Under the pieces are notes generated by a model, which was given only the letters and a program-made list of their open reading frames with translations, made no database searches and was not told the origin of the DNA. The position numbers were made by a program, and so were the translations under genes. A stretch of 39,379 nucleotides of DNA, taken from positions 1-39,379 of the forward strand of contig JAGXFW010000001.1 of NCBI GenBank assembly GCA_024637035.1. The letters are read 5' to 3'. Numbering within the stretch: position 1 is the first letter of the stretch; every line of letters begins with the position of its first letter. The DNA comes from Actinomycetes bacterium (GTDB lineage Bacteria > Actinomycetota > Thermoleophilia > RBG-16-64-13). Positions 1 through 39,379 of this stretch are shown here, piece by piece.

Positions 1-81
1 CGCCGGCATCAAGGCCTTAACAACAAGACCCCGGACGAGATCTACTGGGCTACACTACTGACGGAACGAACGGCTGCCTGA
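1..81 (+). mobile_element. Transposase C-terminal tail (IS3-like, partial)
   Basis: The first 26 codons of the window are open from the window edge and end in TGA. They contain 'HQGLNNKTPDEIYW', which resembles the conserved C-terminus of IS3-type integrase-core (DDE) transposases, where an HQxLxxxTPxEvY signature precedes the stop. Everything upstream, including the catalytic residues, lies outside the window. The tail ends 15 bases from the broken end of the nucleotide-sugar dehydrogenase on the other strand, so this element or its recombination is the likely cause of that truncation. No terminal inverted repeat was identified. The family is judged from this short motif only. Confidence 0.6.
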
Positions 82-96
82 TGAGCGGGTCATCAC

Positions 97-804
97 CTAA
101 GAACCCCGGGAAGCTGTCCAAGGGAACCCGGCCACCTCTCCCACCCGGTCGACGGCGGCCGCGTAGAGGGCGGCGGCCACCTCCGTGCTTTCGGCATTCA
201 CCCCACCCACCAGTTTCGGGATGGTGCGCGTCGAGAAGTCGGGGTTGCCCGGGTCCTCGCGCTCGGGGCTGAAGGCCAGGAAGAAGTCGAGAGGAGTACG
301 CAGGCCGGCGGCTTCGAGGAGGGGTTGCACCTCTTCATCGGTGGTGCCGGGGTAGGTGGTGCTCTCCAGCACCACGAGTTGCCCGGGATGCAGGCGCTCG
401 GCGATCTCTCGTGCGGTGTCGTGGACGAAGGAGAGGTCGGGCTCGCGGTGCTTCCCCAGAGGAGTGGGCACGCAGATGAGCACGGCGTCGCACTGGGCGA
501 GCAGATCGAAGTTGGCGGTGGCCTGGAAGAGGGGGCCGCCCTCGGGGTGCTGGGCGGCGCGGGCCTCAGCCACCCGCTCGGGGCCGATGTGCCGTATGTA
601 GCTCTCGCCCCGGTTCAGAGCCTCGATCTTGGCAGGGTCCACGTCGAATCCCACCACCGGGAAGCCGGCTTCTGCGAACACCAGAGCGAGGGGCAACCCC
701 ACGTAGCCCTGGCCGATGATGCCCACCCGGGCGGTGCGGGCCTCGATGCGCGCGAGGAGGGCGGTAGCGTGGGAGGAAGGGGTGGCATCGTTCTGCTCGT
801 TCAC
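97..804 (-). pseudogene. Nucleotide-sugar dehydrogenase (UDP-GlcNAc/ManNAc type), C-terminally truncated
   Basis: The product matches the N-terminal half of the UDP-glucose/GDP-mannose dehydrogenase family, which oxidises the sugar C6 with two NAD+. A Rossmann motif 'VGIIGQGYVGLPLALVFAEA' starts near residue 27, and 'VLICVPTPLGKHREPDLSFV' and 'FSPEREDPGN' are family signatures. The frame stops after about 235 residues, whereas the family usually has about 430. The substrate-binding half with the catalytic cysteine is missing, and the last dozen residues no longer look like the family. A transposase tail lies immediately beyond the break. The start is uncertain: I use a GTG that leaves a normal N-terminus, but another GTG at 906 would add 34 low-complexity residues. 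Neither has a clear ribosome binding site. It is probably inactive. Confidence 0.8.
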
Positions 805-1012
805 GGGGGGAAGGGTATCAGATGGGGGGTTGGTGTGAGGAGGAGGATCTGCGAGCGGCGCCTGTAGGCAGGGGAGATCCAGCTGTTGCTCGGATGGCCG
901 TTCCACTTCGGGTAGTCAATGGCGCGGTCACGCTCCGGCAGCGGTGGCGCAGCGGGGGGAGACCTTTCGGTACGCGTTCACGTGATCGTTTGCGGCATCG
1001 CGCCGCGCGCCG

Positions 1013-1159
1013 GTGGATCCAGTGGTGTTCGAGCGCACCTGGGAGGAGGCGGGCAGTGTGTTCGCAGCGCTCGGCCAGGTGGCCGTGGATTGCCTCACTG
1101 GGCCTGACCGCATGCCGAGCGAGGGTGAGGCCTTGATCGACTGGATGGCTGCCAACTAA
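1013..1159 (+). pseudogene. Unrecognised coding-like fragment
   Basis: A short open stretch from a GTG codon gives 48 residues with a protein-like composition, including 'VVFERTWEEAGSVFAALGQV' and a tail ending 'ALIDWMAAN'. A TGA stands in frame 30 bases upstream of the GTG, so this is either a very small gene or the C-terminal remnant of a longer one. No ribosome binding site was noticed. It sits between the truncated dehydrogenase and the Phd/PIN pair, in a stretch otherwise without genes. I do not recognise the family. Confidence 0.2.
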
Positions 1160-1230
1160 CGGGCGTGGCTTGTCGCACCCTGGCCGGCGGAACTCGGGTC
1201 CATGCTCTCTTTGGGCGCAGATGGGGCACT

Positions 1231-1638
1231 TCACAGGATCCTGTACGCGCCCATGAACTCGCCGGGCGAGAAAACCGCGACTCCCTGACGCAGCCGCGTA
1301 GGGAAGTGGGCGAGATTGCCGGTCACGAGGCATTCCGCTCCGCAGGCGAGAGCCACCTCCAGGAACGGCTCGTCGCTCAGATCCGGCAGATGTTCCGGAA
1401 GGGGGGACGAGGCCACGGTGTGGCCGCGATACTCGACAAAGTGGAGGAGAGCCGCTACCGCGTCCACACGGAACCCGAACTTCGGCCGCAGCAGAACTTC
1501 GCTGTACTCGGACAAGATCCGAGCATCCAAGCAGAGGGTGAGCTCTCCTGAAGACACCATGCGAACGATCTCGCCGGGTGCCTTGAATGGCGACAGCAGC
1601 CCGGACACCAACACATTCGTGTCCAGAACAATCCTCAC
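1231..1638 (-). CDS. PIN-domain ribonuclease toxin (PIN_3/COG1569 type)
   Basis: This 135-residue protein has the PIN fold pattern of a metal-dependent RNase toxin. The first acidic residue is in 'VLDTNVLVSGLL' (Asp6), a middle acidic residue lies in 'ILSEYSEVL', and a third cluster is 'LSDEPFLEVAL' near residue 90. The last motif reads 'VTGNLAHF', with Asn where many PIN proteins have Asp; this is common in the COG1569 branch. Its ATG overlaps the end of the upstream Phd-type antitoxin by 4 bases, the usual antitoxin-first, toxin-second layout with translational coupling. It probably cleaves RNA when the antitoxin is lost. The RNA target cannot be inferred. Confidence 0.88.
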   Translation of the reverse strand: MRIVLDTNVLVSGLLSPFKAPGEIVRMVSSGELTLCLDARILSEYSEVLLRPKFGFRVDAVAALLHFVEYRGHTVASSPLPEHLPDLSDEPFLEVALACGAECLVTGNLAHFPTRLRQGVAVFSPGEFMGAYRIL

Positions 1639-1922
1639 CCAGCGCGTTGGCTGCGCACGGCCTTGATCTCGGCATCGATCTCGTCCAGGGAGAGTCTGTC
1701 GGTCCCCGCGACAACTGAACGCTGCTGCAACTTGGCCACGGCGTCCACGGCTCGCGCCTGACGAAAGGCCGAAAGGGACTCCTCCAGGTTGGACTCGTCG
1801 ACAGCGGCGAGGATGGCCACCGGCCGGCCGTTACTGGTGATGACCAGCTCACGCTCGTCCGGCAGATCCCTCCATATCTCGGCGGACTTGCCACGCAGGT
1901 CGCGGACACTCACGAATCTCAT
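1635..1922 (-). CDS. Phd/YefM-family antitoxin
   Basis: The 95-residue product begins 'MRFVSVRDLRGKSAEIWRDL' and continues with 'ELVITSNGRPVAILAAV', the standard N-terminal DNA-binding and dimerisation fold of Phd/YefM antitoxins. The rest is a charged helical tail that would wrap the toxin. A strong ribosome binding site (GGAGGTGG) lies 3-4 bases before the ATG. It overlaps the PIN toxin gene by 4 bases. The promoter and an overlapping palindrome are readable just upstream, so the usual autorepression by antitoxin and complex is likely. The pair looks intact, unlike the degraded systems at 9-10.7 kb. Confidence 0.88.
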   Translation of the reverse strand: MRFVSVRDLRGKSAEIWRDLPDERELVITSNGRPVAILAAVDESNLEESLSAFRQARAVDAVAKLQQRSVVAGTDRLSLDEIDAEIKAVRSQRAG

Positions 1923-1945
1923 GGTCCACCTCCAATCGTGTCTCC

Positions 1946-1974
1946 ATTGTATACATCAATGTCACTCGTATCAA
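1946..1974 (-). promoter_or_regulatory. Promoter and likely operator of the Phd/PIN operon
   Basis: On the minus strand a -35 box TTGATA (1969-1974) and a -10 box TACAAT (1946-1951) are 17 bases apart, each matching 5 of 6 consensus positions. The ATG is only about 23 bases beyond the -10 box. The near-palindrome ATTGTATACATCAAT (1946-1960), with perfect core TGTATACA at 1948-1955, covers the -10 box, as expected for an autoregulatory operator. The operator role is inferred. Confidence 0.65.
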
Positions 1975-2183
1975 TGGGCTGAACGGCCGAGGACACACGT
2001 GCAATCGCCGGTCATGCGACCGCCGGTCGCGATGACCCGGGTGTGATCGCCGCCTCGCTCGCAGCGCTCGTGCAGCGGTTGCTCGAGGCTGTGGATGGTT
2101 GAATCCGGTGTCTTCGGCCCCGACCATCCTGACACGTAGCTGCTCCCGGTGCGGGAGGAGCGTCCGCCCGTCTCCCGAACGCG

Positions 2184-2216
2184 AGGGGGCCCCGTCTTGT
2201 GGACGGGACCCCCCTT
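2184..2216 (-). terminator. Hairpin after the metalloprotease gene
   Basis: A stem of about 12 base pairs (GGGGG-C-CCCGTC / GACGGG-A-CCCCC) with a 5-base loop lies about 40 bases beyond the metalloprotease stop. In the minus-strand transcript the single mismatch becomes a U-G wobble, whereas on the plus strand it is a C-A mismatch. The hairpin therefore suits the minus-strand transcript. There is no T run, so termination may be weak or factor-assisted. Confidence 0.5.
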
Positions 2217-2256
2217 GGACAGCTTCGGTGGCAGGCCAGTGAGTGGCTAACGTGCC

Positions 2257-4512
2257 CTAGTTGATATCGAACCGCACGTCCGAGAAATCGTAGTAGAGGT
2301 AACTCCCGGCCGCGTTGCGGTACCAGACCAGGATCCGATAGCCGGTCCCCACCGGTTGGGTGATAGTCCAGTCGTAGGTGTACTCGGTCTGGGCGGCCAC
2401 GGCGTTCTGCGTGGTCAGCAGGTAGTTGCCTCCCGTGGAGGTCTTGAGGTAGACGACGAAGGTGCCGCTGTCCACGGGAGCGGGCACCGTCCAGGTGACG
2501 GGGATGGTGCTCTGCCGAGGGAAGGTGCCCCCGGTGTTGGGGGCGGTGACCGTGGGTTGGGGCGCGAAGATATCGAACGGCACGTCCGAGAAATCGTAGT
2601 AGAGGTAACTCCCGGCCGCGTTGCGGTACCAGACCAGGATCCGATAGCCGGTCCCCACCGGTTGGGTGAAAGTCCAGTCGTAGGTGTACTCGGTCTGGGC
2701 GGCCACGGCGTTCTGCGTGGTCAGCAGGAAGCTACCTCCCGTGGAGGTCTTGAGGTAGACGACGAAGGCGCCGCTGTCCACGGGAGCGGGCACCGTCCAG
2801 GTGACGGGGATGGTGCTCTGCCGAGGGAAGGTGCCCCCGGTGTTGGGGGCGGTGACGAACGGTTGACCCGGCGCATTCTCGGCGAATACCGCCTCGATCG
2901 TGCGGTCCGCGTCCACGCCGACGAATCCGAAGCTGGTAACCCCACCAACGGAGATCCCGTCCACCAGAACATCCTGAACGTGGTAGCCGGTATCCGGCGT
3001 GATAGCGAAGGTCAGGTCCGCCCCGGCCTCGACCACCTGAGGCGTCGATGGAGTGATCGAGCCGTGGGCGCCCGCCGTCGGGGTGATAACGAACGGGGCA
3101 ACCGAGGCGCTCAGCGTGTACGTACCCAAGCTGCCGTAGTCGGAGTATCCCGTGGCTGGGAGCGTCCCCTTGCCCGTGCCCCGCACTGTGAGGTAGTAGG
3201 TTCCGGTGGTGACCGCCTGACTCAGACTCGCCGCGAGGAAGTCAGTGGGGTTGCTCGAGGCCACCAGAGCTCCCGCCGCATCTCGGAGTTCCAGCAGGAT
3301 ATCGAGGTTCGCACCGAGGGTTTCAGGGGCCGCCGAGACGGAGAGCGTGCCGGTGCCCGTTCTTAGAGAGAAGACATCGGAATCTCCGGTCCGGCCGATC
3401 AACCGGGTCACCTGCGGACTCGGCTCCAGTGGCAGCGCTGTCGCGCCCAGGAGGTCGTCGCCCACGTCATCCGGGCGGAAGGCGAGTCCGTGGGTGGGGA
3501 TTATCGCCAGATCGTCCTCAGTGTTGGTGGGGTTGAGGTATTCGCCCTTACTCCACTGGGTCAGGTTGCGGTAGTAGCCGGTGCCCATGATGGGGGCCCA
3601 GCCGGTCTCTCCCGCTCCGTGACCTCGGTAGTAAGAGGTGACTCCGGTCACCCCATCGTGGAACAGCCCCAGGGTGTGGCCGGCCTCGTGGGTGCTCGCC
3701 TCGGCGATGTACTTCTCACCATTGCCGAGGTTCTCGGGGAACACCAGAGCCGGTACTCCCGGCTCGGTCACCCAATCGAACGATCCCACATAGGCGATCC
3801 CCCCGGCTCCAGGTGCGATCGAACTGCTCACGGGGCTGATCAAGACGCGCACTCCGTAGTCCTGGTCTGTGAAGGTGCTGAGGGCGAGCGCGTCTTCCCC
3901 CGGGTACTCTGTGGTGACGTCGACGTCGAACGGGGCGTAGTCTTCGGCCACCCGTTGCCACACCTGCTGGATCACCGTGCGTTCCGTGGTGCCGAAGGCA
4001 GTCGGGTTCCCGTCGATATTCCAGGCGGGGCAGACGAGCGGCAGGTTTCCCAGGTAGTCGGCGTTCCAGGGGGTGCCTGCCAGTACGTGGCCGTCGAAGT
4101 CGAGGTATATGGTCCGGCGGGACCCTGGCAGGCTGTGCAGCAGGAAGGTGTCTTCCAACGGTGCCGCGGCTGCGGCGGCTTGAGGCGGCGCCAGGGGTTC
4201 GGCATCCGCGGCCGCGGTGAACTCGGCGAGCCCGGGCTCCACGTAGAGCAGCTTGTCGCGCCCGTCAAGGCGCAGGTTCGCATCGGCCCGCAGATGTTCT
4301 TTCAGTCGGGCCGCTGTCAGGCCGTAAGCCCGCGCCACGCTGGGCAGCCTTTCGCCGAGGGCGTCGACTGCGGCTTCACCGCTTCTGGCCGCAGATGGTG
4401 GAGGGTCGCCGGCACCGGTAGGAGGAGCGGCGAGCAGGTCGGGGCTTGCGGAGAATCCCAAGAGCGCGAAGACGAGCGCGGCCCCGAGCACGGATCGTGA
4501 TGTCTTGCCCAA
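2257..4512 (-). CDS. Secreted metzincin-type metalloprotease with two C-terminal repeats
   Basis: The 751-residue protein starts with a signal peptide (basic 'MGKTSRS', hydrophobic core to about residue 22, Ala-Ala cleavage region near 28). The zinc site is 'HEAGHTLGLFHD' (His275, Glu276, His279, His285), with a Met-turn candidate 'APIMGTG' at Met309, which together define a metzincin. A bacterial pre-peptidase C-terminal-like beta domain follows (about 360-465), then an InlB B-repeat-like module (about 470-545). Two nearly identical 102-residue beta-rich repeats follow (about 550-651 and 652-751), each opening near 'VTAPNTGGTFPRQS' and ending in 'YLYYDFSDV'. The start is TTG: GGAGG lies 6 bases upstream, while the nearby ATG is in another frame. 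The enzyme probably acts outside the cell; its substrate is unknown. A degenerate copy of the repeat end occurs at 9070-9150. Confidence 0.88.
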   Translation of the reverse strand: MGKTSRSVLGAALVFALLGFSASPDLLAAPPTGAGDPPPSAARSGEAAVDALGERLPSVARAYGLTAARLKEHLRADANLRLDGRDKLLYVEPGLAEFTAAADAEPLAPPQAAAAAAPLEDTFLLHSLPGSRRTIYLDFDGHVLAGTPWNADYLGNLPLVCPAWNIDGNPTAFGTTERTVIQQVWQRVAEDYAPFDVDVTTEYPGEDALALSTFTDQDYGVRVLISPVSSSIAPGAGGIAYVGSFDWVTEPGVPALVFPENLGNGEKYIAEASTHEAGHTLGLFHDGVTGVTSYYRGHGAGETGWAPIMGTGYYRNLTQWSKGEYLNPTNTEDDLAIIPTHGLAFRPDDVGDDLLGATALPLEPSPQVTRLIGRTGDSDVFSLRTGTGTLSVSAAPETLGANLDILLELRDAAGALVASSNPTDFLAASLSQAVTTGTYYLTVRGTGKGTLPATGYSDYGSLGTYTLSASVAPFVITPTAGAHGSITPSTPQVVEAGADLTFAITPDTGYHVQDVLVDGISVGGVTSFGFVGVDADRTIEAVFAENAPGQPFVTAPNTGGTFPRQSTIPVTWTVPAPVDSGAFVVYLKTSTGGSFLLTTQNAVAAQTEYTYDWTFTQPVGTGYRILVWYRNAAGSYLYYDFSDVPFDIFAPQPTVTAPNTGGTFPRQSTIPVTWTVPAPVDSGTFVVYLKTSTGGNYLLTTQNAVAAQTEYTYDWTITQPVGTGYRILVWYRNAAGSYLYYDFSDVRFDIN
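2263..2856 (-). repeat. Tandem 306-base repeat units inside the metalloprotease gene
   Basis: Positions 2263-2550 and 2569-2856 are nearly identical over 288 bases with a 306-base period, which is 102 codons and keeps the frame. Only a handful of bases differ, some of them silent. Such identity suggests a recent duplication or continuing gene conversion. It could make this region prone to repeat-number change or to assembly collapse. Confidence 0.9.
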
Positions 4513-4700
4513 ACTGGGCCTCCATGAGGGACGGAGTCGCGCCGTGCCGGCGAAACTCCGTAGTTGTCGATTCCCGGTTGAACCCTCACCGTTCCATACC
4601 CCACTCGATATCGCACGACACGTCTGCGAGATCGAAGAAGGGGCTTCGTCGAGCGCAATGGTACCGTACGGGCTAGGAGTCAGGGAACTTCGGCCCTTCC

Positions 4701-4729
4701 TTGGTATCCCCGCGGGCCACGTCTATTAT
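4701..4729 (+). promoter_or_regulatory. Promoter for the SAM methyltransferase gene
   Basis: A -35 box TTGGTA (4701-4706) and a -10 box TATTAT (4724-4729, 5 of 6 consensus) are separated by exactly 17 bases. They lie about 65 bases before the methyltransferase ATG, in the intergenic region divergent from the metalloprotease gene. The transcript would start near 4736. No operator or riboswitch was noticed in the leader. Confidence 0.55.
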
Positions 4730-4795
4730 GGGGTCTCTGGGCGTACGACAATCGACGCCCCCTGCGATCGTCTTGGCGTCAAGCGGGAGAGGTGC

Positions 4796-5617
4796 ATGGA
4801 CGAACGGGCACGACGGATAGCGGCATTGGCGAACGTGGCGGGGTACGATGCCGCTGCCACCAAGGAGTACGTCGACGGCGCTCCGCACGTGAAGCACGCG
4901 TCCCTGCGTCGGCTCTATGGCGACCTGGTCGTGCGGGTGTACGACGAAGCCCGTCGGCACGCGGACACGCCTGTGGTGCTCGACCTGGGCGCCGGTGAAG
5001 GCTCGGCCACGATCCCGTTCCTCGAACTCGGCGCGAAGGTGGTGGCGGTTGACACGTCGCGAAGTCAACTCGAAGCGCTGGAGACCAGGTGCCACAAGTT
5101 CAGCGACGCCCTGGAGGTGAGATGCCAGGACGCCGCCGACGCCCTGCTGGAGAAGGGGGAGCGCTACGACATCGTCGTGGCCAACTCGTTCCTGCACCAC
5201 GTGCCCGACTATCTGGGCCTGATCACCGATGTCGCGTCGGTCCTCAAGCAGCACGGGCAGTTCTTCTCCTTCCAAGACCCGCTTCGGTACGACTCGGTGG
5301 GGAAGCTCGACAGGGTCTTGACCCTCGTGGCGTTCGGGTCGTGGCGTGTGTTCAAGGGCGACGCGGTCGGTGCGCTCAAGCGAGAGATCAGACGGGCGCG
5401 CGGCGTCTACCTGGAGGACTCCGTCCACGATAACGCGGAATACCACGTGAAGAGGAACGGCGTCGACCAGCTTGCCATCGGCCGCCTGCTCAAGGAATCG
5501 GGATTCGACTGCTCGATCGAGTCGTATTGGAGCACTCAGAGCCGAGCCTTCCAGCCGCTGGGATCGGCTCTCGGCCTGAAGAACACGTTCGCGGTGGTCG
5601 CGCGGAAGAGGGTGTGA
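4796..5617 (+). CDS. Class I SAM-dependent methyltransferase
   Basis: The 273-residue product has motif I 'VLDLGAGEGSATIPFLELGA' near residues 60-80, followed by an acidic motif II ('VVAVDTSRSQLEALE'). Motif IV 'YDIVVANSFLHHVPDY' includes the His-His pair typical of the UbiE/Methyltransf_11 group. The frame is open upstream to about 4505, but I choose the ATG at 4796: GGGAGAGG lies just before it and a good promoter ends about 65 bases upstream. It is convergent with gmd, with one base between the stops. The substrate is unknown. Its place beside sugar-nucleotide genes suggests a glycan or small-molecule acceptor, but nothing in the sequence proves that. Confidence 0.8.
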   Translation: MDERARRIAALANVAGYDAAATKEYVDGAPHVKHASLRRLYGDLVVRVYDEARRHADTPVVLDLGAGEGSATIPFLELGAKVVAVDTSRSQLEALETRCHKFSDALEVRCQDAADALLEKGERYDIVVANSFLHHVPDYLGLITDVASVLKQHGQFFSFQDPLRYDSVGKLDRVLTLVAFGSWRVFKGDAVGALKREIRRARGVYLEDSVHDNAEYHVKRNGVDQLAIGRLLKESGFDCSIESYWSTQSRAFQPLGSALGLKNTFAVVARKRV

Positions 5618-5618
5618 C

Positions 5619-6779
5619 CTACTCCCGCCCCTCCCGCACCACGAACCCACCGCGCCGGCAGAGTTCCGCCCGCTGCGCCTCCCCAAGATCCTCCCACACC
5701 ATCTCGTGCACCAGTTCAGGGAAGGTGGTGGTGGCCTCCCAGCCGAGCCGCTCCCGGGCTTTGCTCGGGTCGCCCAGGAGACTCTCCACCTCGGTGGGCC
5801 GGAAGTAGCGGGGGTCGATGCGCACGAGCACGGTGCCCGGTTTGAGCGGCCCGTCGCCCACGGCCGGCCCGTAACCGTTCCTTGCTCGCTCGAGGAGTGG
5901 GGCATGCAGGGACTCGATGACCCCTTCTTCGGCGATGCCCTCGCCCCGCCACCCCACGGTCACGCCCACTTCGGCAAAGGCCCGCTCCACGAATTCCCGC
6001 ACCGAGTACTGGCGGCCGGTGGCGATGACGTAGTCATCGGGCTCCTCCTGCTGGAGCATGAGGTACATGGCACGCACGTAGTCGCGGGCGTGTCCCCAGT
6101 CGCGCAGTGAGTCCATGTTGCCCAGGTAGAGGTCCTTCTGGAGCCCCAGGGCGATGCGGGCCACCGCGCGGGTGATCTTCCGGGTGACGAAGGTCTCTCC
6201 GCGCACAGGTGACTCGTGGTTGAAGAGGATGCCGTTCGAGACGTGCATGCCGTAGGCTTCCCGGTAGTTCACGCAGATCCAGTAGGCGTAGACCTTGGCG
6301 GCGCCGTAGGGGGAGCGGGGGTAGAAGGGGGTGGTCTCCTTCTGGGGCACCTCCTGCACCTTGCCGAACATCTCCGAGGTGGAGGCCTGGTAGAAGCGGG
6401 TCTTCTTCTCGAGCCCCAGGATACGCACGGCCTCCAGGAGGCGCAGGGTGCCGAGGGCGTCGGAGTTCGCCGTGTATTCCGGGGTCTCGAACGACACCTG
6501 CACGTGGCTCTGGGCGGCGAGGTTGTAGATCTCGTCCGGCTGGGTCTCCTGCACGATGCGGATGAGGTTGGTGGCGTCCGTGAGGTCCCCATAGTGCATG
6601 TGGAAGCGCACGTCGCGCTCGTGGGGGTCGTGGTAGAGGTGGTCCACCCGGTCGGTGTTGAAGAGGCTGGCCCGGCGCTTGATGCCGTGCACCCGATACC
6701 CCTTCTCGAGGAGGAGTTCGGCGAGGTAGGCCCCGTCTTGGCCGGTGATGCCGGTGATGAGGGCGGTCTTCTCAGGCAT
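5619..6779 (-). CDS. gmd: GDP-mannose 4,6-dehydratase
   Basis: This 386-residue short-chain dehydrogenase family enzyme converts GDP-D-mannose to GDP-4-keto-6-deoxy-D-mannose. The NADP-binding motif '[20 protein letters not shown]' is at the N-terminus. '[16 protein letters not shown]' is characteristic of Gmd. The catalytic region is '[20 protein letters not shown]' followed by '[12 protein letters not shown]' (Tyr and Lys of YxxxK). '[20 protein letters not shown]' is also diagnostic. The C-terminal part around residues 285-320 is slightly longer than in the E. coli enzyme. The ATG overlaps the preceding gmd-like gene by 8 bases, and this is the last gene of the four-gene operon. The product would feed GDP-fucose, rhamnose or related sugars. 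Confidence 0.93.
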
Positions 6780-7752
6780 GCGATGTGATCCTCTCCACTT
6801 CAGCGTCTACCATCATATGGACCAGCTCTTCGAAGGTGACGGTGGGTTCCCAGCCGAGCGCCGTGCGTGCCTTGGTGGCATTGCCGCGCGTCTCGGTGAT
6901 GTCCACCGGCCGCATGAAGGCCGGATCCTGGTGCACGTACTTGGTGTAGTCCAGCCCCACATGGGCGAAAGCGAGCTCGCAGAACTCCCGCACGGAGTGG
7001 CTCTCGCCAGTCGCGATCACGTAGTCGTCGGCCGTCTCGGCCTGCACCATGAGATACATCGCCCTCACGTAGTCCTCGGCGTAGCCCCAGTCGCGCCGTG
7101 CTTCCAGGTTGCCGAGCGCGACCCCGTCGGAGAGGCCCGCCGCCACCTCGGCGGCGGCGCGGGCGATCTTTCGCGTGACGTAGGTCGCGCCTCGGAAGGG
7201 GCTCTCATGATTGAAGAGGATTCCGTTGGAGGCGTGCAGGCCGTAGGCTCGGCGGTAGACGCCCACCAACGAGAAGGCGTACAGCTTGGCGGCGGCGTAG
7301 GGGTTGACCGGCCGGAACGGGGTGCTTTCGGTCTGCGGCACTTCTTGGGGCTCCCCGAAGATCTCTGAGGTGGCCGCCTGGTAGAAACGCACGGGCTTGT
7401 GTCGCTGCCGGATCACCTCGAGGAGGCGCATGGTGCCGAGGGCCGTCGACTCGCCGGTGTACTCTGGGAGGTCGAAGCTCACCTGCACGTGGCTCTGCCC
7501 GGCCAGGTGGTACACCTCGTCGGGGTTGCTCTTGTCCATGAGAGCGGCAAGGCTCGAGGTGTCGGTGAGGTCGGCGTAGTGCAGGTGCACACGCCCCGGG
7601 TTCGCGCGGCTGAGGGCGTCGATGCGGTTGGCTGTGATGTCGGCGGTGGGCCGGATCATACCGTGCACCTGGTAGCCCTTCTCGAGGAGGAGCTTCGCCA
7701 GATATCCGCCGTCCTGGCCGGTGATGCCGGTGATGAGGGCGGTCTTGGTCAT
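6772..7752 (-). CDS. GDP-mannose 4,6-dehydratase paralogue (short form)
   Basis: This 326-residue SDR enzyme shares '[19 protein letters not shown]', '[18 protein letters not shown]', '[19 protein letters not shown]', the YxxxK in '[12 protein letters not shown]' and '[20 protein letters not shown]' with Gmd. It is clearly diverged and lacks the Gmd segment after the first beta-alpha unit. It ends in the short-form signature '[17 protein letters not shown]'. The start is the ATG in an ATGA overlap with the ribbon-helix-helix gene; an 8-codon extension upstream has no support. It probably acts on GDP-mannose, but a related GDP-hexose is possible. Two such paralogues in one operon imply either two 6-deoxysugars or a division of labour. 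Confidence 0.85.
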
Positions 7753-7976
7753 GCGTAGAGCTCGTATCGCGACCACGTGCGGCTGCCGCTGCCGGCCTGA
7801 GAGGTTGCTGCGATATCCAAGATCGCCTGCACGGCCCTGCGCCGGTCTTCCCTGACGCCGGCGTAGGACTCGAGCTGATCGCGCACCAGCGCGTTCACGG
7901 AGGTCCCTTCTGCCGCTGCCCTCATGTGTGCCTTCTTCAGGACATCATCATCGATCGTCAGTTTGAGATTCGTCAT
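7749..7976 (-). CDS. Ribbon-helix-helix antitoxin-like protein within the fcl-gmd operon
   Basis: The 75-residue product starts 'MTNLKLTIDDDVLKKAHMRA' and continues 'EGTSVNALVRDQLESYAG'. This is the beta-strand plus two-helix pattern of ribbon-helix-helix (Arc/CopG-like) repressors and VapB-type antitoxins. The tail is basic and then polar, as in toxin-binding tails. The ATG is inside an ATGA overlap with fcl, and its TGA overlaps the start of the gmd-like gene in another ATGA, so it is translationally coupled on both sides. No toxin gene follows. It might be a solo transcriptional regulator of the operon, an orphan antitoxin, or a remnant of an inserted pair. A longer reading to 8042 would run deep into fcl and is rejected. 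Confidence 0.75.
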   Translation of the reverse strand: MTNLKLTIDDDVLKKAHMRAAAEGTSVNALVRDQLESYAGVREDRRRAVQAILDIAATSQAGSGSRTWSRYELYA

Positions 7977-9007
7977 GAGTGCCCCAGATACCACCGATAC
8001 GCCATCCCGATGCCCTCCTCCAGCCCGATGCGCGGCTGCCACCCCAGCTCTCGCAGACGCGAGATGTCGAGGAGCTTCTGCGGGGTGCCGTCGGGCTTCT
8101 GGTCGTCCCAGACGATCTCGCCCTCGTGGCCCACCACGCGTTGCACGAGTTCGGCGAGTTCGCGGATGGTCTGGTCGACCCCGGTGCCGATGTTGACCAA
8201 GCCGTCGGGGATGTCGGCGGCCCGGCCGTGTTCGAGGAGGAAGCAGACCGCGTCGGCGAGGTCGTCTGCGTAGAGGAACTCGCGTCGCGGGGTGCCCGTG
8301 CCCCAGAGTGTGACCGGGCTGTGCGGGGCGCGGGGCGTCCCGTCTTCGGCGGGCAACCCCACCTTGGCCTCGTGGAACCGGCGGATCATGGCGGGCAGCA
8401 CGTGGCTGGTGCGCAGGTCGAAGTTGTCCCCGGGCCCGTAGAGGTTGGTGGGCATCACCGAGAGGTAGTCCGTGCCGTACTCGCGGTTCAGGGAACGGCA
8501 GAGTTCGATGCCGGCGATCTTGGCCAGGGCGTAGGGGCGGTTGGTCTCTTCCAGCGGCCCGGTGAGTAGGTACTCCTCGCGCAAGGGCTGCGGCGCGAGC
8601 TTCGGGTAGATGCAGGAGCTGCCCAGGAAGAGGAAGCGCGTGACACCCGTGCGGAACGCCGCCTCGATCACCGAGAGCTCAATGGCCAGGTTCTGCTGGA
8701 TGAACTCGTAGGGCTGCTCCCAGTTGGCCAGGATGCCCCCCACCTTTGCGGCGGCCATGACCACCACCTCGGGACGCTCCCGCTGGAAGAAGGCGAGGGT
8801 GGCGGCCGGGTCGGTGAGATCGAGCTCCTCCAGGGCGCGCATGATGAGGTTCTCGTGGCCCCGGGCCGTGAGGGCCCGCGTGATGGCGGAACCCACCATG
8901 CCGAGGTGACCGGCGACGTAGATGCGGGTGGAGGGGTGCAATAGGAGACCGCGCTTGGGGCTGGTCGCGGGAGCGATGTGTTCGTGTTCTGTCATGGCCG
9001 ACATCAT
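7973..9007 (-). CDS. fcl: GDP-L-fucose synthase
   Basis: The 344-residue product is the bifunctional 3,5-epimerase/4-reductase that turns GDP-4-keto-6-deoxymannose into GDP-L-fucose with NADPH. It shows the GxxGxxG nucleotide site 'YVAGHLGMVGSAITRAL' near residue 30, 'AAKVGGILANWEQPYEFIQQ', the active-site 'FLGSSCIYPKLAPQPLREEY', the YxxxK motif 'RPYALAKIAGIELC' and 'PTNLYGPGDNFD'. It is first in the operon with the RHH protein and two dehydratases, which supply its substrate. The N-terminus has three possible Met starts at 9007, 9004 and 8995; none has a strong ribosome binding site. The N-terminal 30 residues before the Rossmann motif are longer than in E. coli WcaG. Confidence 0.93.
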   Translation of the reverse strand: MMSAMTEHEHIAPATSPKRGLLLHPSTRIYVAGHLGMVGSAITRALTARGHENLIMRALEELDLTDPAATLAFFQRERPEVVVMAAAKVGGILANWEQPYEFIQQNLAIELSVIEAAFRTGVTRFLFLGSSCIYPKLAPQPLREEYLLTGPLEETNRPYALAKIAGIELCRSLNREYGTDYLSVMPTNLYGPGDNFDLRTSHVLPAMIRRFHEAKVGLPAEDGTPRAPHSPVTLWGTGTPRREFLYADDLADAVCFLLEHGRAADIPDGLVNIGTGVDQTIRELAELVQRVVGHEGEIVWDDQKPDGTPQKLLDISRLRELGWQPRIGLEEGIGMAYRWYLGHS

Positions 9008-9069
9008 AGCAAGGCGAAGGGTCGAGGCGTGAGGCGGTCGGCGGTGATGCGGCTGGGCCTTCCGTTCCG

Positions 9070-9150
9070 CTACGGCCCGGCCACGATAGCGAATGACCTA
9101 TCCGAGAGATCGTAGTAGAGCCAAGTGCCGGAGGCGTTCACGTACCACAG
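9070..9150 (-). pseudogene. Remnant of the metalloprotease-type C-terminal repeat
   Basis: Twenty-six codons plus a stop encode 'LWYVNASGTWLYYDLSDRSF' and a short tail. This parallels the end of the repeats at 2263-2856 ('LVWYRNAAGSYLYYDFSDV'). The homology begins abruptly at 9150, where the opposite strand carries the start of a mazF tail. The rest of the parent gene is absent. It is a scrap of a second secreted protein with the same C-terminal module, or a diverged piece of the one at 2.3 kb. Confidence 0.65.
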
Positions 9151-9360
9151 GTGGTGCCGCTCACGAGCAACGTGGAGCGCGTCTATCCGAGCGAAGCCCC
9201 GGTCACGTCGAAGGGGAAGCCTGCCAAGGCCATGGCCGATCGACTGACCACGGTCGCCAAGACTCGGCTCGTCGGCTTGGCCGGCCGCCTGCCACCTTCC
9301 GAGCTCCAGCGTGTGGAACATGCGGTGATGGTGCAGCTTGGGCTGAGGAATCGCGCATAG
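9151..9360 (+). pseudogene. MazF/PemK toxin, C-terminal fragment
   Basis: The 69 residues start 'VVPLTSNVERVYPSEAPV' and end 'LQRVEHAVMVQLGLRNRA'. This corresponds to the second half of MazF/PemK endoribonucleases, where 'vvPLTSNvervyPfE' follows the catalytic core and a helix ends the protein. The N-terminal half is missing: left of 9151 the DNA belongs to a repeat-domain remnant on the other strand. No ribosome binding site precedes it and the fold would be incomplete, so it is almost certainly inactive. No MazE partner is seen. Confidence 0.7.
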
Positions 9361-9381
9361 CCGGGGCCCGGTAGGTGCGGG

Positions 9382-9555
9382 ATGCCGCGGTCACTCTCGG
9401 GCTGCCTCATTGCATGCGCATTTGGCTGTCGGGCCACGCGCCTCCTCACCGGCGACGTGACACGTTTCGGCCCGTACATGAACCGGCCGCAGTCGGTCGA
9501 CGGCCTGGTTGTTCAGATGGTGGGCGACTTCTTGAGGTCGCAGGGCCTTCCGTGA
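9382..9555 (+). pseudogene. Possible UbiX-like flavoprotein C-terminal fragment
   Basis: A 57-codon open frame ends 'RPQSVDGLVVQMVGDFLRSQ' plus 'GLP'. This resembles the C-terminus of flavin prenyltransferase UbiX and related decarboxylase flavoproteins, which have RPQ(S/T)(V/I)xD(I/L)V followed by VGRxLD. The upstream part ('CLIACAFGCRATRLLTGDV') is not recognisable as UbiX. No ribosome binding site is seen. It lies among several other gene fragments. The assignment rests on about 15 residues and could be coincidental. Confidence 0.25.
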
Positions 9556-9735
9556 GGGGCGCGGGAAGGTCGAGCGGTAGCCACGCGTGCGGCGTCGTTG
9601 CTCGAAGGGATGCATGGGTCTTGCCGACGCGCTGCACGTGACCTCCAGCAGAGGGGCGGCGCAGTTCTTCGGGAGTACTGGGAGCGTCTTCTGGTCACAC
9701 ATTGGTGTGTGTTACGCTCTGTGTGGAGGTGGACT

Positions 9736-9935
9736 ATGGCGACGAATCTTGCGATTGACGATCAACTCATCATCGAGGCCCAGGCCATCGGGGGGGCCCG
9801 ACGAAGAAGGCCGCGGTCACCGAGGCGCTCAAGGAATACATCCAGAGAAGAAAACAGATCGAGATCACCTCTCTCTTCGGCAAAGTGGATTACGATCGAG
9901 ACTACGACTATAAGAAGACCAGATCGCGCGGGTGA
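9736..9935 (+). pseudogene. VapB-type antitoxin, frameshifted
   Basis: The ATG follows a strong GGAGGTGG site and opens 'MATNLAIDDQLIIEAQAIGG', the N-terminus of a VapB antitoxin. At a run of seven G (9790-9796) the frame is lost. The expected continuation 'TKKAAVTEALKEYIQRRKQI' followed by 'EITSLFGKVDYDRDYDYKK' is intact in another frame, up to a TGA that overlaps the vapC GTG by 4 bases. Loss of one base in or just after the G run explains it. The inverted arms CACAC/GTGTG at 9696-9709 could be a former operator. It is probably inactive; slippage rescue or a sequencing error in the homopolymer is possible. Confidence 0.75.
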
Positions 9936-10313
9936 AAGTCCTCGTCGATACGTCGATCTGGTCGCTGGCCCTGCGGAGATCCGGCGATGTGTCCCCGGAG
10001 AACGAAGCCCTGGTGCCGGCAAGAACTGCTGTCCGGGATCTCCAGTACTAAGCAGTTCGATACACTACGGGAGAAGCTTCGCGCGTTCGACGATCTACCG
10101 CTGACTCAGGGCGATCATGAAACGGCCGCCGAGTTCCACAACACATGTCGGAGAGCCGGGATCCAGGGCTCGCATACCGACTTCCTGATCTGCGCGGCTG
10201 CTGCGTCCAGGGGGATGGCGATCTTCACGTCCGATAACGACTTCGTCCGGTATGCGAAGCATGTGGGCATCTCCCTACATCATCTGGGTGAGTCCACCCG
10301 GGCTGGGTCGTGA
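9932..10313 (+). pseudogene. VapC PIN-domain toxin with internal deletion
   Basis: A GTG in a GTGA overlap with vapB opens 'VKVLVDTSIWSLALRRSGDV', with the first PIN aspartate. Near 10015 the frame breaks. The downstream part resumes at 'RQELLSGISSTKQFDTLREK' in another frame and runs through 'GSHTDFLICAAAASRG' and 'IFTSDNDFVRYAKHVGI', which carry the later PIN acidic residues. Compared with intact VapC proteins, roughly 15-20 residues between the 'ENEALV' and 'RQELLSGI' segments are missing. The deletion also shifts the frame, so no full-length toxin can be made. Together with the broken vapB this is a dead toxin-antitoxin pair. Confidence 0.75.
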
Positions 10314-10432
10314 CTGTGATCTCTCTGTCCGCTGCACCGGCGATGTCCTCGATGGGGTCCTATCTCGGCCCAAAGACCGATAGACGCACGGACTGAACTC
10401 GGCGCGAAGTTATGCCGCTTGAATCGAGGTGG

Positions 10433-10504
10433 CATTCGCTCCAGCCCGGCGTAGAAGCCGTGGACGTTCAGCGCCGCTGCGTCGACGTACAGGTTTTCGG
10501 GGTC
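10433..10504 (-). pseudogene. HepT-like toxin fragment
   Basis: Twenty-four codons read 'DPENLYVDAAALNVHGFYAG' followed by 'LERM'. This closely resembles the helix of HepT-like (HEPN-type) ribonuclease toxins in which 'LxxDSVALNLHxFYxGLERlFE' is conserved. The reading frame stays open on both sides, but the flanking residues do not match the family. No start, ribosome binding site or partner nucleotidyltransferase antitoxin is present. It is a small relic among other toxin-antitoxin relics. Confidence 0.45.
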
Positions 10505-10528
10505 GCGTGATGCGGAGGCCGGCGCGCG

Positions 10529-10680
10529 GTGCTACGCACGAAGCCGCGTTCGGCACTTGATTGGGTGGCGGTGATCCGACGCGGCCTGCCAGCCGCGGCC
10601 GTGGATGCCCTCACCGGCGCGTTGCGCGTCACCCAGACCGGGTTGGCCGCTGCGGTGGGCGTCTCCGAGTGCCACCCTCT
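10529..10680 (+). pseudogene. Partial copy of the Xre/MbcA-type antitoxin
   Basis: The first ~50 codons match the intact antitoxin at 11793: 'LDWVAVIRRGLPAAAVDAL' is identical in both, and DNA identity is high from 'gcgcggtgctacgcacgaag' onward. The similarity ends after 'AAAVGVSE', in the helix-turn-helix region, and the frame then runs into unrelated sequence. The DUF2384-type toxin-binding half and any RES toxin are missing. This is a truncated duplicate, left by recombination or by loss of a second Xre-RES module. Confidence 0.7.
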
Positions 10681-10898
10681 CGCGATCGAAGGGCCGAGGG
10701 GACGCAGGACTATCTCATCCTCCCCGACCGTGAGGAGCAGGCGGTCGCCGGTTGCGCTTGGCTACAGAAAGACATAGTATTGGATCTACCGTTAGTGCGA
10801 ACGGGTCGCCGCACCCGGGTGGCAACGCCCGGACCCTCGGTGACCCGACGCCTTGTGGTGCTGCGGGCGGAAGAATGCACGGGAGGAAAGGGGAGATC

Positions 10899-11558
10899 AT
10901 GAGACGAACAGCTCTTGTCGCCTTGGTGACGATCGTCCTGGTGGGCGCCCTCGTGGCGCCGGCACTGGGCGCAACCGGGGGCACTGCCATCAAGGACGGC
11001 GTGCTCATGTACTCGACCGGTCACTACCTCGACGGCACGCCGTTGATGTTGGGGTTCGACCCGTACGGCTACAACTACCAGGCGCGTATGTTCAGCGGGT
11101 CGTACGCGAACGTATATCTGGGAAGAGACGGGTTCCCGCCCTATATGGGTGACGACGCCGCGTACCTCGCGGCGAACCCCACGGTCGAGACCCATTGGGC
11201 GTGGCAGTATCGGTCGATCGACCTGGTAATGAAGTGGAACGACGCCTGGCTCTCGAACAAGGACCGTGACGATGACGGCTTGCTCGACCGCCACTACGGC
11301 TTCCCGAGTTACATCGGGTCGGGCGCGTGGGAGACCAACCACATGCGCGGCGTCGATGACGGGAAGCGCTGGACGTACTTCGTCAAGATCGTCGCCGCCC
11401 CGGCTGACGCCGTCAGTTCGGCGGGCATGTGGTACTCGGCGGACGGCACCGAGATCGGCCCGGTCATCTGGGGATCGTTCGCGACCATCATGGAGGTGGA
11501 GAGCGGGATGGGCGCCACGTACGTGAGCCCGTTCGGCCCCGGCTTCGGCAAGTTCTAG
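10899..11558 (+). CDS. Small secreted protein with a DxDxDG-type loop
   Basis: The 219-residue product has a clear signal peptide ('MRRTALVALVTIVLVGALVA' with an Ala-rich cleavage region). The mature part is rich in aromatic residues and Gly. It contains 'KDRDDDGLLDRHYGFPSYIG', whose DRDDDGLLD resembles a calcium-binding EF-hand or dockerin-like loop. I chose the ATG at 10899, after AAAGGGGAG; the frame is open further upstream but lacks a signal start there. A strong terminator follows about 60 bases after the stop, so it is probably a single-gene transcript. I do not recognise the family. The loop suggests a secreted calcium-dependent protein; binding is not shown. Confidence 0.75.
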   Translation: MRRTALVALVTIVLVGALVAPALGATGGTAIKDGVLMYSTGHYLDGTPLMLGFDPYGYNYQARMFSGSYANVYLGRDGFPPYMGDDAAYLAANPTVETHWAWQYRSIDLVMKWNDAWLSNKDRDDDGLLDRHYGFPSYIGSGAWETNHMRGVDDGKRWTYFVKIVAAPADAVSSAGMWYSADGTEIGPVIWGSFATIMEVESGMGATYVSPFGPGFGKF

Positions 11559-11617
11559 CAGGGTAGTCGGAGAAGCGGCGCGGCTTCCCGCCCGCGGCGC
11601 GGCGCTTCTCGTTCCGA

Positions 11618-11650
11618 GGGCCCCGGGTGTACCCCGGGGCCCTTTTTCGT
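11618..11650 (+). terminator. Rho-independent terminator of the secreted-protein gene
   Basis: A GC stem GGGCCCCGGG (11618-11627) pairs with CCCCGGGGCCC (11632-11642) around a loop of about four bases and is followed directly by TTTTTCGTTTT. This is the best intrinsic terminator seen in the window. It separates the secreted-protein gene from the Xre-RES chain. Confidence 0.9.
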
Positions 11651-11792
11651 TTTCCACCGGCGCTCCAGCGGTGGTTGGGCGGTCTCGTGCGCCTCTTGGA
11701 ACCGCTGCCACTCCTGACTAGAATGTCTGCCAGATGGCGTCGGCGTCATTCGAAGCTGACGCCGGCCCGAGCCGAGTCGAAGGAGTGCAGCC

Positions 11793-12248
11793 ATGGGTAC
11801 CGCCGCAACCGCAGCGCGATCTCGTCCGTCGGTGGAGACCCTGCTCGGGGGTCGCGCGGTGCTACGCACGAAGCCCCGCACGCCACTCGACTGGGTGGCG
11901 GTGATCCGCCGTGGCCTGCCGGCGGCGGCGGTAGATGCGCTCACCGCCTCGCTGCGCCTCACCCAGCTCGAGCTGGCGGCGGCGGTGGGCATCTCGGAGC
12001 GCACGCTCTCGCGCAGGAAGAGCCAGGGCACACTGAACCCTGATGAGTCGGCCAAGTTGGTGCGGCTGGCGAGGGTCGCCGAGCGGTCGGCCGAGGTGTT
12101 CGAGGGTCTGGAGATCGCCCTCGACTGGCTGAAGACGCCGAATGCCTCGCTCGGCGCCGTGACCCCGCTCAGCCTCCTCGACACGGATATCGGCGCCGAC
12201 ACGGTGCTCGACACCTTGGGCCGCATCGAGCACGGCGTGTTCGCGTGA
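11793..12248 (+). CDS. Xre/MbcA/ParS-type antitoxin (DUF2384)
   Basis: The 151-residue protein has an N-terminal helix-turn-helix ('LRLTQLELAAAVGISERTLS', about residues 52-71). The C-terminal DUF2384/MbcA toxin-binding domain runs from 'LNPDESAKLVRLARVAERSA' through 'ALDWLKTPNASLGAVTPLSL' to 'ADTVLDTLGRIEHGVF'. In this family the antitoxin neutralises a RES-domain NAD+-degrading toxin by blocking its active site. The RES gene is present downstream, but separated by a 61-codon ORF rather than directly overlapping. A truncated copy of the same gene lies 1.2 kb upstream. Autorepression is expected from the family; no operator was identified. Confidence 0.9.
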   Translation: MGTAATAARSRPSVETLLGGRAVLRTKPRTPLDWVAVIRRGLPAAAVDALTASLRLTQLELAAAVGISERTLSRRKSQGTLNPDESAKLVRLARVAERSAEVFEGLEIALDWLKTPNASLGAVTPLSLLDTDIGADTVLDTLGRIEHGVFA

Positions 12249-12430
12249 GCTGCTGTGAGGCCGGCGGCGGCTCGGCGCCGGACGCCGGCGGAGCGGCCAC
12301 ACCGGAAGCCGGCGGATCAGCCACGCCTCTTGCGTCGCCCAGGGCCGCCCGTCGCCGGGCGGCCGCGCGTTCCGCGACGCAGCTTCCTGCCGCGCCCCGT
12401 GCCCGCCGCCGCCGAACGGCCCCGCGCTGA
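12245..12430 (+). CDS. 61-residue bridging ORF between Xre antitoxin and RES toxin
   Basis: A GTG overlapping the antitoxin TGA (GTGA) opens a 61-codon frame whose TGA overlaps the RES ATG (TGATG). It therefore fits exactly between the two genes. The product is Gly/Ala-rich with two direct repeats ('DAGGAATP' and 'EAGGSATP', from 24-base DNA repeats near 12282-12329), a CC pair at residues 3-4, and a strongly basic Arg-rich second half. No domain is recognised. It might be a coupling peptide, a third component, or GC-rich spacer sequence that merely lacks stops. The exact fit at both ends is the main reason to list it. Confidence 0.4.
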   Translation: MSCCEAGGGSAPDAGGAATPEAGGSATPLASPRAARRRAAARSATQLPAAPRARRRRTAPR

Positions 12431-12891
12431 TGCTCAAGGTCTGGCGGCTGGTGACGGCCCGCTACGCCGACTCCGCGTTCAGCGGCGAAGGCGCTCGCCT
12501 CTATGGTGGCCGCTGGAATCGCAAAGGCGTGCCCATGGTCTACACGGCGGGCAGTCAGTCGCTGGCCTTGCTCGAGATGCTCGTTCAGGACGACCCTCTG
12601 CGCGCCCGGTACGTGGCGATCGCGGCGGATATCCCCGACCAAGTGGCGATCGCTCGGCTGGCCGAGGATGAACTCCCCGCCGATTGGCGCGAGCTGGGAG
12701 CCCGCGAAGGCCTGCAAGAACTGGGGTCGGCCTGGGCGCGGGGCCTCTCGACCGCGGTGCTCGCGGTGCCGAGTGCGGTGTTGCCGGCTGAGGCGAACTA
12801 CCTGCTGAACCCGCTGCATCCGGCCTTCGGCCAGATCGAGATCGGCGACGCGCAGCCCTTCTTCACCGACCTGCGGCTGTTCCGCCGGTGA
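12430..12891 (+). CDS. RES-domain toxin
   Basis: The 153-residue product shows the RES fold: 'VWRLVTARYADSAFSGEGAR' at the N-terminus with the conserved Arg, 'LYGGRWNRKGVPMVYTAGSQ', the conserved Glu in 'SLALLEMLV', and the C-terminal 'LLNPLHPAFGQIEI' followed by the 'FFTDLRLF' strand. RES toxins such as MbcT and ParT degrade or transfer from NAD+. All these core motifs are visible, so it looks active. The cognate antitoxin gene is upstream. The stop overlaps the GTG of the next gene, so the operon continues beyond the toxin-antitoxin pair. Confidence 0.9.
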   Translation: MLKVWRLVTARYADSAFSGEGARLYGGRWNRKGVPMVYTAGSQSLALLEMLVQDDPLRARYVAIAADIPDQVAIARLAEDELPADWRELGAREGLQELGSAWARGLSTAVLAVPSAVLPAEANYLLNPLHPAFGQIEIGDAQPFFTDLRLFRR

Positions 12892-13712
12892 CCAAGCCGC
12901 CGCGGCCATGTCCAGATGCCGCCCCCGCTCCTGGGGCAGCCGACTCCCCTCTCGCCTACACGGTGCGCGAGAGCCCGCGTGCCCGCCGCGTGACCCTGCG
13001 CATGAGCGCGGAGCGGGGTCTCGAGGTGGTGGTGCCCCGCGGCTTCCGTCGAGCCCGCGTGCCCGCCATCGTGCGCGAGAAGGCGGCCTGGATCGCCCGC
13101 ATGGAGGCACGCATGGCTCCCGAGCGGGCCCGCCTGGCGGCCGAGCCGCCCCACAGCCTGCCCGAGCACGTCGATCTGCGCGCCGTGGGCGAGACCTGGC
13201 TCGTGGAGTACCGGGAGACGGCGTCTTCACGGGTGACGGTGCGCGAGCACGGGGGGCCGTCCCAGCTCGAGTGGGCGTGCGATGGTCTTGCGGCGGGCGG
13301 CCTGCTTCGCGTGTCGGGCGCGGTGGGCGACCCCGGGGCCTGCCGGGCGGCGCTGCGGCGGTGGCTGGCTCGGAGGGCGGTCGTGCTGCTTGTCCCCCTG
13401 CTGGAGAGCGTGGCGCGCGAAGAGGGGTTGCCCTTCTCGTCGGTCAGCGTGCGAGGGCAACGCACGCGCTGGGGGAGCTGCTCCCGCCGAGGGGCGATCA
13501 ATCTCAACCGGCACCTGCTCTTCCTGTCGCCCGAGGTGGCGCACTACGTGCTCCTGCACGAACTCTGCCACACGGTGAAGCTCGATCACTCGCGCCGATT
13601 CTGGGACGAGGTGCTGCGCCGCCAACCCGATGCGGCGCGTATCCGCCGGGAACTGCGGGCCGCGGGCGGTGAGGTGCCGGGCTGGGCCCGGGCGCCGAGG
13701 GGGACGGCATGA
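12888..13712 (+). CDS. YgjP-like zinc metallopeptidase (DUF45/M48-type)
   Basis: The 274-residue protein carries the YgjP core 'VRGQRTRWGSCSRRGAINLN' followed by the zinc motif 'LLHELCHTVKLDHSRRFW' (His224, Glu225, His228, probable third ligand His234). The N-terminal half is a diverged beta domain ('ARRVTLRMSAERGLEVVVPR' and 'IVREKAAWIARMEARM'), also typical of the family. The longer-than-usual middle (about residues 80-160) is Arg-rich. The start is a GTG in a GTGA overlap with the RES toxin. The physiological substrate is not known for this family. Its coupling to a toxin-antitoxin operon may be incidental. Confidence 0.85.
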   Translation: MTKPPRPCPDAAPAPGAADSPLAYTVRESPRARRVTLRMSAERGLEVVVPRGFRRARVPAIVREKAAWIARMEARMAPERARLAAEPPHSLPEHVDLRAVGETWLVEYRETASSRVTVREHGGPSQLEWACDGLAAGGLLRVSGAVGDPGACRAALRRWLARRAVVLLVPLLESVAREEGLPFSSVSVRGQRTRWGSCSRRGAINLNRHLLFLSPEVAHYVLLHELCHTVKLDHSRRFWDEVLRRQPDAARIRRELRAAGGEVPGWARAPRGTA

Positions 13713-14188
13713 CCGCGCCGAGCCCCTGGCGTCGCCGTGCCTCCCTATGGCTACCGGTGGCGCTCTGGCTCGGGGTGATCGTTCTCATGTCCACCGATCT
13801 CGCCTCGCAGACCGGCACGGAGACTTCGTTCCTCGACTTCCTTCGCCCGTGGTGGCCCGGCTTGGCGTCCGTTTTGGAGGGGGCACCCTGGCGGGAGGTC
13901 GCGGGCGTGGTTGTGCGGAAGGCCGGCCACACCTGCGAGTACGGGATCCTGGCCCTGCTCTCGCTGCGGGCGGTGCGGGGCGGCACCCGTCTGCGCGGCC
14001 GCGCCGCGTGGGTGGCGGTGCTCGTGTTCTGCGCCGTGGTGGCTTCAGGAGACGAACTCAACCAAGCCACGGTGGCCTCGCGAACTGGGTCGGCGGTGGA
14101 CGTGGGCATCGACGTGCTGGGGGCCGCCCTTGCGTTGGGGATCGCGTATTCGGTGCGCCGGCGCCGGGCGAAGCGTAGCGTGGCATGA
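13709..14188 (+). CDS. VanZ-like membrane protein
   Basis: The 159-residue product has about four hydrophobic segments and the VanZ pattern: 'RKAGHTCEYGILALLSLRA' near residue 70, then 'SGDELNQATVASRTGSAVDV' and 'DVLGAALALGIAYSV' near the C-terminus. VanZ-like proteins are integral membrane proteins of uncertain function, named after a teicoplanin-resistance accessory protein. The ATG overlaps the peptidase TGA. It is the last gene of the overlapping chain that begins with the Xre antitoxin. Resistance should not be inferred from the name. Confidence 0.85.
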   Translation: MTAPSPWRRRASLWLPVALWLGVIVLMSTDLASQTGTETSFLDFLRPWWPGLASVLEGAPWREVAGVVVRKAGHTCEYGILALLSLRAVRGGTRLRGRAAWVAVLVFCAVVASGDELNQATVASRTGSAVDVGIDVLGAALALGIAYSVRRRRAKRSVA

Positions 14189-14206
14189 CTTCCGCGCCGC
14201 CCCGGG

Positions 14207-14638
14207 GACGTCGCTCGAGGCGCGCAGAGCCGTGTCTCCGTAGAGTGAGGCGGCCAGTGGTATGCCCTTCAGTACGCGAGCGTGCACTCCGGCTGTATCG
14301 AGGTCGTCGAGCACGCCGAAGAGGATCGCCGTCTGGTAGAGACTGCCGCGAACCGCGCCCCGCGCTTCCAGCGCGAGACGGTCTCGCGTGTCCTGCGGGA
14401 TATCGTCTCGATGAGCTAGGTGCGCGTGGGTGAGAGATTGTAGCCCGTGCCGCCGGGACAGGGTCACGAACGCGTCCCAATCGACGTCGTTCCGCCGCAT
14501 GGCCCTGTCGATCAGGCCGGGTGCCTCGGGGGCTGCGGGCACGGGGGCGCAGGCCAGCAGGAGGCGCGCGTGAGGGAGCCCGGTCCGGCTCAGCCCCGGT
14601 GGACGCGCGCCCGATGAGCGCCCAGCGGCTCGGATCAC
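14207..14638 (-). pseudogene. NTP_transf_5-like nucleotidyltransferase, N-terminal fragment
   Basis: The reading contains 'DVDWDAFVTLSRRHGLQSLT' and then 'VLDDLDTAGVHARVLKGIPL' and 'SLYGDTALRASSDV'. This is the N-terminal helical part and the start of the nucleotidyltransferase core of the NTP_transf_5 family found in polysaccharide loci. The family continues after SSDVD with the catalytic Asp residues, but here the similarity stops at about 14207, next to the VanZ-like gene on the other strand. The start is uncertain; a GTG at 14638 in the same frame is one choice. Without the active site it should be inactive. Confidence 0.6.
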
Positions 14639-14649
14639 TTCGACGGAGC

Positions 14650-15252
14650 CTACTCCGCCTCGTACAGCGCCAGGCAGTCGGGGCACAGTCCGTGGGAGAA
14701 GTCCGTAGGCATGTGCGCGCTCACGTAGTCCTCCACCTCGTGCCACCGACTCTCGGCGTCCCTGATCTTCTTGCAATGGGCGCAGATGGGCAGCAAGGAG
14801 CGCAACTGCTCGAGCTTGGCTCGCTCGTGGTCGCGGAGCGTGAGTTCGGCCTCGACCTGCTTCGTGATGTCGAGGGTGGAGCCGATGTAGCAGGCCAACG
14901 AACCAGAGGGATCGAAGTAGGGCACGATCTGATCGACGACCCATCGGTACGACCCGTCGGCTCGGCGCGCGCGGAGTGCGATCGAGACGGGTCGTCGCTC
15001 GGCGAGGGCGGTGGTGAACTCGGACATGTAGCCCTCCTGGTCCTCCGGGTGGACGCTGTTCTTCCACTCCCCGACGACGTCACCCGTTTCGGGACGGTCC
15101 CCGAACTCCCGCGATGCGCGGTTCCGGAATGTGATCGTCAGCGTAGCTGGATCGAGGAGCCAGATCATCGCCGGTACGTTGTCCATGAGGAGGCGGTAGT
15201 CGAGAGGAAGGGGGATACCGGCCGGGTCCAGTGCTTCGCGCGGTTCGGTCAT
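14650..15252 (-). CDS. PAS-domain protein with a four-cysteine C-terminal tail
   Basis: The 200-residue protein has one PAS domain (about residues 17-105, 'LLMDNVPAMIWLLDPATLTI') and its PAC segment ('RADGSYRWVVDQIVPYFDPS' to 'STLDITKQVEAEL'), then a short coiled helix. The tail has 'ICAHCKKIRDAESRWHEVED' and 'FSHGLCPDC', giving Cys157, Cys160, Cys190 and Cys193. This tail recurs at the ends of PAS and response-regulator proteins in many bacteria and could bind a metal, but its role is not established to my knowledge. There is no kinase, GGDEF or HTH output domain, so it would act through a partner. Confidence 0.85.
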   Translation of the reverse strand: MTEPREALDPAGIPLPLDYRLLMDNVPAMIWLLDPATLTITFRNRASREFGDRPETGDVVGEWKNSVHPEDQEGYMSEFTTALAERRPVSIALRARRADGSYRWVVDQIVPYFDPSGSLACYIGSTLDITKQVEAELTLRDHERAKLEQLRSLLPICAHCKKIRDAESRWHEVEDYVSAHMPTDFSHGLCPDCLALYEAE

Positions 15253-15455
15253 GGTTCATCCCGTGTTGTGGGCGGTGTTGCGCGTGCCGAAGATATCATG
15301 CTGTTTAGGGAAAAGGGGAAGCGTCACCCGGCTGCGTCGCTTCCGGAGTGAAGTCACACGCTCGTGTCGGCGGCGAGGGCGGCCAGGTGGGTGGTGAGGT
15401 GAGGACCTCCCGCCGAGAGCCCAGCCGGGGATCCGGCGGGGGGTAGTGGCGGGCC

Positions 15456-17240
15456 CTACGGCCCCCAGACCATGGGCACCACCAGAATGGTGGTCAGGAA
15501 GAAGATGACGTTCAAGGGGATCCCCACCTTCATGAAGTCGGTGAACCGGTATCCCCCTGGACCGTAGACCATGAGGTTGGTCTGGTAGCCGATGGGCGTG
15601 GCGAAGCTGGCCGACGCGGCCACGGCCACGGTGACCGCGAAGGGGATGGGGTCGGCCCCCGTCTGAGCGGCCGTCGCCAGCGCGACGGGGAAGACGATCG
15701 CGGCTGCCGCGTTGTTGGTGACGATCTCGGTGAAGAGGCTCGTGGTGGCGTACACAGCGGCGATCAGTGCGGTGAACCCGAAACCCTCGAGGGTCCCGAT
15801 CAGTTGTCCGGCCACGGCGTCGGCCACCCCCGTCTTGTCCAGGGCTTTGCTGATGCCGAGCGCGGCCGCGATCACCACGAGCACGTTGAGCTCGAGTGAG
15901 CGACGCGCCTCCACCACGCTCACTGTGCGCGTGAGCAGGAGCACCACGGTGGCGAGGATCGCGGCCGACAGTATGTTCATGACACCCGTGGCCGCCAGCA
16001 ACACCATCCCGGACAGCACAAAGATCGACACGGAGGCCTTGCGCCGGTCGATGGTGTGCATCTCGTTGACCTTGCTCACCATGTAGAAGTCGCGAGTCTG
16101 ACTGCGGCGGGCCAGGAACTCGTCGCCCGTGAGCAGGAGCAGCGTGTCGCCCGCCCGGAGTTTGAGGTCGCCCAATCCGGTGGATTTCTGGTGTCCGGCG
16201 CGATGCACGGCCAGCACGGCGGCGTCGTAGCGGGTGCGGAAGTCACCCTGGCGGACTGTGCGGCCGAGCATCGGCGAGGATCGTGACACCACCGCTTCGA
16301 TCACATGCGTCGTACCCCGGGCGTTGATCAGGGCGCAGAACTCGGCGTCGTGGCAGATCTCGAGCCCTTCGATCTCGCGCAGCTGGGTGGCGCTCTCGGC
16401 CGATCCGGCGAACACCAGCACGTCGCCCGCTCTGAGTACTCCCCCTGGTCCCACCGGAGAGTAAGAGCCGCCCGAGCGTGTGGGTCTGGCCACGCGGGCC
16501 AGGTAGACCCCGCGCAGCTCGCGCAGCCCGGTCTCGGGAGCGGTCATGCCGACGAACCGGCTCCCTTCCTCCACGGTCACCTCGTAGAGGTACTCACGAC
16601 CGGAGGCGAGGAACTCGTCGGTGGGATCGCGGCGGTCGGGGAGGATGCGGTAGCCGATGAGGGCCATGTAGGCCGTACCGGCCAGGGCGGCGGGCACCCC
16701 TACCCACGCCAGAGTGAACATGCCCAGCGTGACGTTCGCGTTCTCGCTGAGCAGGCCGTTGACCAGAAGGTTGGTCGACGTGCCGATCAGCGTGCAGACC
16801 CCCCCGAAGATGGCCGCGTACGAGAGGGGGATAAGGAACTTCGAGGGGGCCTTGTCGCGCGTGAGCGCCCAGTCGCGGATCGCCGGCGCGAACATCGCCA
16901 CGATGGGAGTGTTGTTCAGAAAGGCCGAGACTCCGGCCACCGGACCCATCATGCGCAAGACGGAGCGGCGTCCCCCTGTGCTCTTGCCCATGACACGCTC
17001 GGCCAGCACTTCGAGCGAGCCTGAGGAGCGTGCCGCCTGCGCTACCACGAACAGGGCGGCCACGGTGAGCATGCCCTCGTTCGCGAATCCGGAAAGAGCC
17101 TCCCGAGGCGTCAGCACCCCGGCCACCATGAGGGCGGCCAACGCCATGAAGACGAGCGCGTCGGGCTCGAGGATCTCTCTGACCAGGCCGACGACCAGCA
17201 GTACGACCACGGCCACCGTCAAGGCTGCTTCGAACGACAT
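15456..17240 (-). CDS. SLC13-family permease with TrkA-C domains
   Basis: The 594-residue membrane protein has a CitMHS/DASS-like transporter arrangement: hydrophobic helices over about residues 5-185, two RCK_C/TrkA-C soluble domains (about 200-370), then a second hydrophobic half. It shows 'SGFANEGMLTVAALFVVAQA', 'FLNNTPIVAMF' and, in the second half, 'LFTEIVTNNAAAAIVFPVAL' and 'ATPIGYQTNLMVYGPGGYRF'. These are the paired hairpin signatures of sodium/anion symporters. The chosen ATG follows GGAGGG; an extra 26 upstream residues are poorly supported. The transported anion (dicarboxylate, sulfate or other) cannot be told from sequence alone. Confidence 0.88.
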   Translation of the reverse strand: MSFEAALTVAVVVLLVVGLVREILEPDALVFMALAALMVAGVLTPREALSGFANEGMLTVAALFVVAQAARSSGSLEVLAERVMGKSTGGRRSVLRMMGPVAGVSAFLNNTPIVAMFAPAIRDWALTRDKAPSKFLIPLSYAAIFGGVCTLIGTSTNLLVNGLLSENANVTLGMFTLAWVGVPAALAGTAYMALIGYRILPDRRDPTDEFLASGREYLYEVTVEEGSRFVGMTAPETGLRELRGVYLARVARPTRSGGSYSPVGPGGVLRAGDVLVFAGSAESATQLREIEGLEICHDAEFCALINARGTTHVIEAVVSRSSPMLGRTVRQGDFRTRYDAAVLAVHRAGHQKSTGLGDLKLRAGDTLLLLTGDEFLARRSQTRDFYMVSKVNEMHTIDRRKASVSIFVLSGMVLLAATGVMNILSAAILATVVLLLTRTVSVVEARRSLELNVLVVIAAALGISKALDKTGVADAVAGQLIGTLEGFGFTALIAAVYATTSLFTEIVTNNAAAAIVFPVALATAAQTGADPIPFAVTVAVAASASFATPIGYQTNLMVYGPGGYRFTDFMKVGIPLNVIFFLTTILVVPMVWGP

Positions 17241-17480
17241 CGACCCTCCAACGTGACGCTCACGCCTGTATGACGGGGTGACTTCGCGCATGGCACCCGG
17301 CGACATGTCACCCGGCACTGCGGACTCGGCTGGAGGGTATCAGACGCGCCACCGGTGTGCCGAGCGGGCGGGGCGCACAACCGCCTCCGAACCGCCGCCG
17401 GCTCGCCTTGGCGCCGGCACAAGATACAGGATGTCCCGACGCTGCCGGGTCGCCTGTTGTTCGTGCTACTGTCTCCCGCG

Positions 17481-18860
17481 ATGGAGCGCGCGCCACAAGG
17501 GAGAGTGAGGGGGCTGACCGGCCGGCTGATGGGGCCACGCGGCAGCCTGCGGGCGGAGATCACCCAGGCAGCGATGGGGAGTCTCGCCCTGAAGGTCGTC
17601 AGCTTGGGCCTGAAGCTGGCGACCGGCGTGCTCCTGGCTCGTCTGCTCGGCCCCGATGGATTGGGTGCCTACGCCTTCGCCATCGCCGTGGTGGGATTGC
17701 TGCAGATCCCCACGATGCTCGGGCTTCCCCAACTCATCACCCGGGAGGTCGCGGCTCTGCGCGAAGGGGAGCAGTGGGGGCTCTTGCGCGGCCTGCTCAC
17801 CCGCGCCAACCAGGGGGTGGGTCTTCTCGGTGTCTTGATGGCGGTGGCGGCGTTCGTCGTGGCTTGGGTGTTCCTGCGCGAAAGTGACTCTCCACGGCTC
17901 GCCGCCTTCTGGGTCGCGTTGCCTTTGCTGCCGATCGTGGCGCTCTCGTCGCTGCGCCAAGCCACTCTGCGTGGGCTTCGGCACGTGGTGCCCGGGCAGA
18001 TCCCCGAGTTCCTGGTGCAGCCGGGAGTGTTGGCCCTGGCGCTGGGCGGCGGGTATTTGATACTGGGTGCGGGTTACCTCACTCCGACCGGGGCGGTGTG
18101 GCTGAACGTGGGTGCCGCTTTGGTGGCCTTCGCGACCGGGGCCTGGTTCCTCGTGCGCCGACTGCCCACCGAGGTGCGCGCGCACGAACCGGAGTATCGC
18201 TCGCGGGCCTGGATGCTCGAGGGGCTGCCGTTCATGATGCTCGCGGGCCTCTATGTGATGAACGACCGTCTGGCCCTGGTCATGTTGGGCATGTTCCGCT
18301 CTGACGCCGAAGTCGGCGTGTACCAAGTGTGCCTCCTGGCAGCGGGGACGGTCGCATTCGGTCTGCAGGCGGCCGGCGCCACGGTGGCTCCGCACCTGGC
18401 TCGACTCTGGGTGCGCCGCGACCTGGCCGGAATGCAGCGGGTGGTGACGGGGGCGGCGCGCATCTCCTTGGCCGTCGCGGTGCCGCTCGGGCTGGTGCTG
18501 TTAGTGTTCGGTGGCCTGCTCTTAGGCCTGTTCTTCGGGGAGGAGTTCCGCGCGGGACGCACAGCGCTCGCCATCGTCGTGCTCGGTCAGTTGCTGAACG
18601 CCGGCTTTGGGGCGGTCGGACTGATCCTCAATATGACCGGCCACACCAAGCTGGCGGTGCGCGGTTTCCTCGTGGCGGTGTTGGCCAACATCGCTCTGAA
18701 CCTGGTGCTGATCCCGCGCATGGGCATCGAGGGCGCGGCCCTCGGCGCTCTTCTGGCCTTCATCGTCTGGAACAGCATCCTCTTCGTCTACGTGCGTCGG
18801 GAGGTCGGGGTGATCAGCCTTGCTTTCGGTGGGCGGCGCTGGGGGCCGAAGGGCGGGTAG
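17481..18860 (+). CDS. Oligosaccharide flippase (Wzx-like), first copy
   Basis: The 459-residue product is a multi-helix membrane protein of the MVF/polysaccharide-transport superfamily. Its first helix ('GSLALKVVSLGLKLATGVLL') leads into 'ARLLGPDGLGAYAFAIAVVG', the typical start of Wzx proteins. 'ILNMTGHTKLAVRGFLVAVL' followed by 'NLVLIPRMGIEGAALGALLA' is the conserved helix 11-12 region. It would flip lipid-linked glycans to the outer face of the membrane. The frame extends upstream, but I use the ATG at 17481; another at 17529 is possible. It is divergent from the SLC13 gene. A second, unrelated-looking flippase lies at 27000-28508. Confidence 0.88.
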   Translation: MERAPQGRVRGLTGRLMGPRGSLRAEITQAAMGSLALKVVSLGLKLATGVLLARLLGPDGLGAYAFAIAVVGLLQIPTMLGLPQLITREVAALREGEQWGLLRGLLTRANQGVGLLGVLMAVAAFVVAWVFLRESDSPRLAAFWVALPLLPIVALSSLRQATLRGLRHVVPGQIPEFLVQPGVLALALGGGYLILGAGYLTPTGAVWLNVGAALVAFATGAWFLVRRLPTEVRAHEPEYRSRAWMLEGLPFMMLAGLYVMNDRLALVMLGMFRSDAEVGVYQVCLLAAGTVAFGLQAAGATVAPHLARLWVRRDLAGMQRVVTGAARISLAVAVPLGLVLLVFGGLLLGLFFGEEFRAGRTALAIVVLGQLLNAGFGAVGLILNMTGHTKLAVRGFLVAVLANIALNLVLIPRMGIEGAALGALLAFIVWNSILFVYVRREVGVISLAFGGRRWGPKGG

Positions 18861-18872
18861 GGGTCCGACCGT

Positions 18873-19627
18873 CTACCGATGGGTCTCGGCACCGCCAGAG
18901 AAGAACGCCGTCTCCAGTGGCGACTCGGCGAGCCACCTGACGAATTCCGCCTGGTACTCGCCGGTCTTTCGGACCAAGAAGAAGATGGACACGGCCAGCG
19001 AAGGGAAGGCGTGTGCGAGGGACCGGGAGAGTGCCCGGGGCAGCGGATAGAACTGGGAGCCGTAGAATCCCGCGATCGCGGCGACTCCGGGGGCGACCGT
19101 CTCGTAGAAGAGGGCCACATCCCTTCTCGAGAACACCCGTACGTGAGCCGGGATCATCTTGGCGCACGTGGGATGCATGCCGAAGATACCGAGGACACGG
19201 TTGTGCAGCGCGAGGACGTTCGGCACTCCGAGTAGCAGGTGGCCTCCGACTCGCAAAACCCGGAACACCTCGTGGTTGATCCAGAAGACCTCTTTCGTGT
19301 GCTCGAGAACCTGGTTTGCGATCACGAGGTCCACGCTCGACGCCTCGAAGGGGAGCGGTTCGGACTCGATGTCGAGGCTGAGATACTCGGTACCGTGTGC
19401 GCTCGGCGCACCGTCGTCTCGACCGCCGAGGTCGATCCCGACGCAGCGAGCCCGTGGGTGGGCACGCCTCACGATCATCAGGTCCTGGCACTGGCCGCAG
19501 CCGAGGTCCAGGCACAGCAGACATCGAGTTCGGGCAGCAGACGTTTGAGGATGTGCCGACCGTAGGTCTCATTGTGATCGACGAAAGACAGGCGGCTTGT
19601 GGAGCCCGGCTTGGCAGGCCCATTCAA
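18873..19627 (-). pseudogene. SAM-dependent methyltransferase, frameshifted
   Basis: One frame encodes 'SFVDHNETYGRHILKRLLPE' and 'LDV'. The next frame then continues with motif I 'CLDLGCGQCQDLMIVRRAHP', motif II 'CVGIDLGGRD', motif IV 'VDLVIANQVLEHTKEVFWIN' and 'HEVFRVLRVGGHLLLGVPN', down to the C-terminus. Loss of one base at about 19519-19522 separates the two, so the SAM-binding loop is split from the N-terminus. The rest is a normal Methyltransf_11 protein. A TTG at 19627 is the best visible start in the N-terminal frame, without a ribosome binding site. It is either a recent pseudogene or a base-calling error. It is divergent from rfbF. Confidence 0.7.
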
Positions 19628-19785
19628 GTCGTCATGTCCCGTGGACCGTGTGGTGGCGCCATGTTGGCGAAGTCCATCATCGTTGGCATGATAGCAGTCG
19701 GATCCCGCTTGTCTTCACGCCGGGACACCCATGCGGTTTGGGTATACTTGTGGCGTACCAAGCCTGATGCGATAGGGAGGCGTCC

Positions 19786-19812
19786 ATGCCGAGGGAAGTC
19801 CGAAACCCATGA
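19786..19812 (+). CDS. Eight-residue leader ORF overlapping rfbF
   Basis: An ATG preceded by AGGGAGG (19774-19780, 5 bases spacing) opens MPREVRNP and stops at a TGA that overlaps the rfbF ATG (ATGA). The strongest ribosome binding site of the leader therefore belongs to this mini-ORF, while rfbF itself has only GAGGGAA, 11 bases before its ATG. A -10-like TATACT lies at 19743-19748, without a convincing -35 box. The layout suggests that rfbF is translated by coupling to the leader ORF. The peptide need not have a function of its own. Confidence 0.4.
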   Translation: MPREVRNP

Positions 19813-20579
19813 AGGCGGTGATCCTCGCGGGGGGCTTCGGCACCCGACTCTCGGAGGAGAGCACCCTGAAGCCCAAGCCGATGGTGGAGATCGGTGGCAA
19901 GCCGATCCTCTGGCACATCATGAAGCTCTACTCGGCACACGGGGTGAACGATTTCGTGGTCTGCTGCGGCTACAAGGGCTACGTCATCAAGGAGTACTTC
20001 GCCAACTACTTCCTCCACATGTCGGATGTGACGTTCGACATGGTGCAAAACGAGATGCAGGTGCACGAGCGGCACGCCGAGCCTTGGCGGGTGACGCTTG
20101 TCGACACCGGCGAGGACACTCTCACCGGCGGTCGGCTCAAGCGCGTGGCCGCGTATGTCCAGGACGAGGACGCATTCTGCCTCACCTATGGCGATGGTGT
20201 GGCCGACGTGGACATCACCCGCCAGATCGCATTCCACCGCGAACACGGCAAGTGGGGCACGATCACCGCGGTCCAGCCTCCCGGACGCTACGGGGCTCTT
20301 TACATGGAGGGTGCCCGCGTCGCCGGCTTCACCGAGAAGCCGAGGGGCGACGGAGGGCTCATCAACGGCGGGTTCTTCGTGCTCTCCCCGTGCGTTCTCG
20401 AACTGATAGAGGGCGACCGTTCGAGCTGGGAGGGCGAACCCCTGGTGGAACTGGCTTCCCTGGGTCAGTTGATGGCCTTCGAGCACCGGGGCTTCTGGCA
20501 GCCGATGGACACGCTCCGCGAGAAGAACCTGCTGGAGGAGTTGTGGCAGGCGGGTCTGGCTCCCTGGAAGGTATGGTGA
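19809..20579 (+). CDS. rfbF: Glucose-1-phosphate cytidylyltransferase
   Basis: The 256-residue product makes CDP-glucose from CTP and glucose-1-phosphate. It shows the nucleotidyltransferase start 'MKAVILAGGFGTRLSEESTL' with the activator Lys region 'KPKPMVEIGGKPILWHIMKL'. The RfbF-specific 'VVCCGYKGYVIKEYFANYF' (about residues 50-70), 'FCLTYGDGVADVDI' with the metal-binding Asp, 'AVQPPGRYGAL' and 'LINGGFFVLSP' follow. The length is normal for RfbF. It starts inside the leader ORF stop and its own stop overlaps rfbG. It is the first enzyme of the seven-gene operon that runs to 26092. Confidence 0.95.
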   Translation: MKAVILAGGFGTRLSEESTLKPKPMVEIGGKPILWHIMKLYSAHGVNDFVVCCGYKGYVIKEYFANYFLHMSDVTFDMVQNEMQVHERHAEPWRVTLVDTGEDTLTGGRLKRVAAYVQDEDAFCLTYGDGVADVDITRQIAFHREHGKWGTITAVQPPGRYGALYMEGARVAGFTEKPRGDGGLINGGFFVLSPCVLELIEGDRSSWEGEPLVELASLGQLMAFEHRGFWQPMDTLREKNLLEELWQAGLAPWKVW

Positions 20580-21679
20580 CGTCGCTTCCGGAAACGACCC
20601 CGCGTCTTGGGCCCTGGCGGGGTCGGTCGGTGTTCCTGACGGGCCACACCGGGTTCAAAGGCTCTTGGTTGTCGCTGTGGTTGGAGCGGTCCGGGGCGGC
20701 GGTGCACGGCTATGCCCTCGATCCACCTACGGCCCCCAGCCTGTTCGAGGAAGCTGGGGTGGCGGATGGCCTTGCCTCCGACGTCAGAGCCGACGTGCGG
20801 GACTTCGAGCGGCTGAACGCGGCCGTACAGGCTGCCCGGCCCGAAGTGGTGTTCCATCTGGCCGCCCAGCCTCTCGTTCTGGAGGGCTACCGCGACCCGC
20901 TCGGCACGCTGGCCGTCAACGTGATGGGCACGGCTCACCTGCTGGAAGCTCTCCGTGCGGTGGACTCGGTGCGGGCCGTGGTGGTGGTGACCACCGACAA
21001 GGTCTACGAGGAGCAGGCGGATGCGCGGCCGTTCCGGGAGGGTGATCGCCTCGGTGGCCCCGACCCCTACAGCGCGAGCAAGGCGGCGGCCGAGTTGGTG
21101 ACCGGCGCGTACCGCCAGGGCTTCTTCAGCGGCGAGACCGGACACCCCGCCCACGTAGCGACCGCCCGCGCCGGCAACGTGATCGGCGGCGGCGATTGGG
21201 CCGCCGACCGGCTGGTGCCCGACTGCCTGCGGGCCTTCGCGGCGGGTGAACCTGTGCGCCTCCGTTTCCCAGGCGCGGTACGACCCTGGCAGCACGCGCT
21301 CGAGCCCATCGCCGGGTATCTCGCGCTGGCACAGGTGCTGCTCGGCGATAGTGGCGACCGGTTCGAAGGACCCTGGAACTTCGGCCCCGCGCCGGCGGGC
21401 GAGGCGACGGTCGGGGACGTTGCGGCCCAGACCGCCGGGCTGTGGGGTGACGGTGCCCTGGTGGAGCACGAGTCTTCGGCCGCGCGTCCGCCCGAAGCGG
21501 GATTGCTCCAGCTGGACTCCTCGCGGGCGCAGACGGAACTCGGCTGGCGGCCGCGATGGACACTCGGGCAGGCCCTAGAGCGCACGGTCGCGTGGCACAG
21601 GGTGTGGTTGCGCGGGGCCGACATGCGTGCGGTGACCCTGCAGCAGATATCCGAGTATGAGCAGGCCGCTCCCGCGTGA
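20573..21679 (+). CDS. rfbG: CDP-glucose 4,6-dehydratase
   Basis: The 368-residue SDR enzyme converts CDP-glucose to CDP-4-keto-6-deoxyglucose. It shows the RfbG-type nucleotide site 'VFLTGHTGFKGSWLSLWLER' near residue 20, 'VVFHLAAQPLVLEGYRDPL', the active-site Thr-Asp-Lys in 'VVVTTDKVYEEQADARPF', the YxxxK in 'DPYSASKAAAELV', and 'ARAGNVIGGGDWAADRLVPD'. The ATG overlaps the end of rfbF by 7 bases and follows a weak GGAAGG. The stop overlaps the next gene (GTGA). Paired with RfbF, it defines a CDP- rather than dTDP-linked pathway. Confidence 0.95.
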   Translation: MVTSLPETTPRLGPWRGRSVFLTGHTGFKGSWLSLWLERSGAAVHGYALDPPTAPSLFEEAGVADGLASDVRADVRDFERLNAAVQAARPEVVFHLAAQPLVLEGYRDPLGTLAVNVMGTAHLLEALRAVDSVRAVVVVTTDKVYEEQADARPFREGDRLGGPDPYSASKAAAELVTGAYRQGFFSGETGHPAHVATARAGNVIGGGDWAADRLVPDCLRAFAAGEPVRLRFPGAVRPWQHALEPIAGYLALAQVLLGDSGDRFEGPWNFGPAPAGEATVGDVAAQTAGLWGDGALVEHESSAARPPEAGLLQLDSSRAQTELGWRPRWTLGQALERTVAWHRVWLRGADMRAVTLQQISEYEQAAPA

Positions 21680-22278
21680 GCGAACGGTTCGACATCCTCG
21701 AGACGCCGCTCCCGGGGCTGACCCTGGTGATACGGAAGCCCATCGGCGACGAGCGAGGCTACTTGGAGCGGCTGTTCTGCGAGGAGGAGCTCCGAGCGGT
21801 GATCGAGGATGGTCGGGTGGTGCAGATCAATCGTACTCTCACTGCCCGTAGGGGTACCGTACGCGGCCTACATTTCCAGCACCCGCCGCATGCCGAGATA
21901 AAGCACGTGAGTTGTCTCCGGGGTGAGGTGTTCGACGTGGCTGTGGACCTGCGCGCGGGCTCGCCCACGTTCCTACGCTGGCACGGGGAGGTGTTGAGCG
22001 CGGACAATCATCGGAGTGTGGTGGTCCCCGAGGGCTTTGCCCACGGCTTCCAGGCGCTCACCGACGACTGCGAGTTGCTCTACCTGCACACGGCGGCCTA
22101 TGAGGCCTCCGCCGAGGCCGGGCTACATGTGCAGGATCCGCGTCTGACAATCGAGTGGCCGCTTCCGGTGGAAGGCCTTTCCCCGCGGGACGCCGCCCAT
22201 CCGCTCGTGGGTTCCGATTTCGTGGGAGTCGTGGTGCGCCGGCATGGCGATGCTCCCCCCCGCCGGAACCCGAGGTGA
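21676..22278 (+). CDS. RmlC-like NDP-4-keto-6-deoxyhexose 3,5-epimerase
   Basis: The 200-residue cupin matches dTDP-4-dehydrorhamnose 3,5-epimerase: 'RGTVRGLHFQHPPHAEIKHV' (with the catalytic His), 'LRGEVFDVAVDLRAGSPTFL', 'VVVPEGFAHGFQALTDDCEL' and the C-terminal 'DPRLTIEWPL'. Because it follows rfbF and rfbG and no rmlA, rmlB or rmlD is present, the likely substrate is CDP-4-keto-6-deoxyglucose rather than the dTDP sugar. It may act at C3, C5 or both; sequence alone does not decide. The start is a GTG within a GTGA overlap with rfbG. A rhamnose role cannot be fully excluded. Confidence 0.85.
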   Translation: MSERFDILETPLPGLTLVIRKPIGDERGYLERLFCEEELRAVIEDGRVVQINRTLTARRGTVRGLHFQHPPHAEIKHVSCLRGEVFDVAVDLRAGSPTFLRWHGEVLSADNHRSVVVPEGFAHGFQALTDDCELLYLHTAAYEASAEAGLHVQDPRLTIEWPLPVEGLSPRDAAHPLVGSDFVGVVVRRHGDAPPRRNPR

Positions 22279-22282
22279 CCCC

Positions 22283-23509
22283 GTGAACTGCCGGCACTGC
22301 GGAACCCCTCTCGAGATCACCGTCGTCGACCTGGGCAGCGCTCCGCCATCGAACGCGTTCCTCACGGCGGAGACACTGCGCGAACCCGAGATCTGGCTTC
22401 CCCTGCGCGTGCTCGTGTGCGGTGAGTGCTGGCTCGTTCAGACAGAGGACTTCGTCGGCCCGGAGGTGCTATTCCGGCCCGAATACGCCTACCTGAGCGG
22501 TGTTTCGAGCGGATGGCGTGCCCACTGCGAGCGGTACGTGGACTACGTGGTGGAACGCTTCGGTTTGGGCGCGGATAGCCGAGTCGCGGAAGTTGCTTCC
22601 AACGACGGCACCCTGCTCGAGCACTTCCAGCGCCGCGGCATCCCGAACGTGGGGATCGAACCTACTGCCCGGGCGGCCGCCGCCGCCCGCGACCGGGGCC
22701 TCGTCGTCGTGGAGGAGTTCTTCGACGTGCCCCTCGCCCGCCGGCTTGCGGCGGAGGGTGGGCCGGCCCATCTGGTCGCGGCCAACAACGTGTTGGCCCA
22801 CGTGCCCGACATCAATGGCTTCGCCGCCGCGTTCGCGGTGCTCCTCGCCCCCGAGGGTGTGGCCACCTTCGAGTTCCCGCACCTGCTCGAACTGGTGGAG
22901 GGCACCCAGTTCGACACGATCTATCATGAGCACTACTCGTACCTCTCATTCACCGCTGTGTCGCGGGTGTTCGAGCTCGTGGGTCTGGCGGTGTTCGACG
23001 TCGAGCGGCTCCCCACCCATGGGGGCAGTCTGCGTGTGTTCGTCCACCGCGTGGACGGCGAGCGGCGGCCGCGCAGCGCCGCCGTGGACGAGTTGCTGCG
23101 CTTGGAGGAAGAGACGGGTCTCACGAGCGCCGCCTACTACGAGGGGTTCCAGGCGCGGGCCGAGAAGGTGAAGGACGATCTCGTGCGGTTCTTGCTCGGC
23201 GCGAAGGCCGAGGGCCGGTCGGTCGCCGCCTACGGCGCCGCGGCCAAGGGGAACACCCTCCTGAATTTCGCGGGCGTGCGCCCGGACCTGATCCCGTTCG
23301 TCGTCGACCAGAACCCCCTGAAGCAGGGAGCGTTCCTGCCGGGGAGCCGCATCCCGGTGGTGGTCGAGGCCCGACTGCACGAGGCGCGGCCGGACTACGT
23401 GGTGATCCTGCCTTGGAACCTGTGGGCCGAGATCGCAGAGCAACTGGCCTACGTGCAAGAGTGGGGTGGCCGTTTCGTGACGGCCATCCCCCGGCTGGAG
23501 GTGACGTGA
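22283..23509 (+). CDS. NDP-sugar C-methyltransferase (TylCIII/NovU type)
   Basis: The 408-residue protein has the three-part layout of sugar C-methyltransferases. An N-terminal zinc-binding part comes first ('VNCRHCGTPLEITVVDLGSA' plus 'VCGECWLVQ', four cysteines in two CxxC pairs). The SAM-binding core follows ('VAEVASNDGTLLEHFQRRGI'), with the family motif 'FDTIYHEHYSYLSFTAVSRV' and 'VERLPTHGGSLRVFV'. A C-terminal Rossmann-like part ends the protein ('AAYGAAAKGNTLLNFAGVRP'). It would add a methyl branch next to the 4-keto group, at C3 or C5. The start is a GTG preceded by GAGGTG, 5 bases after the epimerase stop. Its place between epimerase and aminotransferase gives the likely order of reactions. 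Confidence 0.92.
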   Translation: MNCRHCGTPLEITVVDLGSAPPSNAFLTAETLREPEIWLPLRVLVCGECWLVQTEDFVGPEVLFRPEYAYLSGVSSGWRAHCERYVDYVVERFGLGADSRVAEVASNDGTLLEHFQRRGIPNVGIEPTARAAAAARDRGLVVVEEFFDVPLARRLAAEGGPAHLVAANNVLAHVPDINGFAAAFAVLLAPEGVATFEFPHLLELVEGTQFDTIYHEHYSYLSFTAVSRVFELVGLAVFDVERLPTHGGSLRVFVHRVDGERRPRSAAVDELLRLEEETGLTSAAYYEGFQARAEKVKDDLVRFLLGAKAEGRSVAAYGAAAKGNTLLNFAGVRPDLIPFVVDQNPLKQGAFLPGSRIPVVVEARLHEARPDYVVILPWNLWAEIAEQLAYVQEWGGRFVTAIPRLEVT

Positions 23510-24642
23510 AGCCCCGCATCTACTACACGAAGCCTTCGATCACCGAAAAGGAAGTGGCCTACGCCACCGATGCCGTCGCAAACGGGTGGGGCGAGCGCTG
23601 CTATGAGTACATCGATCGCTTCGAGGCGGCCTTCAAGGCGCATCTCGGCGTGGAGCACGCTATCGCCACGTCGAGCTGTACCGGTGCGCTGCACCTGGGC
23701 CTTGCGGCCCTGGGGGTGGGCCCAGGCGACGAAGTCATCATGGCCGACACGAATTGGATCGCCACGGCGGCGCCGGTGGTGCACCTCGGCGCCCGGCCGG
23801 TGTTCGTGGACATCTTGCCCCACAGTTGGTGCATCGATCCGGAGCGGGCCGAGGCGGCGATCACACCCCGCACGAAGGCGATCATCGCGGTGCACCTCTA
23901 CGGCAATCTCTGCGAGATGCATGAGTTGCGTGAGATCGGCCGCCGGCACGGCCTACCGCTGGTGGAGGACGCGGCCGAAGCTATCGGCTCCATGTACCGG
24001 GGCCTCGCCGCCGGCTCGATGGGGGCGTTCGGTTGCTTCTCCTTGCATGGCAGCAAGACCCTCACCACGGGTGAGGGCGGCATGTTCGTCACGGACGACT
24101 ATCAGCTCTACGAGACCGTGCTCACCCTCTCCAATCACGGACGGTCCCGCTCGCAGACCAAGCAGTTCTGGCCGGAGATGGTCGGCTTCAAGTACAAGAT
24201 GTCGAATGTGCAAGCCGCAATCGGCTGCGCCCAGATGGAACGGATAGACGAGCTGGTGCGGCGCAAGCGGGAGATCCTGGCCCACTACCGGGAGCGCCTT
24301 GGCAGCCTACCTGGCGTGACGCTGAACCCCGAACCCGCCGGCACGGTGAACGGAGCCTGGATGCCCACCGTCGTGTTCGCGCCCGAGACAGGGGTGACCC
24401 GGGAGGCGCTACTCGAGGCCTTCGCTCGCGAGAACATCGATGCCCGAGTGTTCTTCTACCCCCTCTCGAGCCTGCCGATGTTCGACGACCTGCCGGAGAA
24501 CCGGGTGGCTTGGGATCTTCCCGGCCGCGCGGTCAACCTTCCCAGTTACCATGACATGACGGGCGATGACCTGGAGGCGGTGGTGGCAGTGGTGCGCACT
24601 GCGGTAGGCGTTCGCGCCGAAGAACGGGAGGGGCTGCGGTGA
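23506..24642 (+). CDS. DegT/DnrJ/EryC1/StrS-family sugar aminotransferase
   Basis: The 378-residue PLP enzyme shows 'AIATSSCTGALHLGLAALGV', 'PGDEVIMADTNWIATAAPVV', 'LVEDAAEAIGSMYRGLAAGS' and the PLP-lysine motif 'SLHGSKTLTTGEGGMF' (Lys184). 'MVGFKYKMSNVQAAIGCAQM' is also conserved. The Lys is present, so it should transaminate rather than act as the His-containing 3-dehydratase RfbH/ColD group. It would place an amino group at the ketone of the CDP sugar, probably C4, from glutamate. The GTG overlaps the methyltransferase stop and the next gene overlaps its own stop. Confidence 0.92.
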   Translation: MKPRIYYTKPSITEKEVAYATDAVANGWGERCYEYIDRFEAAFKAHLGVEHAIATSSCTGALHLGLAALGVGPGDEVIMADTNWIATAAPVVHLGARPVFVDILPHSWCIDPERAEAAITPRTKAIIAVHLYGNLCEMHELREIGRRHGLPLVEDAAEAIGSMYRGLAAGSMGAFGCFSLHGSKTLTTGEGGMFVTDDYQLYETVLTLSNHGRSRSQTKQFWPEMVGFKYKMSNVQAAIGCAQMERIDELVRRKREILAHYRERLGSLPGVTLNPEPAGTVNGAWMPTVVFAPETGVTREALLEAFARENIDARVFFYPLSSLPMFDDLPENRVAWDLPGRAVNLPSYHDMTGDDLEAVVAVVRTAVGVRAEEREGLR

Positions 24643-25304
24643 AGATCTACCCTTTGGGCGCCGCCAACCCTGAGACCATCCGCATGATCCGGGCGCTGCA
24701 ACGAGGTGCGCCGGATCTTGAGTTCCCCGGCTTGCTCGACAACGACCCGGCCAAACATGGCACCGACTTCTTCGGCCTTTCGGTGTTGGGGGGCTGCGAG
24801 TTGATCCCGCATTTGGCCGGACTCGATGTTGGTTTCGTGAGCCTGGTCACGGGGAGCACGCGCGCTCGATACGAATCAGGGTTGGCCATCACTGCCACCG
24901 GCGGCGCGTTGGTCAATTTCATCCATCCCACCGTGGATCTCACGCTCACGCACTGGGGCGTTGGCAACTACGTGCAGGAAGCCGTGGTAGTGCAGGCAGA
25001 AGTGCGCGTTGGAGACAACAGCAGCATCCACATGGGCGCTCTGGTTGGTCATGAGACGAGCATAGGCGACTCGGTCTTCATCGCTCACGCGGTCAGCATT
25101 TCGGGCCGTTGTCACATTGGCGACGGTACGTTCGTGGGTACCAACGCCACTATTCTCCCGCGCCTCCGGATAGGTAGGTGGGCGGTCATCGGGGCGGGCA
25201 GCGTGGTGATTCGGGACGTGCCGGATTACGCTGTCGTCGCTGGCAATCCGGCCAGGGTGATCAGACTCGAAGAGCCGGTCTACGGAGACGGGAGCGTTCG
25301 CTGA
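24639..25304 (+). CDS. NeuD/PglD-like sugar N-acyltransferase
   Basis: The 221-residue protein has a short N-terminal Rossmann-like part (residues 1-80, 'MKIYPLGAANPETIRMIRAL') and a left-handed beta-helix of hexapeptide repeats from about residue 95. The latter includes 'VVVQAEVRVGDNSSIHMGAL', 'VGHETSIGDSVFIAHAVSIS' and 'GRCHIGDGTFVGTNATILPR'. The late 'VIGAGSVVIRDVPDYAVVAG' followed by 'NPARVIR' is typical. Such enzymes transfer an acetyl or other acyl group from acyl-CoA to an amino sugar nucleotide. Directly after an aminotransferase, with a GTGA overlap, its substrate is most likely the new amino group. The acyl donor is unknown. Confidence 0.88.
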   Translation: MKIYPLGAANPETIRMIRALQRGAPDLEFPGLLDNDPAKHGTDFFGLSVLGGCELIPHLAGLDVGFVSLVTGSTRARYESGLAITATGGALVNFIHPTVDLTLTHWGVGNYVQEAVVVQAEVRVGDNSSIHMGALVGHETSIGDSVFIAHAVSISGRCHIGDGTFVGTNATILPRLRIGRWAVIGAGSVVIRDVPDYAVVAGNPARVIRLEEPVYGDGSVR

Positions 25305-26092
25305 TGTCGAACTACGATCCCCACGCCGAGTTTCTTCGCGACAACGCGGCCAGCATAGAGCGGCTCGGACGCTCCCAACAGCTTCGCAGCCTCACTCAGG
25401 ACTGGATCAATCTCGCGGCCGAGCATCGCTACACGTACCTGTTCTCGGCACTCGGCCGTCCGATCATCCAGTTCCCGCAAGACATGGTGGCGGTGCACGA
25501 GTTGATGTGGGCCACTCGGCCCGACTTGGTCATCGAGACCGGCATCGCCCACGGTGGATCGCTGATACACAGCGCTTCCATGCTCGCACTTCTGGACATG
25601 TGCGACGCTATCGAGGCGAACGAGTCGTTCGACCCCCGAGTCTCGCGTCGCAAAGTGGTAGGCATCGACATCGATATCCGCGCCCACAACCGAGCTGCTA
25701 TCGAAGCGCACCCGATGGCCTCGCGCATTGTGATGATCGAGGGCTCCAGTGTTTCGCCGGATGTCATCGAGCGAGTCCGCACCGAAGCGGCAGACTCCTC
25801 GCGGGTCATGGTCCTGCTGGACAGCAGCCACACTCACGACCACGTACTAGCCGAACTGCAGGCCTATGCACCCTTGACCACTGTGGGCAACTACTGCGTC
25901 GTGTTCGATACGGTGGTCGAAGACATGCCCGGGGAAGTGTTCTCCGACCGCCCGTGGGGTCCGGGCGACAACCCGAAGACGGCGGTTTGGGAGTATCTGA
26001 AGTCGCACCCGGAATTCGAGATCGACACCAGCATCCAACGCAAGCTTCAGATCACGGTTGCACCCGATGGGTACCTGAAACGGGTGAGCTGA
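25304..26092 (+). CDS. CmcI/rhamnosyl O-methyltransferase-like protein
   Basis: The 262-residue product belongs to the cephalosporin-hydroxylase-like family (PF04989). 'YTYLFSALGRPIIQFPQDMV' near residue 40, 'LVIETGIAHGGSLIHSASML', 'KVVGIDIDIRAHNRAAIEAH', 'VMVLLDSSHTHDHVLAELQA' and 'YCVVFDTVVEDMP' follow the family pattern. Despite the name, many members are SAM-dependent O-methyltransferases of sugars. The position as last gene of a CDP-sugar operon (TGATG overlap with the acyltransferase) favours O-methylation of the sugar. The convergent GT2 gene ends 11 bases away. The reaction is inferred from family and place. Confidence 0.82.
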   Translation: MSNYDPHAEFLRDNAASIERLGRSQQLRSLTQDWINLAAEHRYTYLFSALGRPIIQFPQDMVAVHELMWATRPDLVIETGIAHGGSLIHSASMLALLDMCDAIEANESFDPRVSRRKVVGIDIDIRAHNRAAIEAHPMASRIVMIEGSSVSPDVIERVRTEAADSSRVMVLLDSSHTHDHVLAELQAYAPLTTVGNYCVVFDTVVEDMPGEVFSDRPWGPGDNPKTAVWEYLKSHPEFEIDTSIQRKLQITVAPDGYLKRVS

Positions 26093-26103
26093 GGCGTTCG
26101 CTA

Positions 26104-27003
26104 TTAGGGGCCGGCCACACGCCGCTGGATCGCGTACTTGGTCTGGGACTTGAGGGCTGTGTAGTTGCGGCAAGCCAGGTAGCCAAGAAGCCGGAAGCGC
26201 GCCCTGATAGGGAGGTTCTCGGCCAGGCGCATGGCGTCGCGTGTGAGCTTCCAGAACGGTAGTAGCAGTTCCACGAGAGAGCCTCTTTGAGTGCGCAAGA
26301 AGTCGGCGCTGCCGCTCAGGCCCCCGCGGCCCAGGACGAGTTCGCCGACGTCAGACCGATTGAACTTCCATGCGTGTAGCAACTCCAGGATTGTCGTCCA
26401 GTCCGACCCAAGGTAGTTGGCGGCATAGATCGTCTTCGTGGTTGCGAGCGGCTCCCTGCGGAAGAGTGAGTAGAAGCGGCCGTTCGCGTGCCACGTATCG
26501 AAGAACGCGATGAAGCGGGCTTCGGGTCTCATCTGGTCGAGTGCCGCGTCTCCCATCGCCCGGGCATCGAAGCCGCCATCGACGAACCGGACCGGGGACG
26601 TTGAGGCGACGAAGTCCCGGTGGCTATCCAAGAACTCCAGATTGACCATCAGGTAGTCCGGGGAACGGGTGTCGTCGGCCGCGGCCCACATGAAGTACTC
26701 GCCCCGTGACTCCCGAAGCAAGAAACGGAAGTTGGCCGTCGCTCCCAAGTTGGATGGCTGTCTCACGTACCGGATACGCGTATCGCGCGCCGCATACTCC
26801 CGGCATATGGCTTCGGTTTCGTCGTCCGAGGCGTTGTCCGAGACTAGGAGTTCAAAGTCCCCGAAGGTCTGTGCAACGAGGCTACTCAGCGCGGAGCGGA
26901 TGGTGGCGGCCCCGTTGAAGACCGGGACGCCTATGCTCACGCGCGGTGATTGTTCAATTGGGGCCGAGAGGGCCGGGGACTCAGGTGATGCTCCTGCGGT
27001 CAT
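26104..27003 (-). CDS. Family 2 glycosyltransferase
   Basis: The 299-residue protein is a GT-A fold inverting transferase. It has 'RVSIGVPVFNGAATIRSALS' at about residue 20, the nucleotide-sugar motif 'ELLVSDNASDDETEAICREY' and the metal-binding 'YFMWAAADDTRSPDYL' near residue 110. The C-terminal third is basic and less conserved, without a clear transmembrane segment. Its ATG overlaps the flippase stop by 4 bases, and it is the last gene of the minus-strand cluster. The donor may be one of the sugars made by the nearby operons; nothing in the sequence fixes donor or acceptor. Confidence 0.9.
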   Translation of the reverse strand: MTAGASPESPALSAPIEQSPRVSIGVPVFNGAATIRSALSSLVAQTFGDFELLVSDNASDDETEAICREYAARDTRIRYVRQPSNLGATANFRFLLRESRGEYFMWAAADDTRSPDYLMVNLEFLDSHRDFVASTSPVRFVDGGFDARAMGDAALDQMRPEARFIAFFDTWHANGRFYSLFRREPLATTKTIYAANYLGSDWTTILELLHAWKFNRSDVGELVLGRGGLSGSADFLRTQRGSLVELLLPFWKLTRDAMRLAENLPIRARFRLLGYLACRNYTALKSQTKYAIQRRVAGP

Positions 27004-28508
27004 GAGGCGAGTCTTCTGTTGGAGACCATGTCTACGAGGGCACGCCGGGTCACCGGCGTGACCGCGACGGCCGCGACTAGTGTGGCGAGACCCACCGCCA
27101 GGAGATACAGGGCAAGCGGGGCGTTCCCCGTAGGCGCAGGCAGTAGCAGGCGGGCGCCACCCGCCACCAGCACGGCAGCCGCGAGCGGCGTGCCCACGTC
27201 ATGGAGATACCAGCGCCACTTGTGCTCCGGGAGAAGGCGGCGGTGCATCACCTGGATCGCGAAGACCACGTAGCCGAGGTTCAAGAGCACCCACACGCTG
27301 GCGGCGCCCACGGCACCGTAGCGTCGCGCAAGGACGATCATGAGGGGCACCAGCACCACCACCGCGACAGTATTCCCTACCAACGCCAATCGCGTCCAAC
27401 CTGACGCCAGCTGCAATGCGTACGGAATGTGCATAAGGGCGTTCAGGGCCGTCCCCGTTACCAGGAGGCTTGCGAGCACATGGGCCCTGTCGGCGGTCTC
27501 CGCATTCTGCGTCCACAGCAGGAGGATGTTCCGTGAGTTGAGAGTGATGACGGCAGCCGCCGGGAGCACAACCACCGACAGGAGCTGAGCGCTGCGGTGA
27601 TACAGATGGGCGAGTTCGTCCGCGGCGCCCAGTTCGACGAGGTTCGTGAACCGGGGATAGATGGCTTGGTACACGGGCGCGGTGAGCCTGGTCAGCGCCA
27701 GGGCGACCGTACCCGCGAGAACGTAGTATCCAAAGCTCTCGAGGCTCAGCATGCGGCTCAGAATGATCTTGTCAGCCTGAGTGAGGATAGTCGAGACCAG
27801 CGCGATACCGGTCACTCCAGCGGCGAATCGCCATACGCTCTTCAAGACGTCCCGGCTGAAGCGCGCCCGTCGGGAGCCATGCGGCAGGCTCTTCCACAGG
27901 AGGGCTGCGGTAAGCGCCGTCTGCGCTGCGCCAACCCCGCCCTGCCACACGAAGAACGCTTCAGGCGTGGCCGATACGAGCCAGAGCACTCCCACGGCTC
28001 CCAGGCCCCGGAAAGTGGCCATGCCCACGTTGACCCAGTTCAGTAGCACTTGGCGCTGCAGGCCCATGAGACCGCCCGCGTAGAAGCTGAGCGGCCATTG
28101 GAGCGCGATGCTCAGCCCCATAATGACGAACGCGGTTTGCACCGTCTCAGGCGCGAGGGTCTCGGGCTGCACCCATTCATGTGCGAGGAAGGGAGATGCA
28201 GTGACCACGCCGGCGGCGATCAGCGCGCCGGCGCCCCAGTAAGGGAGTTCGAGGGTCCTCACGAGGTCGCGCATGGCCTGCGAGGAGTTCTCCCGCACGA
28301 TGAGCCGGGCCGTTTCGCGGTTCACCGTGTTGCTGAGCCCCAGGTCAAGAAGCGCGAGCAGCCCCGTGAGGGCGATGAAGATACCGATGAGTCCGTACGC
28401 CTCGATACCGAGGAAGTGTATGTAGAGGGGCACCAACCCCAGGGCGAGGAGCGACGTCCACGCATTGCCCAAGAAGTTGGCCGCAAGGTTGCGTCTGACG
28501 GTGGTCAT
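27000..28508 (-). CDS. Oligosaccharide flippase (Wzx-like), second copy
   Basis: The 502-residue product has 12-14 predicted hydrophobic segments and the MVF-type start 'RRNLAANFLGNAWTSLLALG' followed by 'LVPLYIHFLGIEAYGLIGIF'. 'ILTQADKIILSRMLSLESFG' near residue 245 contains the conserved D-K-I-I-S motif of Wzx helix 7. 'PVYQAIYPRFTNL' follows. It should flip lipid-linked oligosaccharide. Only 13 bases separate it from the upstream glycosyltransferase, and it overlaps the GT2 gene, so the four genes probably form one transcript. It differs from the flippase at 17481, which suggests two glycan substrates or two export routes. Confidence 0.9.
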   Translation of the reverse strand: MTTVRRNLAANFLGNAWTSLLALGLVPLYIHFLGIEAYGLIGIFIALTGLLALLDLGLSNTVNRETARLIVRENSSQAMRDLVRTLELPYWGAGALIAAGVVTASPFLAHEWVQPETLAPETVQTAFVIMGLSIALQWPLSFYAGGLMGLQRQVLLNWVNVGMATFRGLGAVGVLWLVSATPEAFFVWQGGVGAAQTALTAALLWKSLPHGSRRARFSRDVLKSVWRFAAGVTGIALVSTILTQADKIILSRMLSLESFGYYVLAGTVALALTRLTAPVYQAIYPRFTNLVELGAADELAHLYHRSAQLLSVVVLPAAAVITLNSRNILLLWTQNAETADRAHVLASLLVTGTALNALMHIPYALQLASGWTRLALVGNTVAVVVLVPLMIVLARRYGAVGAASVWVLLNLGYVVFAIQVMHRRLLPEHKWRWYLHDVGTPLAAAVLVAGGARLLLPAPTGNAPLALYLLAVGLATLVAAVAVTPVTRRALVDMVSNRRLAS

Positions 28509-28521
28509 TGAGCAACGGCCT

Positions 28522-29868
28522 CTAGTGCCTGGACGGCTCAGAGGGTGGTACGGTCCCGCCTCGCCGGATCAGGGGCCTGACGTGTGCGAAGGTCCGCGCG
28601 GCCGCACGGTAGGAGAGGTGGATGGCCGGAAGAGAGGCGAGCGCAGCACGCCGAGCCGCGTTCGAGCGACCGCCCGTGGCGCCGCGCGCGACGAGTTCGC
28701 GGAAGAGGGGTAGCGACTCGTCGACGAACCGTCCCGCCGACACCTCGATGCGACGAGCCTCCATGTCGGCGCGGGCCCGATCGCCGAGTTCTCTGCGCAG
28801 CGACGCATCGGTGCCCAAACGGCGCATCACCTCGGCGATCTCATCGATATCGGTGTCCGCCCATTCGACGTCCTTGCCCACATAGAACCTGTTGTACTGC
28901 GTGTGGAAGCCCCTCGCGGGCACCATGTGCGGCGACAGCAGCACCGAGTTCCTGGTGGTAGTGAAGTCCATGTTCCCCGACCAGCCGGTGGCGATGACGG
29001 GCTTGCCGAGCGACATCGCCTCCATGAGCACGAGCCCCAGGCCCTCGGAGCGGTGCGTTGAGACGACCACGTCGCTGCTTGCATAGAGACTAAGGACGTC
29101 TTCGTAGGAGACCTCTTCATCGATGATGCGCAGCCCATCGACAGACGCGGCAAGCGCTTGGAGTCTAGTGAGCTGCGCCGAAGACGACGCAGCGCCACGA
29201 GTCATGAGTTTGACAACAAGCTGGGCGGCGGGCAGCTGGGCCTTGGCACGGCGGAATGCTTCTATCGCCGCCCAGGGGTTCTTGCGCTCCACATCACTGT
29301 TGGCATCGAAACTCACCACGAAAACGACTGTGTCGGGGAGGAGACCCCAGCGTGGCCGATCCGGGCGGATCGTGGCCGGCAACCGCACCACCTGGGGATG
29401 ACGCACGCGGGGTACGCGGGGTAGGTCTCTGCGAACGGTGTCGTGCACGAACTCACTCGGTGTGAGTACCAGGTCCATGGCGCTCAGGGTAGGTGTCCAC
29501 GCTCGGGGCAAGCGCGGGAGTTCCCAGAACGGAACACAGGCGTTGAAGGTGTCTGCCATTCGCAGCCACGGAGGCCTCGTTTGCACGAGTCCCGCTATCT
29601 CTGGTGGATTGAGGTGGAATATGTTGAACGCATACGGAGCTTCTTGACCGGCGGGTCCGAAAAGGCGGTTGTACTCTGTGACGGTGCCCGGCCCGCGCAG
29701 GGTCGAGACATCCACCGCAGCCACTCGCTCGCCTCGACGCTCCAGAGTGTCGATGGTCGCGCGGGCCGCCACGCCGAGTCCGAGGTTGCCGGTCACGTAG
29801 CCGATGACGTTGAAGCCGAACGGTCGGAGACCCGGTCCGCGACGGCCTGTGGTGGAAAGGCGGCTCAA
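28522..29868 (-). CDS. Family 4-type glycosyltransferase (GT-B)
   Basis: The 448-residue protein has a GT-B pattern. Its N-terminus contains 'FNVIGYVTGNLGLGVAARAT', a form seen in glycosyltransferases of polysaccharide loci. The donor-binding C-terminal domain includes 'VVFVVSFDANSDVERKNPWA', then 'DVLSLYASSDVVVSTHRSEG' and 'LGLVLMEAMSLGKPVIATGW', the E-x7-E type motif of GT4. I chose a TTG start at 29868 because it overlaps the preceding stop as TTGA, in line with the coupling elsewhere in this cluster. A longer frame to 29985 would read through the end of the neighbouring gene. Donor and acceptor are unknown. Confidence 0.88.
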   Translation of the reverse strand: MSRLSTTGRRGPGLRPFGFNVIGYVTGNLGLGVAARATIDTLERRGERVAAVDVSTLRGPGTVTEYNRLFGPAGQEAPYAFNIFHLNPPEIAGLVQTRPPWLRMADTFNACVPFWELPRLPRAWTPTLSAMDLVLTPSEFVHDTVRRDLPRVPRVRHPQVVRLPATIRPDRPRWGLLPDTVVFVVSFDANSDVERKNPWAAIEAFRRAKAQLPAAQLVVKLMTRGAASSSAQLTRLQALAASVDGLRIIDEEVSYEDVLSLYASSDVVVSTHRSEGLGLVLMEAMSLGKPVIATGWSGNMDFTTTRNSVLLSPHMVPARGFHTQYNRFYVGKDVEWADTDIDEIAEVMRRLGTDASLRRELGDRARADMEARRIEVSAGRFVDESLPLFRELVARGATGGRSNAARRAALASLPAIHLSYRAAARTFAHVRPLIRRGGTVPPSEPSRH

Positions 29869-31052
29869 CGTTCGACCCCCGGTAGTGGCGCCCTCGAAAG
29901 GGCCTTCTCTCGGGCACTCACGTGTGCGACGGTGCCGAGCGCAAGCCTGTATGCCGCCACGGTTTCGGTCGCAGCCCGTGCCCACGAGAAACGCTTTATA
30001 CGAGTGCGTCCTCGGGCCCGCAGGCCTGCTGCCAGCCCTTCATCGGTGAGTACTTCGAGCAGCCTGCCAGCCAGTTCTGTGGCGTCGCCGGGGGAGAAGT
30101 ACACGGCGGCGTCGCCCAGCACCTCAGGCATCGGGGCTGCTCGCGATGAGACCACCGGCACCCCAGCCGCCATCGCTTCCAGGGGAGGCAGGCCGAAGCC
30201 CTCGATCTGCGACGGGAAGGCGAACACCGCGGCGTCTGCGTACAGTGAAGCCAGGGCGTGTGGTTCCACGCGCCCGAGCATGTGTACGCGTCGGCCCAAC
30301 TCGCCGCCGGAGGAGAGCAACTCAGCCCGTAGACTCCGTCCTTCTGTGGTCCGCTCGTCGCCCACGAGCACCAGCGGATGGCGGTCGCGGACCTCGGGGG
30401 GCAGAAGCCTGTGGGCCGCCAGCAGCGTCGGCACGTCCTTGTGGGGCTTGAAGGCCCCGACCCACAGCACGTAGCCCGGTGCCGGACTGTCGCCGTTCGC
30501 CTGGTCTTGGGCAGATGAGGCCTGGGTGTCCGTGGCTGGATTCGAGCCCATGCCGTGGTGTACGACGCACAACCGTGCGACCGCGAAACGCTCGACGACG
30601 CTGATCGCCGCCGCCCGGCTGACGCAGATGACCACGGACGAGCGCCGGGTGGCTACGCGCACCATCCCCGCGAACGTGGTCCGCTGGAGTGCGCCAGGCA
30701 TCGATTCCGGCGCCAACAACGGGATGAGGTCGTGGATGGTCGTCACCAAGGGGCCGTCGAAGCCAAGAGGTATCGGGAGATGGGGGGAATGGAACACGTC
30801 CGCGTGGCCGCGTGCGGTCAATCCCATGCGCGTGTTGCCCGCAGGTGACCATGGGGATCCGGCTACCACGCTCCAGGTGATGCCGGGCCCGCAGATGGAG
30901 TCCTCCAGGAAGTCGTCCCCGGGTGCGCGGAAGGCGAGCACGTGCTCGAGGCCCGCCGAGTCTCGCTGGCGCACGAGGGCGGCGAGCAACTCGCGGGTGT
31001 AGGTGCCCACGCCGCCCCAGGTGGCCATGCGTGCGTCGAAAGCGAGTCTCAT
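29865..31052 (-). CDS. Family 4 glycosyltransferase (mannosyltransferase-like)
   Basis: The 395-residue product starts 'MRLAFDARMATWGGVGTYTR' and has 'DVFHSPHLPIPLGFDGPLVT' and 'TIHDLIPLLAPE', which are typical of WbaZ/MtfB-like mannosyl- or related transferases. The C-terminal donor site includes 'YVLWVGAFKPHKDVPTLLAA', 'AAVFAFPSQIEGFGLPPLEA' and 'MAAGVPVVSSRAAPMPEVLG'. It is the first gene of the minus-strand cluster, followed by the second glycosyltransferase through a TTGA overlap. GDP-mannose or another GDP-sugar donor would fit the family and the nearby gmd operon, but this is an inference. Confidence 0.9.
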   Translation of the reverse strand: MRLAFDARMATWGGVGTYTRELLAALVRQRDSAGLEHVLAFRAPGDDFLEDSICGPGITWSVVAGSPWSPAGNTRMGLTARGHADVFHSPHLPIPLGFDGPLVTTIHDLIPLLAPESMPGALQRTTFAGMVRVATRRSSVVICVSRAAAISVVERFAVARLCVVHHGMGSNPATDTQASSAQDQANGDSPAPGYVLWVGAFKPHKDVPTLLAAHRLLPPEVRDRHPLVLVGDERTTEGRSLRAELLSSGGELGRRVHMLGRVEPHALASLYADAAVFAFPSQIEGFGLPPLEAMAAGVPVVSSRAAPMPEVLGDAAVYFSPGDATELAGRLLEVLTDEGLAAGLRARGRTRIKRFSWARAATETVAAYRLALGTVAHVSAREKALSRAPLPGVER

Positions 31053-31176
31053 GCGGCTCCGTGCGGTTCCTCAGGGGTATCGACCTGTCGACCGGCGGCG
31101 GTCCACCACGATCGGTCCCGACACCGCGCAGAGAGGATATCAGCAGTCGCTGATGGAAGGCGGCTGGCGGGGTCTG

Positions 31177-31500
31177 CTACTGCCCCCCAATTGCCGATCG
31201 GACCGACTTTAGGGTCGGACCCAGAAACCTACCCAGGATGGACGCCCCCTTGCGTACGTACTTGCGCCCTAGTCGCACCGGCCTCAGGGCATAGTAGAGC
31301 GGGAACAGCCTGTCGGGCAGGGAGTACTCGTTCCAGTCGTTGGAGCTGGGTGAGATGGTCCGGCGAGTCAGGAAGCCAACCGAGTGCAGCACGCCGTCTT
31401 CCCAGGGGCGGCTGGCGATTGCCCAGCTGGGCATATCCCCGTGACTCTGCCGCACGGTCTTCCGATAGAGCAGTGGGGCGACTCCGTCGAAGGTCCACGT
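31177..31500 (-). pseudogene. Unrecognised C-terminal coding fragment in the glycan locus
   Basis: The minus-strand frame encodes about 107 residues with natural protein composition, including 'TWTFDGVAPLLYRKTVRQSH', 'SRPWEDGVLHSVGFLTRRTI' and 'LPDRLFPLYYALRPVRLGRK', with a basic C-terminus. No start with a ribosome binding site is visible, and the reading loses character above about 31500. It probably represents the end of a longer gene, perhaps another glycan enzyme. On the plus strand 31499-31583 reads a CPxC...CGRC pattern, which may be a different fragment facing it. I do not recognise the family. Confidence 0.35.
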
Positions 31501-31768
31501 GCCCCGTGTGTGACGGTCCGATGCAACCGGGCCAGCCCTGCGGTCGCTGCTTGGCCGCTGTGAAGACGGCCGAGGGGCAGTAGGCGAGGTCGGAGCCCCC
31601 AGGATCCGGTGCGGCGAGCGAGGCTGCGCCGAGTGGGGCGCCCGGGCGTTCTCCGCGCCTGCCGAGCGTGGGTATCCCCGCGGATCGTCTCCGAAGGGGG
31701 AGCATGGATGATGTTCCCCGCGGGTAGTCTGCTTTTACACGACGCTGAGCGCGATCGGAGGGCGTAGC

Positions 31769-32059
31769 ATGAAGACTACCAAGGTGACCGACGCGGGGCT
31801 GGTGCAGATCCCTGTCTCGATTCGTGATGAGCTTGATTTCGACGCAGGTGGCACGGTGCACGTTCACGCGGAGGATGGGCGTGCCGTCGTGCGGCGCATC
31901 GGCGATTGGGAAAGCATGGCCGGCACCGTCGTGGTGCCACAGAACCTCGCGCAGCGGTCATTGGAAGACCTCCGGGAGGCCGGCAAGAGGTTGTGGGCGG
32001 CGGAGGCTGTGGGGGCCCGGTTGTTCGGACCCTTTCCGGGCCAGGGAGGGGTGCGATGA
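31769..32059 (+). CDS. AbrB/MazE-type antitoxin (VapB-like)
   Basis: The 96-residue protein starts with a SpoVT/AbrB swapped-hairpin domain, 'VTDAGLVQIPVSIRDELDFD' followed by 'AGGTVHVHAEDGRAVVRRI'. A helical tail ('LAQRSLEDLREAGKRLWAAE') that would bind the toxin comes next. The ATG has GGAGGG 6-7 bases upstream. Its TGA overlaps the PIN toxin ATG by 4 bases. The N-terminal domain would bind the operon promoter. The pair is placed between the glycosyltransferase cluster and the acylase gene and looks intact. Confidence 0.85.
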   Translation: MKTTKVTDAGLVQIPVSIRDELDFDAGGTVHVHAEDGRAVVRRIGDWESMAGTVVVPQNLAQRSLEDLREAGKRLWAAEAVGARLFGPFPGQGGVR

Positions 32060-32472
32060 GCCGCAAACTCTTCCTCGACACCGACGTGATCCTGGGCTAT
32101 CTGATAGGCCGCCCTGCCGATCAAGCTGCCCACGCCGGCGAGCTCTTCGAGGCCGCCCGCGACGGTTCGGTATCGCTCTTCGTGAGCGACACCGTGCTGG
32201 TGGAGACCGCGGTGGTCCTGTGGCGCACGCTTGGGATGGAGCGGCGAGAAGTGGCCCATCATCTGGAGGCTCTACTCGAGGCTCCCGGCGTTGAGACGCA
32301 CAACAAAGGGGTATTCGGGCAGGCGCTCGACTTCTTCCAAGAGTACCCGGTGGATCTGGCCGACGCGGTGCTCAGCTCGTATGCGATCGCAGAGGGGGCC
32401 GCGATAGCGAGCCTCGACCCCGTGCTCGATCGGATTCCCGGCGTGGTCCGTGAGGGGCGCCGAGCGAGCTAG
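32056..32472 (+). CDS. PIN-domain ribonuclease toxin (VapC-like)
   Basis: The 138-residue protein has the PIN acidic positions: Asp8 in 'LFLDTDVILGYLIGRPADQA', a Glu in 'VSDTVLVETAVVLWRTLGME', and later acidic residues in 'YPVDLADAVLSSYAIAEGAA' and 'IASLDPVLDRIPGV'. It is likely a metal-dependent RNase held inactive by the upstream AbrB-type antitoxin, with which it forms an ATGA overlap and shares the GGGAGGGG ribosome binding region. Its length and motif spacing are normal. The RNA target is unknown. It ends 32 bases before the convergent acylase gene. Confidence 0.88.
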   Translation: MSRKLFLDTDVILGYLIGRPADQAAHAGELFEAARDGSVSLFVSDTVLVETAVVLWRTLGMERREVAHHLEALLEAPGVETHNKGVFGQALDFFQEYPVDLADAVLSSYAIAEGAAIASLDPVLDRIPGVVREGRRAS

Positions 32473-32504
32473 CCCCGGGTCGAGGCAGCCTTACGCCGTC
32501 GTCG

Positions 32505-35216
32505 TCACGGGGTGAGCGTGAGCACGTCCCGCGTCGATTCCTCCACGGCCTCCCGACTGAACGCCATGGGGGCCGGTTCTATCTTCTGCCAGCCTCGCAC
32601 CATGTCGTCGTAGTGCCTGTGGAACGCGTGCCCCGATTGCCCGGTGGTGTGCAGGGCGAGAGAAGCGTCGAGGTCGGCCATGTCCACGATCATGCGCATC
32701 GAGGGGAGACTGGTCACCTCGAACGGCGCCTGTGCGCTCCAGTTGGTAGCGTTCACCAGGCTGGTGCTCCCGCTCGCGGGATAGGGCCCGCGGTTGAACA
32801 GCGCTTCCACCAGCGGCACGCCCGACTGGCCCAAGGTCTGATTGTGGAAGGTCACGGTGTGCAGGTCGCCCCAGCGCCAGTCGCCGGGGGTGTCACCGTG
32901 GAGAGTGGTCAGCTCGTCCACGGCTCCGACGAGCGCGCGCACCAGGATGGCGTCACGGTCTTCCACGACATCGGCGGTCTGCGAGTCATCCCACCACGGG
33001 CTGGTTTTGACGTCCACGAGACGGCGCACCACCTCGAACCACTGGCTCCCGCCCTTGGGGGCCATATCGGCGGGCAGATCGTCGGCGAAGGCATCGCGAA
33101 GCAGATGGACCCAGAAGGTCTCGAAGAGCACGGCGGCAGGTGAATCGACGTCCTCGCGAAGATCCCACCCGTCGAGGAGAGCGCGGGCGTCGGTGACCGC
33201 CCCAACCCGGGTGGAGTCGACGCCGGCTGCCTCAAGATCCAGGCCCAGGAGGAGCGGCACCAAGGTGGCGGCGTTCGGGTTGTAGGAGTCGGCCTGCATC
33301 ACGCGCATGTCCTCGACGGTGAGCTTGTCTGGCGCGTCCTCAATGAGGTCGGTGATCCTCTGGGCGCGATAGCCGTAGTGCCAGTCGGTGGTGATGAGCA
33401 CGTCCACGTTGGTGGGAGTGGCCGCTTGTTGGCCGGGGAGCCACGCCCCGGGCACGTTCGAGAACAGCATGCCGTCTCGGATGACCGCGTTGTTGGCGGT
33501 GACGATGTAGTCGCTCGGGGGGTCGAGCACGAAGGGCAGCCGTTGGAAGGGCAGGTAGCCTATCCATTCGTAGTCGTCGGTCCAGCCCGGCACCGGATAG
33601 CGGCCGTCGTGGGTGATGGTGTCCGAGGGGGCGCGTGAACGCACTCTCACGGGTATCTTGCCCGGCATCTGGTAGCCGATGTGGCCATCGACGTCGGCGT
33701 AGATGAGGTTCTGCGACGGCACGTCCCAATCCTGCGCCGCCAGACGGAACTCGGCGAAGCTGCCGGCCAGGTTCATCTTGCGCACCGCCTGCAGGGTGTT
33801 CGAGGACTCCAGGGCGGTCCAGCGGAGCGACAGGGCGTAGTCTTCCGGCACGGGCGCCGCGAGTCCGGACGGCCGGCCGATGTCTTCGAGAGGGCCGAAC
33901 GTGTCGGACACCACTGGTCCGTGACGCGTGTAGCGCACGGTGAGTGTCTCCGCGGCCCCGCCGGCCACGCGGATCTCTTCGCGCACCTTCACCATGTCGA
34001 CCCACTCCCCGTTCACCTCGTACTGATCGGGGTTCTCGGGGTTGATCTTCTCGATATAGAGATCGGCGACGTCGGCGCCGAGATTGGTGAATCCCCACGC
34101 GATCCGACTGTTGTGTCCGATGATCACGCCCGCGGCTCCAGGGAAGGTGAAACCCACTACGTTCAGTCGCGGGCCGCCCGCGGACGCGGCCGGCGTCACT
34201 CCGGGCTCCTCGCCTCCCAGCGCGGGGGGCGCCGTTTCGTGCAACCCCATCTGGTACCAGATCGAGGGGATCTGTTCGGCGAGGTGGGTGTCGTTGGCGA
34301 GCAGCGGCATGCCTGTGGCCGTGCGCTCGCCGCTCACCACCCAACTATTCGACCCTATGCCCTCGCGCAGGGGGATGAGGAGTTCATCGAGTGCGGCCAC
34401 TTTCTGCTGCACCACGAGAGCCGGCCCCGCCATACTCGCGGGCGCCGGCGCGACCGACATGGCACCGGCGGTGCCGGCGTTTCCGTCCGCGGACCGCTCC
34501 GCACTGTCCTCGAGCGGGCTCTCACTCTCGCCCACGATCACTGGGTGGTCCGAGGGGTACGGCGGGAAGAGGTCATCTATCTGGTCGGGCGTGAGTGTAT
34601 TGAGCAGCACGGCGCGCTCGATCTCGCGATCGAGGTTACCGCTGAGGTCCCAGGCCATGACTTTCGCCCAGACCATCGTGTCGAGAGGCTCCCATGGCTC
34701 TGGGACATACGCCCTGTTCGTGAGACCGACCACGGCGTACTCGAGGCTCAGACCGCCTCTCTGCCTCTCGGCGAGGTAGGCGTTCACGCCCGCCGCGTAC
34801 CAGTTGAGCACGTCGGCCGATTCGGCGCCGAGGGCGGCCACCTCCTGTTCGGCCACCCGAGCCCACCCGAGGGTCCGCAGGAAGCGGTCCGTCTCGAGTT
34901 GCGACTCGCCGAACATCTCCGACAGACGCCCGGCGCCGACGTGGCGCCATACGTCCATCTGGTAGAAGCGATCCTGCGCGTGGACGTACCCCTGGGCCAT
35001 GTAGAGGTCGTGCTGGCTCGAGGCGTACACGTGGGGGACGCCGAGTTCGTCGCGGAGTACTTGCACCTCGGCTTCGAGACCGGGCACCTGTACCAGCCCA
35101 TCGACCTGCGGGAAGGAACGTCTGGCCGTGTAGAAGGCGAACACGGCAGCGGCCGCTACGAGGAAGACCAGGACCACCAGAGTCCACGTGAAGATGCGGC
35201 GGATCCTAACCAGCAT
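32505..35216 (-). CDS. Penicillin-acylase-family Ntn hydrolase, membrane-anchored
   Basis: The 903-residue protein has one N-terminal transmembrane segment ('FTWTLVVLVFLVAAAAVFAF') and then an acylase alpha region ('RDELGVPHVYASSQHDLYMA', 'GYVHAQDRFYQMDVWRHVGA', 'GRLSEMFGE'). The precursor cleavage site 'GIGSNSWVVSGERTATGMPL' provides Ser289 as the N-terminal nucleophile of the beta chain. 'AWGFTNLGADVADLYIEKIN' and 'YTRHGPVVSD' are also conserved. An Asp/Glu/Ala-rich linker lies before the cleavage site. The family hydrolyses amide bonds, including those of acyl-homoserine lactones and beta-lactams; the substrate here is unknown. The start at 35216 has a GGGGG site; an ATG at 35231 would add 5 residues. 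Confidence 0.9.
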   Translation of the reverse strand: MLVRIRRIFTWTLVVLVFLVAAAAVFAFYTARRSFPQVDGLVQVPGLEAEVQVLRDELGVPHVYASSQHDLYMAQGYVHAQDRFYQMDVWRHVGAGRLSEMFGESQLETDRFLRTLGWARVAEQEVAALGAESADVLNWYAAGVNAYLAERQRGGLSLEYAVVGLTNRAYVPEPWEPLDTMVWAKVMAWDLSGNLDREIERAVLLNTLTPDQIDDLFPPYPSDHPVIVGESESPLEDSAERSADGNAGTAGAMSVAPAPASMAGPALVVQQKVAALDELLIPLREGIGSNSWVVSGERTATGMPLLANDTHLAEQIPSIWYQMGLHETAPPALGGEEPGVTPAASAGGPRLNVVGFTFPGAAGVIIGHNSRIAWGFTNLGADVADLYIEKINPENPDQYEVNGEWVDMVKVREEIRVAGGAAETLTVRYTRHGPVVSDTFGPLEDIGRPSGLAAPVPEDYALSLRWTALESSNTLQAVRKMNLAGSFAEFRLAAQDWDVPSQNLIYADVDGHIGYQMPGKIPVRVRSRAPSDTITHDGRYPVPGWTDDYEWIGYLPFQRLPFVLDPPSDYIVTANNAVIRDGMLFSNVPGAWLPGQQAATPTNVDVLITTDWHYGYRAQRITDLIEDAPDKLTVEDMRVMQADSYNPNAATLVPLLLGLDLEAAGVDSTRVGAVTDARALLDGWDLREDVDSPAAVLFETFWVHLLRDAFADDLPADMAPKGGSQWFEVVRRLVDVKTSPWWDDSQTADVVEDRDAILVRALVGAVDELTTLHGDTPGDWRWGDLHTVTFHNQTLGQSGVPLVEALFNRGPYPASGSTSLVNATNWSAQAPFEVTSLPSMRMIVDMADLDASLALHTTGQSGHAFHRHYDDMVRGWQKIEPAPMAFSREAVEESTRDVLTLTP

Positions 35217-35522
35217 GGTGCCCCCAGTCATCGTTCGGTCGCTCGCGAGCGCTCGGCCCCTCCCGCGCGCACCGCGCCGCCGGTTCGGGCGTCTACCTTC
35301 CCGATGCTACCGCACGAGACCATGCCAGGTAAACAACACTGCTGCTCCCGGCCGCCGTCCTTGCCGGCCGTGCACTCCGCCCGTCGGCTCGGGAAGACAC
35401 TCAGCCGAAGAACCACCCGAGGTCGTTTCACTATGTTGCTTGCCTCACGTCGCTTTCGTGGCAATCGGCACCGACCCGTTGTAGAGTGACGAACAGGAGC
35501 GTGGAGTCGGGAAGGGGGCATC

Positions 35523-37616
35523 ATGACTGAGAGTGAGGCGGCGGCTGAGCGTGGGAAGCGTGGCGGCGTCCGGGGCGGTGGCTCCGGCCACAAGGGAGAT
35601 CCGCGCGTGAGTGGGACCGGTCCGCGAGGGAGGGGTCTTGCTCAACAGCTCGTCCGGTCGGGGCGCCTGCCGCTCTTGCTCGCCCTCTGCGTGCTGTTCG
35701 CGCTGGTCGGTTGTTCTTTCAGCTTCGGCGATCCGGACAAGACCAGCACGACCACGGCTTCTACGGCCCCCCCTGAGGTCACCACCACGACCAAGGGGGA
35801 GATCACTGCGCGCTCGATCACGCTCCAGGGGTTGTGGGTGTCGCATCGATCCGAAGGGAGCGTCGGCGGGGTCAACGACATGACTGTGAACGTGTCTCCG
35901 GGTACGTCGGGCAATATCGCGGTGGGTGTGATCGAAGGCGAGGTGTTCGGCACAGGGGCCCAGTGGCGCGTGGCCTCCTGGAGCGCTGCGCTGGCGGCGA
36001 GCAATCTGTTGAACGTCGACCTCTCGAAGCTCAAGATCAGCTACGAGGTGGCCGGGCGCATCGATGGTCCGAGCGCCGGTTGTTTGATGACGGTGGGCAC
36101 GTTGGCGGGCATGCTGGGTGATGACGTGCGGGAAGACGTCACGATGACCGGCACCATCAATCCGGACTACACCGTCGGGCCGGTGGGAGGTATCCCCCAC
36201 AAGCTCGAAGGTGCCGCGGCGGCGGGCAAGAAGATCGTGCTCGTGCCAGCGGGACAGCGCATGGACTACGACGACAATTTGCAGGAATGGGTGGACGTGG
36301 TGCGAGTCGGAGCCGATCTTGGGTTGGAGGTGATCGAAGTCGGCGACGTGTTCGAAGCATACGAGCACTTCACCGATCGCAGTTTGCCCGAGCCTCGCGT
36401 CTCCGCGCGCGCACCGGAGCTATCGCCGGCGGCGCACGATGTGCTGCTCGAACAGGCGTCGTCGTGGATCGACTACTGCAACACGAATCTGGACGACTAC
36501 GATGCCCTCCCCGATACGGCGAAGAGCGACTACGAGGAAGGACGCGTGGAGTACTCGCTCGAAGCCCTCGGCAACGCCGACAAGTACGCGAGCCAGGGAT
36601 TGGCCGCCGCGGCCCTCTATTCAGCCATCGATGCGGCACGCCAGGCACTCCTGGCTGTGAACTACGCCGAGGTGGAGCAGTTCATACAGGACAACGGCGA
36701 GCAAGCGGCCGTGGAGGAGTTGGCCTACCTCGGGATCAGCGATTCCATAGACGGACTCGCCGACGAGCTGCTGGCCGTGGAGCCGGTGAACGTGAGCGAG
36801 GCAGTGGCCTTGGTGGAGGCGTGGGGCTACTGGACGGTCGCAGGACGCCTCTCGTATGAGGCCGACGACAGACTCGCCGGCGTTCCCGACGATCCGGGCG
36901 AGGTGGAGGGACGCCTGGGCGCCATCTACGACGCGGTGTGGAACTACACACTGGCGATGATCGCACGCGATTCCGCATACGACGCCCTCGCCTTGGGCCA
37001 GGTGCTCAAGGGGGAGCCCATCAAGGGAGCCGAGCGTCTGGGCGAGCTCGCCGAGGTCTACCGCCGAGTGGCCGAGGCCAACCTCGACACCGTGCACGTG
37101 CTCGTGGTGCCCGGCATGGCCTCCGATTGGGGGGTTTCGGAGGCCGAGGCCTACGACACGCTGATCACCTCCGACCAGAACCTGGCTGAAGCGGAAGCCG
37201 CGGTCGGCGACCAACAGTACCTTCTCGAGTACCTCGACCCAGGGCCCACCCGTGACTACGCCGTGCTCGGCGCGGCTCTCGTAGGGTACGCCGGCAGCGC
37301 TGCGGCGATAGCCGAGCACTACTCGTATGGCGCCGTCTACGACGAAGAGGGGATCATCACCGGCTACGATATGGACAAGGCACTGCACGGTGCGCTCGAC
37401 TTCGCGAGGACGCGAGGAGAGAAGCTGATCTCGGCGGCATCCGGCGGGCGATCGGACACGGCGCTGCCTGTGATGTACTACGAGGCCGCGAGTATCGCGC
37501 GCGAAGGCTACCCCGGAGAGAAGATCGACGCGCTCTACGGCTACTGGACCGCGGCGATGTACGCCCAGATCATGGCCGCTCTGAGTGGGGATCTAGAACC
37601 CCTGGCGCCGCGCTGA
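35523..37616 (+). CDS. Lon-like (S16) protease domain in a predicted lipoprotein
   Basis: The 697-residue product has a basic, Gly-rich N-terminus, a hydrophobic segment 'LPLLLALCVLFALVGC' ending in a lipobox (LVGC, Cys64), and a Thr-rich linker. A Lon proteolytic fold occupies about residues 95-275. The nucleophile is Ser184 in 'RIDGPSAGCLMTVGTLAG', followed by 'VTMTGTINPDYTVGPVGGIP', and the base is Lys227 in 'GGIPHKLEGAAAAG'. The 43-residue Ser-Lys distance equals that of E. coli Lon (Ser679, Lys722). There is no AAA+ ATPase. The remaining 400 residues are helical and unrecognised. An alternative GTG at 35607 would shorten the N-terminus to a standard lipoprotein signal. Targets are unknown. 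Confidence 0.85.
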   Translation: MTESEAAAERGKRGGVRGGGSGHKGDPRVSGTGPRGRGLAQQLVRSGRLPLLLALCVLFALVGCSFSFGDPDKTSTTTASTAPPEVTTTTKGEITARSITLQGLWVSHRSEGSVGGVNDMTVNVSPGTSGNIAVGVIEGEVFGTGAQWRVASWSAALAASNLLNVDLSKLKISYEVAGRIDGPSAGCLMTVGTLAGMLGDDVREDVTMTGTINPDYTVGPVGGIPHKLEGAAAAGKKIVLVPAGQRMDYDDNLQEWVDVVRVGADLGLEVIEVGDVFEAYEHFTDRSLPEPRVSARAPELSPAAHDVLLEQASSWIDYCNTNLDDYDALPDTAKSDYEEGRVEYSLEALGNADKYASQGLAAAALYSAIDAARQALLAVNYAEVEQFIQDNGEQAAVEELAYLGISDSIDGLADELLAVEPVNVSEAVALVEAWGYWTVAGRLSYEADDRLAGVPDDPGEVEGRLGAIYDAVWNYTLAMIARDSAYDALALGQVLKGEPIKGAERLGELAEVYRRVAEANLDTVHVLVVPGMASDWGVSEAEAYDTLITSDQNLAEAEAAVGDQQYLLEYLDPGPTRDYAVLGAALVGYAGSAAAIAEHYSYGAVYDEEGIITGYDMDKALHGALDFARTRGEKLISAASGGRSDTALPVMYYEAASIAREGYPGEKIDALYGYWTAAMYAQIMAALSGDLEPLAPR

Positions 37617-37625
37617 ACTGACGAA

Positions 37626-37653
37626 GGCCGGGGGCGCCTTCGCGCCCCCGGCC
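37626..37653. terminator. Hairpin terminator between convergent genes
   Basis: GGCCGGGGGCGC (37626-37637) is fully complementary to GCGCCCCCGGCC (37642-37653), with a 4-base loop CTTC. It lies 10 bases after the Lon-like gene stop and 50 bases beyond the SPFH gene stop on the other strand. There is no T run on either side. It may serve both transcripts. Confidence 0.65.
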
Positions 37654-37703
37654 TCCAGACTTCGCATCCCCGAGCTCAAGAAGCCTCGGGTAGCTGCTCG
37701 GGA

Positions 37704-38747
37704 CTACTGCCCAGCGGCTCCGCGCACGTCGATGAGTGGAATGATCGAGTCGGGCAGCACGCCCCACTCGATGTTCGGCGCCATCTTCTGCACGAACTCG
37801 TACTGGATCACCAGCGGGTTCTGCGCCAGCGCTTCTTGCTTGAGTCGGATCGCCTCGGCCTCGCCGGCCGCTTCGATCTTCTTCTTCTCGGCCTCGCCCT
37901 CAGCGTTGATGATCGTCTGCTTCTTGATGGCTTCCTGCCGGGCGATGTTGTTCTCTTCGGTGAGGGCGTTCTGCTTGGCGATCTGTTTGGCCTCGACCGC
38001 CACGACGTAGTCGGGGGCGAAGCTGATACGTCGCACGAGGTACTGGTCGATGATCACGCCGTGCGCCATGAACGATTCCTCGAGGCGGGCCTGGATCACG
38101 TCCTGCGCTTCCGCTTGGCCCTTCTGGGTGTAGAGCGCCTCCGCCGAGAAGCCCTTCGGAACCTCGCGGCTCACCGAGCGTGCGAATGCTTTGATCACGT
38201 TCTCGACCACCGCCCCCATGTCGCCCACCTCTTGCGCGACCGAAGCGGCGCCCTCAGAGGGGATGCGGAAGAGCACGGTGAAGGTGAGCTGCACCGTCTG
38301 GCCGTCGCTCGTGGTGCTGTCGACGACGTAATCGGTGTAGTTCGCCTGTGAGGTTTCCGGATTCTCAGACGCTTCGTAGCTGGTGACCTTGGTCGAGTAG
38401 ACCACGACTTCGTCGAGGAACGGGAACTTGAAATGGAAGCCCGGCTCGAAGACGGTGTTCTGCACTGCGCCCAGCCGTTTGACGACGCCTACGGTACCCG
38501 CCTCCACCTGAGTGAAGGAGCTGATCACCGATACGATCGCCAGCAGTGCGATGCCCACCGCCCATCCGACCGCCCAAGGACCCCACGCGCGGACCCCGCC
38601 GCCCTTCTCCGGGGCGCCCGCCGTCTCGGGCTGTCCCTCGCCCTTTCGCAGCATCTTCTCTCCGACGGCTGCTCCCTTGAGGACGGCGGCCACCCCCAAC
38701 GGAACCACGATGAGCGTAAGGATGAGTGTTGTTATCAGCGTTCCCAT
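37704..38747 (-). CDS. SPFH/prohibitin-like (band 7) membrane protein
   Basis: The 347-residue protein has a short hydrophobic N-terminus, a Pro/Gly linker, and a second transmembrane segment ('VGWAVGIALLAIVSVISSFT'). The SPFH domain follows directly ('VEAGTVGVVKRLGAVQNTVF', 'EPGFHFKFPFLDEVVVYSTK'). After it comes a long Ala/Glu/Lys coiled coil ('AIKKQTIINAEGEAEKKKIE', then 'AAGEAEAIRLKQEALAQNPL'). This matches prohibitin/HflK-type scaffolds, which form large membrane rings and can control proteases. I chose the second Met because GGAGG lies 4 bases before it; the first would add 4 residues. It is convergent with the Lon-like gene. Confidence 0.92.
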   Translation of the reverse strand: MGTLITTLILTLIVVPLGVAAVLKGAAVGEKMLRKGEGQPETAGAPEKGGGVRAWGPWAVGWAVGIALLAIVSVISSFTQVEAGTVGVVKRLGAVQNTVFEPGFHFKFPFLDEVVVYSTKVTSYEASENPETSQANYTDYVVDSTTSDGQTVQLTFTVLFRIPSEGAASVAQEVGDMGAVVENVIKAFARSVSREVPKGFSAEALYTQKGQAEAQDVIQARLEESFMAHGVIIDQYLVRRISFAPDYVVAVEAKQIAKQNALTEENNIARQEAIKKQTIINAEGEAEKKKIEAAGEAEAIRLKQEALAQNPLVIQYEFVQKMAPNIEWGVLPDSIIPLIDVRGAAGQ

Positions 38748-39049
38748 TCCGCCTCCCATAGGTCGATGGGCGCCCTGCGCGCCCCTCGAGTATCAATCCG
38801 GTGCCGACACCATCGCGGGCGCGTCTACCTGCGGTGCCCCGCCCGCAACCATCTTAGGGGTCGGAAGGTGGGAGGGCAACGCTCAAGTTCGGCGAACATC
38901 ACTGAAGGAGGGCCGGCCTGTCATCTGCCGTCGAGTCCTCGAGGAGGGCCTCAGGTCTCTCGGTGCTTGTTTGGCAACCTCCACCGGGGGAATCAAGTTC
39001 AGCGGAAGGGGCGCTTCGCGTCTGTCGAGAGCTGCAGAAGGGAGGGACC
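38748..39049. other. Intergenic region between SPFH gene and zinc-ribbon gene
   Basis: About 300 bases separate two divergent genes and should contain both promoters, but I see no pair of boxes I can support. A perfect 10-base palindrome TCCTCGAGGA lies near 38935-38944. No RNA gene or convincing ORF was recognised. Confidence 0.4.
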
Positions 39050-39379
39050 TTGTCTGAAACAGGATCTCGAGCGTGTCCACATTGCGGGAACCTACAGATG
39101 GAAGGCGAGTACTGTGAGGGCTGCGGGGGTCGGATGGCCGACACGGTGCACGCGGTAGCTCCTCAGGTGATCCCGGAGCCTTCAGGCGTTTCCGCGCCAC
39201 CGGCACCTCCGGCGCCTGCGCCGAGTCAGGCGCCCTCGCCCACTATGCCGCCCCCGGAGCCCTCGCCCGCTGATGCACCCATGCCGCCCCCGTCCGCAGC
39301 CGCGGCAACCGCCGCCGCGGCGGCCGCGGCTGCGGCAGCTGTGGTCGCGCCGATGGTCGCCCCGCCCGCCGCCCCGCCC
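39050..39379 (+). CDS. Zinc-ribbon protein with Pro/Ala-rich low-complexity region (partial)
   Basis: A TTG preceded by GGGAGGG (3 bases spacing) opens a frame that stays open for all 110 codons to the window edge. The N-terminus has two CxxC pairs, 'ACPHCGNLQMEGEYCEGCGG', forming a small zinc ribbon. It is followed by a Pro/Ala/Ser-rich stretch with repeated 'MPPP' and 'PAPSQAPSP' units, then a run of about ten alanines. Such layouts occur in membrane or signalling proteins that carry a zinc-ribbon sensor and a flexible linker. The functional domain must lie beyond the window. It is divergent from the SPFH gene. Confidence 0.65.
   Translation, partial: MSETGSRACPHCGNLQMEGEYCEGCGGRMADTVHAVAPQVIPEPSGVSAPPAPPAPAPSQAPSPTMPPPEPSPADAPMPPPSAAAATAAAAAAAAAAVVAPMVAPPAAPP

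Follow-up and report, generated by a model that had tools for sequence, protein, structure and literature searches.

A predicted extracytoplasmic Lon-like lipoprotein with no ATPase module and a conserved helical C-terminal domain

How might a Lon protease domain operate on a protein that carries a lipobox and no ATPase module? This question is raised by a gene lying near the end of the window (i.e. the whole stretch of 39,379 nucleotides analysed here, from an actinomycete of the class Thermoleophilia). The features of this gene and of its product are the following:

35523..37616, + strand: gene of the Lon-like lipoprotein, 697 aa (ORF from ATG, 697 codons)
35607..35609, + strand: possible alternative in-frame GTG start at residue 29, with AAGGGAG upstream
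35658..35714, + strand: predicted lipoprotein signal, residues 46-64, with lipobox LVGC and Cys64 at 35712-35714 (read from the sequence)
35715..35810, + strand: Thr/Pro/Ser-rich linker, residues 65-96, 32 residues (read from the sequence)
35811..36392, + strand: Lon S16 proteolytic domain, residues 97-290 (AlphaFold model, VIA Z 22.3 to 8dvh, Pfam Lon_C)
36072..36074, + strand: catalytic Ser184 (motif position, family alignment, alignment to human Lon)
36201..36203, + strand: catalytic Lys227 (motif position, family alignment, alignment to human Lon)
36426..37586, + strand: helical domain, residues 302-688 (AlphaFold models; no relative found among solved structures)
36879..36908, + strand: loop, residues 453-462, inside the stretch 445-462 where three relatives hold an inserted PDZ domain (Pfam matches, site mapping)

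The initial annotation of this locus had recognised a Lon fold with Ser184 in a GPSAG motif (residues 182-186) and Lys227 at the Lon spacing, i.e. 43 residues further on. Both residues were borne out by a HMMER alignment to human Lon, in which the Ser, within DGPSAGC, and the Lys fall in register. The Pfam model Lon_C matches residues 181-251 (E 6e-10, 39.4 bits for a curated cut-off of 21.1), and beyond it no Pfam match was obtained anywhere in the 697-aa protein. An AlphaFold2 model computed with 65 family members covers residues 97-697 with a mean pLDDT of 94.4 and a pTM of 0.94; its Lon domain (the first 194 residues of this segment) was matched by VIA to B. subtilis LonBA (8dvh; Z 22.3, rmsd 2.1, 170 residues) and to E. 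coli Lon (1rr9; Z 22.1). A Lon_C score above the cut-off, a Ser-Lys dyad at the Lon spacing and a Lon fold in the predicted model together assign the domain to the Lon S16 family. Outside the protease part, neither Pfam nor NCBIfam gave any match to an AAA+ module, so that the in-chain AAA+ module of ATP-dependent Lon (LonA/B/C) was not found.

Residues 49-64 read as a hydrophobic stretch with LVGC and its Cys64 at the end, in agreement with the lipobox predicted earlier. The source genome encodes Lgt and LspA, and with this machinery and a lipobox following a hydrophobic segment the protein classifies as a bacterial lipoprotein; the likeliest course is therefore export followed by lipidation at Cys64, with the 32-residue Thr-rich linker as tether. 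Lipobox, Lon fold and lack of an AAA match all support the extracytoplasmic, ATPase-free Lon-like lipoprotein that had been proposed, its location being predicted. With the ATG at 35523 as start, the n-region ahead of the signal is unusually long; the GTG at 35607 would give a shorter n-region, more usual for a signal peptide, and we are unsure which of the two is the true start. The genome holds one copy of the gene, and its other Lon_C matches include true Lon genes and RadA.

Genome scans recovered about 70 full-length relatives of the two-domain protein in several bacterial phyla: Chloroflexota, Actinomycetota (including Acidimicrobiia and Thermoleophilia), Planctomycetota, Myxococcota, and Desulfovibrio-like, other proteobacterial and Armatimonadota MAGs. 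Members are seldom met: in the phylum of the window 8 genomes out of 296 have one, and in Chloroflexota 3 out of 201. No relative was found on the plasmids searched. Both domains are conserved together across many phyla, down to about 22 % identity, and the family profile spans them over their whole length in almost every relative. In the three positive genomes among the 201 Chloroflexota sampled, the helical domain was found each time behind a GPSAG Lon-like domain only, which argues that the two parts form one unit.

Within the protein, conservation is highest at the Ser-Lys-Asp residues and in the GPSAG and TGTINPDGT motifs. In the family alignment Lys227 and Asp181 are kept in all 65 relatives and Ser184 in 64 of them, and a Lon_C match at E up to 0.1 was likewise obtained in 64 of the 65. 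Comparison with the copy of the same genus (codons 97-697; dS 0.58, dN 0.070) shows that these codons are under purifying selection. A lipobox follows a hydrophobic segment in about three quarters of the matched ORFs (60 of 80), and another 17 of the 80, chiefly from Planctomycetota with a few other lineages, have a hydrophobic N-terminal segment. When a conserved partner gene was sought among the neighbours of 74 family loci, none was found.

The long C-terminal part (about 400 residues), initially described as helical and unassignable, gave no Pfam or NCBIfam match, and both points held. Structure prediction followed by a fold search, as had been proposed for this part, was run on residues 295-697 and yielded a confident model with no significant PDB match. 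Modelled alone, the segment is compact (pLDDT 95.1, pTM 0.94) and consists entirely of helices except for one small hairpin. Foldseek returned 156 matches against the PDB, none with E below 0.001 (the best, talin R7R8, at 0.34), and VIA-align gave partial bundle matches only, the best with Z 9.5 over 107 residues. Bundle matches up to this Z were discounted as lying within the range that helical bundles reach by chance; the likeness to vinculin, talin and PhoU was weak only, and a profile search of solved chains proposed AF_1782 (E 0.013) over a short helical stretch, its remaining rows being weaker. As modelled, the helical domain thus appears to have no relative among the solved structures searched, a result that does not in itself prove a new fold.

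Three relatives (L073, L075 and L077) have a PDZ domain within their helical part, inserted at a site that maps to residues 445-462 of the window protein, a loop between two long helices. Pfam detects no PDZ domain in the window protein itself, so the contrast drawn at first with secreted Lon-like proteins that bear PDZ domains holds for this protein and fails for some members of its family. These insertions connect the family with YlbL and SepM, in which Lon and PDZ domains are likewise combined, though the domain make-up differs. They suggest that the helical domain may lie on the substrate route, and they fit a helical part that handles substrates.

Among known systems, the tested precedent is B. 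subtilis YlbL, an ATPase-free TM-Lon-PDZ protease located outside the membrane; its function requires the catalytic Ser, and it acts against membrane-bound YneA (PMC6051672). No in vitro activity was observed for purified YlbL (PMC6051672), and the analogy with it therefore rests on genetics. The window protein shares with YlbL/DdcP (Bacillus) and SepM (Streptococcus) a Lon S16 domain, the Ser-Lys dyad, the lack of AAA+ and a place outside the cytoplasmic membrane, predicted in its own case; these proteins, however, have a TM anchor and a PDZ domain, whereas it has a lipobox, a 390-residue helical domain and no PDZ. The NCBIfam SepM model accordingly scores it at 32.9 bits, below the cut-off of 200. 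With Lon A, B and C (E. coli Lon, BsLonBA 8dvh) it has in common the proteolytic fold and a dyad at the same spacing, but it is without their AAA+ module and is predicted to be exported. An exported Lon-like protease without ATPase is also represented by COG1750, a putative extracellular archaeal serine protease. Searching the literature for a described family of such two-domain proteins brought up only YlbL and SepM.

The reading that we favour, with a probability of roughly 0.7, is that of an ATP-independent protease acting through Ser184 and Lys227, which would leave the cytoplasm, receive a lipid at Cys64 and stay attached to the outer face of the cytoplasmic membrane through a flexible Thr-rich linker, possibly as an oligomer. 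The helical domain (about 390 residues) would most likely bind substrates or gate the active site, in place of a PDZ domain. Without ATP, folded substrates are not processively unfolded in the manner of Lon, so that the enzyme would be expected to make limited cuts in exposed, unfolded or membrane-anchored segments of exported or envelope proteins, as YlbL/DdcP and SepM do by means of their PDZ domain.

One relative counts against proteolysis. In the member carried by G007 (L006:1489-3507, G007:C32), which belongs to the same taxonomic family as the window and sits on a long branch, Ser184 is replaced by Ala with the Lys kept. Judging from these residues it is probably a pseudoprotease, and a non-proteolytic role in at least one lineage is possible. 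The initial annotation had named loss of the catalytic pair among close relatives as grounds for refutation; it was seen in this relative only and there in the Ser only. If the protein were mainly a binding or scaffolding lipoprotein, its Lon fold being a structural relic, both this substitution and the presence of RadA (a protein whose Lon-fold domain has no protease activity) among the structural matches of the Lon domain would be accounted for; the conservation of Ser-Lys-Asp, GPSAG and TGTINPDGT above the rest of the protein, with the Ser present in all relatives but one, nevertheless makes this very improbable. A nutritional or surface exoprotease, degrading environmental protein alongside others in organisms that secrete many proteases, would suit the abundance of subtilase/SLH proteins in the same family of genomes, as well as the secreted subtilase with an SLH domain that occupies the equivalent slot in G008. 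However, the lipid tether, the single copy, the rare and patchy distribution and the lack of a pro-region or secretion partner would better suit a cell-surface processing enzyme, and we consider an exoprotease improbable.

The remaining alternatives involve the neighbour of the Lon-like gene, described by two further features:

37625..37654, no strand assigned: perfect 13-bp hairpin between the convergent genes, probably a shared terminator (read from the sequence)
37704..38759, - strand: SPFH/Band_7 gene, convergent neighbour of the Lon-like gene (Band_7 E 2.5e-28), at most a possible member of the system

The SPFH gene reported next to the protease gene is thus indeed present and convergent. 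Protease and SPFH protein might form an extracytoplasmic assembly, in which an SPFH dome would enclose or regulate the lipid-anchored protease as HflKC does with FtsH; there, too, an SPFH protein is found beside a membrane protease, but FtsH is an AAA+ metalloprotease, whereas the window protein has no ATPase and its SPFH linkage is not conserved. The SPFH protein has two hydrophobic N-terminal segments with a K/R-rich loop between them, a pattern which, by the positive-inside rule, would place its SPFH domain outside the membrane, on the same side as the protease. Such an assembly would also agree with the convergent adjacency of the two genes in three genomes (G000, G006 and G009; two genera, one family) and with their frequent co-occurrence: of the 18 genomes of the taxonomic family four have both genes, G008 (64 % complete) has only SPFH and G001 only the protease, although genome relatedness may lie behind this. 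Finally, a natural fusion was found in L074, a Desulfovibrio-like MAG, where a C-terminal extension of about 90-110 residues matches the middle of Band_7 (residues 667-757, E 6e-8); the next gene is convergent and there is no sign of a frameshift. This match nevertheless covers about half of the profile (positions 51-142 of 176), L079, the closest relative of L074 in the tree, has no such extension, and no further SPFH fusion turned up in 246 other genomes of the class.

The wider survey of loci argues against the assembly. Eighty family loci, many of them with flanks of 7-8 kb, and six more were searched with the Band_7 model. Apart from the L074 fusion, an SPFH gene adjoining the protease was found in the window's own genus and in G009, which belongs to a sister genus in the same family; at no other of the 80 loci was an SPFH neighbour detected. 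Since the two genes are convergent, with the hairpin between them, they share no operon. In G009 the gene row is glycosyltransferase, protease, SPFH, zinc-ribbon, and G007 has the same glycosyltransferase-SPFH-zinc-ribbon row with the protease absent from it, so that general synteny can account for the adjacency. The functional link suggested initially thus finds no support in conserved linkage. One fusion and three adjacencies keep an SPFH connection as a minor possibility, without support for it as a feature of the family at large; we regard the enclosing assembly as unlikely, and more doubtful still that an ATP-free Lon-like lipoprotein with a new helical fold for substrate capture is caged or recruited by an extramembrane SPFH scaffold in some lineages.

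Other observations were made around these loci. In G008 (L159:1371-3251, G008:C18) the subtilase with the SLH domain, unrelated to the Lon-like protein, lies beside the SPFH gene, in the position that the protease takes in G009; it was dropped as a hint of a protease-SPFH theme, subtilases being so common in these genomes that its position may be due to chance. In the window, a penicillin-amidase family gene (32505-35231, - strand) diverges from the Lon-like gene and is followed by a PIN-domain gene (31906-32472, + strand); G006 shares both, but neither was found in the blocks of G009 and G007.

The ATP-independent, lipid-anchored protease that we favour would represent a well-conserved and apparently undescribed architecture of extracytoplasmic Lon-like proteases. 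Those found in the literature are PDZ proteins of Firmicutes (YlbL, SepM), and the family brings another architecture to several phyla. Many of the phyla concerned are uncultivated, and the helical domain, conserved as it is, has no counterpart found among solved structures. The family thereby offers a test of a Lon protease domain working without ATP. Named strains with a member are Botrimarina colliarenosi Pla108 and Bythopirellula polymerisocia Pla144, the latter with its Lon-like and helical parts in two overlapping reading frames (L072:7830-9742), through either a natural split or a frameshift.

Several members depart from the common arrangement. Three Thermoleophilia loci (L089:5968-9776, L093:5864-8979 and L097:5954-9782) hold two diverged family copies as a head-to-head divergent gene pair, and G105 likewise has two copies. 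The Chloroflexota members (L033, L035, L037, L040, L041, L042, L045, L047 and L083) bear at the N-terminus an additional stretch of some 120-150 residues, for which the two tested gave no Pfam match, and several of them have just upstream a large gene that we read as resembling a SARP-type regulator. Lastly, two contigs labelled Bifidobacterium breve (L057 and L103) carry a family member; L103 is nearly identical to a contig of an uncultured actinobacterium (L104), and its species label is probably wrong.
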